A stretch of DNA of 64,000 nucleotides. It comes from Theristus sp. LFF4_11 (lineage: Eukaryota > Nematoda > Chromadorea > Monhysterida > Xyalidae). This document shows positions 1 through 64,000 of this stretch, one piece after another. The position numbers and the translations under genes were made by a program. Position 1 is the stretch's first letter. Each line of letters opens with the position of its first letter. The notes under the pieces are model-generated. The model worked only from the letters and a program-made list of their open reading frames with translations, was not told where the DNA came from and did no database searches. The stretch is from contig JASANC010001317.1 of assembly GCA_030248135.1 (NCBI GenBank), positions 1 to 64,000 of the forward strand. The letters are read 5' to 3'.

Positions 1-239
1 ATGAGTTGGCGGTAATTTCATTACAAAAGGCTGTTACCAAAGGAAATCTCTGTGAAAAGTAGAAGTTTCTGCGACTTCCTTCCTGCCATGGAAGGTATTT
101 TTGCCATTTTGCCCACCCCTAAAAATGGTTTCCAAATAAACCCCCCCCCAAAAATAATCCCCCCCCAAAAATAAACCCCCACCCCCAGAAGTCGCTGAAG
201 AAATAAACCCCCATGGGGTTTAATAGAGGTAATACGGTA
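1..239. repeat. MITE, 'TACCGTATTACC' family, 5' truncated by window edge
   Basis: The C-rich segment and its right end (GGTAATACGGTA, ending at 239) match the right half of the complete copy at 8498-8946, including the shared stretch that begins GGTAATTTCATTACAAAAGG. Only the right part lies inside the window. Non-coding; the small minus-strand reading frame through the poly-C is low complexity. Confidence 0.7.
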
Positions 240-1445
240 TTTTCAAAAGCCATGCAGTATGATGAATAGAATGTTGAATTACCAATTACGACATTGTTGC
301 TCAAACCAATACAATCACCTTTTTACGTGTAGTCGAAATCCGTAAAATGTCCGTAGTTTTGCCAAGCGTGCTCCGTAAAACCTCCGTTGAATTTTTTTCG
401 TTCCTGTGTTATAGTGGAGATGAGGGAGGAGTACCGGAACTGCAGATGCAGGTGTGCATCATCACTAAGCAGAAATGTGACAGTCTCCTTCTAATACCGA
501 TCGGAGTTCATTGTGTCAACTGATCAAGCAGCTGAAATACATATTAAAGCGACATATGTCGCCCCACATTTCTGTCGTCTGCGCAATCCGTCTCGGCGCC
601 TTTGTCGGACAGGGGCGTCTGGGCGACTTGGGCGGTAACTCATGTTGCCGTAACAGTGTTGCTGTTCTTCGACAGTTTGCCAGTTTGCCTTCCTGCCAAA
701 ACTGTCGTTGAACATCGCTTTTATGCATATTGCGTGGACACAAGCCTACCCATGCAGTATTGTTCTTGTAATTCAACTGTCGAAAAAGTATGCGAGAGGC
801 TAACATCTGATCTCATTGTGTGCAAATAACTATGGCAAGTCGATCGATCGCATGAGAGACCTGGCAAACCCTTATAATGTGGCAGGATATCGTGAGAGCT
901 GAGGAATCGGTGAGAGCGATTCCGATCTTCTTGGTTGCTGTTAAAAGTCAACGCAGCGGTGTGATCGCGATTGATCGCATTTGTGCACGAGCATTCGAGA
1001 AGCATGCGCTGTTTTTTTCAGCCCGCGTGTGATGTGCCCTCTCTTACAGCTGTATACCAGGCTGGTTGTTATGTACCGTTTTGCTGGCTTGATTTGGGTC
1101 ATTTGTGAAGTCCAGCTTCCATTGGTCAAGTGTCACCTCACATCTCTATCCATACACTGAGTTTCGGGGTAGGTCAAAATATGGTAGGGTAGGTCATTCT
1201 ATGGCAATTTTACAATTGCCATATTTTGACCGGGGGTCAAAATATGGCGGGAGTCAAAATATGGCATGACACCGGCTCAACAGAAAATTCTGTTGTTGCT
1301 CGCTGGATTAATGACATACTGTACATGCGTGCACAGTACTGCTATTGACGATTGTAATCAGATCGTGTCAATAAAACAGTTCTATCATTAACGTAACACG
1401 TACGTCATAAATTCTGCATTCGCACTGCGTGTTTCTGAAGATATT

Positions 1446-1446
<1 letters not shown>
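240..1446. other. No gene seen; short repeats
   Basis: No exon with credible splice borders or a recognisable protein. Positions 330-390 carry a 'CCGTAGTTTTG..AAGCGTGC' motif that recurs several times at 2080-2225. Positions 1165-1265 hold a cluster of 'GTCAAAATATGG' repeats around a palindrome (ATGGCAATTTTACAATTGCC). The open frames at 511-1129 lie on both strands and look like chance. Confidence 0.5.
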
Positions 1447-1476
<30 letters not shown>

Positions 1477-1654
1477 GAGTTTTAGGCGATGTTTTTAGCC
1501 AGGGCTAACCCAGAGAAGCGTACAGAACGCCATTGAGTGGGGGGCCCATCGAGTTTTCTCTATCATTAAGTGCCTATACACCCCTCGGCGGGGCTCGATC
1601 CCCCGAGCGCACAGACTGTAGTCTAACGCACTACCACCAGGCCACGAGGGTGAC
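1447..1654 (-). repeat. tRNA-derived SINE, copy 1, with (CAA)n tail
   Basis: Read on the minus strand, the element starts with a tRNA-like head near 1654. An A-box-like segment (TGGCCTGGTGGTAG) is followed by a B-box-like segment (GGGATCGAGCC) and a CCCTCG/CGAGGG stem. The body (GTATAGGCACTTAATGA..., then GGGTTAGCCCTGGCTAAAA) is shared with the copies at 27083 and 38559. It ends in a (CAA)n tail, seen as (TTG)n on the plus strand at 1447-1478. A tRNA head, shared body and short-repeat tail are the hallmarks of a Pol III SINE. Confidence 0.75.
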
Positions 1655-2480
1655 AACTTTTTTGGTGCATGCTACCGACGATTAGAAGCATTTTCACGAA
1701 GATCGTGTCGAGACCCAATAAAAATAATGGTACCTTAGTATTTGCTCAAACAGTCAGCATTTTAACCATACATGCACTTTTTTACCAATGTTCATAAAAC
1801 CAAGTCATTTTCAGTCGTCTTTTATCTTTTTGAAATTTTAATTTTAATTTCCCGCCATTCGAAAAATTGGCGACCAAATTGCTCAGATTGATTGTTTTGA
1901 TTCATATTCAACAAACTCTGATCATTTCCCATTGTTTTTCAACTGTTTTGAGTGTTTTTTGAATTCCCGCCTAAAAGAAAAAATTTGAATTTGGCGCCCA
2001 AAATTGTTCAGGATTGATGGTATAATCGATTCCCAACCATATCTGAACATTTCCAATCGTTTTTGAAAACCTCCGTATAATGTCCGTAGTTTTGTCAAGC
2101 ACGCGCAGCGTGTGCTGAGAATGTAAAATTGGCGCCATTTTTCGCTGCGCGCACCTCCGTATACGGTCCGTAGTTTTGTTAAGCGTGCGCCGTATAACCT
2201 CCGTATACGGTCCGTAGTTTTGTCAAGGGCCTCAGAAGAATTGATCGAATTTCAAGGCGGTATGTTTGTCTTCACTTTAGCATTAGCTTAGCTGGGGACA
2301 ATTAGTGACGTTTTGGAGGTCAAAACACAAGAAGAGGCATGGTGACGGTTTGGAAAAGGGGTAATTGAGGTCACCAAAACAAAATCTGCAAAGTTCCGCC
2401 ATACGGGTGTCATTCGGGAGGCGCTTGCATATCATATGTGGTTCTTCGGACTCCCTGATTGATTTAGCACAACTTTGATT
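1655..2480. other. No gene; degenerate short repeats
   Basis: AT-rich, with repeated 'CCCGCC..GAAAAATTGGCG' motifs (1850-2000) and three close copies of 'CCTCCGTATACGGTCCGTAG' (2070-2225). No exon seen. Confidence 0.4.
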
Positions 2481-3045
2481 TTTGAAATTTTTAAAAAAAA
2501 AAAAATTTAAAAAAAAAAACAAAAATGACGATTTTTGTTTTTTTTAACAACCCTAGGTACACGGGTATCTGCCCGTGCACGGGCAGGATTTTCGGCTGAG
2601 GGGGGGGGGGTGGACCCCCCACCCCCCCCCGCACTTTCGCTACTGCTGAGGGGGGGGGTGCACTGGCAGAAAAATTTCGTGAGGGGGGGGGGGGTGCACG
2701 GGATCGCACGGGTAATACCAAATTTTTGCCTTAGAAAAACACAGAAATTCTTGTAAAATACAGAATATTTTGTGCAAACAAGCTGCTTGTTTGGTCAGAA
2801 ACAACAAAATCTATGCAGGGACAGACACAAACGTCAAGAAAAATGCAAAAATTACGGTATTTTTGGAAAAAATTGAGATGAGATTGACCACCGTGAGGGG
2901 GGGGGTGCGATCCCGTGTTTTCTCGCGGAGGGGGGTGGGGGGGAGTCTAGTACCCGTGTCGAGGTAAAGGGGGGGAGGGGGGGTACACGGGTATCTGCCC
3001 GTGCACGGGCAGGATTTTCGGCTGAGGGGGGGTGGACCCCCCCCA
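2481..3045. repeat. Poly-G/C repeat block with duplicated hairpin unit
   Basis: Runs of G and C alternate with a unit containing the hairpin GCCCGTGCACGGGC and the words ATTTTCGGCTGAGGGG. The unit occurs at about 2560-2620 and again at 2985-3045. The proline/arginine-rich open frames here come only from the homopolymers and are not called as genes. Confidence 0.6.
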
Positions 3046-4095
3046 CCTAGGGTTAGGGGCTTTGAAAAAAAAATTTATTTTTTTATTTTTTTTTTCGTTT
3101 TTTTTAAAAATTTGGATTTTTTTTTTTAAACTTAAAAAAAAATTTGAAAAATTTTTCTTCTACTTTGCTCTGAAAATTCGATTTATGGCATAATTTTTTG
3201 AAAGTTCAAACCAAATTTTCTTCCCAACTTCTTTGTGTGCTTAGGTACATGTCATTATTTGGCCATTTTGACCGACGTACTCCATGTTTTTCGATTTGGA
3301 TGACTTCTAGAGTCAATTTTTAGCGTTGAAATGACTTAACTGAATTGAAATATCGTTTCAGAAATCGTTTTCTTGCAACTTAGAACATGTTTTTTCAGTC
3401 GGTAGGCCATGAGATGAACATGATATCTTGTTGATTGGCGTACGTTATAGGTCTACAATGGAGTTGTGCGATATATTGTTAAACAATTGGAGCGGGGATG
3501 TTGGTTAATACCACATCACACGACCGTTTTTCAGATACCCGATAACATGGCCACATGTTAAAACTTGTGTGCTGAGCTAAACTAACGTGTTAAACTTGCG
3601 TCTGTCAGTTGCCCGCAACGTGATCGCGAAATCATGGTACGTGTTTTCGATACGATGATTTGAAGAGTGGGCTCTCGCCATGTGGCAGATAGCATAGCTG
3701 GTTGAACCTGAAAGTAAGTGTCTTGGGGGGGGGGGCGACCGGGTCGACAGGGGTTGCCGACTTAGCTACAGCAAACAGGAATTTTTGAACACAGTCAAAT
3801 TTTGGTAATTTTCTAAAGAGGAACAACTAAGAACGGTTCAATATTCAAGTACACGTCGAAAATTGTCCTGTTTTACTGTTGAAAATGCAACTTTCCCTCT
3901 ATGAAATGGACATAATTTCAATAAAACACGATTTTCGCTCTTATAGTTTTCCGGATCGTTCTGAAAATAGTCTAGATGAACTCAGCTCGACGAGACGCTT
4001 CGAACAAACCTAACTTGTTAAAAAATTTTTTTTAAAAAAAACATTTTTTTTAATTTAAAAAAAAATCCGGATTTTTTTTCCCTATCCCTACCCCC
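3046..4095 (-). repeat. 1-kb repeat with TAGGGTTAGGGG ends, copy 1
   Basis: Inverted copy of the element also at 42524-43556 and 51278-52295. One end is CTAGGGTTAGGGG followed by a CTTTGAAAAAAA tract; the other ends in a tract around AAATCCGGATTTTTTT and a TATCCCTA remnant of the terminal repeat. The interior is long, nearly identical between copies and has no convincing gene. A 64-residue frame at 3632-3826 recurs in other copies only because the DNA does. Confidence 0.75.
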
Positions 4096-4199
4096 ACCCC
4101 CCCCCCCGCACTTTCGCTACTGGTCACGGGAATGGGAATGAGAGAATGTGAACCCCGACCCCGATAATGTAAACCCCGTCATTTGCACCAATTCACGCA

Positions 4200-4740
4200 G
4201 GCATGGATTCAATTGTGACCTGAAGAGTTGCAGCCCGCTCATTGCGCCCCGTTTGATTGGGGACCAGAGAATTGCGGCCCGGAAAACAGCGCCCCGGACG
4301 ATTCCGGCCAGGCAAATGTTTCTCTAGCACGAGCAATAGTAAACCACCTGTACCAATTTCATGAATCAAAAAATTGACCACAATCAAACCACGGCACAAC
4401 ATTTGTTAAAATCTCAGGTTTCCGAAGAGCCTTTATATAAAAGGCTTGGCTTAGGAGGCCTACAACAACTTTACTTAGTTTTGGAATTAGATTTGGCTGA
4501 AGTTTATTTTCGTTTTGCAATCTTTTTTAGATCTGCGATTGCGTTAATTGATTGCGGAATGCGAAAAAATCAACCTTCCCAACTCCCAGCAGTATATTGG
4601 TCGTTCTTGGGAACATTCGCCGGGCCGGAGTCGTCCGGGGCGGAATCGTCCGGGGCGGAGATATCCGGATTGTAACAGAACGAACCGCAATTCTTCGGGC
4701 CAAAGTTTTTCGGGCCGCAATGGTACCAAGCAAAGTGGAC
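4200..4740. repeat. Foldback element with 'GCCCCGGACGATTCCGGCC' arms
   Basis: The left arm (about 4235-4325) and right arm (about 4605-4740) are inverted relative to each other. Words such as AATTGCGGCCCG, GCCCCGGACGATTCCG and GCGAATGTT appear in order on one arm and reverse-complemented on the other. Several short frames cross the arms on both strands, as expected of a palindrome, so none is called as a gene. Confidence 0.5.
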
Positions 4741-4860
4741 AAAGAAGAAACCAGTACAGAGCGTGAAGTTAACTTTAATTACCGCCCTATATATTTTGTG
4801 ACTTACGTAGGCCAACCTAAAAATTATATGCCCATAAAATGATAAAAATGTACTTGTATC

Positions 4861-5128
4861 TACAGTATGGCCGAATAAATAAGGCAGTCCATCAAGGCGG
4901 GATTCGTCGCAGACTAGGTGTTGTCTTTTTCAAAAATGCCAACAAAATTCCTAATCATGTGTGCAAGGGAGAAAGAATGAACAGAATAGCACGAAGAATC
5001 AATTAGTTTAAAAAACACGTCAAATTTGGCACACAATTTGGTTTCTGAGAGTCTTTTTTCTTTCATTCAAATTTCGCGCGCTCCTTGCACCCTGAAAAAA
5101 ACTGTCATGTTTACTCGGCCATTCCGTA
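4861..5128 (-). repeat. Tc1/mariner-type MITE 'TACGGTATGGCCG', copy 1
   Basis: About 268 bp bounded by TACAGTATGGCCG and CGGCCATTCCGTA, with TA at each end. The interior matches, in inverse orientation, the copies at 6572-6843 and 52842-53110 (shared words such as AACTCCTAGTCTGCG). No coding capacity; presumably mobilised by a TA-targeting transposase. Confidence 0.75.
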
Positions 5129-6291
5129 GATACTTTCTTCTGAATGCAAGACACTAGTGACTTTCGTGTGGATTTTGTTTTGGCAGAAGTTTTTTGACAC
5201 AATTTTACTTTCAAAGATCGACGAGCAAAGTTCCAGGGGCCAGTTTTATAAAACTTAGGAGTCCAATAGTGCTACACCACTGAGCCACTGAATAAAATCA
5301 TGAAGCATCAAAGTTCCGTTTTTTCTGCTGAACTGCTACAAGTTAGCCGTTTTTCAGCTTCCCAGTTTTCCAGTTAGCCATTTTTCCAGATGGCCAGTTT
5401 TCCAGTTTTCCAGTAACCAGTTTTCCAGTTATAGTCGGACTGGATAATTGCGGGCATTAGCTTATTGGCTGGTGCGTTACCGTAATCAGATTAAAACGCG
5501 GGCCGTTCAAATTGCACTTTTCTTTTTTAAAATTTTTAATTTTTGAGTGATTGTGTTGATGAATGTTTGGATTTTTAATGGGCAAAACTTGTTTATTATT
5601 TATGAAATACAGAAACATCAACAAAGTACATTTTAAAGCGAATTTATTATTTTTTTCAGAAAAAGAGCGACGGCGACATACGGTGATGTGCTCTCGACGT
5701 TTGAAAAGTGAATATTCGTTTGAAAACCGATTGCTTTTCAAGTTTTCCCACAAAACAAATCAACAAACAAAATTTTCAATTGAAAATCAAACACAACACA
5801 GCCGAGCCCGACAAGGCCGAGCCCGATTGAGACTGGCCCGACTTAGTCAGGAGCCAGATTGAGTCTGGCCAATTTAAGACTGACTCGCCACAAAATACGG
5901 TGATGCCTCCTCAACATGTTACAACTCTGTTGTGAGCATGAATATGTGGGTCTATGGTTGATGCCTAACGCACGGCGCATTTGCGAGTCTGTGCTTGGTT
6001 GGCTGCAACCTGTGTCTCCAGGGAAACGCACGCAGGCACCGCTAATACTGCTTATGAACATAGCTATTCGTTGCTATGTTAAGCTGTTCGTTTCTCTATA
6101 CCTTGTGATTTTTTAGATAGTTTTTCGCATATTGCAGCATGAACTTGCTGTGCTTCAGTTATATACAGTGTGTTGATTGAGTGTCTGTTTAAAAAAATTG
6201 TGCTGGGTTTTCATAACGTGGCACATCTTCCATATCTTCACTCTGGTGTGGTGATACAGTCTTGTATTTCAGACACTTTTAGCCAGAAAAA
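5129..6291. other. Intergenic; short repeats, possible trans-splice site
   Basis: Contains short tandem 'CCAGTTTTCCAGTT' units (about 5355-5430) and 'GAGCCCGA' repeats (5800-5880). TGTATTTCAG at about 6264-6272, 20 bases before the ATG at 6292, would suit a spliced-leader acceptor or a 5'UTR intron end. No exon recognised. Confidence 0.35.
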
Positions 6292-8455
6292 ATGGCTGAC
6301 AAAGTGAGTCCGATCATCGTTGAGCCTCCGAATTTTGCGGTTACCGAGCAGAATGGCAATGGTCCAATTTCGACGGTTTTCGCCAACAACAATAACAACG
6401 GTACTGGACAACCTCAGAGCAATAATTTTACGGAAACCGAATTGAACGCTGGTGACAAAACGGGGACCAACGCCAATGAAACGTCAGCTTCGTGTCAAGC
6501 ACAGAGAGCAATGGATCAGCTGCCAATCGCAAGATTTCCTTTGAAATGCTGCTGTGATTGGCACATAAAGGTACGGAATGGCCGATTAAACATGTCAGCT
6601 TTTTCAGGGTAAGGAACGCGCGAAATTTGAATAAAAGAAAAAAGACGTTCAAAACCCCTGTATCAAATTTGACGTGTTTTTTCAACTAATTGATTCTTCG
6701 TGGTGCAATCCTGTTCATTTTGTCTTCCTTGCACACACGATTGGGAATGACCTTGGCATTTTTGAAAAAGACAGCTCCTAGTCTGCGACTGATCCCGTCT
6801 TGATGAAGAATACAAGGACTGCCTGATTTATTCGGCCATACTGGCTTTTCTTTTCTTTTAAATCTGCGACTCATTGCATTTGCGAACGTCGAAAATAAAC
6901 CAGGTTAATACTTGATGCAGTAGTTCAAAATGGCCCTAGTGACTCAACCGTATCTCAGGGACACGGATCAATTTTGAATTCCCGCATCAAGCATAAACTT
7001 ACATCACTATGCGTGCATTGAGTCGCAGAACCAAAATCAAAGATAATACACATTGGAACTATGAAATACGCGAAAGATAAAATCGGGTCTAAAAACAAAA
7101 ATTTGGATGTTATTTCAAGTGCTACAAAGAACACACAAGCGAATGAAAAACAAAAAAACCTTTTTAGTTTGTTTACGTAACATGTTTATTATCGTAAAGT
7201 CTTGCATATAAGGTCTCCTTATATAAATTTGAAAATCAAAAGTTTCTAAAAAATAAAGTGGAATTTCGTGTGACAGCCTTATAAGTGGGAGGAGGTCTTA
7301 TAAAGCGAACATTAGGAATTCCGGGACTATAAACGGGGTAGGTTTTCGACCATGTCAAAATTTTGAATTTTTTGGTTTCCCGCCGTGTGACACTCCGCCC
7401 ACTTTTGGGTGGGGGTCTTATAAGTGGGAGGAACCTTATATGCAAGACTTTACGGTATTCAGCTGGGCACAGTTGTGATGCTGTTCGTGCAGATGTGTCT
7501 CTGGATGGCGTTCGCAATGGTCAGCGGTGAACTTGGTGGAGCCTGGGCACTGCTCGTAAATTGAATCTGCTTTTTAATCATACATTGTTTATGTTCTCTC
7601 TCCAAATTTCAATGCTCTGTCTGTCATTTCCTGTAGTTTGTCTAACATTCTGTTTGATAAGCAGATCGCGTTGCCAATCCTGATTGTTTTTGTTGGCGTT
7701 ATGGCACTTGAGCTGTGTGCCATCTACACGGAGACACCCTCGCTAATGGTCCCGTATCTGACGGTCATGGTCGGCGGACGTTGCTTTTTTGGTTTACTAA
7801 CGTCGTTTTTCGTTCTGTCCACACAAAAAGTCAAAATTGTAACTTTCTTGCAGTCCCTTTCCATTCTCGTGTACATCACGATCATAGTGGTGCTGATTTT
7901 GATGATGGCGGGGTAAGTCAAACCATCACCGGTTTTCCAGAGATTTTGTGAAAACTATTTTTGGTTTGGTTTGAAAAATACAGTGGCGGCCAAAAGTGTT
8001 GGAACGCTGCGCTCGTATGTGCTGTGTATTGCGCGCGTGTTGCATCAGCCCTACAAACGCTATTATAGGAATTGAAGGGCAACGTTGGGTTCACGGGACA
8101 CTTTTCTACCCAACGTTGCCCATAAATTCTTGTAACAGCGTTTGTACGGCTGATGCAACACGCGCGCAATACACAGCACGCACGCGCGCAGCGTTCCAAC
8201 ACTTTTGGCCGCCACTGTATTTCCAAAATACTTTTCACAATTCGTCAATCGTCTGAGCGTGAATGAACTTGTGTTCGTTACAGAGTGTTTGGCGACCCGA
8301 CAATCACATGGGCCGCCGTAATCGCCCTGCTCTGGGCCATCGTCTTCCTCATTACGACCGTTTTCTTTTTGTTTTCTGCAATCCGATGTTACAAATACGT
8401 GCAACAGAAACGTAGAATCGGTTTGCCCGTCTCACGATTGGGCGGTGTGAAATAA
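6292..8455 (+). CDS. LAPTM-like four-transmembrane protein
   Basis: Four exons: 6292-6570, 7463-7555, 7665-7912 and 8284-8455, giving 263 residues. The N-terminus is about 90 hydrophilic, Asn/Thr-rich residues ending in a CCCDW cysteine cluster. Four hydrophobic segments follow, beginning in exon 2 (GTVVMLFVQMCLWMAFAMV), exon 3 (ALPILIVFVGVMALELCAIY and a pair around FFGLLTSFFVLS and LVYITIIVVLILMMAG) and exon 4 (AVIALLWAIVFLITTVFFLF). The tail is short, basic and tyrosine-containing (CYKYVQQKRR). The order and the cysteine-rich lead-in resemble lysosome-associated LAPTM/tetraspan proteins, so an endosomal or lysosomal membrane location is inferred. Family assignment is by pattern only. The exon 3 start at 7665 was chosen because the first CAG upstream (before 7637) gives a stop. 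Introns 1 and 3 are full of MITEs. Confidence 0.75.
6572..6843 (+). repeat. Tc1/mariner-type MITE 'TACGGTATGGCCG', copy 2
   Basis: Starts TACGGAATGGCCG and ends CGGCCATACTG, so the right-hand TA is lost. The interior matches the copies at 4861 and 52842. It begins one base after the end of exon 1 of the LAPTM-like gene, so the splice donor (AAG|GTACGG) is built partly from the TA target and the MITE terminus. Confidence 0.8.
7192..7457. repeat. MITE with 'CGTAAAGTCTTGCATATAAGGT' termini
   Basis: The left terminus (TATCGTAAAGTCTTGCATAT) and right terminus (ATATGCAAGACTTTACGGTA) are inverted copies, with TA at both ends. The interior has repeated CTTATAAGTGGGAGG motifs. The right TA is only five bases (TTCAG) from exon 2 of the LAPTM-like gene, so this element abuts the splice acceptor. 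Confidence 0.75.
7979..8219. repeat. Foldback MITE with Tc1-like 'TACAGTGGCGGCCAAAAGTG' ends
   Basis: A nearly perfect 241-bp palindrome in intron 3 of the LAPTM-like gene. TACAGTGGCGGCCAAAAGTG at the left is mirrored by CACTTTTGGCCGCCACTGTA at the right, and the similarity continues through GCGCGTGTTGCATCAGCC to the centre (about 8095-8105). TA flanks both sides, as expected of Tc1/mariner insertion. Open frames on both strands are by-products of the palindrome. Confidence 0.85.
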
Positions 8456-8497
8456 TAACCGTCGCCGTTGCGTATTTTTTGTTTATTCGCAAATTAC

Positions 8498-8946
8498 TAC
8501 CGTATTACCCCTATTGAACCCCCCCCCATTAACCCCCACCAATAAACCCCCAACCCCATGACAAGTTTCCGAATAATCTCCCCCACAAATAATCCCCCAT
8601 GGGGGTTAATTGGAAACCTGTTTGAAACACATACCCAGCGAATTCAGTGGCTGGTTGCAGTGAAAATGATGAAATTGTGCTATCAAAGGCCCCAAAAGGA
8701 TGAGTTAATGGTAATTTCATTACAAAAGGCTGTTACAAAAGGAAATCTCTGTGAAAAGTAGAAGTTTCTGCGACTTTCTTGCCTGCCATGCAAGATATTT
8801 TTGCCATTTTCAACATACCCCCACCCCTAGAATTTTTTGCAAATAACCCCCCCCCCCCACCAATAATCCCCCCCCCAATAAACCCCACCCCTAAAAGTCG
8901 CTGACGTATTAATCCCCCATGGGGGTTTATTGGAGGTAATACGGTA
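8498..8946. repeat. MITE, 'TACCGTATTACC' family, complete copy
   Basis: About 449 bp with inverted ends TACCGTATTACCCCTATTGA and the mirrored TAATACGGTA; the inner parts are rich in C runs and AATAAACCCCC words. The right half matches 1-239. It starts about 40 bases after the stop of the LAPTM-like gene and carries AATAAA words (for example near 8543) that could serve as a poly(A) signal; that role is inference. Confidence 0.75.
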
Positions 8947-9124
8947 TAGTGGATCAAAGAGCAGATTGAATGTACAAATAAAACAAAGTAACAACAAATA
9001 ATGCCGCATCCGCCGAATAACAATTGAGTCGTTTTCAACACAGAATATAAAATTTTGACTTCTCAAATGATAGAGGATGCATGTTTGAAAACGAGTTTGC
9101 AAGCTTCCTCCGACGTTATCGCTC

Positions 9125-9857
9125 TCACTCATCACCGACGTCTGTTTCTATTTTAGTTTGTTGGTTTTGCGTTTTTCTACAACGGTAAGCGCAGTGCACA
9201 CGGCACGTACATCGACGTTCTACTAAAGCCAATGCTCGCTCCTCGTAATGATCTCCATCCAAAACGTCTAAAAAAGACGCTTTGCAAAAAAGTTCTAATT
9301 ACAAATCATGGAAAGAGACCTTAAAAGCCGTACATAGCCGTCCAACACTTTTTGGTCATCAAAAAATGCAATCGTAAAGTTTGTATCACGTACCAGCGAA
9401 AAACAAACGGAGCGTTTTATTGCTGCCCACTCTGACGGATGCCAACGCCGTGCGCAAGTCTTGCTCTTTGTCCAGATTCAACACAATCAAGTCACCTTCA
9501 TCATCTTCAAAAAATATGATTTTATAAACGAAACTGGGTTGAGTTACGAGGTTCTTCTACTTTGAAAGCTGCGTGAACTTTCAAAAAGTTGATGAACTTG
9601 ATTGTGCGGTTTACTTTGCTTCGTTTAACTTTTTAGAGTTTTATAAAAGTTTAAGAGATTCGAAAAAACTGCTTGCGGGACACACCTTTCCACATCAAGT
9701 TTTGCTCGTTGAAGTTCTCGACAATGCTGTGCAGCTGTTCCCTGAGCAGCGTTCTGTTCGTCCACGCGTTTCGTTGGCCCTCTTCGTTCAATTCTACTGA
9801 GAAACGGTAGAACCTTCCAGCATGCAGCCATTTTACTGGCTGGTGGAACGTTGACAT
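9125..9857 (-). CDS. Small PB1-domain protein
   Basis: Minus-strand model with three exons, 9857-9684, 9556-9394 and 9267-9125, giving 159 residues. The first half of the PB1 fold is visible in exon 1 (AGRFYRFSVEL..., then a long helix-like segment ending FNEQNLMWKG). The second half is in exon 2: SFVYKIIFFEDDEGDLIVL is a typical PB1 OPCA acidic motif (DDEGD..L..DKEQDL), followed by a strand TLRLFFAG. Exon 3 adds a basic Cys-rich tail (RRCTCRVHCAYRC) and stops. PB1 domains pair head-to-tail in signalling and autophagy scaffolds such as sequestosome/p62; this protein is little more than the domain. The exon 1 donor could be at 9684 (phase 0, used here) or 9686. No homologue identified by name. 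Confidence 0.6.
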
Positions 9858-10630
9858 TTTTGACTGATGGACCCACTGATGTATCGATGGTTAGAAAATG
9901 AAATGTCAAAATTTTATTTTAGTTCTATTTTATCGAAAATGACAGGCGTTTTTTACTATTCGTTAGTCACCACCGTGGTTAAGTCACGATCAAGTCACTG
10001 AACGACAATTCTGCGACTTTACTGGAGACAGGTAGAAAAACTGAAAGTTATTGTTGAAAAAGGTGTTTTTCAACAGTACAGTATTTATCAGTTCAACGTA
10101 TACATACACGCAACGTAAATCTCTTTGGCAAGTTTGCCCGTTATCGTGGGGAATATTGGAACTGTGATGTAATAGTGTGAGTGTGAAGGTTGGTGCCAGC
10201 CTTGACAGAAACATTGTTTACCTTTGATAAACCGATCGACAACTATCGTGTTGTGCCTATTACATTGTATGTGGAACTTTTGTGCCCACGAAAAGCAAGT
10301 GTATTCATAAACATTGAACGGTTGGACTCGGACATCAGACCCATCACCGCATGCGAACTGCCAAAATGTGAACCTGTTTCCAACAGAAGTGTGTGCACTC
10401 GTGTACATGTACAATGTGAACGGTAGCATTGGACGGCACTGCAATTGTTACCTTGACAATTGTTGCACTATGACCACTGGCAGTTATGGATAATTGTTAA
10501 AGCAAATTGTTGTCGATGCGGCATTTTTGCGTGTGTGGTTCGAATTTATACAAGCTGTGGGTTATAACAAAGTACATAGGCATACAAACTCATTTGTGAA
10601 TAATGACGCTTAAAGATTTGTGATACGACA
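9858..10630. other. Intergenic between divergent PB1 and glycosyltransferase genes
   Basis: Head-to-head spacer of about 770 bp, so it should hold both promoters. I see no TATA box or other element I would defend, and no exon. Short open frames here show no similarity I recognise. Confidence 0.35.
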
Positions 10631-12809
10631 ATGAAGTATGAGGCAATACCGTGCAATTGTGTTCGATGGGTGATTTCCACGGTGCTCGTCTCTGCGTTTT
10701 TGTGCATTAACGTTTTCTTTAATCCACTGTTGCGCTCATCTGGCACCGACTTGCAGCTCAAAGCCGTTAGGGAACTGTCCAAGTTAATGTTTAATGGGAA
10801 TGTCGGTGAAGCAATCAGCAGTTTGAATAGGTAAGCCAATGCACCTGGAATTTTTGTTGAACCATTGCATCATTGCTTTGTAGTATCGATCAACAGTGTT
10901 TCTATTGGTGTACACCAGTGGCTAACGCAACGCCTTCAGCAGCATTCATGAAACAACGCTTAGTGAGCGCGTAGCTCGTCAGCTAACGCGAACACTAAAT
11001 ACTGCTTCATGAGTGCAGCTTTCTTCAGTGGATGCTCGATTCATTTTAGGAGCAGTCTACCACAAGCATCACCGAACAAAACCTGCGAACACCGCATTCG
11101 TATTGCGCTGTTCACATACGCCACCGAAGTGGACGTGCATGGCATGTATGAACGTGCCCTGGCAACGCAAAAGTGCTATGCAAACAGAATGGGCTACGAC
11201 TGGATACTGATACTGGACGATCAACAATCAGACACTCGCGCTCAGTGCAACCAAAGTCACGTGCGTTTTGATTGGCTTCTTTGTTGCTTTGTGTTTTCAC
11301 ATGCGAGCACAGCCAGAGCCAACGTTTGCAGCTTTTATTCCGCAAGCACTGTGCGGTGCGCGCCACGCTGCAGGCCAGACCCGAACTGGACTATCTGTTT
11401 GTGTTAGACGCTGACACGGGTGTCGCCAATCCTGACCATTGTCTCCACGAATGGATCTGGCGTTCAAGCGTTGACCTGCAGTTTCACGAGCGTTTCTTTC
11501 TGTGGGAGCCGTCTGCTGGGAATTACATTGTGAAAAACAGCAAATATTCTCACGAGTTTCTGGAGAAATGGGCAGCGTTCCACGATAAACTGCCGCGTGC
11601 GTACAACAGCCACGACAACGGAGCCCTCCTGATGGTGCTCTTGACTGAGATGTTTCCCGACAAGCCGCAATACGCGCAACAGTGCAACGCGCTTTGGTTG
11701 GTCTTTGTGCACTTTGTCGCATTCGCCGTTTGTAGTTGGCCGAGGCTGACCGTTCACGAATGCGTGCGAATCAGCGTGCTTCAAACGGTTTTAGAAGTCG
11801 CATTGCTTGCTAGCGCTAGCAGCGACCATTTCAATTGAACTGTGTTTTTGCGAAGCGGATGCTGCGCAGGCAACGCGACGCGCACTACAAGGCGTACGTG
11901 TTCTGTGTGGACGCGCGTTTGCGGCAGCGTGCACGCACCGACACGCACATCAGACTGGTGACACGGGCGCACGCGTGGGTGATCGACCGACGCACGGTCA
12001 ACGACCACTGGACGGAATACAGCTTCTGTCAGCACGGCTGGAAACCGCAGCAAATTCAGAATGGAACCACGTGGTCGTTGACGGTGCGCTATTAATATGG
12101 AGGCCAGCTTTAAAGTTGCCTTACTTCATGCATGCATGTTAGAAAACTGCATGTGCGCTTTGATTGCTTGTATCACACTACATTCAGTGTACAGGGTGGG
12201 TCAAAAATAGGTTCCAATTCTAAAATGCTCTTACTGGCGTGGGCTGAGGTGTTTAAAGCTGAAAATTGCAACACTAAAAAACATTTGGAGGTTTTTCTGA
12301 CCAAATTTTTTTGACGGTATGTTGCTTCTATCAATCATCACAGCATATACCGTACCACGAGTGGGGCAACATACCATAAAAAAATTGGTCAGAAAAACCT
12401 CCAAATGTTTTCTAGTAGTGTTGCAATTTTCAGCTCTAAATACCTCAGCACACGCCAGTGAGAGCAATTTGAAATTGAAACACTTTTTTGCCCACCCTGT
12501 ATATTCAACCAGCTTATGAATCTTTGACAGGGAATGTGAAAACAAGCTCGAAGAACAAACAAACGAGTGAAAAAATTTCAGCAACTACCAGTGGGCGACC
12601 AATGTGACGCAGACAAACGCGCGCCGTGGCCGCTGCGTCCCGAACTGAAACTAACCGAAAAAGGCATGAGGAAGTTGTTGCACGCAAATGAGATGCTGAG
12701 ACAGGCGATCTTGGGTCTGTCCATCAAACCAGACATCAGAGAGTGCTGGCCACGGTGTGAGTCTGATGATCCAAAAGAATGGGCAAAAATGAAATTTTAT
12801 TACGGCTGA
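10631..12809 (+). CDS. Type II membrane glycosyltransferase, nematode DUF273-like
   Basis: Five exons: 10631-10830, 11050-11260, 11332-11700, 11856-12083 and 12582-12809, giving 411 residues. The ATG at 10631 is followed by a signal anchor at residues ~12-30 (WVISTVLVSAFLCINVFF), so the catalytic part faces the Golgi lumen. Exon 2 carries a nucleotide-binding-fold start (RIRIALFTYATE). Exon 3 carries the metal-binding DAD motif (FVLDADTGVANP, D163-A-D165), then ERFFLWEPSAGNYIVKNS and HDNGALL, diagnostic of the GMA12/MNN10-related DUF273 family abundant in nematodes. The end (HGWKP, then CWPRCE) also fits. Donor sugar and acceptor cannot be read from sequence. Exon 4 might start at 11823 instead of 11856; both keep phase. 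Intron 1 holds a palindromic element and intron 4 a foldback MITE. Confidence 0.85.
10938..11013. repeat. Small palindromic 'GCATTCATGAA' element, copy 1
   Basis: Within intron 1 of the glycosyltransferase. GCAGCATTCATGAAACAACG at the left mirrors CTGCTTCATGAGTGCAGC at the right, with CGCTTAGTGAGCGCG / CGCGAACACTAAAT between. Related sequence occurs at 24982-25060 and 55131-55207. Confidence 0.6.
12190..12501. repeat. Foldback MITE 'TACAGGGTGGGTCAAAAA'
   Basis: 312 bp in intron 4 of the glycosyltransferase. TACAGGGTGGGTCAAAAATA is mirrored by TTTTTTGCCCACCCTGTA, and inner arms match through AACATTTGGAGGTTTTTCTG and its reverse complement. TA lies at each end. The termini resemble the right end of the transposase remnant at 18421-19141, so that superfamily may have mobilised it. 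A diverged relative is at 23508-24025. Confidence 0.8.
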
Positions 12810-14705
12810 ATGACTATAAACACGCATGCTTATCATGAGACTACTTGTATGTATGTACTCCTGTGAGAGTTTCACGTTTTTCTGTCTCTCTCGAATATAG
12901 AATTTGTATCCAGCTCCGATGTCAATCAAACCTGTTTGTAATCAAACTTTCTTGTGTGATCACAGTGAATACAATTAAAAAACACAAAATCCGTGTTGCA
13001 AAAACTTTCAGAAGACGTGTCAGTCACACATAGGTCACGCACTGGGTGAAACAAATCTGTTCTTGCACTTTTTTGCACTATTCGAGTTTTTCCGTAGTCT
13101 TTTGTATTATCTATTCGTACGAAGGATGCGGAATAATGTTGAATGATGTGTGGAAAAGCCGCACAGCTGAAAAAATGTTTCGCGCCAGAACGTAGTTCGA
13201 ATATGAATTAAAATAAATTTTGTTTGGTGAGAAAAGATTGACTGTTTTTTTTCTCAATTGCTTGCACAAATCTGTCGTCAGAATACGTTTAAGTTGGGCT
13301 GATTTCAAATTGCCGCGCAGTCATGAAACATTTTCTCTATCTGTGCGTGCAAACGCATATTGGGTCACGTTTAATAAGAAAGATAATAGTCAAACAATCA
13401 AAAATCGTCTGTAATTCAATCTGACAAATGAAATGAAACTGAAGCGTCTGTATCGAGATGCAGTTCAATAAAAATAATAATGTGTAATTTATTTGAATTA
13501 TTGTATCACAAAACATAAAAATAAAGTAATTGATTGCAGCTGACGTATCTCGCACAGTTACAACTTACAGTCAAAAGAAAGTCTTTTTTCTGAGAATTGC
13601 ATAATTTTTTGTGATGGTTTAAAAACGCACACTCTGTTTTGCGGTAAATTAGGGACATCACTTTAATTACGTTTTTTTGGGGTGTTAGTTTTCTCTTGGG
13701 ATTCGGAAATCGCACGAATAGCGAGCAAAATGAAAAATGACCTGTCGTAAATGAATGCGACAGTTTTTGCACATAATTTGCTTTTTTCGTACATCAAAAC
13801 AAATAAGAACATCCGTGAAGTCGTATACCGTTATCTCAATTTTACGGAAATTCAAATTACCGCAAACCCAAGAACTTTCGATCGCAGTAAAAAGCAAATA
13901 AAAATGGCCAGTCGGAACGCAGAAAGTTTGCGGTGTATGTTGTGCACAACTTTGGAAAGAGAAGATTTTGGTTTTTTCTGATATTGACCCGAGACATTCG
14001 TTTTGGTGTAATTGTTGGAATTTTTCTGTTCTTTCGTATCATTGACGTTTTGATCGCAAAATGAATAAAAAGCGCAGATAAAGACGTTCAAAGTGGACAA
14101 CATTTCGGCAATAAAAAAACAAGTATTTTCGTGGCGTATTGTTGTGCAACCCTTTGTTTTTGAATTGATATATTTAGGGGAATGAGCATCGAACAATTTT
14201 CCTTTTCTTCCAACTGACCCTTTTTGTGTCCAAAAAACAAATGAAACCACGACATACGTAGTATTGTAGTTTTTCTTAACCGTAACGAAACTGTTGTTTG
14301 AATCTGAACAACAGCAAGATAAGATTTGGACGAGTTACGTTTACTTGCGAATTACAGCCAGAAGTTATCAGGATTTCTGCCAAACTGCTCGATATCTTGA
14401 TTGATATCTTCTTTGTTTCGGCGTGTTTCAACTGGTTTTATTACTCAAACGCCGTCATTTTACGAGGTCAACAAACAATAAAATCACATTTTTTTGCCTA
14501 AGGACACATTTTTGTACATATAAGTCGTTCACAATTGCTCCAACAAAAAGTTTATTTCGGATATTTTATTACCAGATGCTAATCTTTATATACCATCTCT
14601 ATATCACGGCATGCGAAAACTCAATCGTTTCAGGTGACATACGCCAATTTCAACCATTACAAAACGACAACGCCACCCAGCAGTTCTGTTTCATACATTG
14701 TAACA
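12810..14705. other. Intergenic; repeat shared with collagen intron 3
   Basis: No gene recognised. Positions ~13127-13385 match collagen intron 3 (15327-15790) in order: GCGGA.TAATGTT, CGTAGTTCGAATATGAATTA, CACAAATCTGTCGTCAG, then GCACAGTC/CGCAGTC with GAAA.ATTTTC. The collagen copy carries an extra 225-bp MITE. TTTCAG at 14628-14633, about 70 bases before the collagen ATG, could be a trans-splice acceptor. Confidence 0.5.
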
Positions 14706-16647
14706 ATGTCGCTGGAGTGTGTCCGCCTTAGTACAATCGTAGCAACGTTGTTCAGTGCAGCGACCATCGTTGCGTGTGCCGTGATGGTGCCCATGATTTG
14801 CGCGGAGATCACGGCAGCTTGGATGGAACTCGATGCTGAAATGCAGGAGTTCAAGGTATGCGAGGACTGTTGTGTGGCGACTGAAGACGCACAACTGTGC
14901 ACCGCACACGACTGTTGCAGGATATTTCTGACACGGCCTGGGCAGGCATGCTGCGGAAGAACATCGCAGCGGGCAGTGACCGGCACGTGCGCACAGCAAG
15001 ACAGCCGTTTGCGTTCGCAGTGCCAATGCGCCCGCCTGCGCCGCCGCAATCGCAATGCAGTCTGTATTCTTCATTTCGTATTTTGTTATAAACTTACGTT
15101 TGTAGTATTTAGAGGCTGTTTATTTTTTTCTTCTTGCTACTTTTCTGTCAGGATGCAGTCAGTTCAACCACTGCCCGCCGGGTCTGCCCGGCCCGCGTGG
15201 TCTGCCAGGCACGCCTGGTCGCGCGGGCAGCCAAGGTGTTGCTGGAATTGACGGCGACCAAGGAGAGGTACAATCCACGAAATCAACTGCATTTTCACAT
15301 TTTTATTATTTTTTCGTGCAAAAAAGGCGGAGTAATGTTTGATGAACCTGTTGAAAACTGAATGCGCTGTTTCGCGACCGATCGTAGTCCGAATATGAAT
15401 TAATATATGACCTATTTTTTTAAACGTGTCTCACTGAAATGACGTCATGTGCCACCAAACATGCGCTTGCCGTTCACAGCAAACCATACTTTCCGTTTAG
15501 CCGGTTTTTTCCACAAACAAATCAGTCACATCAAACTGACATTTTAGTGTCTGTACTTTGACAAACGGGCGTTTTTAAAGCAAGTGACGTCATTTTAGTC
15601 CGGACACGTTTCAATAAATACACAATACTTTTATTGTGTGAAACAAAATTCTGATTTGTTTTTTTTTATTTTCTGGCACAAAACTGCCGTCAGCTTACGT
15701 TCAGTTTTAGTTCAAATTTCCGCACAGTCGCGAAATATTTTCGCAATCTGTCATTGCAAATGCCTATTATGACACGTTCAATAAGACGTTCATTGACACG
15801 TAGAGTATAACTCTGAATAGGAAGACACTTACGCACTGCAGACTTTGCGGGCACAACTTGAGCATAACGGTTGCTACCACTGTCCGAATGGCCCCCGAGG
15901 CGAACCTGGCTCGCCTGGGCGTATTGGTTGGTGCTGTTATTTTTTGGTGATTCTGAAGTGTTGTCATCCATGGACAAGATGTGATACTATCATTGAACCT
16001 TTCACTGAAATATACATTGTAGTGCCTTTTTTCAGCCTTTATATTGCTTGCTTTCAATTGTTCAGGTCCGCGCGGAATGCCGGGCGCACGAGGCATGGCG
16101 GGTATGCCCGGCCGGGACAGCAGCCCCGGATCACCGGGGCCGATGGGCAAAGATGGAAAACCCGGCGGCTTTGGGCGTCCGGGAAAACCGGGAAGTAACG
16201 GTGCAAACGGCATTGTCCTTGTGGGATTAAAAGGACCAAAGGGCATTCCAGGGCCACCGGTAAGTGGGAAGTGGGTGGAGCAGTTCACTTGCTTTGTTCT
16301 GTGTGACGTCCTTCAGAGTGTTCCGTTGCTTTTCAGGGATTGCCTGGCGAGCAAGGTTTTGCTGGTCACCACGCGCCCATTGGTGCCGAGGGCGTTGGTG
16401 GCAACGGCGGACTGGCCGGCTATGTCGGGGCGGTGGGCCGACACGGACACCAGGGGCAACCAGGTAAATGTGGCGCAAAAACACAAAACATGCTGAGAAG
16501 TTCTTGTTTGCTTTTGCTTTGAAACACGAAAAACCTAACGCAGGCTATCCCGGGACCCCCGGCCCGGACGCTGCCTACTGCGGCTGTCCACGTCGCCATG
16601 CGCGCGCTGCTGCGCCCTCGATTGAACCCCCTCCTGGCTTTGGCTAA
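14706..16647 (+). CDS. Nematode cuticle collagen
   Basis: Seven exons (14706-14855, 14921-15059, 15152-15267, 15842-15926, 16066-16259, 16337-16463, 16544-16647) encode 304 residues, a normal length for this family. Exon 1 is the nematode cuticle-collagen N-domain: a hydrophobic signal/TM stretch, then ITAAWMELDAEMQEFK. Exon 2 adds DISDTAWAGMLR and a candidate subtilisin-type processing site (HVRTAR|Q). A cysteine cluster (QC..CSQFNHCPPG) precedes the first Gly-X-Y block. A CYHCPNGPRG cysteine pair separates it from the main block of some 40 triplets, with short interruptions (NGIVLVGLKG). The end is the classic PGPDAAYCGCP with flanking cysteines, then a short tail. The protein would be secreted by hypodermis, trimerise through the triplets and be cross-linked in the cuticle. 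Six introns, mostly between triplet blocks, is many compared with typical Caenorhabditis collagens. Confidence 0.93.
15404..15628. repeat. MITE with TGACGTCA in both terminal repeats, copy 1
   Basis: 225 bp in collagen intron 3. The left end (TATGACCTATTTTTTTAAAC, then GTGTCTCACTGAAATGACGT) and right end (AAGTGACGTCATTTTAGTCC, then GGACACGTTTCAATAAATAC) are inverted repeats of about 42 bp. Each contains the palindrome TGACGTCA, the CRE/bZIP consensus. Other copies: 29000-29252 and 34549-34771. The insertion site can be compared with an unfilled relative at about 13205. Confidence 0.8.
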
Positions 16648-17194
16648 TTTCAGCCACTGTCTTGATGAAATTAGAAGTGGGTCACAACAAATGTGCAAAT
16701 CACTGTAATTGGAAACACCTTGTATCACATTTATGCATGCCCGGAACGGTCTACCCGAGTGCAATTAAAAATTCCCAAAAAAACTGCAATCGTTTGTGCT
16801 GTTTTTGCTTTTTTAATGTTGTCATGTGTTTTCTCTGTATAGTCGAACACGAAAAAACTGGTTTTTACTTGATAGTTGCGCAAAAATTTTTATTTTGTTC
16901 GACAGCTTTTTCAATTCGCGAAACTGTTTCTGTTTTCGTATGCTTTCGTTCTTCATTTTGTCGGTGTTAAAGAACTCTACTTATTAGTTTTGTATGTTCT
17001 GTCATTCAACATGTAGCTTTTCATTCTTTGGTTTTTTAGAGTAAATAAAACTGTTATTGACGTGTTTCAAATGGTATTTGAAAACTACTTTGGAACTTTG
17101 CAAATACATTAGCGTTCACAGTTGTTTTCAGGGTATTTGGCCAAAACAAAAATCAACCGAACGGAAGCAAAAAATACAGAACTGTGAATGCATT
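16648..17194. other. Intergenic between collagen and first GPx gene
   Basis: AT-rich, no exon. AATAAA at 17044-17049 is a candidate collagen poly(A) signal but lies 400 bases past the stop. GTTGTTTTCAG ending at 17131, 64 bases before the GPx ATG, is a candidate trans-splice or 5'UTR splice acceptor. Confidence 0.4.
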
Positions 17195-18148
17195 ATGGCC
17201 AACGAGGGCCTGAATGTTGCGGGCGTGGCATGGCTGTGCTTGGCCAGTGCTCTGATTAGCAATGCTCAGCAAGTGAAGACCATTTACGACTTTGATGCTG
17301 TCGATATTGACTGTGAGAAATACGTCTCTATGGAAAAGTACAGGTACACACATAAAGTATAGAAGGTGTCTTCACGAGACCCCTTTTGACTGACATTATG
17401 TATGTGTTCGAGTGAGTTCACAAAATTGCATTTTCAGTGGTAAAGTTGTGTTGATTGTGAACGTGGCGACAAAATGAGGCTTTACACCAATCAGCTACAA
17501 GCAGCTTGAACCGCTCTATCAGAAATACAAAAAGCAAGGCTTTGAGATTGCAGCGTTTCCGTCAAATCAATTCAAAGATCAGGTGACCCGCAATTTTTTG
17601 GTCGAGCAATAACCTGTGTTAAAAGTCTATCACTAATTAATTAATTTATGTACTGCTTGAATGATTTTGACTGCGCACAGGAGCCAGGAACAAACCCAGA
17701 GATCAAAAAGTTTGTGCGAGAAGAAAAGAACTCAACGTTCGATTTGTACGCCAAAATCCTGGTAAATGGGCCTGATACACACCCGCTGTGGCGTTTTTTG
17801 AAACAATCGTTGGCAAACGAGTTTGGAACTGAGTGAGTACAGCAGTGATCAGTTTGTCAGCTGTTATGATGCATTTTGTTTGTGGAAAGCACCAATTTAA
17901 CTGCACTATTTTGTACATGCAGTGCCGTGACGTGGAACTTCACCAAATTCCTCATCAGTCGACGGGGTGTGCCCGTGGGACGCTATCGGCCATCGGTACC
18001 GCCAAATGTATGTTTCTTTGGCATTAACATCAAAGTTTTGTTGTAGCATTTGAAAGCCACAATATTCAGTTTAAAATTTTGATACACTTGTTCTTTTTTA
18101 CAGGAGATTGAAGCAGACATCGTTCGTGAACTGGCAAAAGAGGCGTAG
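17195..18148 (+). CDS. Selenocysteine glutathione peroxidase, secreted (gene 1)
   Basis: Five exons: 17195-17343, 17438-17582, 17681-17832, 17923-18007 and 18104-18148, giving 191 residues with selenocysteine at residue 63 encoded by TGA at 17475-17477. It would reduce peroxides with glutathione or another thiol. The start gives a signal peptide ([15 protein letters not shown]), so the enzyme is secreted or luminal. The active-site block reads IVNVATK-U-GFTPISY, exactly where GPx enzymes carry Sec or Cys. The other catalytic residues are present: Gln in NQFKDQEPG, and Trp-Asn in VTWNFTKFL. Two odd points: the usual PCNQFG is SNQFKD, losing the Cys, and the residue before Sec is Lys. The reading frame is open on both sides of the TGA and splice phases agree, so this is recoding, not decay. 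A SECIS-like hairpin follows at 18225-18297 and AATAAA at about 18394. Gene 2 at 19617 has the same intron phases, implying tandem duplication. Confidence 0.9.
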
Positions 18149-18224
18149 AGCAACGTGCGAAGTGCAGCGCGGTGTTGCTGTGTTGTGCTGATCTGCATGC
18201 AGGTGTGATTTCTGAACACTGCAC

Positions 18225-18297
18225 ATTTGAAGTTGTGACGTGCACTTGCTAAATTGCTACATTCAACTGCAACGCAGGTGCACTGATGTGATCATTT
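18225..18297 (+). promoter_or_regulatory. SECIS element of GPx gene 1
   Basis: 77 bases after the stop codon. Core quartet strands GTGA (18235-18238) and TGAT (18284-18287) flank a helix in which GTGCACTTGC (18240-18249) pairs with GCAGGTGCAC (18274-18283). An unpaired AAA (18251-18253) follows 12 bases after GTGA, at the canonical distance. A mini-stem TTGC/GCAA caps it, as in form II SECIS. SECIS RNA recruits SBP2 and EFSec so that UGA is read as selenocysteine. Helix I below the quartet is weak by eye. Confidence 0.8.
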
Positions 18298-18420
18298 GCT
18301 GCAGCTTGTTTTGTGTACATTCGATTGTTGTTGTGAATCATTCATACAAAACGTTTTGGCATTTTTGTTCTTGCTGTGCAAAACATCATGCGAAAAATAA
18401 AGACTCAAACAGCAACAACT

Positions 18421-19141
18421 GAACGACGTTTTAGTTCCATCCAGCTGCTTGCAGACCACCGCGACTTACAGGGTTGGGCGCCGAACGGTACACAATTTCC
18501 TTTAGGTGCCCCAAAAACATAAGTCAAGAGGAAAATTGAAACAAGTGCGCGAGTGGCTGTCGCCGTGTTCAGTGAGCGCTGGATCGGTCGCATGGGCAGA
18601 ATTGAATGGCCCGAGAAGAGTCCGGACATGAAGCCGTTGACTTCTGCGTTTGGAGGCATCTGACGGATAATCTGGGACATTTTCGGCGCCCACCACTGCA
18701 GCGGTGTGCAAAAAAACATCGATGATCGGGCGCTGCACCAGAAAGTGATCATCAGTTTCAAACATCGAATGTCGTCGTTCATTGAGAACAATGGAAAACA
18801 CATTGAGCAGCCGAGAAACATGAAACTGAACGACCGTGAGCATGAACATGATGACATCAGTGAAGTTGAAGCTGACGATGAACTTGTGCCACTGCCAGAT
18901 GACATTCTCGATGGCGACAATGATGTTTATCTTGAGTCAAAAAAACTGAATTTAGGTGATTTTTGAGTTTTTACGTATTTCTACTGAGATATTATTGAAA
19001 AAGTGGAATTTCGGAATAAAATTTGAACACACAAAATGTATTCCTTAGTTCTAAAAGTGTTTCAAATTTCACGGCTTTACATGCAACCAGTCGGCAGCAC
19101 GAGCCATTTACTTTTGCTATGTTTTTTTGGGACACCCTGTA
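18421..19141 (+). pseudogene. DDE transposase remnant (mariner-like) with right terminus
   Basis: Between the two GPx genes. Plus-strand translation gives RWIGRMGRIEWPEKSPDMKP, matching the C-terminal catalytic block of mariner/DDE_3 transposases (typically RWIGR.GPI.WP.RSPDL.PLDF). Upstream LGAPKT resembles the D-G-A-P block, and downstream HRMSSFIENNGKHIEQ resembles the usual C-terminal helix before an acidic tail. In-frame stops (after LGAPKT and after FGGI) and loss of the N-terminal half show it is dead. The right terminal repeat survives as TTTTTTTGGGACACCCTGTA ending at 19141, with the TA target. Confidence 0.7.
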
Positions 19142-19616
19142 TTTGCTGAAGCAGGAAAAAAGGAAAATTTGTTTCTTGATCAGTTTCAGTTTTTTCTTAT
19201 CGAGAACAACAGGACGCGGTCACATTTTGCTTTGTGCACGATTGTTATCGCTTGGTTGGTTTCACTTAGCGTTTTTTGAAATAATTTGTACGTTTACCTT
19301 ATTTGTACGATTTTTATAAACCAACAACGGGCGTTTTTTTACTGGGCCCGTTTGATTCAAATTCCAGAACTGGCACATTTTGTATTGTGTTTGTGGCATT
19401 AGCCTTATGTATCGAATCATACTATTCAGTATTCACTATCCAGTTTGTTATTGCTCATGGGATATTTTCGTTTGGTTTTTTATGTGCACATTTCCAAAAT
19501 CAAGAGCTAGCAAGATCTACAAGCTAGCAAAAAAACACAAATCTGTATTTTAGATAATTCAATCTAAAAAAATAGAAAAAGCCAGCAGAGCGTTCGAGCA
19601 ACACAAGTGAAGCGAA

Positions 19617-20551
19617 ATGGAACGCCTCGGGGCGTTCTGGCTGTTTGCGGCCGTGGCCGTGGTGAGCGCTGAGGACAACATATACAGCTTTGAGGCAGTT
19701 GACATCGACGGAAACACTGTGCCAATGCAAAAGTACAGGTAACCTGAGCCCGTCAATCAAACTTTGGTTTTGATTTTGTTTTTCTGAGAATTTGTGATTG
19801 ACCCATCTCTGAATTTTATTATTGCAGAGGCAAAGTAGTGTACATCGTGAATGTTGCGTCAAACTGAGGTTTCACGCCCGTTAACTATCAGCAAATGGAG
19901 CCAATCTATCAAAAATACAAAGCGCAAGGATTCGAAATCGCCGCGTTTCCGTGCAATCAGTTCGGTGGTCAGGTTGGTATGAGAGTTTTCCTTTGATTCG
20001 CAACAGAAAATCAACATCGCCGCAGTAAATTTTGCACTGCCACAGCGAAGTCTAGCATGAGCGAACTAGAAAATCTCGTTGAAGGAGCCAGGCACAAATG
20101 AAGAGATCAAACATTTCGTCCGAGACACGTGGAACTCGACTTTTGATTTGTACTCAAAAATCCTGGTCAACGGCCCACGGGCACATCCGCTCTGGAAGTT
20201 CCTGAAACAAAAAATTTCGGACGACATTGGAAATGGGTAAAAATATTTTGTTACCTTCGTTGGCTGCTATGCAGGTTTTAAAGACACAAATTTATTCGAA
20301 GCGATTGATTGCAGTGACATCAAGTGGAACTTCACGAAATTCTTGATTAACCGCCAAGGTGTGCCTGTGAAACGTTACCCACCGCCAACAAACCCGAACG
20401 TTTGTTCTTACGCACTTGGCTTATTTAAAATGATGAATACCCATCCATGAAGTTCAGTTGGTAACGGTTTAAAAATGACGTAATCTCAAAATGCCCAATT
20501 TAGGCCATTGTTCCGGACATTGTGAACGAGTTGGCTAAGCCGCCACAATAA
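19617..20551 (+). CDS. Selenocysteine glutathione peroxidase, secreted (gene 2)
   Basis: Five exons: 19617-19738, 19828-19972, 20085-20236, 20315-20399 and 20504-20551, giving 183 residues. Selenocysteine is residue 54 (TGA at 19865-19867) in IVNVASN-U-GFTPVNY. The signal peptide is [18 protein letters not shown], cleaved before EDN. The canonical [13 protein letters not shown] and KWNFTKFL motifs supply the remaining Gln and Trp-Asn of the catalytic tetrad. Exons 2-4 have exactly the same lengths (145, 152 and 85 nt) and phases as gene 1, proving common descent. The protein differs by keeping the CNQFGGQ motif. The exon 3 acceptor (GTTGAAG|GAG) is weaker than the others. A SECIS lies at 20661-20737. 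An AATAAA overlaps the stop codon (20546-20551), upstream of the SECIS. Confidence 0.92.
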
Positions 20552-20660
20552 ACGAATACATTAAAGACAACTGAAAAAGTTGAAACCGAAAAAGTAGATT
20601 TGCATTTGCTGATATGTTACACGGGAGATAAGAGTGAAACCGATCATATTGTTTCTACTT

Positions 20661-20737
20661 TGTGCTACTTGTGACATGTGTTCTGTCAAAGCGCAGCGCA
20701 ATTTGCGACACAGACACATTGATGTATGTGTAGCACG
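20661..20737 (+). promoter_or_regulatory. SECIS element of GPx gene 2
   Basis: Quartet strands GTGA (20671-20674) and TGAT (20720-20723). The upper helix pairs CATGTGTTCTGTC with GACACAGACACAT (with a bulge), and unpaired AAA is at 20688-20690. Below the quartet, TGTGCTAC (20661-20668) pairs with GTAGCACG (20730-20737) at seven of eight positions, giving a clear helix I. All expected SECIS parts are therefore present in the right order and spacing, 110-186 bases after the stop. Confidence 0.87.
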
Positions 20738-20829
20738 CATTTTAATTGTTTTTGACGTCATGATATGGTTTTTGATTAGAATGAAATCGAAAGGTTTGGC
20801 TCTGGTTCTTTGGGATACAACGAATTGGG

Positions 20830-21545
20830 CAAACACGTGAGCAATCGGGAACTGAAAAGGTAGGCATGCGAGGAGAATCTGAAGCCGGAGAGACAGACAC
20901 GCCCGACAACCAAGGAATGTGGAAGCTACACTGGCACGCGGGAAACTGGACACTATGAACGTAAAGCACCATGGATTTAGCAATTAGTTTTTTTTGTGCG
21001 TGCGCACGGACGCGACACTTAAAAATGGCCAACGCGATTTAGAAATCGTGTTGTGTAGGTAGGCTATCTTAATGTATTGCGGGCACAATTACACTGTAAC
21101 TTTGCGCACGGGATTTTTAAATCGACGTCTGTGCGGACGGACAAAAAACTAAATGGTGTTTTCGCCTTAGCCGGGAACCGCAAAAGCAGGCACGCACGCA
21201 ACCTGGAATTAGAAAGGCAGGGCAACTGGCAACCCGAGAACAGACACGGGGGAACTAGAAAGGCAAACTGGGAAACCGCGAACTACAGGAGGCAGATACG
21301 TGGGAAACCGAATGCTGTGGAAACGGGCAGGGAGGCAACCGGGAACTGTGGAAACAGCAGGTGGATCACCGGGAGTTGTGAAAGTAAGCACGCGAGCCAT
21401 CGGGTACTGTGGAAAAAACAGGCGAAAACCGGAGAGGCAGGCGGGAACTGCGGAGGCAGGCATACGGGTAACTGGAGTCTGTGGAGGCAGTATTACAGGC
21501 AACTATGAACCGTGTAAGTGTACAAACGAATGCGAACCTGGGAGA
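20830..21545. repeat. Degenerate 'GGCAGGCACGCGGGAACTGTGGA' repeat field
   Basis: Words such as GGGAACTGTGGA, AGGCAGGCA.ACGGG, GGAAACCG and GGCAACCGGGAACTG recur irregularly every 20-40 bases at 20830-20960 and 21170-21545. They are separated by an AT-richer block with GTGCGTGCGCACGGACGCG and its near-inverse. Open frames exist in several phases but have no stable repeat peptide, so it looks like a decayed minisatellite. Confidence 0.5.
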
Positions 21546-22219
21546 CAGGCTGTGGGCAACCGACCCACTAGTCTCCACTGAATCTCAGCGTTCTTTGCGA
21601 TGCGATCACTAGTATTATTGCCGTTATTTGGTTGGTGCGGTTGACATTATAATTTTCAAAAAAACTCATTTGCGATGCGTGGCAAAAAACACTGGTGTTA
21701 AAATTTTGTTATCAGCAACTGTTTATCAAAAAAACGGCACAAAATACTGTTTTGCACCCTAAAAAGTTCTAAAAGGTTGTATACGAGCTCCTCAATTTCA
21801 GCATGACGCAATATTTGACGCATAAAGCAGCGAACGCAACGTTAGAAGTGTGATAACGAACTGATTCTTAGTAGCAGCAGTCATTCTCAGTAGCGACCAC
21901 ACACCCCAACTATTATCAATCACTTTGCTTTTTTCGAGTATTTTGGAAGCAGTGAACAAATAAAGCCCAAAAACTGAACGTATTTTTATGATGTGTTGAT
22001 TGGTCTGTTGTCATCACGCCAAAGTTTTTTGCAGATTTTGAACATATTAGGTCATTACCATCAGATAAAACACTGCTGCACTGCTGATAAATTGACGTAT
22101 TACTACGTCGTAAAATTAAAAGAAATGAAAAAAGGTGAATAAGCAAACTGACAGCTTGTGAAATTACAGTGAGCAAAGTGGTTTCGTTCATCAGTTTGCA
22201 TCAGTGGCGCTTTTAGCAC
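21546..22219. other. Intergenic upstream of aminopeptidase gene
   Basis: AT-rich, nothing recognised. Presumably holds the promoter and 5'UTR of the M1 aminopeptidase. TTTCAG at about 21795-21800 is too far from the ATG to judge. Confidence 0.3.
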
Positions 22220-23334
22220 ATGATGACATTGCGCGCTGTTGTTCCAATCAACGAGCACCGCCGCATCAGCCGTTGGAATCGACTGCTGCAAGTTTGTGTC
22301 TTTGTGGGCGTGCTCGTGATCGTGCTGCTTTTGGCCGCTGCTCTTGTGTTGCTGATTCTTTGGCTGCAATGCGAGAATGAACAGCACTCAAGCACAACCG
22401 GCCCCGTCACCACCAGCACTGCGACTGCACCAACACCTGTGCCCAGCTATCGGCTGCCAAAATGTTCGTCAACCTTTATTATCGAGTCCTTAAGTCAAGA
22501 ACCTGTTTGCATTGAAATGGCCATCTGTTGGCAACGTTTCGACCCGTATCAATTTTTAAAATCGATCTTCTTGATGCAGCGTTCACCCCGTTGCACTACG
22601 ATTTGTTGATTCATCCGTACCTCAATGGCACCACCCTTGATTACACCGAAAGTCAACTGGGCTCGTTCGACGGTCAAGTGACGATCAAAATGATTTGCCT
22701 TGTAGATTCAATCAACATCACGCTAAATGCCAGGAATCTCACGGTGAAGTCCGTGAGTGCTGCAGTTGTTGTTGTCTTTTTTCATTGTTTTCCGTTTCAG
22801 TTCACATGCAAAGTGTTTCGCGCAGGCTGCGGTGACGAGCGAGCCGGTTGCAATCACACGGCACGAGCAGCTGGACGATGTCGGCATGGTCGTGTTCCAC
22901 TTGGACGACTGGGTCCGAGCGACCGACGAGCTGCAGCTGCGCGTTGTGTTCAGCGGCGTGCTCAGAGACGACCTCAATGGCTTCTACATGGCCAGCTATC
23001 AAGAAAACGGCGCCACAAAGTGCGCCGCTATCTATGCACAGCAACACATGCGATTTCTGTTTGCAATGAATTTCTAACTTTTCAAATGGGTCGTGTTTTC
23101 CTGTGGCTTGTCTGATAATCCACAGTCATTATTGTATGGCCAACAGTTTGCTGACTCGTTTCCCAGGTATTTCGCGGTGACGCAGTTTGAGTCTGAGGCA
23201 GCGCGCTATGCGTTTCCGTGTTTCGATGAGCCCGAGTACAAGGCGACGTACTTCTTGCAAATGCAGCACCCGGAGCAAATGATGGCGCTCAGCAATACTG
23301 CACCCCTACACACGCACCAGGACAAAGAGCTCAG
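22220..23334 (+). CDS. M1 aminopeptidase (aminopeptidase N-like), N-terminal part only
   Basis: Four exons (22220-22463, 22580-22752, 22826-23019, 23167-23334) encode 259 residues and stop at a donor (CTCAG|GTGAGG, phase 2) with no continuation found. The start gives a type II anchor: basic tail, TM at ~23-50 (LLQVCVFVGVLVIVLLLAAA), then a Thr/Pro-rich stalk (TTGPVTTSTATAPTPVP). The family-specific YRLPKSFTPLHYDLLIHPYL follows, then beta-domain sequence including GFYMASYQENGATK, FAVTQFESEAARYAFPCFDE and PEYKATY. These are the M1 residues just before the catalytic domain. The GAMEN and HEXXH zinc motifs are absent from the window. The 1.8 kb after exon 4 is repetitive and the next exons belong to a P4-ATPase. 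The gene is truncated, or its 3' exons were lost in assembly. Confidence 0.85.
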
Positions 23335-25150
23335 GTGAGGCCAACTATACACTTGCTTGCACGGACTGACCACTCAAAAGTGACACCAATTGTATTCTGA
23401 CAGCACTGAAACAAAATAGAACCAAGAAACTCTGACCAAGATTTGCAACTTTTGATCTTGATAGGTCTTGGTAAGTTTCTTTTTTTAAATTCCCGCGCCC
23501 TAACAAAGTACAGGGAAATCCAAAAAAGGTTCCAACTTCAAAATGCGCTCACTGGCTTGTGCTGAGACCTTATAACTTAAAATTTGGAACACTGTTAGAA
23601 CATTTCGGGAAGTTTTTTTTCAGATCTAAATTTTTATTGGTTTGCACTTTCAATTCATTTTTACAGTGTAAAAAATCAAAGTGGCAAATGTGTGAATAAA
23701 AAAAAAAGAATTTTGCATTTTGCATTTGAAAAGATAAATAAATTCGCATCTGTTCTCAGCAGAACACTCAGACTCACGCAAGACTAATGCAATTTGGTGT
23801 TCGTTATCGCTAAGCTACTATGTGAGTATTGCTTTTTTCATCTTTTTTCTGCTGTGCACACTCGGCCTATCACCAAAAGTCATCATTTGGTATTTGTTAC
23901 AGCTAAATCAACCGTCTGCATTTAACAACATATTTGTCTATTTTTCATGTTTTCAAGATATTCTGCAGTTGTGAATGACAGGGGCAACATTTGGTCAGAA
24001 AACAATTTGGTCAGAAAAACTTCCCAAAGTGATTTAACACCGTTTGCAAATAAGAGTGGGGGGGCCCTAGGAACATTCCGTGATACATGGAAAAGTTTTT
24101 AAACCAAGGGTGCAGGGACATTCTACTAATCAAGGCGCTTCAGGTTTACCCCCTGAGTACCCCCTGATTATGCCTATAAAGGTCGTTTTTAGGGTGCGGA
24201 AGTTGAAAAACCCTCGATTTTTTGCGATTTTTCGCAAAGTGTACCTTTTTAGCCCTACCGTATCTCGTAGTTGCACAGTTTCTGGAACCTCACACAGTAT
24301 TCACGTGAAAGATCTTGCGGAGTTCTTTAAGGCCGTGTATCAATGAGCCCTTGCAAGGGGGGTCCCTGAGGCGCTACGACGCTAGTTAAAATTACTTTTT
24401 TTTTAAATTACGCTATTTTTTTAAACATTTTTTTGAGCTCATAAACACAATTTTTCGATTTTCATTTTTGGTTCTACAGGGGGGTTTTCGGGGTCGCTGA
24501 ATTCGAATCTGATCTTAGATTTTTGCCCCGGGCATTTTTTGCCCTAAAATTGGGCAAAAACACATTTTTTTGCGTTTTCCAGTGTTTTTTGGTTTTAATT
24601 TTTAATTTTAAGTGCGGATTTTTTAACAAAGCTGTTTTACAACAGCCTTACAACCGCTGTATCGGAATCAGTTTTGATATTTTGCAACTGACCACTTGCC
24701 CACCCAAAAAATGGGTAAAAAGTTGATTTTTTTGCTTTTTGCACACGTTTTCGTTTCACAGTAAAAAAATCAAGTTAGAAACAACTTGTAATTTTAATTT
24801 TTAGTTCTACATGGAGGGTTTTGGGGTCGCTGAATTTGAATCTGACCTTAGATTTTTGTCCCGGGCCTTTTTTCTCTAAAAGTTGGGCAAAAACACATTT
24901 TTATGCGTTTTCCAGTGGTTTTTGGTTTAATTTTTAATTTTAAATGCGGATTTTTTTAACAAAGCTGTTTTTCACAGTTTTGGACTTAAGGAGCATTCAT
25001 GAAACAGTATTTAGTGACCGCGTAGCTATGTTTTAACGCGTAGCGCCGCTTTAGACTGCACAGGTTCTTTCTTGCTAACGTCTCTGCTAAAAAGCAGTAC
25101 AGTTTCTCAGATGGTAAAGAGCTAAAGCTGACGGCAATTGACAGGCACAG
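23335..25150. repeat. Repeat-filled junction between aminopeptidase and flippase fragments
   Basis: No exon of either gene. It holds a diverged foldback MITE at about 23508-24025 (TACAGGGAAATCCAAAAAAG, AACATTT..GGTCAGAAAAACTT). It also has a direct duplication: about 24473-24650 and 24802-24976 share GGGGTCGCTGAATT.GAATCTGA and TTGGGCAAAAACACATTTTT. A half copy of the 'GCATTCATGAA' element lies at 24982-25060. G-rich words (GGGGGGGCCCTAGG) are at 24057. Such repeats could drive deletion or assembly collapse. Confidence 0.6.
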
Positions 25151-26051
25151 TCGCCAGACGAGTCTGCTTTGACGAATGCAGCCCGAAATTTCGGCGTTGT
25201 TTTCAAATCTCGAACCCCGAAAACGATAACAATCGACGTGTTTGGCAGAGAAGAGCAGTATGAATTGTTGTCGATCATTGATTTCGATAATGTCCGCAAA
25301 CGAATGTCCGTCATTGTTCGGGATCAGGCAACCGGTGTCACGACATTGTTCTGCAAAGGTTGGTCATTTTGTTTTGAGAGTTTTTAGAATTAAAAAAAAC
25401 AGTTGTATGCCACGGATCGATGAGGATTTTGTCGAGCAAGTTCTCTTTTACTGGTCACGCAAAACTGTGAAGGTTAGCACAAGCGACCAGCACCACTCGA
25501 CTGAATGACGTCATTTCTGGTGTGACGTTCAACAAATTTTACACGTCAGGCGCCGATTCGATGATTTTGGAGCGCATCACGGATGAGTCGCGGCAGCGAT
25601 TGCTGGACGTCACCTTGGCGCATCTGGACCAGTTTGCCGCCGAAGGGCTACGAACGTTGTGCTTAGCGAGCAAACGATTGCACAACGACACGTTGCAGCG
25701 TTACTTGCGACGGGAACACGAAGCGTCGATTGCGCTCGAGAATCGGCAAGAAAAACTCGAACAGGTCTATGAGGACATTGAGACGGGACTGGATCTGATT
25801 GGCGCGACCGCCATCGAGGACAAACTGCAGGACGGTGTGCCAGAGACGATCGCGAATCTGGCGCAGGCGAACATCAAACTGTGGGTGTTAACGGGTACGT
25901 TTGCATTTGATTCGTTTTGATTGAGTTGAGTTGATTTGATTGATTGATTGATTGATTGATCCATTGATTGATTGGTTGGTTGATTGATTGATTGATTGGT
26001 TGGTTGATTAATTGATTGATTGATTGATCGATCGATTGATTGATTGACTAC

Positions 26052-26099
<48 letters not shown>

Positions 26100-29000
26100 C
26101 TACTTGATTGATTGATTGATTGATTGACTACTTGATTGATAGATTGATTGATTGATTGACTACTTGATTGATTGATTACTTGATTGATTGATTGATTGAA
26201 ACGAATTGAGGCAATTGTCTCAAACACCAAAATCAGATGGAGTCTATTGAGGACGTCTCTGAAAAAAACCTGGTCAACCGACTGAGGACCATTTTACAGG
26301 CGACAAACAAGAGACGGCGATCAACATCGGCTACAGCTGCCGTCTGCTGACGGACGCCATGCGCGACGTGTTCGTCATCGATGGCGTCACGTTGCAGGAA
26401 GTGCAGACGCAGCTCAAGCACACGAAACGGCTGATGGACAAGTATGACCGGTTGAACGGGAACAGCAAACGCACTGAGGAATCGAAATCGCGCTCGCCCG
26501 AGCCATCGGTTGATGATGAGAACACGAAGCGAAGCGCGCACAGCTGCAGCAGCGTCGACCTGCGAACGCTGTCTGTCGGAGGCAACGCGCACGGTAACGT
26601 GAATCGCACTCGTGCGTGGCATACTGTGTGCATGCTTTGCTCAAAGTTGCAGAGTATGACACACCGACTGCACATGGTGTTGTATTGCTGGCCTCTGCGT
26701 TTCTTCACACACAAAAAACGCGATCTTCATTCAAAAAAGGTTCATTTTCATTGTGTTTCTTGCAGGTTTCGGCCTCGTGATCAACGGGCACAGTCTGATG
26801 CACGCGCTGTGCGACACGATGGAGCTGTTGCTGCTGGAAGTCGCCTCGCGATGTGACGCCGTGATCTGCTGTCGTGTGACGCCGCTGCAGAAGGCGATGG
26901 TGGTCGAGTTGGTGAAACGCAACAAGAACGCCGTCACACTGGCGATTGGCGACGGCGCTAATGACGGTCGGGGGAACGTTTTCATATGAAATGCAACTTT
27001 GAACACACGTGTTTAGAAGCATTATTTGACTTATCGAATATTGTAGACTCGTTCGGCACGAATGATTCTAACAAGGTTTTGCTTTGTCACCCTCGTTGCC
27101 AGGGTGGAAGCGCGTTAGTCTTCACTGTGAGTTCGGGAGATTGAGTCCCGCCGAGAGGTGTATAAATACTTAATGACAGAAAAACTCCATGTGCGTCCTG
27201 GTTGACGGGCGCTCTGTACGCCCGTTGCGTACTAATTCTAGGTTAGTATTGGTCAAAAACATTGCCGAAATTGCTGTTCGTTCGTTGGTTCGTTCATTCC
27301 CAGTGGTGCATCCAATGCATTTTCATATCCATTGTTTTTTTTTAGAAAAGCAGTCTGACTCACTGATATTCTACTCCTTTTCCAGTGTCCATGATCAAAG
27401 CGGCACACATTGGCGTCGGCATCAGTAGCCAAGAGGGCATGCAGGCCGTGATGAGCTCCGATTTTAGGTTGGTCCCGCCTTCGTTGATTGGACACGATTT
27501 GCTGTTTTTAAGAAACGGGGAGAAAGAAATGTGACGTTAACGAACGTCAGTCGGCGTCGCAATTGGCGTTAATTGACGTTAACTCATGTAACCGATTTCC
27601 TATAGTAGCTTGCAAAGCTAACCCCGAAAAGCATGCTAACAACTGCCCTGCATGATCAGTGTACACAATGATTATGTACGAACCCCGAACGTGCAGCCAG
27701 AAGCGAAGCTTTCTCCAGTTCCCGTCTTCAGCATCGCGCAATTCCGCTTCCTCGAGCGCCTCCTGCTCGTCCACGGTCGATGGTCGTACCTTCGAATGTC
27801 GAAATTTCTGTGCTACTTTTTCTACAAGAATTTTGCGTTCACGCTGGCCAACTTTTGGTATTCGTTCTTCTGCGCGTATTCGGCTCAGGTCAGGGCGTTT
27901 TGAGAATAATAAAGTCTTTAGTTTTAAAAAAACATGACTTTTTACCATCCCCGCCACTTCAAGTGCCAGCGCTGCGCTTTGATCAGTTGCGATACGTGCC
28001 GTAATTCACTTTCTTTCTTGTATTTCTGTTTCTTGGTTAAAGTTATATTTTTAAAAAACTTGACTCATTCCCAAAAATCCCTTCATTCCCAAACTTCAGC
28101 AATTCTCTACACTCCCTCCATGCGCTGCATGCTTTTTAACGTTGCCTGTCTCGTCCTCAATTCCGAAACGTGCACCATTTTGCCGCAATGCGCCGGTTTT
28201 TTGGTTTTACCGCGCGTATCGCAAACAAAAATTTTTTTTTTATTCAATCAACATGATTATAAGTTTTTACTTTATTTACTTTCAGTCGATTTACGACGAG
28301 ATTCTGTTGACGCTGTACAACATTGTGTTCACCTCGATGCCGGTGATGGTGATGGGAATCATGGACAAAGATGTCAATGAGAAATACTCGCTAAGGTACA
28401 GTTATAATGTAATTGATGTAAAAAGTGACGCTTTTTGTGAAAGCACTTTGAAAAGTTTGAGACTTTTGAATTACGGTAGCAAAGTTAAAAAAAAACAAAC
28501 GAGAAAACAAGCGAAGAGGTTTGAAAGTTTTCTCAAAGAACTTTTTACATGAGAGTTAGTGTCTGTGTAGATATCCAGATAGGTTCAAAAATTTCTATCT
28601 GGAAAAATTGTTTTCATCAATTCGTTTCGCGCACCACAGATTTCCAAAGTTGTACATACCGGGCCAGTTCAATCTGTACTTCAACATGCGCATCTTCATC
28701 TACTCGATGTTCCATGGTACCGTCAGTTCGATGGCGTTGTTTTTCATTCCCTACTGGTTTTTCAACGAGACCATTGGCGAAAACGGACAGGAGCAGAACG
28801 ACTACGCGTCGCTGGCGTTTGCGATCTTCTCCTGTTTGGTCGTGGCGGTCAGCGGGCAGATCGCGATGGACACTTCATATTGGACAGGTGCAGTCTTTGC
28901 TGGACATTAGCTAGACAGCAAGATATGCATGTGGCGTTGAACAGTCTAAACAAATACACCGGCACAGAAGCACTCCTGAAACAGCAGTGTGTGTGTGTGT

Positions 29001-30392
29001 ATGACCTATTTTTTCAAACGTGACCCACTGAAATAACGTCATAAGCCGCAAAACATGCGCTTGTCGTTCACAGCTAACCAGACTTCTTTCTTTACCAGAC
29101 CAGCTAACCGATTTTTTTTCCGTAAACAAATGGTGAATGTCGAATCAGTCACACCAAACTGACATTTTAGTGCCTGTACTTTGTTTGACAAACGGGCGTT
29201 TAAAGCAAATGACGTCATTTTAGTCCGGACACGTTTGAATAAATCCACAATACCAGCGTGTTTATTTGTGTCTTGCTACTGTACATCACGGTGTGTTGCA
29301 ACAGAGTATGCGCACAGTTTTCTCTCTTATTCTTGGATGTTCGTTTCCAGTTTGGAACCACGTCACGATCTGGGGCAGTCTTCTGTCGTACTTCGCGTTC
29401 GTGCTGATTTACTACCGGTTGCTGCCGGAAATCGGTCTGCTGCGATCGGTGCCCTCGGCCGCGACCGCGTTGGCCTCCATGGGCAACATCCAGTACTGGC
29501 TGTGTATTCTGTTGACAAGCGTCGTTCTTTGGCTGCCCGTTGTTGGTGTGCGCTTCTTTTGGCAGGTTCGCTCTTTGTCTTTTGTCACTTTTCGTTACTC
29601 AGCTATTATCAACTTTTAGGGTTCTGTGACTCTTTGCATTCGCAGACGCAGAAAGGAAGCTTTTTCAAGTTTTTTTGTGGCAATTCAAAATAGCCCAAGT
29701 GATGACCCCAGCCCCGGCGCTCTTTAGGGGACTCTCGCACCACTTTATCAATTTTGGAGTCTCGGAACCAAAATAAAACACAGTATTTAATCACGATTTT
29801 TTAATTTTTGGTATTGTTCAGCAAAGATTCGTTGCGCTGAATACTAAACTCGTGTAGTTGTTTTTTTGCCGGATTCACAGCTTTTCAAAAAACTTGCTAC
29901 GTTTTTCAGCAGATTTTCTTGTTTCCACTGACAAATTGCCGGCTTTTCCCCGTTGCACAGGAGATCGCGCCGGACGTGTCCACCCGCATTCGCTACCTGC
30001 AACTGAGCGGTGTCCTCAAACAGTACGACCGCGCGAATGCCGCAGCGGCCGCGGGTAGCCGCACGGTGGGGCCGAGGCAGGCGTTGGCGGATGTGATTGC
30101 CGAGGTCGACTCGGTGGCACGACGCGCGCGCATGATCGCCACGGTTCGCTCGAGCTACGCGTTCTCGCACGAGCACGGCTTCGGCCGACTGATCACGACC
30201 GGAACATTCTGGTGGGATCGGCTCGGATTGGACGCATTCGATGCGCGTCACGATGCGGCCAGTTCGCGTGAGCACGTGCGCTCGCCCACACGCCAACTGC
30301 AGCAGTCGGCGCTGATGATCGGCGTTTCACCAATATTCACGGTGGCCGATAACAACAAAGCGAAACGCGAACCGAACGACATGCGGTTTTGA
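25151..30392 (+). CDS. P4-ATPase (phospholipid flippase), C-terminal part only
   Basis: Ten exons: 25151-25358, 25550-25894, 26300-26593, 26766-26966, 27386-27467, 27732-27888, 28286-28395, 28640-28887, 29351-29565 and 29961-30392, all in phase, 763 residues to a TGA. The reading opens in the nucleotide-binding domain at [18 protein letters not shown]. Then come [16 protein letters not shown], the P-domain block [36 protein letters not shown], a charged Ser-rich insert, the hinge [20 protein letters not shown], and TM5-TM10 beginning at [20 protein letters not shown]. The tail has [19 protein letters not shown], typical of class 1 flippases. These enzymes move aminophospholipids to the cytosolic leaflet with a CDC50 partner. 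The first four TMs, the actuator domain and the DKTGT phosphorylation site are missing upstream. Intron phases exclude a fusion with the aminopeptidase exons (phase 2 versus 0). Confidence 0.93.
25920..26200 (+). repeat. (TGAT)n microsatellite with GACTACT interruptions
   Basis: Inside the intron between flippase exons 2 and 3. Runs of TGAT are broken repeatedly by GACTACT, giving a higher-order pattern in which (TTGA)n segments of varying length are separated by the same seven bases. Confidence 0.9.
27083..27245 (+). repeat. tRNA-derived SINE, copy 2
   Basis: In the intron between flippase exons 4 and 5. Starts TTGTCACCCTCGTTGCCAGG and carries the tRNA-like head with AGATTGAGTCCC as a degraded B-box. 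It continues GTATAAATACTTAATGACAG, as in copy 3, and ends near CTAGGTTAG. More diverged than the copies at 1447 and 38559. Confidence 0.7.
29000..29252. repeat. MITE with TGACGTCA in terminal repeat, copy 2
   Basis: In the intron between flippase exons 8 and 9. Starts TATGACCTATTTTTTCAAAC after a short (GT)n and ends AATAAATCCACAATA. The right arm keeps TGACGTCA; the left arm reads TAACGTCA. The internal sequence has about 30 extra bases relative to copy 1. Confidence 0.8.
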
Positions 30393-30746
30393 GCGCCGCG
30401 TTTTCGAAAATATATGCAGCAGATGAATTAGTATATCATGTAGCTTCATTTTACCACCTCATTGCCCGTATAAGTTTTCTGTGATATAATTTTTATGATT
30501 TTATTCAAACATTCGAAAAATCGGTGTCAAAGAAGCTGTTTTTTTTGTCAAACCTGTAAATAAAACTTCGTGTAAAATATATGAAACCTTTGAAATTGAC
30601 TGCGCTGATTGGTTAAGAGCCATGATGCAACCATGATCAACAGTGTGTCAGACATGTAAAAGATGTGTGCAGAAAAGCAACAATCAATCAGATCCAGAAC
30701 CATGAATTGAGAGTAAATAAGGAAAATAGCCGCCCCGCAATGACTT
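30393..30746. other. Shared 3' region of convergent flippase and ZP genes
   Basis: The flippase stop (30392, +) and ZP-gene stop (30747, -) face each other. AATAAA at 30559-30564 suits the plus-strand gene, and TTTATT at 30500-30505 (AATAAA on the minus strand) suits the other, so the two 3'UTRs would overlap. Confidence 0.5.
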
Positions 30747-33700
30747 TCACACGTCAAAAAACCACCGACTGCCCTGCGGTGTCACGTTGGTTTCAATTTC
30801 CGGCATAGCAGCATGCTCGTCTGGTTGCATTGAAAGCACCGGGACACGCGGTGGCGGCGGCGGTTTCTGCGCGGGCCTTTGCGACCCACTTTGTGGGCCG
30901 GTCGCGGGCTTTTGAAAATGATTGTTATTAGGGATTTCGTTGTGACCGCCTGATGAAACCGGCGGATAGTGTATGGTTTGACCGCCGAATTCGTTCGGCT
31001 GCACGTTGGCGCTGCTGATTGGTTGCTGATGTGAATTTGAATTTGGCGCCAAATTCTTGTTTCGCGGCAGTGACTGTAGACGGGCGGGCGGTTTCGGGCG
31101 TTTCTTTTTTCTATCCGTGTCGTTTTTGTTGTTGTGAACAGTGCTGCTTGACTTTTGATAATTTAGGTTTCTCGTCGATGTTTGGTTGTCGATGTTCATG
31201 TACTGTGGTGTTTTGTTGGCTTGCTGCTGATTGGCTGGTGGGGAAAAGGCGGTGGTGGGGCGGGATTGCGAGCGTAGTGTGGAGGATGACTGAAAAACGT
31301 TTTATTTCGCAAAATTTTCAAATTCACTCTTTGTCTTTTTCCTTGTCAAATCATTTTGTTACGCCAGTTTTTGTGTTTTCAATCGCCCACCTGACGCGAG
31401 TCGTCGTCTCTGATGAACTCGGGCTGTATGCGCACGGTCGGCCGCTTTCGCCCGAGTGTTTGGTCCGCATTTGTGCTTTTGTTGTCGTTGTTTCGAATTC
31501 GACTTCCATTTTGCGTTCGTGTCACCAGAATACTGCGGCGGCTTCCGCCGGCTAGAATCAAGAATCCAGGTTTTTGTTTCGAACAAATCTCTGACAATGT
31601 GTTCGTGTCCATTGTCTTGCCGGCGCTCAAGCGTTTTGGACCATTTTGAGTTCTTTTGAAAACCGCCACACAAATGAATGTACTCCTGTTACTGCTGCAC
31701 CCAATATGAGACAAGAAGCCATAGGGAAAACTGCGATTTTTATGCGGCTTTTTTGTGGTTCCAAAAACAGTGTCTTGACAACAAGCAGCACAGTTCACAA
31801 CTGACATTGCAGCGCGAGCCCCCCCCCCAAACTGGCAGTTACCATCGGTCGTCGTGTGTTGCTGTTCGTCGAATCGTCCAGGTTCACCATTCACTGCGAC
31901 GTTGCCATTGGCGGGCGGCGGGGGCGCAGCAATGACAACCAACGGGCCTCCCGCTGTCCCTTGATGTCTCAGGGTAAAATCGTCTGTTCGCTGACGAATG
32001 AGCATCGTCGGATGCGACTCTGATTTGTTGATTGTTGGGTAGACCTATGTGCGAGGTTTTGTTTGTTGTTGCAATATGAACTCTTCGACAGAAAAATAGA
32101 AATGTCTTCACAATTTCAGATGTCTTGTTCTCTTCTGAGCGTTCGTTCAAAAATGGGCAGACAACACAAAGGTGAAAGGAATTTCTGTGGCCGAATCTTT
32201 TTAGCTGCATAATATTTTTGCAGTTACCGGTATAATGTTTTTTTATAGCTAAATTGGCGACACATGTCATTTTGATTAACAGCAAAAGTTTTGTCATCAT
32301 TGCGTTTGACCAATCAACTGCGTAAACAAAAGAAATCTAAAAATGCAAGCAACCTAACCGATTGATCAGTAACGACGGTTCCAATCGTCGTCGCTTGCTC
32401 CAAGAACTCCTCGCGCCTACGACGCATCTGCGCCTCATCCGCCTCAGACAGACAGTCGCCCTCCTCGATCTCTTCGTCCTCAGTCTGCTGGTGTTCGTCG
32501 TGGATTCGTTCGTCCAGTTGCTCGCCGTCGTCGTCGATGGTTACTTTGTTTTCGTCTTGGGTGTTGTCTGTTTTCTCTGTTGCAGTACTGCTGATGATTG
32601 TGGGTCTGGTGAGCTTCGAGTTATTGTTGCCGTTGTTGTCCTTCGCGCGGTTCGCATGTTGACCACCCTCGGTCGACGAGTTATTGGTCGAAAGTGAAGA
32701 AATCAGTTGGCCTATAGATTTGTTTTTAGAATAACAATGATAATTTGGTTTGGAACATGGTTCGTTTCATCAGTTCAGTTCAGCTCCATTCTGTTATTAC
32801 GTGCGGTGTTGGAAAAAACCACCGTGTGGATTTGAGCAGTTGATAGGTTTAGTGAAAGTGAATGGCGCCAACGACTGTACAATCTGGGTTATGACAGTTC
32901 TTGTTATTTTAACGTCAGCTATAGTGAAACGAAGTACGACAGCCTCAGCGTTACTTTCCATCATCGGGGAGAGTCGAACCAATGCAACACCATTAACCAC
33001 TACACTACGCCAACCAACCTGCGTTTGCCTCCGTCTGCGTCGGTGGTGGCAGCGCCAGTGAATACGGTAGGATACGGTAAGCCGGCAACGTTATTCTCCG
33101 GCCTTTCTTGTTTTTAGCGATGCTTCCATCAGACGAATTTGTGTCCGACATTAGCGACGAATGAATCGACAGGCGCATGTTGAACGGACGATTGTGAACA
33201 CCGACGAAACAGAAAACAAAAATCAACAGCGTCATCACACCGCTTGCGATCGTCATCGCGCACAGACCGGGGTCGGCCGCGAACTCGCACGGCGTGCGAC
33301 GAGTGACCTCTGAAAATGGAGATCACGGTACTATACGGGTTATGACGGGCTGCGGCTCAAGACGGGTTACGGTGCTATGCAGGTTACGGTACTTAATGGA
33401 ATACGGTACTATTTCATTTACAAACAGACTTCTAAAATATCGAAACGTTTCAAAAACCTAACATATCGAAATCTGACTTTTTAGACAACCAGAGAAAAAC
33501 AAAACTTACTGACAATTTGCCACCCATCCACTACCATAACCCTGGTTGACGCAATGGCCTCGATGCTTTCCTGCGGCAACGGGCGATGCAACGCCAGAAG
33601 ATCAAACTCCGTTCGTGGAAGACAAATTGGCTGTAAGAACGATAAAATGCTGAAAAAAGGAGGCAAAAGAGACAAAAGCCTTTTATCCTGGTCCTCTCCT

Positions 33701-35882
33701 CGGTCATTTGCAGAAAATGAGAAATACGATCCACTGAAAAAATTGTACAGCTGCCTGAACCAAATTCTCTTGATTTGTTTTGTTGTATTGAAATTGCAAA
33801 TTAGATATAGATAATTTTAAAATTGTATGCTAAAAACCTGAGCGCAAACATCGACGCAGTGTGCCACAGTGCATTGCACGTGAAAACGGTGTGACTCGTT
33901 GAATCGGAACATTGTCAATTCCGCGCGTAGTTTGTTCGTTTCGTAAACGGCCGTGAACGGAGTGATTGTGGCAGGGTCGACGGGGCAACTGCAACAGTTG
34001 GGAAAAAAATTTCTGAGTAAACAGCTAAAAAAATTTTGATGCGTAACTGTTGATGCAATAGCAATATTAAGCAGCTGATTGGTTGCACCACTGCATGCAG
34101 ATCAGCGAAGGAAGGGAGGAAAAGTCATTACTGGCGAGTTTCGCCTGCGGTATTTAAGCGGGAATACGTATTACACAACTGATGAAGATTTTACCCAAGA
34201 CTGTCAATGATAGGGATGAACTGTATCGTCACGGAGCCAGCAAACGCAACGCATGAAGTCACACGATGGTAGTAAACTGAAAATGAGAAATTTTGGACAA
34301 AGAAAAGGACGGCAAGAAATTTCTGTCGGCTACCTTTTAGCTGTAAAATTCTTACCATTGGGCACGGTTAACTCGAGCATGTAGCGTTTGCCGACTTGTG
34401 TTTCAATTGCTGGCCGATCGTCACTGATCAACGCCACTGCCATTGCGCTGTACGTTGGCGGCGGCGGTGCCGGGTGGCTAGAAAACATACGGCACATTTG
34501 AATGCCACCAGACCGCCAACAGGTACAAAGAATGAAGATACAGTTGTATATGACCTATTTTTTAAACGTGCCCCACTGAAATGACGTCATGAGCTGCCAA
34601 ACATGCGATTGCCGTTCACAGCAAACCAAACTGATTTCTTCCCGAAAACAAATGGTGAATGTCGAATCAGCACTACAAACTGACATTTTAGTGCCTGTAT
34701 TTTGACAAACGGGCGTTTTCAAAGCAAATGACGTCATTTTAGTTCGGACACGTTTGAATAAATCCACAATACAAAGAACTGGCATAAGTTATTTCAAATC
34801 CTTTTCAAACATCAGGCACTGAATGAATGAGTGGCTAATAGAAAAACTAACACTCAGCAACATTTTTAGTTGCTGAAAAGCTTCATTCATTTTCAATTCT
34901 TTTTTCTCAAACGTTTGCTTCATATACGTATACTTTTCTCGTGCGCCTGCCACGAAAGCCGACAGGTTTGGCTGCACGGAACACTGCACGAGGAAACTGT
35001 TGTCGTCATACAGCTCAACGGTGTGATGCTGACGGATGTCGATGACGGCCGTGTAGAAATCGTGCGTCTGAATGATTGTTGCTTCAGGTTTTTTCAACTC
35101 GAATCGTTTGACGTCCAAAAAAATAACAAGAAAACTTTAAGCGTTGATATGACCACAGGTCAGTCACGCGAGATGGCAAAAAAGGTAGAAAACGGTAACA
35201 GAAGAAGACAGAATCAAACGAGTCTGAGCAAGACTCAGAAACGCTGTCTACATTATGCAACTTAATTGCAGTGTTGCCGCAGTTCCCGTTTTTTGGTTCT
35301 CCGGGCAGCGTTTCGATTTGAAACGGCAGGCAATTTTAAACTACATTGTAGCGGCACTTTTTCCTCGGTTACCGTACTGCCACAACACCGGTTTGCGGAG
35401 TCCAAAATCAGTTTACAAATCGAAAACCCGAACGCAACCGACCCTGACGACGCCGCATTCGGTCATTTGCGGCTCGCTCAGTGGCACGTAAATCTTCAGC
35501 TGCGATTCGCCGACGCCCCAGACGGCGCACGTTTGCCGATTCGGTCTCGTGTGAACGATGCCAAAAAACGGCGACCGTTCGTCGTGGAATACAACGGTGA
35601 TCTCGATGATTGACGGCTTGCACAGAACGTACACTGCAACGGAAAACTCGGTTGGGCTCGGCAAGATTCGGAAAGCCACGGTTACAGTACAGTTACGTCA
35701 GGTGATATGTATTCGCAACGTTCGGTTATGTTCGGCAAAGCTCGCTTTGGTATACGATACGGTTAAATTCAACCAAGTTTTTTTCGAGCACAAAATTTCA
35801 CAAACGTACGCGATCTCGTGGCAGCCGACTGTCGTGAAGCACACAATGCTGCCAGTGTGAGAAGAACGGTCAAACCGGCCAT
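30747..35882 (-). CDS. ZP-domain transmembrane protein (cuticlin-like)
   Basis: Thirteen minus-strand exons: 35882-35810, 35633-35449, 35376-35345, 35134-34934, 34477-34356, 34276-34195, 33988-33838, 33630-33510, 33309-33019, 32711-32374, 32017-31888, 31551-31391 and 31289-30747. They give 809 residues with all phases matching. A signal peptide (MAGLTVLLTLAALCASRQSA) leads into a ZP domain: YVLCKPSIIEITVVFHDE with PFFGIVHTRPNRQTC and MTECGV, then DNSFLVQCSV, then the C-terminal ZP half VTSCVAFAGS, IIDSLGCPVDP and FRFNESHRFHVQCTVAHC. One TM follows (IASGVMTLLIFVFCFVGV), then about 400 low-complexity cytoplasmic residues: acidic (QTEDEEIEEGD), Asn-rich, and a PPPPP segment that could bind SH3 or EVH1 domains. 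ZP proteins polymerise in apical matrix and cuticle. Exon 3 (32 nt) and the acceptor of exon 4 (TTAAAG) are the least certain. Introns carry a TGACGTCA MITE and a tRNA-like repeat. Confidence 0.85.
32955..33018 (-). repeat. tRNA-like sequence, possible SINE fragment
   Basis: On the minus strand, GTAGTGTAGTGGTTAATGG resembles a tRNA A-box region and TTGGTTCGACTCTCC a B-box. The spacing is too short for an anticodon arm, so it is not a working tRNA. It begins immediately at the donor of ZP-gene exon 9. A similar sequence lies at 48264-48340. Confidence 0.4.
34549..34771. repeat. MITE with TGACGTCA in both terminal repeats, copy 3
   Basis: 223 bp in the intron between ZP-gene exons 4 and 5. TATGACCTATTTTTTAAACG at one end and CACGTTTGAATAAATCC at the other. 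TGACGTCA is intact in both arms. Confidence 0.8.
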
Positions 35883-36876
35883 AACGTTCGAACAAAAATT
35901 TAGTTTAAAAATTTTCTGATTATCCTCGCTTCATTTTCAGTCATTAAGCGTTTCTAAAGTGGCTTTAGTTTCACAGAGATAATTCCATCTGAAAAATTTT
36001 GGATTTAAAAAATACTTTATCTCAGCGTTAAACATGCAATGTGCTGTGAACAACCTTATCATGATAATAATTCAAAGTTCATTATGTAGAAACCAACCGT
36101 GGGCGGCCGTGCACACGCAAAAGTCACGTCAATTTGCAAAAGTAAAAATCTCATAATAATTCCGCATAGGTTATGTAAAAACACGCAGACGCAGATGAAG
36201 ACACATGTAATGTATGCGGCAACAATAAACATATAATGCAATAAACAAGATGATTTCAAAATGCTGCCACTGCCAACAATACACCTGTGTGTGTAAGTCA
36301 CGGATGTGCACAATCTTTTCAGGGACACAGTTTTTGGGCGTATTTCAGCAATTCGTTTTTGGAGGTATGCGCACATAACAATGGTATGTTTTGAGTGTGT
36401 TTCTTTCTGACTTTCACAACAATAATTACATGACTTTGATACATTAAAACCAACCTTTGATATGGTGACACAGTGAGCTCAGTCTCACCTACATTTTTTA
36501 TGTATATTGCCCAAAAAGAGCATTGACAGAAAACATTTCATTTCATTTGAAAGAAGTGAAAAAACGAATGTAAAGATCACATTAAGTCGGCATTTATTTG
36601 CATCCCATGCACGCTGCAAAGAAAGTCACTTATTATGTTGAACCAATTGAATTTCCGATGCGAAAAACATTTGCAGATGTTCAAAAACTTTAAAAAACGC
36701 GCAGTGGTTTTTTAAGTGCAGTACCATGTTACGATGCTGCATCAAGTGTGACCAAACCAATCCACCACTTTTTTTGCATAGAATACAGTGGTGCAAAACG
36801 AAAGATGTAAAAAAATTCTGGGCTAAAATTGTTGGATATTAAATTGAGAATTCAACTTGTACAACGTGAAGATCGG
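35883..36876. other. Intergenic between two minus-strand genes
   Basis: Upstream region of the ZP gene and downstream region of the warthog-like gene. TTTATT near 36593 reads AATAAA on the minus strand and is a candidate poly(A) signal for the latter, about 285 bases past its stop. No exon recognised; a 105-residue minus-strand frame at 36059-36376 has hydrophobic stretches but no family match. Confidence 0.4.
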
Positions 36877-39800
36877 TTACGAATCACCTAAAAACACATC
36901 GGCCGAATCATGCATCCATGCAAACACTCGAGGCAAGAATACCGTATTTCCTGAGTCCTCAACACAATCCACAGTACTGTCCACATGCCAAAACACACCC
37001 GTAAACATCCTCATCAGCATCCCATAATAACGAAACCACAAATCGTGAACATCCAAATAAAGTTGAATCAACGTATTAGCAAGCAACTCGTGTTCCGTTC
37101 CACTGTGACACGACGCCAAGACGCCATTGACGACAATTGAGCCGGTCGCCGTGTATGGACCGTAGATTCCCGAGCGGACTTCACGGTCCACGCTTGTGAC
37201 CACGGTCTTTAGCACTGGAGGGATTATTGTGGGCGGGCGCCGATTTTCAGGATGCACTGTGACCTTCGTATGAATTGGCAATTGATTTTGACTTTGGTGA
37301 TCTGCTATTACGGTGATGCAGTGGCCGACCTGTGAAAATGAGTAAAATAAGTGTACGTAAATGTCTAAGGGCACTATTTTTCAGTTGTTAAAAAATTGAA
37401 ATGTCTGTATCAGCATTTTAGAAAGAAGTTGCTCCATTGACGTTGTGCTGCTGTTTTTAAACCATTTTGGTTAAATTGGCGTTGCACTTTTAATTTTACG
37501 AATGACATGATAAAATTGCAAGTAACCGGTACTTTTTTATGAGCGAGTACGCGGTAATGTGAATTGTTTGCTGTATCATTTTCAGAGAACATAAAACTCG
37601 AACGAACACAATATTTTTTTGATTTAGTCTCCAACCTCGACATTGCCCGCAAAAACGGCGCTCAGCATTCGGTCGCACGGTGCCGCATAGACTAAATGTT
37701 TCGTAGTCAAGCGCAGTTCATTGCCAGCGTGAGTTTTGATGTTCACAAACTCCGCAGTTTCGTCTGGCAGCCGGTGCAGGAACGCGCGCACTCGACTGAA
37801 CACCAGTGCTTCTGGTTCGGCGCCGTCCGATTTTGAAATTCCCGCCAAAATTCTATCACCTATACGAAGTTCGTCCATTCGCTTTTGTCGGCCGTCGTCG
37901 GTTAGAACCTGAAAATCAAGGAAACTCCAATTGTTTCAAAAAACTCTAGTTTAAGAGGCTGATTGGCTGTGTCACGCTGAAGATTGCCCAAGACCAAGAC
38001 CAGTACCCTTCGTTTTTTAGAATTAGAGAATCGGTCAGCTGACCATTGTCGCCGACGTCTTGCATAAAAGATAACTGCAGCATTATTTTTTTCACGGTTT
38101 TTGTTCGGTGCAGTTGGTCCAAAACGCGGGACACCTTGCTTGACCTCGAGATATCGACTACTTGACACTATCAAGCAGTTGGAGCCGAGTTTATAATTTT
38201 GAGTTCGACCGTACCTCCATATCACCGCTGAAGCACGCCGGTTTGTCGGCCAACTGTGGAAAATTGAACAAATCGCTCATTGTGCGCTGCTCTGACCCAC
38301 GAATGTGTGAGAACCTAAACGCTCCAAAGTGCCATTAAAGTGCCAGTGTGTAGAGGAAGTACTGTGTGTGGTGCATTAGCAACGTGTTTTCGTGGTGTAG
38401 CGGTTATCACGTCAGTCTCACACACTGAAGGTCCCCGGTTCGATCCCGGGCGAAAACAGTTGAATTTTTATATATTTTTAAAATAGAAAACAAGTGAAAT
38501 GAAACGTCAAAACAGATGAGTCATGATACAGACACAAAACCTGTGAAATTTCACGTTTTGTCACCCTCATGTCCTTGGTGGTAGCGCGTTAGACTATTCT
38601 CTGTGCGGGGGATCCGGCCCCACGAGGGATGTATAAACACTTAATGACAGAGATGGGCGTCCTACTCGACGGCGTTCTGTACACTTTTCTGGGTTAGCCC
38701 CGGCTAAAATTATTGCGTAAAATCACCATTCGTTCCTAATTTAATGTTTGTGATGGTGCCACTTCAAATTTTAAACTTTAAAATTTGCCACTTTAAACCT
38801 CCATTTCAAAAAGCGCAATCTACGTACAATGTAACATGTTTTTGTAGTTTGTTTATGTACTATTATTTGCTGACTGACGTATTACGTGCTGTACACGTAC
38901 CTTTCCAGCTCGTCCGGAATTATGAAAGGCTCTGCAAATTGTCGTTCTGAGTCGGTTTCTTGTTTTTCGGCGAGCCGTCCAAAATTAGGCAGCAAATCTT
39001 GCGCATTTTTGTTGCGAAATTGCTCATTGCTCACAAACGGCAGTGGCGGAGCACCGATCAGTTCGCCAAAAGGTTTTTCCCGGACTTTTGGTGGAATTTC
39101 ATTTTCGAATGATCTTCGTCGGCCGAGAAACCGCGACAGAAATGAAGTTGGCAGTTTCTCATCGTCCATCTTTCGAGCTCCGCGGAAAGCAGCTTGTCGC
39201 GGGATGACAGGTGCAGCTGCATCTTGTTGGCGTTGCAACTGTTGATATCTTGAATAGTTTAAAAAAATGCGTAGCATACTCTCATTTTAGTTTTTTTTGC
39301 TGAACTGAAAACGATTTTAGTTTTCAAGCACAATCAAAGCAATGTTTTCGTGGTGTAGCGGTTATCACGTCAGTCTCACACACTGAAGGTCCCCGGTTCG
39401 ATCCCGGGCGAAAACAGTATTTCTTTTCTTCCACCACACAACGAATGAAAAATTAATCAAGACATACGTTTTTTCAAAACAAAAATGAAACATTATTCCA
39501 ACCGGGTTTTACCAACTTTTGTTCCAAATTGAGTGCCTTTAGAAATGGAAAATTCAGTGGCAGTTTGTTGTCGTTGTCTTGTTCGATGCTCTCAATCCAA
39601 CTTCTCTGATCCGGCCTCACTGAAAATGTATTTCATTTGTGTATTCTTTTCTTCGGTGGAGGAGTGGAACTTGGAACGAAGAACAAAAGCAGCATGACTC
39701 AAATATGAAAAAACGAACCAAGCGTTGCAATAGGGAGTGAAGAACAAGCCACACTGTACAGAGAGAGCCTGGCGCCATTTCTGAAAAAAAATGTTTGCTT

Positions 39801-40577
39801 TTTCGACAAAAGCAAGGCGAAAAGTAACCTGGAATTTATTACCGAGCTGTCTGAACGTTTCCGATGACTTCAATTAAACGAGGATTTGTTTTCCTCACGC
39901 CACTGCCACCGTAGAAACGACCGCTTCTCACGAATTTCGACCGTGTGAATTGTCGATCGGACACATTTTCCAACTCGCAACAGGTTAGGTGGAATCTTTA
40001 AAAAGGAACGTTTTTAAAAACATTTACTTTTTGCTTCACTCTTTCACGTTCTCTATTCTTTTACTTTTATTTTTACAAAACTTTTACTCCCACTTTCTGC
40101 TTCCTTCTTTACGTTTTCAAGTTTCTTGGAATTGTTCACTAATTTACTGAATTTTGTGGCTTGGGCATAGTGAAGCAAAGTCGACTTAAAATTTGTGAAC
40201 TTGAAAAGGTGTGAAGGTTAGTTTTCTGAAAAATCAAATTTTCAGAATGTCAAAGAAAAAAAATATATTTCATTGTTATACCGGCCAGAATTGCTCCACT
40301 CGATTCTGGTGACCACGTCTGTAGGTCCGAAACAGCCGATTTGTCTTCGTCTGCAGCGTTGCCAACCGATTTGCGTTTCAGGGCAAAAATTGGCGAACCG
40401 GGCACAGTTCATCAAAATTTTGGATTCAGACGTAATGTTTACCCCGACGGGTAACTCGGTCGGTTGAACACACCCGATTGCGTTAATTTCGGTGGCCTCT
40501 GTTGTGGACTTCGGTTTGTCGAAAAGTCCCAGAAAGATGGGAACGACGTTGAAAATTAAAAGTTTAAAAACAGACAT
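36877..40577 (-). CDS. Hedgehog-related protein with Hint domain (warthog-like)
   Basis: Eight minus-strand exons: 40577-40282, 39995-39843, 39780-39719, 39619-39517, 39248-38901, 38314-38215, 37908-37636 and 37329-36877, giving 595 residues with all phases matching. The start gives a signal peptide-like stretch (MSVFKLLIFNVVPIFLGLF). A Cys-rich extracellular domain follows (WQRCRRRQIGCFGPT, then FHLTCCELEN, FYGGSG, RLSLYSVAC), as in nematode warthog-type N-domains. A long polar linker leads to the Hint domain, which opens PACFSGDMEVLTDDGRQKRM with DELRIGDRIL. Autoprocessing residues are visible: the nucleophilic Cys of ACFSGD, the Thr/His pair in LRLTTKHLVY, and the end block GIYGPYTATGSIVVNGVLAS followed by Cys. 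Hint domains cleave the precursor and in hedgehogs attach sterol. Nematodes lack true hedgehog but use such proteins in cuticle and moulting. Naming the subfamily is by motif only. Two tRNA genes and a SINE sit in its introns. Confidence 0.85.
38386..38458 (+). tRNA. tRNA-Val (anticodon CAC), copy 1
   Basis: 73 bases. Acceptor stem GTTTTCG/CGAAAAC with discriminator A. D-arm TGGTGTAGCGGTTATCAC contains a good A-box. Anticodon stem TCAGT/ACTGA closes the loop CTCACAC, so the anticodon is CAC. The T-arm CCCGGTTCGATCCCGGG contains the B-box GGTTCGATCC. No intron and no encoded CCA. TTTTT at 38465 is the Pol III terminator. It lies in, and antisense to, an intron of the warthog-like gene. Confidence 0.95.
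38559..38715 (+). repeat. tRNA-derived SINE, copy 3
   Basis: Starts TTGTCACCCTCATGTCCTTG, with the A-box-like GGTGGTAGCGCGTTAGAC and the B-box-like GGGGGATCCGGCCCC. Then come GTATAAACACTTAATGACAG, GGCGTTCTGTACACTTTTCT and GGGTTAGCCCCGGCTAAAA. Body order and spacing match copy 1. It lies 100 bases beyond tRNA-Val copy 1 in the same intron. Confidence 0.78.
39344..39416 (+). tRNA. tRNA-Val (anticodon CAC), copy 2
   Basis: Identical over all 73 bases to the gene at 38386-38458, including stems, anticodon CAC and B-box. Flanks differ: AATCAAAGCAAT before, AGTATTTCTTTTC after, with TTTT as terminator. It lies in the next intron of the warthog-like gene (between exons 4 and 5), again on the opposite strand. 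Confidence 0.95.
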
Positions 40578-41408
40578 TGCTTGAAGTAACTTTTATGTTG
40601 TTTTGTGACTTTTCATTAACATTTTGGAGTTTCCGTTTGAGTTGAAGTCAAGCGCATAATGTACGTATATGTAGATGGAACGAAAGAAAGGTCCTTAAGT
40701 CATACAATTTATCTATGGACTTTTCTGACATTTGAACTTTTATTATTAACTATGATTACTATTAACTATTATGGTAATAAACGAAAGAGGGTGATTTTCT
40801 GACAAAAAAAGCGTTTACATTTACCGTTGTCATGGAATGTTAAACGTGCAACAATGAACAATGTGATGGTTAGAGTGGCGTCTCGACATAATCGTGTGAA
40901 AAAACCCCGGTAACCACCAAAATAATTCTCACCAAGTTATGTCATGTTAAAAGTGATCACGTTTGATGCACCGCTGCCCTAGTTGACCCCAAAATTCAAG
41001 TCTTTGTGTGCAACTGTGAAGTATGAATAACTACTGATTGCGTTTTGTAACTTATTTTCGTTGCTACGAGTCATTTTCTCCTGCAATTCAAGGTCACTAT
41101 CGGTGGAGAAAAGTCCGCCAACCATTTAGGCCACGCATGTGTTGTGTAATTCTGAGAAGAGGGTCGAATGAAAGGACGCAACGCAATCGTTATGATTTGT
41201 ATTTGTACACATTCTTAGACGTGATTTTTCAGATTTTTTGATCAGATTCTGCTTGCAATGACTCGTTATAGCTCCCTAATCTCAATCCCGAACTAGGTTT
41301 CGAAAAAAAGTGAAAATCCCGAATAACCCTCGATATTCTGTTGTATTGTAATTTCAAAGATTTTGCAGCAAAATTTTGCACGTGACGTGCGGGTGGGTGC
41401 GTGCGTGC
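40578..41408. other. Upstream region of warthog-like gene; no gene seen
   Basis: AT-rich, contains the promoter by position only. No motif I would defend and no exon. Confidence 0.3.
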
Positions 41409-41935
41409 ACCTAGGGTTAGGGAAAAAAATCCGGATTTTTTTTAATTAAAATTTTTTTTAAATTTTTTTTTACAAGTTAGGTTCGTTCGATCGAAGCGTC
41501 TCGTCGAGCTGAGTTCAGCTAGACTATTTTCAGAACGATCCGGAAAACTATAATCTTGTGTTTCTTTAGGTTTTTTTTGTGACATCAATAGTTTTCCGTG
41601 CCGGAAAACTATAATCTTGTGTTTCTTTAGGTTTTTTTTGTGACATCAATTGTTTTTGTTTTGCATAATGGAAGTTTTGTGAATGTGTTGATGTGAACTG
41701 GCCGTGAGGTATACAAATAAAATTGATTGATTGATTGATTGATATAAGAGCGAAAATCGTGTTTTATTGAAGTTATGTCCATTTCATAGAGGGAAAGTTG
41801 TTTTTTTAACAGTAAAACAGGACAATTTTTTTGCGTGTACTTGAATATTGAACCGTTTTTAGTTGTTCTTCTTCAGAAAATTACCAAAATTTGGCTGTGT
41901 TCAAAAATTTCTGTTTGCTGTAGCCAGTACCGTGG
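41409..41935 (+). repeat. TAGGGTTAGGGG-ended repeat, truncated and rearranged copy
   Basis: Opens CCTAGGGTTAGGG and the CCGGATTTTTT tract like the full copies. At 41536-41650 it carries a local duplication of ACTATAATCTTGTGTTTCTT with its flank. A (TTGA)n stretch is inserted at 41721-41743. The family sequence resumes (AAGAGCGAAAATCGTGTTTT) and breaks into G-rich DNA. Confidence 0.7.
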
Positions 41936-42523
41936 GCGGGGGGGTGGGGGGGGGAACACCCCCCCAGAGCACCAGAGACCGTCGGGTGGGGGGGGGGGGG
42001 GGGGCGCGCACCGTGCCACCCCCCCCTAAAACCGGGCACCCCCCCCTCGAAAATTTGGCCGACACCTTCCACACCCCCCATGAAATTTTGTCTGGCGGAG
42101 ACCCCCCCCAAAATTTTCTGCACACCCTAAATTTTTTTTCGAAAATCATGATTTTTTGTCTATAAAGTCTATAATATAAGCTGAATATATGACAACTTGA
42201 CCATCTTCATTGTAATTTCAAAGATTTTGCAGCTAAATTTAGCGTTTTTCCTTTAAAATTTAAGCGAAAAAATTTTATCGGGGGGGGGGGGGGGGGGGTG
42301 GACCCCCCCACAGAAAATTTTGAAAAAATGCACCCCCCATGATGTGACCCCCCTGGGGGGGTCACACGTTCCCATAGGTTGGACCCCCCTCACTTTTTGG
42401 TCGGCACCCCCCCCCCCCCCCCCCCACGGCACCATACCCCCCCCCCCCCCCCCTTCGAAAATTTGTTTGGGCCCACGGTACTGGCTGTAGCTAAGTCGGC
42501 ATCCCCTGTCCTGTCGACCCGGT
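41936..42523. repeat. Poly-G/poly-C low-complexity block
   Basis: Runs of up to about 20 G or C separated by short AT words (GAAAATTTTG, AAAATTTGG). Proline/glycine frames open on both strands for trivial reasons. Such tracts break polymerases, so the sequence here may be inaccurate. Confidence 0.7.
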
Positions 42524-43556
42524 CTAGGGTTAGGGGAAAAAAATCCGGATTTTTTTTTAAATTAAAAAAAAATTTAAAAAAAATTTTTTTTTACAAGTTA
42601 GGTTTGTTCGAAGCGTCTCGTCGAGCTGAGTTCATCTGGACTATTTTCAGAACGATCCGGAAAACTATAAGAGCGAAAATCGTGTTTTATTGAAATTTTG
42701 TTCATTTCATAAAGGGAAAATTGCATTTTCAACAGTAAAACAGGACAATTTTCGACGTGTACTTGAATATTGAACCGTTCTTAGTTGTTCCTCTTTAGAA
42801 AATTACCAAAATTTGACTGTGTTCAAAAATTCCTGTTTGCTGTAGCTAAGTCGGCAACCCCTGTCGACCCGGTCGCCCCCCCCACCAAGACACTTACTTT
42901 CAGGTTCAACCAGCTATGCTATCTGCCACATGGCGAGAGCCCACTCTTCAAATCATCGTATCGAAAACACGTACCATGATTTCGCGATCACGTTGCGGGC
43001 AACTGACAGACGCAAGTTTAACACGTTAGTTTAGCTCAGCACGCAAGTTTTAACATGTGGCCATGTTATCGGGTATCTGAAAAACGGTCGTGTGATGTGG
43101 TATTGACCAACACCTCCGCTCCAATTGTTTAACAATATATCGCACAACTCCATTGTAGACCTATAACATACGCCAATCAACAAAATATCATGTTCATCTC
43201 ATGGCCTACCGACTGAAAAAAACATGTTCTAAGTTGCAAGAAAACGATTTCTGAAACGATATTTCAATTCAGTTAAGTCATTTCAACGCTAAAAATTGAC
43301 TCTAGAAGTCATCCAAATCGAAAAACATGGAGTACATCGGTCAAAATGACCAAATAATGACATGTACCTAAGCACACAAAGTTGGGAAGAAAATTTGGTT
43401 TGAACTTTCAAAAAATTATGCCATAAATCGAATTTTCAGAGCAAAGTAGAAGAAAAATTTTTCAAATTTTTTTTAAGTTTGAAAAAAAAATCCAAATTAA
43501 AAAAAAACGAAAAAAAAATAAAAAAATTTTTTTTTTCAAAGCCCCTAACCCTAACC
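42524..43556 (+). repeat. TAGGGTTAGGGG-ended repeat, full copy 2
   Basis: Runs from CTAGGGTTAGGGGAAAAAAA to CAAAGCCCCTAACCCTAA. Nearly identical to 51278-52295 and, inverted, to 3046-4095. The terminal 12 bases are inverted repeats (TAGGGTTAGGGG). Interior landmarks: GAAAACTATAAGAGCGAAAA, CCCTGTCGACCCGGTCGCCC and ACATGGAGTACATCGGTCAA. Confidence 0.8.
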
Positions 43557-44380
43557 CGGTCGCCCCCCCCCCCAAGACACTTACTTTCAGGTTGAACCAG
43601 CTATGCTATCTGCCACGTGACGAGAGCCCGCTCTTCAAATCATCAAATCTTCAAATATCACGTGGCAGATTTGGCGATCACGTTGCGGGCAACTGACAGA
43701 CGCACGTTTAACACGTTAGTTTAGCTTAGAGTTGGGAACAACGATAACTGTGTAATTACATATAATTATATTGGCTATATAAGCTGTGATAATCTGTGAT
43801 CAGGGTTCGGTCTGTTTTTATTATTGTCGTTGTCGTGTCGTCTCAATAAGCAAACCCAAATAAACTACGTAACAACTCAAATATCTTTCTTTAGCATGCA
43901 AGTTTTAACATGTGGCCATGACGTTATCGGGTAACTGTGGTATGGTATTGACCAACACCTCAGGTCCAATTATTTAACGTTGTATCGCACAACTCCATTG
44001 TAGACCTATAACACACGCCAAACAACAAGACATCATGTTCATCTTATGGCCTACCGACTGAAAAACATGTTCTATGTTGCAACACAACGATTTCTGAACC
44101 GATATTTCAATTCAGTTATGTCATTTCGACGCTAAAAATTGACCCCAGAAGTCATCCAAATCGAGAAACATGGAGTACGTCGGTCAAATTGACCAAATAA
44201 TGACATTTACCTAAGCACACAAAGAAGTAAGGAAGAAAATTTGGTTTGAACCTTCAAAAGACTATGCCAAAATCGAATTTTCAGAGCAATGTAGAACAAA
44301 TTTTTTTAATTTTTTTAAATAAAAAAATCCGGATTTAAAAAACGAAAAAATATAAATTTTTTTTAAACCTCCTATCCCTA
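43557..44380 (+). repeat. TAGGGTTAGGGG-ended repeat, diverged partial copy with insertion
   Basis: Begins at the internal CGGTCGCCCCCCCC landmark and continues to a decayed right end (CCTATCCCTAAT). More diverged than the other copies. Interrupted at about 43729-43893 by foreign sequence flanked by TTTAGC. Confidence 0.7.
43729..43893 (+). mobile_element. ~165-bp insertion in a repeat, possible solo LTR or short element
   Basis: Comparison with the other copies shows the family sequence (GTTTAGCTCAGCACGCAAG) split here, with TTTAGC on both sides as a likely target duplication. The insert has a TATATAAGC box, AATAAG and AAATAAA words, and no coding capacity. The order TATA then poly(A)-like signal suits a short LTR, but the ends are not clean TG..CA. 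Confidence 0.4.
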
Positions 44381-44940
44381 ATCTCGATCCCTGGTTTGAA
44401 CAAACTTTGAACAAAACACAAATGAAAAACACTGCATTTGCAGTTACTACTCAGCAACAGTTCAGTCTTTCGTCTTTTTACATCTGTTTTTTTGCTAAGT
44501 GCTCGGATCATGTTAATTTCGTTATAAATCCGTAATTTAGTCTGTTGTAATTTGCCATTTAATACAGTGGTTTTAAAATGTTTCTGTCCATCTTGCGCAA
44601 TGCGTAAGTTTTACTGTTATATGAAAACGTTTTTCACAAGAGTTATGCAATTGTTCATTTCACTACTGTGCAAAGAAAGCGTGTCTTTATGGTCAGCGTC
44701 GTGTTTTAATTCAATTATTTTTGTTTCATTTCTGTATGCATGCACGCTGTTCGTCAATTCAAATTTTGTTATCGTGAAACTGTTGCAACGGTGACAGTTA
44801 TATTTGTTTTCACTTAGGCTCATTCTATTGCAGTATCTTTTATTTTGGTCCCGAGACTCAATGCACGCATAGAGAGGTGAGCAGTTGCATGCACGACGCG
44901 GGAATTCAAAATTGGTAAAGCGATCCGAGTCCCCTGAATA
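44381..44940. repeat. AT-rich spacer with 'TTTTGGTCCCGAGACTCAATG' repeat
   Basis: No gene. Positions 44835-44938 (TTTTGGTCCCGAGACTCAAT, then AATTCAAAATTGGTAAAGCG) match 58715-58812 and, inverted, 6925-7055, an otherwise undescribed short interspersed repeat of about 110-130 bp. Confidence 0.5.
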
Positions 44941-45735
44941 TACAGTCGAACTCACTAAAATGTGGAATCAGCTGATTGGTCGACCGAGCGGAGGCTGCTC
45001 ACACTCCGCACCGTTCTTTTTTCGTGGATTTGGAATTTATTGAAACGTGTTTCTTTTGAATGAGTGTGAATTTCCAGCACCCTTTCCATGCTAAAAATAA
45101 ACTCAAAGGGTTGGAGAACTGCGAAATACAATTTTTTTTTATTCAACAGCTCAAAATGCATTTTTTACTGACGACGACGACGACGTCGTCGTCGCTTAAT
45201 TTTTACGTGTGAACTGAAAGACAAAAGTCTGAAATGAGTGCGCTGTGTAGCCAGCTGAAGGGGGTTTCATTCCTAGCTGACCGATCGACATGCGTCCGCA
45301 ATTTAAAAAAAATGCGTTCCGACTTCGCGGACGACGACGACACGACGACGACTTTGCTTTCATTTTTCATTTTCACCGTTTTCAAGTTGTTTTTGGTAAG
45401 CTGCTGTGTTCATTTACTTGGTGCACGCAGCAAACCATGCACAGCGCACTCCTTTCAGGCTTTTATTTTTCAGTCCACTCGCAAAAATTAAGCGACGACG
45501 TCGTCGTCGTCATTAAACAAAAAATACATTTTGAGTTAAGCTGTGGCATAAAAATTTTCTAAATTTCGCGGTCTCTAACTTTTGAGTTTATTTTTAGCAC
45601 AAAAAGGGTGCTGGAAATTCATAAAAACACGTTTCAATAAAATCCAAATCCACGAAAAAAAACGGTGCGGAGTGTGAGCAGCCTCCGCTCGGTTGACCAA
45701 TCAGCTGATTCCACATTTTAGTGAGTTCGACTGTA
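44941..45735. repeat. 795-bp foldback element with GAC/GTC core
   Basis: Terminal inverted repeats of about 260 bp. TACAGTCGAACTCACTAAAA at the left is mirrored by TTTTAGTGAGTTCGACTGTA at the right, with TA ends. Both arms end internally in GACGACGACGTCGTCGTC palindromes (45168-45194 and 45492-45511). The 300-bp centre has a short frame (45234-45491) that is not recognisable. The structure suits a Tc1/mariner-type foldback. Confidence 0.85.
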
Positions 45736-47744
45736 GGCAGGGTCACATACACTTTTTGAACTGCCCAAAGGACTGAATCTGGTTTCCTTTTGACGTCCGC
45801 ACACGCAATGAGTCGCAGAGCCCAGAAAATTGATGATATTTAGTTTGTGGCGTTTAGTTTTTTCACTCAGAAATTTGCTGTTTTTTGCACGTGGTAGTTT
45901 CTCTTGAAGTTTTAATTTTCAGTTGAAAAACATGCACCAGTAGTGAATGAGTCAATTGTTTCACCGCTAGGTATTAGCTTATTCAAATGCAAAACAACCG
46001 GTTAAACATTTCAAGTCCAAAAATTTTAGAATTCATATACTATCGGACTGTATCTAAACACCATGTGAGCATTAAGTTTTGTTGGTGAAAGTTTTCCAAG
46101 TGTTTTAAAATATTATCAGAAAGTTAGTTTACTCTCAACGTCTCAACTAAAGTTAGTTTCACTTTCAGTTAGTGTCCATTGCTAACGTTAAGACTGAAAA
46201 TTTAGTGAGAATGATAGTGTCCACATCACAGATGGAGTTTAAAGTGTGGCCATTAATTATGAGCTTTTGCATTACGTATCAATACATTCTGGTGAATATA
46301 GTATATTCTTTGAATCAGACGGTAAATATCTAGTGATGTTGTATCTTTTATGTGTTGAAAGTTTTGCCCTGCAATTGGTCAAGGACACGTGATTTAGTTA
46401 TGGGAAAAATTGCGGTTGGTTTTGAATCTTTCCACCCGAAGCATACAGTCCTTGATTTTGTGTTGTCTATGTCAGTTTAATTCCAGTCTTTGTATTGGAT
46501 GGACTTACTTTTTGTATTATTGGAAATCTTTCAACATTGTAATTTTACGATTGTTTCAGATAGTTAGTTTTGAGGTTAGAACGTTTTCAAATGGTTAGTC
46601 TCGAAGCATATGTTGTATATGCTTTCCCAAACATGTGCAATACGCTTGCTCAATGTTTGTTGTGTATTTTATTGAATAACGAAAACGTTGTATTTGCCAA
46701 CGTCGAACCGAATGCTATGGTTTTCTCTATTTGTTTGCATTCAGATCAGACTTCTGCTGGATCAACAAAAAAATCGGGTTGTTTTTTCAGCATCTTTAAC
46801 CCAAAAATCTTTCTGAAAAAACCTTTGACTGAAAGAAGGATTATAAGCCATTGAAGGTTGCTGGTCAAGCCCAGAAAATTGAACCACACTGTCTTTTCGC
46901 CTGCCGTGACCTGTGGGAGTCGGTTTGTTTACACGTTTGTGCTGCTCCTTCATATCCCTTCTACACATACCACTTCAATTCAAACGAACCCTGTCTAGCG
47001 TGCGCGTGCTTCATAGATAGAGCGTTATATAAAGCAGCGAATAGCACGCTTCATTTGGTTTTGCAAAGCTGTTTCATAGATTTCAGATTTGTTATCGTTC
47101 AGCTAGTGCGAGTTTGCGTTCCGTTCATGTGTATAGCGTGGGTGGCTTGGTTTCTGACAAAAGGCTCTAATTCTGTTAGATCAGATATTAGCTTTTGTAT
47201 CGTTCCATTTTTAATTTGTAATCAGCACCATATTTTGATGCTGTTTCGCATTGTCATCAACAAGTTATATAAAATAATATTTTGCAACAAGTTTTTTCAA
47301 TCATCTGTATGCGCGGTCAGCGGTGCTTCTGTGGAGCGTTGCATGCTCATGGTCATGGCCAAAAGCATTTGTAGCGGCGTATCGTTTCATTGCATCGCAC
47401 ATTGCAGCAGCTGCCTCTGCTCTTCTCCCTCAGATCATGTGCAGTGGTCCCTTACGCATGAAAGTTGGAAGGGAGCAAAAAAGCCAAAACACTGCTCTGT
47501 CGTGCGCTGATATCGATTTTACATCGTTTGTATTCATTTTGTGTGCGCGTAGTTTTTTTCCCCTCTACATTCGTTTTTAGCTGTAACTCGGTTGGCTGCT
47601 TGCTGATGACGTTGCTTCAGTTACGTCACTATTTTTTAACGCAATTTCTTGCTGCTGTTTCTGTTTGATAGTAGCTGCTCCTTGCTCCAGCTGTATGCTT
47701 CTATGTCTCGGTTTGCGGTGTCCCCGTTTGTTTTTGTGTGCCTA
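45736..47744. other. No supported gene; one 219-residue open frame
   Basis: AT-rich. A plus-strand frame at 46851-47510 is unusually long for this composition, is Cys-rich and hydrophobic, and matches no family I know. There is no splice or start context to support it. Nothing else seen. Confidence 0.3.
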
Positions 47745-48060
47745 AAGGCCCATTCATGCAAGCGCGCGCTGAAGCGCGCTGACGCGCGCTGACCAGCTTC
47801 ATCATGAATGAAGAAATGAAGCTGCGTCAGCCGCTGCGGCTTTTTAGGTTTTTTGTCCATTCACGAACGCGCGCGCTGAAGCGCGCTGAAGCGCGCTGAC
47901 CAGCTTCATCATGAATGAAGAAATGAAGCTGCGTCAGCCGCTGCGGCTTTTTAGGTTTTTTGTCCATTCACGAACGCGCGCGCTGAAGCGCGCTGAAGCG
48001 CGCTGACCAGCTTCATCATGAATGAAGAAATGAAGCTGCGTCAGCCGCTGCGGCTTTTGA
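47745..48060 (+). repeat. Three-copy 107-bp tandem repeat with GCGCGCTGAA units
   Basis: GACCAGCTTCATCATGAATG occurs at 47791, 47898 and 48005, an exact 107-base period. Each unit contains repeated GAAGCGCGCT, an AGCTTCAT.. ATGAAGCT hairpin and GTCAGCCGCTGCGGCTTTTT. The left edge (GGCCCATTCATGCAAGCGCG) mirrors the right edge of the block at 49197-49350. Confidence 0.85.
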
Positions 48061-48721
48061 TGTCCGGACCCCAAATGCCGCAGCGGCTTGTCTGAAAAAT
48101 GAAACGTATTTGCATAATTTCTGCGCTTTCAATTGTGATAGATGCAGACCAAAAAGGGAATGAATTTAATTGTGGTAAAATTAAATTAATTGAGAAATAC
48201 AGTAAGTTTTATTGTGCTGCGTTTGTGAAAGAAACCAACAGATAAAAACGATGAAAACAACTGGGCTAAGACGGGTTTCGAACTTTGGCCTCTGTGCTGA
48301 CAGGCACAACATGTTACCACTGCACTATAGTAGTTGACGGGTGGGAACCTCTCTAGGTGTTTGTTCATTAAATGTCGTTCAGTTTTATCGTTTTGTGCTG
48401 TTGTCTGTGTTGTCTCCGTACGTGCTGTTTAGTACACACTATATACCGCTTCGATTCGTTGTTTTCGCCGTTTCAGTGAATGTTTTGATCTTTTGATTTG
48501 TGCAACATTCACTAATCATGTGCTGCCGTTGAGGAAACTTTTTTTGCAATGCTCTACACCGTGGCAAGGCTAAAAAAGGAAAAAGGTTTCACGCCAAACC
48601 GCAGTTGAAGAAAACAATCACTTCACATCACGGTGTGGGGTACCGATGTGCGCAGCCCTCAAAACCGGTGTGCGTGCAGGCCGCAAGAAATTTATGCGGC
48701 TGCACTGTTTCGACACGGGTT
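48061..48721. other. Spacer with tRNA-like fragment; no gene
   Basis: Separates the 107-bp repeats from the 19-bp array. Contains a tRNA-like sequence at 48264-48340 and otherwise nothing recognised. Confidence 0.4.
48264..48340 (-). repeat. tRNA-like sequence (SINE or tRNA pseudogene)
   Basis: On the minus strand, CTATAGTGCAGTGGTAACAT resembles an A-box and AAAGTTCGAAACCC a B-box, with roughly tRNA spacing and GGGCTAAG at the 3' side. The 5' acceptor strand does not pair, so a working tRNA is unlikely. The style resembles the fragment at 32955-33018. Confidence 0.4.
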
Positions 48722-49196
48722 GAGGGCTGTGCACCACTTTGAGGGCTGTGCACCACTTTGAGGGCTGTGCACCACTTTGAGGGCTGTGCACCACTTTGAG
48801 GGCTGTGCACCATTTTGAGGGCTGTGCACCACTTTGAGGGCTGTGCACCACTTTGAGGGCTGTGCACCACTTTGAGGGCTGTGCACCACTTTGAGGGCTG
48901 TGCACCACTTTGAGGGCTGTGCACCACTTTGAGGGCTGTGCACCACTTTGAGGGCTGTGCACCACTTTGAGGGCTGTGCACCACTTTGAGGGCTGTGCAC
49001 CACTTTGAGGGCTGTGCACCACTTTGAGGGCTGTGCACCATTTTGAGGGCTGTGCACCACTTTGAGGGCTGTGCACCACTTTGAGGGCTGTGCACCACTT
49101 TGAGGGCTGTGCACCACTTTGAGGGCTGTGCACCACTTTGAGGGCTGTGCACCACTTTGAGGGCTGTGCACCACTTTGAGGGCTGTGCACCACTTT
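48722..49196 (+). repeat. Minisatellite, 25 perfect-length copies of a 19-bp unit
   Basis: The unit GAGGGCTGTGCACCACTTT repeats 25 times with no length change (475 bp). Only two units differ, with CCATTTT for CCACTTT at about 48811 and 49031. Because 19 is not a multiple of 3 and the unit has no stop on the minus strand, all three minus frames are open and give the same 19-residue peptide period. That is a property of the array, not proof of a protein. Confidence 0.97.
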
Positions 49197-49350
49197 GAGC
49201 GCGCGTCCGTGAATGCGCATGTGCTCCAAAACTGAAGCGCGCTGACGCACGCTGAAGCGCGCTGTTTTTTTGCTTCGTGAATGTGTAGCAAAGTGAAGCG
49301 CGTCAGCGCGCTTCAGCGCGCTTCAGCGCGCTTCAACCTCCATGAATGGC
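49197..49350. repeat. GCGCGCTGAAGCGCGCTGA arm flanking the minisatellite
   Basis: Alternating GAAGCGCGCTGA and its inverse TCAGCGCGCTTC form a local palindrome. The outer end (CTCCATGAATGGCGC) mirrors GGCCCATTCATG at 47747, suggesting that 47745-49350 is one composite foldback carrying two tandem arrays. Confidence 0.6.
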
Positions 49351-49450
49351 GCTTAAATTATTATTATTTTCTGTTCGATCTTTGATCTTGTTTCATAATT
49401 TCATTTGACTTTTAAAAATTTCTCACTTAAAGAAAATGCGGTCGTTTTCC

Positions 49451-49860
49451 TAGGGATGGCTCGGAAAAGAAACCGTTTTTCCCCGAAAAGAAACCGGGTT
49501 TTTAACCGGTTTCTTTTCACGCCAAACAAATAAAAAACCGGTTTTTTACCAATAGAAAATCTGAATTTTCAGTTGTCGAAACAAATCGAAAATTTCAGTC
49601 GTCGAATTCACGATGCAATTTTGTAATTCAGTTCTGTTGCCTGTTGTAGGCTAGAACACCGTTGTTTATTGTTCACAAAACCGACAAGAACAGGTTTTAC
49701 CCAGCTTTGCTTGCTCAATTGTGTGTTTGGCACAATCCAGAGCAATATTCTGAAGCTGGATAACCTTTTCTTAGAAAAAAGCTCTGGTTAAAAAACAGTT
49801 TTAAAACCGTAAAAACGGGTTTTTCACAAAAAATAAAATACCGGTTTTTTTCCATTCCTA
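49451..49860. repeat. hAT-type MITE with perfect 8-bp target duplication
   Basis: 410 bp, TAGGGATGGCTCGGAAAAGA at one end and TTTTTTTCCATTCCTA at the other. It is flanked on both sides by CGTTTTCC (49443-49450 and 49861-49868). An 8-bp duplication and TAGGGATG-like termini are diagnostic of the hAT superfamily. The inner part is rich in AAACCGG/CCGGTTT words. No coding capacity. Confidence 0.9.
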
Positions 49861-49868
49861 CGTTTTCC

Positions 49869-51277
49869 AACAACAACAACATTTGCTGCTAATTGTTGTA
49901 TCATCATGGCAGTTGTTTTGAAATATATGACTCAGTCACACACAACTGCGTAAAGTAAGACACAAATATGCTTAATTCCAATGCATGGTGCAATTATAAA
50001 ATTTTCTTAGCAATGGTAAACGCAATAGAAAATGGTTAAATTGCTTGGTCAAAAATTTTCATATGAAGTGAATGGGGACAGGGGCGTGCATAACACTACT
50101 GCGAAGTTGTTTTTTTAAGTGTTCTGCCTTTACTTATTTGATCTTTGCTGTAAACTGTCTTCAGTTTTGTAGGGCCCCCACAACAATGTGTGAACACTTT
50201 TACTGTTTTTCCGCTAATCAGCTTATGTTTCACTGGATGCTTTTCTGTAGTTGTTTCGAACATCTTTTTATCAACGATTTGAGTACTGTTGGTGTGTTAT
50301 GTGTTTTTTTGTATTTGTGTTTGTCATATTACAAATGTTATACATTTCTGAAGTCCGATAAAGTCTAAAAATTTCATTTGTTCGTTGTTCGTTAACGTTA
50401 ATTCAAAATAGGTATGTGGTATGTTATTGTAAAGTGACTTGTTGTTGTTCTTGAGCTTCACAAGAGCTGACTGACACTGACACATTGTAATACAATTTAT
50501 GGTTTTTGTTTTGGGTGAACTGGCTGGCATCTGTGCTGCGTCGCTGCTGTGCTGCTGTTTCATCGTGTCTTGTTTTGTCCGTTCGTCTGTTGAACTATTC
50601 TCTCGGTGTGCTGACCATTGTCATCTCAGGATTAAATGTTACAGCGGTACAAGACGCTTCTCGCTTTTCTGAATGCGGTCTTTCGAAAGTTAGTCTTTGA
50701 ATATTAAAATATAATAATAATTTGCTGATTTCGCCTAGCGGCTTTGTGCTGAGTGCATTCGGTTTTGCGTTTTTTTGTTTTATGATTTTGTGTGGTGGTT
50801 AATGTTTTTTCGAGCGCGGTGGTCTCAAGAATATCATTTATTTCCGTTGTTTTAAGATGCATTGCTTCTTGCGTCTGTTGTTCTCGCCGTTGTCTGTTCA
50901 GTTTTGCGTCGTTTATCATTGTTTAGTCATTGGTTCAATCTCCCTTCAGAGTTTTTAGTTTTCCGCTGTAGATCACTTTTCGGCAATACGTGATTATTCC
51001 TTTTGGCAGTACGTGATAATTCCTTTTAATGATTCAGTTTATCAGGGTTCAGAAAACCGCGTCATCTGCGATTTGATCCAATATTGTCGAACTTTGATTG
51101 TTGTTGTGTCATTCAAAACTTCAGTTTAGAAGTGCACGAAACCGTGCACATTTTTGTGAATTCGTTTGCATCATTAGCGCACTCAACAAGTGCTGCATAG
51201 CTGTCTCGCTGTGTGTTTTTTATTAAACTTCATGAATGCGCCTTAAGTAAGTGTCTTTAGGGCGAAGCGGGGGGGGG
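49869..51277. other. No gene seen
   Basis: AT-rich with short open frames on both strands and no recognisable protein. Ends with TTCATGAATGCGCC near 51230, the terminal word of the 'GCATTCATGAA' elements. Confidence 0.3.
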
Positions 51278-52295
51278 CTAGGGTTAGGGGGAAAAAAATC
51301 CGGATTTTTTTTAAATTAAAAAAAAATTTAAAAAAAAAATTATTTTTACAAGTTAGGTTTGTTCGAAGCGTCTCGTCGAGCTGAGTTCATCTAGACTATT
51401 TTCAGAACGATCCGGAAAACTATAAGAGCGAAAATCGTGTTTTATTGAAATTATGTCCATTTCATAGAGGGAAAGTTGCATTTTCAACAGTAAAACAGGA
51501 CAATTTTCGATGTGTACTTGAATATTGAACCGTTCTTAGTTGTTCCTCTTTAGAAAATTACCAAAATTTGACTGTGTTCAAAAATTCCTGTTTGCTGTAG
51601 CTAAGTCGGCAACCCCTGTCGACCCGGTCGCCCCCCCCCCCCAAGACACTTACTTTCAGGTTCAACCAGCTATGCTATCTGCCACATGGCGAGAGCCCAC
51701 TCTTCAAATCATCGTATCGAAAACACGTACCATGATTTCGCGATCACGTTGCGGGCAACTGACAGACGCAAGTTTAACACGTTAGTTTAGCTCAGCACGC
51801 AAGTTTTAACATGTGGCCATGTTATCGGGTATCTGAAAAACGGTCGTGTGATGTGGTATTAACCAACATCCCCGCTCCAAATCGCACAACTCCATTGTAG
51901 ACCTATAACGTACGCCAATCAACAAGATATCATGTTCATCTCATGGCCTACCGACTGAAAAAACATGTTCTAAGTTGCAAGAAAACGATTTCTGAAACGA
52001 TATTTCAATTCAGTTAAGTCATTTCAACGCTAAAAATTGACTCTAGAAGTCATCCAAATCGAAAAACATGGAGTACGTCGGTCAAAATGACCAAATAATG
52101 ACATGTACCTAAGCACACAAAGAAGTTGGGAAGAAAATTTGGTTTGAACTTTCAAAAAATTATGCCATAAATCGAATTTTCAGAGCAAAGTAGAAGAAAA
52201 ATTTTTCAAATTTTTTTTTTAAGTTTGAAAAAAAAATCCAAATTTAAAAAAAACGAAAAAAAAATAAAAATTTTTTTTTCAAAGCCTTTAACCCT
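51278..52295 (+). repeat. TAGGGTTAGGGG-ended repeat, full copy 3
   Basis: CTAGGGTTAGGGGGAAAAAAA to CAAAGCCTTTAACCCT. Nearly identical to 42524-43556. It lacks a short stretch present there (TTGTTTAACAATATAT, at about 51880) and is flanked by poly-G on both sides. Confidence 0.8.
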
Positions 52296-52665
52296 GGGGG
52301 GGGGGCCGAGCCGACGGTGGATGCAGACTTAGCTACACCTACAGCAAACAGGGATTTTTGAACACAGCCAAATTTTGGTTATTTTCTAAAGAGAAACAAC
52401 TGAGAACCACTCATTGTTCAATTGCACGTCAAACATTGCCCTGTTTTACTGTTGAAAATGCAATTTTCCCTTTATGAAATGAACAAAATTTCAATGAAAC
52501 ACAATTTTCGATTTTATAGTTCATGGGATCATTCTGAAAATGGTCTAGCTGAGCTGAACTCAGCTCTGCGAGACGCTTTGAACGAACCTAACTTGTAAAA
52601 ATTAAATGTAAAAAGTATTAAAAAATCCGGATTTTCTTTTTTCCCTGCCCTAAAACCCTATTTGA
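52296..52665 (-). repeat. TAGGGTTAGGGG-ended repeat, partial inverted copy
   Basis: Reverse-orientation left third of the element, diverged (CTACAGCAAACAGGGATTTT ... AATCCGGATTTTCTTTTTTC). It ends in a decayed CCCTAAAACCCTA. It abuts copy 3 tail to tail across a G run. Confidence 0.7.
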
Positions 52666-52841
52666 TATCCATGCAACTTAATCCCGGGTGTAACATCATT
52701 GTTGACATTTTATCGTTCGTTGCGTGCATCAAACGATCATGTTATCGGGGTTTATTTTTGATATTTCGGTGGTATTGTAGACGACCTCATTATATAGATA
52801 GTTTGATACGTACCATACCACCATGAACATGTGTTTTATGA

Positions 52842-53110
52842 TACGGTATGGCCGGTTAAACATGGCAGCTTTTTTCAGGGTGCAAGGAGCGCGCGAATTT
52901 TGAATGAAAGAAAAAAGACGTTCAGAAACCCAATTTGTGCTAAATTTGACGCGTTTTTTTTAACTAATGGATTATCCGCGCTCTTCTTTTCATTTTTTAT
53001 CCCTTCTACACATGATTAAGAATTATGTTGGCTTTTTTTGAAAAAGACAACTCCTAGTCTGCGGCTGATCTCGCCTTGATGGACTGCCTCATTTATTCGG
53101 CCATACCGTA
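52842..53110 (+). repeat. Tc1/mariner-type MITE 'TACGGTATGGCCG', copy 3
   Basis: The best-preserved copy: TACGGTATGGCCGG to CGGCCATACCGTA, perfect 12-base inverted ends with TA on both sides, 269 bp. Confidence 0.85.
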
Positions 53111-54943
53111 CTTGATACTATCGAAGTTTTTGTGTAAAAACCGCAATAATGCAAACTGGTGTTTTGGGTTTGTGTTTATTGCAGAAATCCAGCAGATCGT
53201 TTTTGTCAATTCATTCATTTTTTGTGAATTCATAGGCTTGTTTCGTGTTCGACTTTAATGCAGCTTTTTTTTACTCAGCTTTAATTCACCACATAACCAT
53301 GGTTTGCTTTATTGAATCTGCAGCAGCTTGTGTACATAAAAAACAACCAGTGCTTTTGTTGCTTATTTTTATATTTCAGCCTGATTTGATTTCACTTTCG
53401 CTCGCTTCAACAGAAAATTCTACTTTTTCATTCGTGCCACCAGGCCTTGCTCAAATCAGTTTCGCGGTTGCTTTTTCTGCACATTTCAGCGTTGAAATGA
53501 AGCAGCTTCAAATTTCAACGTCACGTCACATGTTTTCCACACCAACAAAACCAAACCACAGTGTAAAAGATTGTGTTTCAACAACAACTCTTCATGGTTT
53601 CAAAACCCGATAGCATGTTGCGCCACGTTACAAGTATCATTTATCACGAAAAATATCTCCAGCGATGCGCTGACTGAACGCGAACAGCTTGGTGTTGTTA
53701 TTCATGTATTCAGCGACCAACAGCCAGTTCCGGTTTCAGTCTCACATGACTTTGCCGGCCATTGCACGACAGGCTGCTTGTGCGGTGTCCGTTGCAACTG
53801 TTTGCTGTTATATTGTTCTTCGGCTGGAGCAGTGTGTTCGTAGCTCAGCAGCTATGTGAAAGTGCGTGCATCTGTGCACCGTTGCTGAAGGCCATGTCCA
53901 AATTTTGTGTTTCATGGGAAACTTTTCAAATGTAGTTTTTGGAGTTTTGTTTGATCAGCGTTTCGCGGTTTCTTTGTTTCTTCGTGTTTTGCTGAAGACC
54001 TGGCAGTTGTTCAGAAACGACCAACAATAGGTACTTTCAAATTTAAGAACACTTTTGTGCTGGTGCTCTAAAACGGAGGCTGCGTTTTCTGCCGGCAAAG
54101 GCAACTTGTGAATACTAGACGCTCTCTTCTCTCTGGAAGCTTCACTGCAGATAGAGTATTGCTGCGTAAAATCAGTTTATCGTGCGTGTGTGCCTTTCAG
54201 AATATTATTATGCAAAGCCCATTTTGTTCTGTCGGGCTCGAAATGAGCTTTTTTCCCGTTTTCAATATCAAAAAAACGCCCACGTCTTTTGCGCGACAGG
54301 GTTTCAGCTTCTTCAGCAGATAAATAATATGCCAATTGTTAAGAATAATGTTCAGCAAAAAATTCATGGTTTGGTTGTTCAAGCCCACGGCATCTGTTTC
54401 AACAGAAAAAATGGTTTTGTTTTGTCACCGACTGATGGTTTTGTATATGGCGTTTTGTATATGACTTTACAGCTTATACATGGTTTTGATGGTTTTCATT
54501 TTTTGATACGATGGTTGTTTTGTTGGTTTTGAGGCATTCATATGAATTTCGTTTCTTTGAAAACAAAAATCATGTCTGGATGGTGAAATGTTTTGAATGT
54601 TCGTTCCAGCTCGATTACGCATTCATTTTACCACTGGTGCTGGTTGCCGCCGCTGAGTGCATGATTTCTCGAATGAAATATTGCATTTTTTCATTATTTG
54701 ATCATTTGTTTATTGTCGTTTGATTCCTGGAGTCGCAACAAAATTTTAACACGATCGATACTAACAACTAAGCTCATTCGTCCAATCAGTTCGCGGCTTG
54801 AAAAAATCAAAGAAACAAACAAGTTGTTTGAATCCACGGACACATTCAATTCAAAACAGACTGCTGGCTGATTTTGCGGACACATTCTTGGAACAACGAA
54901 TATTTCGATCATATAATTCGGGTGACAAACATTTTATTCCGTT
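53111..54943. other. Upstream region of sphingomyelin synthase gene; no gene seen
   Basis: T-rich on the plus strand with several 60-120-residue frames, none recognisable or with splice support. Promoter and 5'UTR of the following gene must lie here. Confidence 0.35.
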
Positions 54944-57900
54944 ATGAACAGCTCCACTGGTGCGCCGCTCCGATTGCCACCGGTAAGAAAAGAGAATTTT
55001 TGTAAATTTGATTTGGAAAAGTTAATTGTTGATTGGTGACGTGATAAGTTCCAAACTGTATGAAAATGGGAATTTTCATATTTTCATTGGTTCTGTTTCT
55101 CGTTTCATGTAATTTTAAGTTCAGAGGCCATTCACGAAGCAGTATTAGTGACCCGCAGCCATGTTAAAAAATTGCTTTGCGTCACTAAGTATTGCTTCAT
55201 GAATGCGGGTTTACTATGCGGTGTGCGGAAACGTTACGATTTGGTCGGACTTGCTGTGTAACAAAACGCAAAAGCATGTTCAGAAGTCAGATGCAGATCT
55301 TTCCAATAGTCATAATGCATGAACACTGCGTATAAACAATAGTTTGACAAGGTTCAAAGTTGGAAGTTGTTGTTTTGTGTGTGACCAACGGTTACACGTG
55401 CGCCTGTCCGTTTGCTTCGTGCAACAACTCACAACCGTCGCAGGTGGCCAGTTCGTCTCAGTTGCAAACGGCTGCCGTCAGCCCAACCCCGAGCGCCACA
55501 ATGCAACACCGCCGCTCAAGCTCGGCAACGGTCGCGTCGACGTCGAACGCTGCAGGTTCGTGTTCGTGAACTCTAAACACAACGAAAAACACATTTGAGC
55601 ATCCGTCTTCCGATTGAGCCCCATTTGTGAAAACGGGGCTGAATGTGGCGCCAGCAATGTCCCAATTATTGAAAGGTTCGCCCGTATTATTTTGTATGTG
55701 CAGCAATATTTTCACAACACGACCACAGTCGAACTCTAAATCATAGGCAATCGGCAGATTGGTTAGAGAGAGATCACGTAATACAAGCCTGTGCAAAGAC
55801 TCCGCCTTCACAGCAATGCCTGCACAGAAAGCATGCAACATGTGATCGCCCAGCAGTCAGCTGATTGCCCATAGTTTTGAGTTTCACTGCTGTGCGACAT
55901 GGTTTTCTCTGTGTTACTGTCAGCTGTTCCCACGTTCACAGGTTGCCCCGAGCACACCCCCACCGCCACCAGCAGCACTGCCGTCAGCCGGTGCGATGCC
56001 GTGCCGGTGCCCGATGCGTCCGGTGCGTCGTTGGCGCGTCCCGCAGTGTCGCTGCACACGCGCACCGCGTTCTGCTCGGAGGAGTGCGCTTTGGACGGCG
56101 CAGGCGACTCGGCGAGAAGCCCGCGGCGACACCCGATCCTCGGCAATCACAGGTGAATGCATGCGTCTCAGAGTGAACAGGGTTTCCTTTTTGAATTTGA
56201 GGCTAAAACCTTGCGTTTTTTTTCATTCTTTAAGAAGTCCCTAGTGGACGTCTTTTTTCCTTTTCCTCAGTCCTTTTTCCACCTTTTCCACCGGACCACC
56301 ACGACTCGCTCGTCGTGTCGTGTTCATCACGAAATACGCAGGGTCACTTCGTTGGTTTTCTTTTTCACTGTTCAACGATGATTCTTGTCTGGTTATACTC
56401 GAATTGATTGGTTGCTTTTGTGTTGCAACTCAGTGATTTATGCTCTATCAAAGCAGCCAATCAGACGGCCGAAATCAGAATTTTCTGAACACAAACTGCA
56501 ACAAAAAACGTGTTCTCAAATTGAGCATAGCATCGAAAAAACTTTAAGGTGAATGTGCTTTTCCGACAGCTTAGTTTAGTATTGATGTGGAGCTGGGTTT
56601 TTTTGCAGAAAAACGTCGGTTTTTTGCAGAAATTTTGGACCGTTTGCAGAAAATTTTTAGCAGATTTCTGCAAATTGCAGAAACAGATTTGCATACAAAC
56701 TTTGGTTTTGCAATATTCATTTTGTGCTTAGCGCTTGACTGTGGTTTCACATCAACATGGAAGAAATTTCAAATAGGTTTTTTTTGTCAAAAAACAGCTT
56801 CGGCGGTTGCTGTAGCGCAACGATTGGCGTTTGTCTTGCCTTCGACAGTAAAATTTCAAATTTCAAATTCGAAAAATAAAACAGAATCAGATCAAATCGA
56901 AAATTATTGTTTGCTGTCGTCAGGCTTTCTGTTTGGAATTAGATTGAAGTGATCCATCATCCACACAACAGAAGATGCAAAAATAAGACATTGGCGGAGG
57001 TACGGTTCGCAAGTTTCTCGTCGAGCTTGTCGAGAATCTCAGCAACCGATTCGAAGACGCGCACAGCGTTCTAAAGGCTGCCAAAATATTTTACCGTCTG
57101 AGATGGATGGATCTGAACAGCTGCTGGCGTACGGAAATGCCGATCTGCTGTATCTGCACCAGTTTTATTCATCAATTTTGCCGGGCAAGGGCAGTATCGC
57201 TGACGAATGGAAACGATTGAAATGCGAACAAATTCAGTTCCCTGGTCCGAGTATAACTGCAGGCAAGCATGCAGTATCTTGGGATGAAAGCTAAGAGGCG
57301 ATACAAAATCAAACCGAACAAAGTGAACTGCAGCTTTGAGAACGTCGAACCGACCGAAGCCATCGCTCTGATTGCGAAATTTGAGCAATGAGGGTTTTCA
57401 TTTGATATTGTGTTGTTGTTGTTAGGTTGAATGATTTGAGACAAATGATTGGTGATTTGTTTGGCTTGGCAATCTGGTTTGGTTTTGGTGTTTTTTCTGA
57501 ATCTTTGAAAAATTCTGCGGTAAAACGATGCAATTGGCAATTGCAATTCTGAGCATCGTTAAGAAATGATGCTCAGAACGAAAAAATGACATCAAACAAG
57601 CACAAAAACCATTTTCGTCATGTTTTTAAAATTTGCAGAAACCAAATTTCATTTGCAGAAATTTTTTACCAAATTTCTGCAAATTGCAGAACCGACTTTT
57701 TGAAAAAAAAAACCTAGATGTGGAGACGTTCATTGACGTAAAGGCGGTTATCATTTAACTTCGTTTTTTGTGTTGATAAAATTGTAAAAACGAGAACAGC
57801 ACATAAAAGCCCACTGCATTTACGATGACACGTTTCCGGTGTGCCGTGTGCGTGCAATTTTTTTGGTCTGTATGTTTCTGTCTTTCACGTTGCTTAATAT

Positions 57901-60900
57901 TGATTGACCGATGACCACCAGATCAAAAGCCACCGTGTTGGGAAACGTGTACGGTCTTTAAATGATTCAAGTTCCAAGATTTTATTTATCAAATACGAAG
58001 TTGAAATGTGGTGCTGAAGCATCAAAAAAATCATATGAATCACGATGAAGCACGATGAATCCACAAAAGTCACTAAATTCTGAACACTCCGGTTATTCTG
58101 ATGGGCCTTTTGCGGTGCAAGACCGTTCGGAAAACGATATTCAATTTTGAATGGTTGCCAGGTCGGACACAATGGACCCTGAGCGCTCCCCGACGGTCTC
58201 ATCCAACATGACGACCACAACAACCTCAACACCGTCAACGACCGCCAAAGTGCCACTCGACTACGTCGACGTCGGACTGGATCGATACGACGACGTTCAC
58301 CCGCCGCCGTCGTACGAGTACGATTTGGAGGAGGCCTCTTGCAGTAGCAGTTCAGCGTCGATTTCGTCGCATTTCGCGCCGGCTGCTTATGCCGCTGAGA
58401 GAAAACGCGCTTTGGTTCGTGCGTTTTTTTTGGGGGGAGGGGGTGGGGTATTTGGAGCAGGGTGTATTTTGTTGGTTTTGGCATCACGAGGCGAGGCCAC
58501 CGATATTCTGCGTTTTCGCGATCGGTTTGATGTAGCTCAATAGTTCAACAGCACTCAAACTACTGAGCGTCATAAACAACACAGTTGTTTGCCAAATTCC
58601 GTCGATGTCACACCAGAGCAGTATGGAGCCTGTGTGTTTGTTTGGTCGTGTCGGGAACCATTATTCTGGCTGGTTGCAAAGTGCACGGTCGTCAGCGACT
58701 GAAAATACAAGATATTCTTTTATTTTGGTTCTGAGACTCATTGCGCGCATAGACATGTAAACAGTTTCATGCCTTATGCGCGGATTCAAAATTGGTAAAG
58801 TGATCCGACTCCCCGAAATACGGCTGGCTCACTTGGGCTGTTTTGAATTGCTGCATAAAGCTTGATACTAGTTGGCTTTCTCGGTCGGCAAACGCATTCA
58901 GGCACACAGAACCGCAAACGAACACAATAACGCAACGAGAACAACCAACAATATTTGCAGGTGGCGTTTCTGCTGGTGTGTCTGGCCGGTCTGAGCAACG
59001 ACCTGGTGCTGGCGTTCATCCACGAGCGCGTGCCGGAGCAGCCGCCACTACCCGACCTGATCTTCGCGCACACACCCTACGTGCCGTTCGCGTTGACCGT
59101 GTCGGAGGTGGCCATACTGACGAACACGTTGCTCGCCGTGCTCATCGTGCTCCTCAATAAATACCGGTGCTGTCCTGATTCTGCTGCTCTCCTTTTGCAT
59201 GATCACGCTGATGTTGTTTTGGTAGTTCGGTCAAGGTTAGGAGGTTCGCAAGCGGTTGTTAGAAAAATTGAGTTCTCGTACAATCCATCTGGCGTCGCAA
59301 GACGCGTCAGTGTCCGCACCACGAGACATCAATCTTAGCCCGTTAGCCAGGGTCGTAGCTCTGTTGTTTTTTTGTCGCAATCATTCGAATACGTGATACT
59401 GCTATTCAGTGTGCCAGATTTTGGAAGTCAATTCAACCGATTTTACTGCGCCTTTTCGTGGACAAAGTAGTTCAAATTGACAACTCTTTTTTGAAAGATG
59501 CCAATCGAGTTATTGTTTGTTCGCGTTTCAGTTGTACGTTGCTGAAGCGGATGCTGTTGATCTTCTCGATGTTGTACGGTGGCCGTGCACTGTCGATGCT
59601 CGTGACGCAGGTGCCCGTGGCTGACACCAAATACTACTGCTCACCGAAAGTGAGTCACTGCTCGTTGGGTCGCTTTTTGAATTCGTTTGTTGTTCGGATT
59701 GCGTTCACGTTTTAACCGTTTGAAAGTTGACCGGCAATGTGACTAGCATCAGACCAAGAAAAAACTCCGCCATTCTTCAAGTTTGTTCCAGAGTTCAAAA
59801 CAGTTGCAAATGCGCTGCGCAATGCTAGCGACGCGTGTTGCATTTGGCAGAACGTTGCATCCGCGTGGCGCGTCTTTCATGATGCCCAAGATCGGGCGCA
59901 TGTCTTGTGTGCCTGCACAAGCGTTCTGGCATGCAGCGTCCGATGCAAGTGAACAGCCGATGCTTGCTTGCACAGTGGCGCACGTTTACAGCGCACATCC
60001 ATCCATGCATCCATGCATCCATGCATCCATTTTATTGCGCGAAAGTGTTGCATGGCGGCCAGCGTGTGTTGCACTGTTGCAGGTGAACGAGACGAGCATC
60101 TCACTGGTGTTCGGCCGCGCGCTGTCGCTGGTCAGCGGCCTGGGTCTGTCGATGAGCGGCAAACACCGTCTCTGTGGCGACTACATCTACAGCGGACACA
60201 CGCTCGTGCTCGTGCACACCTACCTCATGGTCAGGGAATGTGAGTGAGCGTGGGGGGGACAAGCAAATTGGCGGCAAAATCGTTTTTTTATGTCGGAACC
60301 CGTTTTTTATATCCGATCAGAGACCCGTGCAAGTAGTGTGATTTTTAGGTTGATTTCAGTTCAGCACATTAACAAGTGAGGAATGTCCTTTTCCTTTGGC
60401 CAGTACACTTTGCTGGTGCTTGTTTACTACTGCAGCTGCAGACCAGACATTCGTTTTAAACAATTTTGATTAGACATTAGACAACGTTTTTGGTAGTGAC
60501 TAACGCTGAAAACACGTGATAGTAATGCGGTTTTTTTTCTGGCGCAAAGTGATTGATGCTTCCTTGATACGATTATGTCTCTGGTGCAAAGGTGTTTGTT
60601 GTTAGCATGACAACTTTTAACCAGTTTCAGGCGGTTTTTTGTCAACAGTTTTCAAAACTTTTTTCGAAACTTATAAGCGTTTCTGTTTGGTTTGTATTTG
60701 AATGTTGGCACGAATTTAAACAGCGTTTCCTTTGAACACACAGTGCGTGTTAGACAAAATTTTGACAACGTTTTACGTTATTGAATACATAACACACAAA
60801 GTTGTTTTTTGAAAGATGTGTATCACAAAAATGTGTTGTTGAATGGTTAGCAGGACAGCTACGTCGTTTGCACACAGCTTTTAATGGTTTTGCAGCGCAG

Positions 60901-62452
60901 TTAAAAAGCACGCAAATCGAACAAGACTGCTCACTGATTGGCAACATCATGCTGCTAGGACCAATCAGCGAACTGAAAAACCAGCCAATCATCATGTTGC
61001 GTACTGTAAGCATATGCTGTGTTCGCTTGTAACAAACCAGCATTTTGGTGTTACAGCAAAAACCATTTGACATTTACACTTGTCAAAAATTGTTATTTCT
61101 TCAAATCACGTAGCACTTGAAAGTGAAAAAGATTGCATGCGGTTGATAAGGCGTGTGTTTTTGAGAAAAACATAGAGCACGTGCACCGTTTGGGCGTTTT
61201 CTCCGTATGTTTTGTGGTGTGCATTGGTTGTAGGGGTTGTAGTTTATGTATATTTTTAGTTGCTAGAATTTTCGACTATTTTCTTTGACATTTAGTTTGG
61301 ATGGTTTTTCGACTGGAAACTCAAAAGCGACGCGTTTACTGATTTTTCACGCAGATAATAATTTTTTTGCATAGTTTTTTTGTAATTTGTGAGTGGGTGA
61401 AGTAATGTTGTACAAACTGGGGAACTGACTTTTTTTTATAAACGAAAATATAAAAACGCGGAATCACAAAGCTGCAATTTTAGAGACTCTGATTAGCATG
61501 ACAAAAGCAGAGCTGCTCAGTACTTTTGTGGCAGCAGCCGTCGTTGTCAGAGCTGATTTGCGAATTCAAAGCTCCTTTTGTCTAACTTATCGTTCATTGT
61601 TTCAGACACCCCTAAGCGCTGGGCGTTTCTCCAGTGGATGTCGTTGTTGTTCTCGGCGTCGGGCGTCTTCTGTCTGCTGCTGTCACGTGGCCATTACACG
61701 GTGGACGTGCTGATTGCCTACTGGGTCGCAACTAGACTCTTTGCCACCTATCACACCATTTGTAGTCATGCTGATTTGAGGGTGCGTGCGTATTTTGGGG
61801 GGAGAGGTGGGGCGTGGGGTTGAGTGTGGGGCAGTGATTTTTTCAGGCATTTGACAGTTTTGGTGTCCGACCAAAAATTCATGTGTCTAAAGATGAGCTT
61901 CTTTAAAATGGCTACCAACGGCACTGCAAAAGCAGGAAATGAATGCTACTTTAGAGAAGCATTCCATATGTGCTCCACGACCGTGTTGCTCGCGTATGGC
62001 TTTTTTTGGTTTTAAAAAATTGCTAGCTGCTAAGAAAGAAGCATGTCACACAATCGTGTGTCGGCGGACCCGGACATTTGTTGCATTCGCTGATTGGTTC
62101 GGATCACGCTCGATCCACCTCCCTAGTCCTATTCTTTTTACACACGCCAGCTCAACTCGAGCACCAGGGAGGTGGAGTCAAATGCACTGCACTTAAGATT
62201 GCTGATTGGATGCGTCACACTACAGCTAATACTGCAAAATATCCGGTCCTCTAATACTGCAAAAATAATAAAAAATAAAATAGATTTCTCCAGGAATACT
62301 CAACGAGCAACCTGTTCTCGCGTTTCTGCTGGTTTCCGTTGTTTCGCATCATGGAGGACGGTGTGCCGTGCACAGTGCCGTTGAGGTTCGAGTGGCCGCT
62401 GCCCTGGCCAAGGGCACTCGTGAGGAATACGTCGAAAACGAACATGTACTGA
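54944..62452 (+). CDS. Sphingomyelin synthase family protein
   Basis: Nine exons: 54944-54982, 55444-55555, 55942-56152, 58162-58414, 58961-59166, 59532-59649, 60083-60239, 61606-61781 and 62294-62452, all in phase, 476 residues. Residues 1-200 are disordered Ser/Thr-rich cytoplasmic sequence with a PPPSYEYD motif. The six-TM core starts at VAFLLVCLAGLSNDLVLAF. Family blocks are clear: VPEQPPLPDLIF, LLVTQ-type MLVTQVPVADTKYYCSPK, LCGDYIYSGHTLVL and SRGHYTVDVLIAYWVATRLF. The catalytic triad of lipid phosphate phosphatase type is His352, His395 and Asp399. The end carries SNLFSRFCWFPLF. The enzyme transfers phosphocholine from phosphatidylcholine to ceramide at Golgi or plasma membrane; a related ethanolamine-phosphate activity cannot be excluded. 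Exons 1-3 are joined on phase and composition only and are less certain than 4-9. Intron 3 holds a hAT element. Confidence 0.9.
55131..55207. repeat. Small palindromic 'GCATTCATGAA' element, copy 3
   Basis: In intron 1 of the sphingomyelin synthase gene. GGCCATTCACGAAGCAGTAT at the left is mirrored by GTATTGCTTCATGAATGCG at the right, with TTAGTGAC / GTCACTAA inside. Same family as 10938-11013. Confidence 0.65.
56593..57717. mobile_element. hAT element with 8-bp target duplication and transposase remnant
   Basis: 1125 bp in intron 3 of the sphingomyelin synthase gene, flanked by ATGTGGAG on both sides (56585-56592 and 57718-57725). Ends are CTGGGTTTTTTT and AAAAAACCTAG. Both subterminal regions carry many TTTGCAGAAA words, as expected of hAT transposase-binding sites. 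The interior holds plus-strand fragments FLVELVENLSNRFEDAHSVL (near 57012) and, in another frame, QLLAYGNADLLYLHQFY and ADEWKRLKCEQIQFPG (57118-57243). They resemble the hAT-derived ZNF862-like transposase region (RF..., YG...L..Y, EW..LK). The frame change and early stop show it is inactive. Confidence 0.75.
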
Positions 62453-64000
62453 TGCGAGTTGGTAGTTTCGAGTTTCTCTTGAATTTCGGGTGTTTCACAT
62501 GAAACTATGGATAATGGCAAGAAATATGGAACACTACTTCGAAAACGTTTGTCGTTGGTTGTGTTAAAGATTTGCTCTTAAGATGACAAGTAGGACCAGT
62601 TTTTTTGAAAAACGTAGTTTCCTTTTCAGACACCTTGTGTTTTTTAGAAGTTTTCTCGAGTTTTGGGCATTGTCACGTCGTATGATCGTATCGATTTATT
62701 CAGATCCCAGTTTCCTTTGTTTTATCATGCTGGAAAATGTTTTCTGCGCATAAAAATGATTCTAAGAATTTTATTCATTTTTCTCCTCAATCATTCCTTT
62801 GATTCTGTTTTTCTCATTTTTTCATGACATGACGTGAGCACATTTTTTTGTTTCATTTGAATTGGTATTCAGTTGAAAACTCGAAATATTGTGTTCGATT
62901 TGAGACATTTCTTTTTTGGGCATTCAGAGGTTTCATTTCAAGCACACATTCACGCAGCCCATACGCTTTATTTATCCAAACTTTTGTTTAAACTTTTTTG
63001 TTCAGTTTCAGCACTTCCATTTTGCATTTTTTTTGCAACAGCAACAACGATATCAGAAATCTGAAAACTTTCCACGGTGTTTTCTTTCTGTACCACGTTG
63101 CCAAAATAATTGCAACTTCATTCAGTTTTGTGGTTCCTGAATTTTTTTGTGTGTAAATTTGGACTTCTCTTGCTCTTACTTTGGTCCCGCTGGTCTCTTT
63201 TTTTGATGTACTGCATTTCTTGGATCTTTTTTAAATTTGTTTTCAGTGAAAATAACTTTGTTACAGATATTTTATTGGGCATGGAACTGGACGCAAATAT
63301 GCACTTGCCATATGTAGGTTTTTAAAGATCGCTTGCTTCTTCATTGGTAGAGGAATAATAAGGACGGCTAACGGACGTTTTTACATCATTCAATCAAGTC
63401 GTAATTGTTGGTTAGTGAGTGTGAAGCGTCCTCAGAAGGTATTGGCAGTATTTGAACTGTGTTCGTCTTGCTGATTGCTGCGCACGTCGCACGACGCTGG
63501 CAATCATGGGCAGTCATCATCAGTGATGTCCCATTCATGCACGACGCAGCATTCATTCATGTCGCTTCACGACTCGCTAGTTAACCACGATTGCAACCAA
63601 CGAATTCGAGTGAACTGAAAAATCGTTTTTTTTTGCTTCATAAACGTGAATTGATCCGATGTTAAAAGGCATGCTTCATCGTTCACGAACTTGCCTGTGT
63701 TGTGTTGAAATGCCGCCTTGTCTGCACGGAAACTCTTCACGCGCACATTGGATGGAAATCACGGTATCATTTGGTTTTTTTGCGGTTTCCTCTAGTCACG
63801 TTTGTGAACGTTTGTCACAATCATTGCAGTCGAATAATATTAACACTTTTGGTTCTATTTAGCAAATCTTGTACAGCACAACGACATCATGTTTGTTTCT
63901 TGATACTGCACTGGTTTTGGATTGCGGTTGGTTTTTGCACTGTTAGTTGAAATTGCGGATTTGATATTAGCAAAGTTAGAATTTGGGGCTCTGAAAATTT
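62453..64000. other. 3' flank of sphingomyelin synthase gene; no further gene seen
   Basis: AT-rich. No clear AATAAA just after the stop. Short plus-strand frames without recognisable similarity. 63524-63700 has several CATTCATG words. The window ends without a new exon that I can support. Confidence 0.35.

Follow-up and report, generated by a model that had tools for sequence, protein, structure and literature searches.

Tandem UGA-containing glutathione peroxidase genes and a predicted multi-family selenoproteome in the genome of Theristus sp. LFF4_11

We analyzed a 64,000-nt stretch of a contig from Theristus sp. LFF4_11 (JASANC010001317.1; hereafter the window) and found a tandem pair of glutathione peroxidase (GPx) genes, GPx A (17195–18148) and GPx B (19617–20551), each carrying an in-frame TGA at the active site and a SECIS-like element in its 3′ flank. 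We consider it very probable that the two genes encode functional, tandem-duplicated GPX4-like peroxidases, in which the usual eukaryotic pathway would place selenocysteine (Sec) at the UGA codon, and that they belong to a four-gene family in a Sec-keeping nematode. In the proposed mechanism, the SECIS element in the 3′ UTR would recruit the SECIS-binding machinery, eEFSec and Sec-tRNA, and the Sec placed at UGA would act as the catalytic residue of both enzymes. The proteins would probably enter the secretory pathway and, either extracellularly or within the ER lumen, may reduce lipid peroxides or hydrogen peroxide, with glutathione or another thiol as the predicted electron donor. The UGA-GPx family of four would be part of a retained selenoproteome of at least five families. 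The enzymes themselves are ordinary; the surprise is a multi-family selenoproteome with a Sec-type SPS2 in a nematode.

Structure of the GPx pair and the four-gene family

Both genes lie on the plus strand and consist of five coding exons each in the spliced models, with GT..AG intron borders throughout and introns at matching positions. An open frame and consistent splicing on both sides of the TGA, as proposed in the initial annotation, were thereby borne out. The coding exons of GPx A span 17195..17343, 17438..17582, 17681..17832, 17923..18007 and 18104..18148, and those of GPx B span 19617..19738, 19828..19972, 20085..20236, 20315..20399 and 20504..20551; exons 2 and 3 of both genes were also matched in the profile search. 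Including the stop codon in exon 5 (TAG in A, TAA in B), the coding sequences comprise 192 and 184 codons, respectively. The proposed Sec codon was found in exon 2 at the catalytic position where it had first been noticed, at 17475..17477 in GPx A (VATK-U-GFT) and at 19865..19867 in GPx B (VASN-U-GFT), and is the sole TGA in either coding sequence. Exon 4 encodes the catalytic Trp-Asn (TWNFTKFL in A, KWNFTKFL in B). Judged by eye, the N-termini encoded by exon 1 are hydrophobic in both proteins, in line with the signal peptides that had been suggested: a likely signal peptide of 24 residues in GPx A, whose exon 1 includes a hydrophobic stretch of 11 residues and the start of the mature protein, and one of 18 residues in GPx B.

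When Cys was written for TGA, the PF00255 profile scored 126.7 bits for GPx A and 145.9 bits for GPx B (cut-off 27). Across the genome, the same profile gave eight matches above the cut-off, falling in four genes: A and B, and GPx C and D on contig C3415. No Cys-GPx was found in this profile search of the genome. The initial annotation had counted two extracellular Sec-GPx genes; two with likely signal peptides, of the GPX4/PHGPx type, were indeed identified, but the UGA-GPx genes number four. All four share the five exons and the intron positions, and their active-site TGAs fall in one common alignment column. Each coding sequence contains this TGA only, with two to four TGG and one or two Cys codons elsewhere. 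Downstream of the UGA, all six pairwise comparisons gave a pN of 0.18–0.30 against a pS of 0.62–0.82, a pattern of purifying selection acting past this codon in all four genes.

The Gln and Trp-Asn partners, whose positions in the catalytic tetrad we assigned by presumed equivalence to GPX4, occur in all four proteins (NQF and WNF(T/S)KFL). GPx A has two Cys codons and GPx B has one, none of them in the region where we assume a resolving Cys would be located. The alignment of GPx B with chains of the GPX4 type contains a single short gap, and the protein has no long oligomerization loop. Its nearest solved structures were GPX4 itself and GPX4 designs, followed closely by 2v1m, which we take to be a Schistosoma GPx. 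On this sequence evidence, A and B are genes for PHGPx of the Sec-containing (GPX4) type, with selenium content and activity predicted.

SECIS-like elements in the 3′ flanks

The hairpins that had been proposed in the two 3′ flanks were located by scanning at 18222..18299 (GPx A) and 20658..20735 (GPx B) on the plus strand. In each, a GUGAC side, helix II, AAA, a mini-stem and a UGAUG side follow one another, and the GUGA quartet starts at 18235 in A and 20671 in B, 86 and 119 nt 3′ of the stop codon, respectively. Helix I (GUGCUAC/GUAGCAC in B) is plainest in the elements of GPx B and C and weaker in that of A. On the plus strand of the window, A ranked first by helix score (10.5) and B joint second (9.0); three candidates scored at least 9, against a mean of 0.18 in shuffled 64-kb windows (n = 60). 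The third, at 26444, ties with B and accompanies no known selenoprotein. When the 400-nt flank belonging to each gene was itself shuffled with dinucleotides preserved, 5 of 5,000 sequences for A and 13 of 5,000 for B attained the score of the real element. GTGAC and TGATG occurred together in 3 of the 245 loose candidates on both strands, namely A (10.5), B (9.0) and one at 37259 (4.5), and among the window candidates A and B alone combined a high score with both motifs.

The GUGAC, AA and UGAUG motifs are invariant across elements A, B and C, and five of the eight basal helix-II pairs are altered on both sides. This count was equalled in 19 of 500 shuffles, in a covariation test of three sequences in which one of five measures (further pair types) was matched by 107 of 500 shuffles. 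The non-Watson-Crick UGA/GA quartet, helix II, the apical AA and helix I are present in A and B, and likewise in the elements of GPx C, SPS2, thioredoxin reductase (TrxR), SelW and Sep15. A C after GTGA and a TG after TGA, both outside the scan criteria and hence the unbiased part of the comparison, were found in all seven. GPx D has a SECIS-like fold, but with CAC at the AA position, and a canonical SECIS is absent.

Rfam model RF00031 did not match elements A and B, either in the window or in 121-base pieces, and nothing was listed for the SPS2, TrxR, SelW and GPx C elements. The Sep15 element, the sole passing locus among those searched, exceeded the gathering score (35.6 vs 35 bits). The covariance-model check suggested at the outset was therefore negative for A and B and positive for Sep15, and because an element of the same genome passes, the misses look like low sensitivity. 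We infer the functional class of both elements, SECIS, from their anatomy rather than from Rfam membership. Among the six elements folded, minimum free energy was no better than in shuffles for A (z = −1.06), B (−0.66) and C (−0.56), gave no signal for D or Sep15, and stood out in the SPS2 element only (z = −2.35; 2 of 200 shuffles).

Three further analyses were set aside. A covariance model trained on A, B and C (R1) recovered its own three elements and three weak matches (E 0.6–4.4) and missed D, giving no independent support, and a MAFFT alignment of the four GPx elements placed D wrongly. In a pairing permutation, the 42 of 42 basal pairs observed were reached by 2 of 20,000 permutations, a result biased by the choice of elements for their pairing and, for the SPS2 and SelW flanks, obtained from hand-chosen start points.

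Selenocysteine machinery, phylum markers and alternative readings

A search for the Sec machinery, proposed as a check in the initial annotation, recovered tRNA-Sec, EFSec and SecS, and SPS2 in addition. The tRNA-Sec scored 78.9 bits (cut-off 47) and was the only one of seven matches above the cut-off; the SecS, eEFSec and SPS2 genes were found in the genome as well. The selD exon matches fell under the whole-protein cut-off, and the selD model matches weakly in all 14 control genomes; a further SPS2 exon settles the identity as SPS. A UGA at the Sec site with a GUGAC/UGAUG SECIS downstream was identified in SPS2, TrxR, SelW and Sep15, bringing the UGA genes to eight in five families, seven of them with a canonical SECIS. 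Deiodinase and SelK gave no match in the genome and none in the control genomes either, so the lack of a match does not show their absence; Rdx gave one match only. As judged from these genes, the trait extends beyond GPx to a multi-family selenoproteome with a Sec-type SPS2. The Sec machinery, GPx C and D and the SPS2, TrxR, SelW and Sep15 genes all go beyond what had been noticed initially.

It is unlikely that the genome comes from another worm, such as a nematomorph, where a broader set of selenoproteins would be less unexpected. Such an origin would fit the SecS matches, of which the best 120 of 2,891 were 52–58% identical and included no named nematode, the named ones being fish, amphibians, reptiles, molluscs, ticks, corals and a sea cucumber. 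It would also fit the lack of a COX1 match in the assembly, the gene trees, in which the four GPx are set apart from nematode Cys-GPx, and the GUGA quartets noted in sponges and algae as well in a passage of PMC3473315. Against it stand 84 matches to the nematode cuticle collagen N-terminal domain (Col_cuticle_N, PF01484), one of them in the window (14739..14858, plus strand) in a neighboring gene upstream of the GPx pair and two on the eEFSec contig C935. The window also encodes, on the same contig as the GPx pair, a DUF273 protein, which had no relative at E 0.001 or better among 90 candidates. Contamination from a non-nematode, a concern raised initially, is opposed by the same markers. In addition, the Brugia malayi TrxR chain 7p0x was the second-best solved match of the TrxR C-terminus (the best and third were other TrxR/TGR chains), and GUGA quartets are recorded for nematode selenoprotein genes in a passage of PMC2375036.

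It is likely, in our assessment, that a nematode lineage kept an ancestral animal selenoproteome comprising at least four GPx, TrxR, SelW, Sep15 and a Sec-type SPS2. Under this retention, the collapse to one selenoprotein, with Sec replaced by Cys in SPS2 and GPx, would have happened inside Nematoda rather than at its base, and tandem duplication would have produced a secreted Sec peroxidase pair; GPx D, one of the paralogs, would rely on a SECIS carrying CAC for AA. The initial annotation had left it at a lineage that kept or re-expanded Sec-GPx; since the trait is wider than GPx, keeping is favored over re-expansion from one gene. The evidence favors GPx duplication within the lineage.

That Sec was regained, through reversion of a nematode Cys-GPx ancestor to UGA with gain of a SECIS or through gene transfer, is very improbable. 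The trees that separate the four GPx from nematode Cys-GPx would suit it, with a forced joint grouping 7.7 log units worse and not rejected at 0.05 (p-AU 0.076), but UGA occupies the Sec site in five unrelated families with one SECIS style, which makes retention far likelier than independent regain. We give even less credence to the TGAs being true stops of decaying genes that yield only short N-terminal peptides: GPx D, without the canonical AA motif, is what such decay might look like, but frame, splice sites and protein are maintained by selection 3′ of the TGA in all four genes, the helices of A, B and C co-vary, and the single TGA per gene is invariably in the catalytic column. A genome-wide reassignment of UGA to Trp or Cys would account for eight genes with an in-frame TGA as ordinary codons, but is hardly credible given the lone TGA at the Sec column of each GPx, despite TGG and Cys codons elsewhere, and the presence of a tRNA-Sec gene and SECIS elements.

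Implications and comparison with known systems

If retention is correct, a nematode using Sec in at least five families, including SPS2, would date Sec loss within the phylum and would let Sec enzymes be compared there with their Cys counterparts. It would also make testable why most studied nematodes dropped Sec in GPx and SPS2, be it habitat, host, oxygen or selenium supply. Automatic annotation may truncate such genes at the TGA.

Caenorhabditis elegans is the textbook animal that retains the full Sec machinery for one UGA codon, in its sole selenoprotein TRXR-1. The genome analyzed here has tRNA-Sec, eEFSec, SecS, SPS2, Sec-TrxR and GUGA-type SECIS elements in common with that system, and differs in the additional UGA codons of four GPx genes, SPS2, SelW and Sep15. 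A passage of PMC2375036 gives a single selenoprotein for both C. elegans and C. briggsae, one of PMC2679728 names "Trx reductase and/or SelK" as nematode selenoproteins, and one of PMC4561486 reports SPS-Cys among metazoans from nematodes only. No report of Sec-GPx or Sec-SPS2 in a nematode appeared among the matches listed in open PMC, as judged from titles and abstract starts.

The genes belong to one enzyme family with nematode Cys-GPx such as those of Dirofilaria, Bursaphelenchus, Aphelenchus, Heterodera and Panagrellus. These have Cys at the Sec site, according to the sequences compared and to a passage of PMC2679728, whereas the genes described here have UGA and a SECIS. Filarial Cys-GPx is also secreted (as stated in PMC6155587). 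By exon count, the five coding exons found here contrast with the three given for PHGPx genes of free-living nematodes in PMC2679728. Compared with the Sec PHGPx/GPX4 of vertebrates and flatworms, the genes are alike in the UGA catalytic site, the lack of a resolving Cys, the Gln and Trp-Asn partners and the SECIS in the 3′ UTR. They differ in that A and B are likely secreted, with a signal peptide and an extra NST sequon, in the four copies arranged as two tandem pairs, and in the GUGA quartet, in place of the AUGA that is commoner there; a GTGA quartet is also described for the GPx of Schistosoma japonicum in a passage of PMC2679728.

UGA-containing glutathione peroxidase genes

The window spans bases 1-64000 of C840, a 75157-base contig in an assembly of 159.4 Mb and 3744 contigs. 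On its plus strand lie GPx A (17195-18148) and GPx B (19617-20551), both made up of five exons with GT..AG introns, which are placed in GPx B as in GPx A. Each coding sequence contains one in-frame TGA, at 17475 in GPx A and 19865 in GPx B, within the motif NVA(T/S)(K/N)-U-GFT, and ends in TAG and TAA, respectively. The initial annotation had placed these codons at the GPx active site with consistent splicing on both sides, as we also found; its proposal of a tandem Sec-GPx pair with SECIS-like 3′ elements was upheld and extends here to a second pair (GPx C and GPx D), the Sec machinery, and four more selenoprotein genes. With TGA written as Cys, GPx A scored 126.7 bits and GPx B 145.9 bits in a comparison with PF00255 (cut-off 27), and both contained the catalytic tetrad residues Gln (NQF) and Trp-Asn (WNF), at positions that we assume from GPX4. 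The solved chains nearest to GPx B were GPX4 entries and proteins designed from one of them (2OBI), with GPX1, 2, and 3 far behind. By eye, a signal-peptide-like hydrophobic stretch follows the short N-terminus in both proteins, which also share an additional N-glycosylation sequon, NST, absent from GPx C and GPx D. Between the two genes, at 18500-19000, a broken transposase-like stretch with a motif like EWPEKSPDMKPL was seen by eye.

A PF00255 search of the whole assembly gave eight matches above the cut-off (nine candidates, all scored), all within GPx A-D, and found no Cys-type GPx. GPx C and GPx D adjoin in tandem on the minus strand of contig C3415, and their in-frame TGAs (first bases at C3415:91604 and C3415:89013) occupy the same column as in GPx A and B. 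The stops (TGA, TAG) contained in two exon-3 matches on C3415 are intronic, just ahead of the splice site. All intron positions are common to the four genes. In a tree of 124 proteins, GPx A-D formed one clade (99/93) of the pairs A+B and C+D, separate from another clade, which holds five named nematode Cys-GPx together with the unnamed protein P0063. The A-D clade was recovered in a 50-row tree (100/98), with C+D weaker (97/38); constraining A-D with those six proteins cost 7.7 log units and was not rejected (p-AU 0.076). On the 3′ side of the TGA, pN was 0.18-0.30 versus pS 0.62-0.82 in all six pairs, of which only the direction is safe because dS is near or beyond saturation. Judged from this sequence comparison, the reading frame past the TGA is under purifying selection. 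Among 42 database GPx proteins of the animal-like clade, the catalytic residue was Cys in 22 and Trp in 16, with the motif unmatched in 4. The Trp-type proteins (P0002, P0003, P0006, P0007, P0009, P0010, P0012, P0018, P0019, P0033, P0050, P0066, P0087, P0097, P0099, and P0110) are probably Sec-GPx in which the gene caller misread TGA as Trp.

SECIS-like elements of the GPx genes

A scan of the window for the combination of [AG]TGA, a 9-13-nt helix, AA, and TGA on the 3′ side produced 127 plus-strand and 118 minus-strand candidates. The best of these belongs to GPx A (element 18222-18299, quartet at 18235, plus strand), 86 nt past the stop; that of GPx B (20658-20735, quartet at 20671, plus strand) lies 119 nt past the stop and scored 9.0. 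Shuffled windows yielded 0.18 plus-strand candidates each at this score (60 shuffles), and shuffled 400-nt flanks reached the observed score in 5/5000 (A), 13/5000 (B), and 135/5000 (C) cases. A further plus-strand candidate scoring 9.0, at 26444 near P4-ATPase-like exons, accompanies no known selenoprotein, carries ATGAC rather than GTGAC, and probably arose by chance. Elements A and B both contain GTGAC and TGATG, motifs longer than those demanded by the scan; they recurred together in one other of the 245 candidates (score 4.5).

Across elements A, B, and C (three sequences only), five of eight basal pairs of helix II were changed on both sides, with 23 of 24 cells still paired; a shift of the partner side by 1-3 columns lowered the paired fraction to 29-54%. 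When the 3′ letters of these three sequences were re-dealt, the values for two-sided change and paired cells were reached in 19/500 and 17/500 shuffles, respectively, while 107/500 matched the observed number of pair types. Folding energies of elements A, B, and C were no better than those of shuffles. Assessment with the Rfam SECIS model was divided: elements A and B gave no match, nor did the GPx C/D, SPS2, SelW, and TrxR loci run together with Sep15, whereas the Sep15 element of the same genome passed RF00031 (35.6 vs 35 bits). Downstream of GPx D, a SECIS-like fold at L016:2738-2809 (an excerpt of C3415, minus strand) comprises helix I, a UGUGAC/CGAUG loop, helix II, and a mini-stem; it keeps GUGAC and GAUG, but its apical AA is replaced by CAC, and it may be a variant or decaying SECIS element.

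Sec machinery and other selenoprotein genes

The tRNA-Sec, EFSec, and SecS genes, for which the initial annotation had advised a search, are all present in the assembly. The tRNA-Sec (C226:39644-39729) scored 78.9 bits against a cut-off of 47, with anticodon TCA by eye. SecS gave six exon matches above cut-off on C3428, two with a stop at the exon edge that we read as intron, and eEFSec domain III gave two on C935, with none in 14 control genomes. Four SPS exon matches on C1480 fell below the whole-protein cut-off, and the model weakly matches all 14 controls; the family assignment is settled by the UGA-bearing exon. Its UGA (C1480:25920-25922, locus L037), within FDPATLDLPADFRLTSFAKLKG-TGA-GCKVPREV, aligned to Cys in chain 5l16, labelled 'putative selenophosphate synthetase', and to Thr in selenide, water dikinase 1, and a SECIS quartet lies near C1480:29057.

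Thioredoxin reductase carries its UGA at C2212:243170-243172 (minus strand), with a SECIS quartet near 243079; the gene ends in TGC-TGA-GGC-TAG and the protein in GCUG. The best solved match of its C-terminus was 22fc (thioredoxin-disulfide reductase), followed by 7p0x, identified as Brugia malayi TrxR in PMC8914392. One exon of this gene matched with equal score on C2212 and C3154:17523, as did collagens on paired contigs (e.g., C670/C1445 and C172/C2099), which suggests that haplotypes remain uncollapsed in the assembly. SelW (C2632, locus L039; MVVKIHILYCGA-TGA-GYRPKAERIRQ; PF10262) and Sep15 (C2710, locus L044; YPFAELHVCG-TGA-KIGRFPQV; PF08806) both have UGA at the redox site.

A GTGAC..AA..TGATG element lies downstream of each of these four genes. 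Fourteen control loci from this assembly, 125968 strand-bases in all, contained the GTGAC..TGATG signature a single time (score 1.5); in the five selenoprotein loci it was present at all five elements and at one extra site (score 1.0). In total, eight genes of five families have UGA at the Sec site, seven of them with canonical SECIS. This single style across families fits a study of six invertebrates (PMC3473315), in which SECIS core patterns resembled each other more within one organism than within one protein family.

Genes, codons, SECIS elements, and Sec machinery are established at the level of the assembly. The UGA in GPx A and B would most likely specify Sec through the standard decoding route, and the products are most likely secreted GPX4-type Sec peroxidases using a thiol donor. 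On C2922, an exon resembling glutathione reductase, named by eye and ending in HPTSAEELVTMR, fits a glutathione cycle.

Probable nematode origin and known nematode selenoproteins

The window codes for a Col_cuticle_N domain, at 35.5 bits against a cut-off of 23.5, and for DUF273, at 104.1 bits against a cut-off of 30. Genome-wide, Col_cuticle_N gave 84 matches (110 candidates scored), two of them on C935, so the eEFSec contig is not a stray one. A Hint-domain gene (PF01079; 36880-37380, minus strand) is presumably of the hedgehog-related type known from nematodes. The window also holds a pair of equally scoring tRNA-Val (CAC) genes roughly 1 kb from each other (38385-38459 and 39343-39417) and a tandem repeat of PSKWCTALKVVHSPQ-like units (48621-49322, minus strand) open in three frames. 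No COX1 match was found in the assembly. The source animal may instead be a nematomorph, in keeping with the lack of named nematodes among the best 120 SecS matches and with GUGA quartets, which according to PMC3473315 are not confined to nematodes; PMC2375036 notes a G preceding the quartet in nematode and zebrafish selenoprotein genes. Against this stand the Col_cuticle_N and DUF273 domains in the window and the 84 Col_cuticle_N matches, and we consider the animal very probably a nematode.

Sec-using nematodes reportedly possess Cys-SPS2 only (Otero 2014), and no nematode with Sec-GPx or Sec-SPS2 appeared among the matches listed from the open, non-subscription PMC literature. Earlier work describes one selenoprotein each in C. 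elegans and C. briggsae (PMC2375036), Cys-type GPx in nematodes, which are credited with 'Trx reductase and/or SelK' as selenoproteins (PMC2679728), and SPS-Cys among metazoans in nematodes only (PMC4561486). In contrast to the Cys-SPS2 reported for nematodes, SPS2 here combines UGA at the Sec/Cys site with a SECIS element. As enzymes, GPx A and B add new members to a family already known; what surprises is how broadly Sec is used within a nematode.
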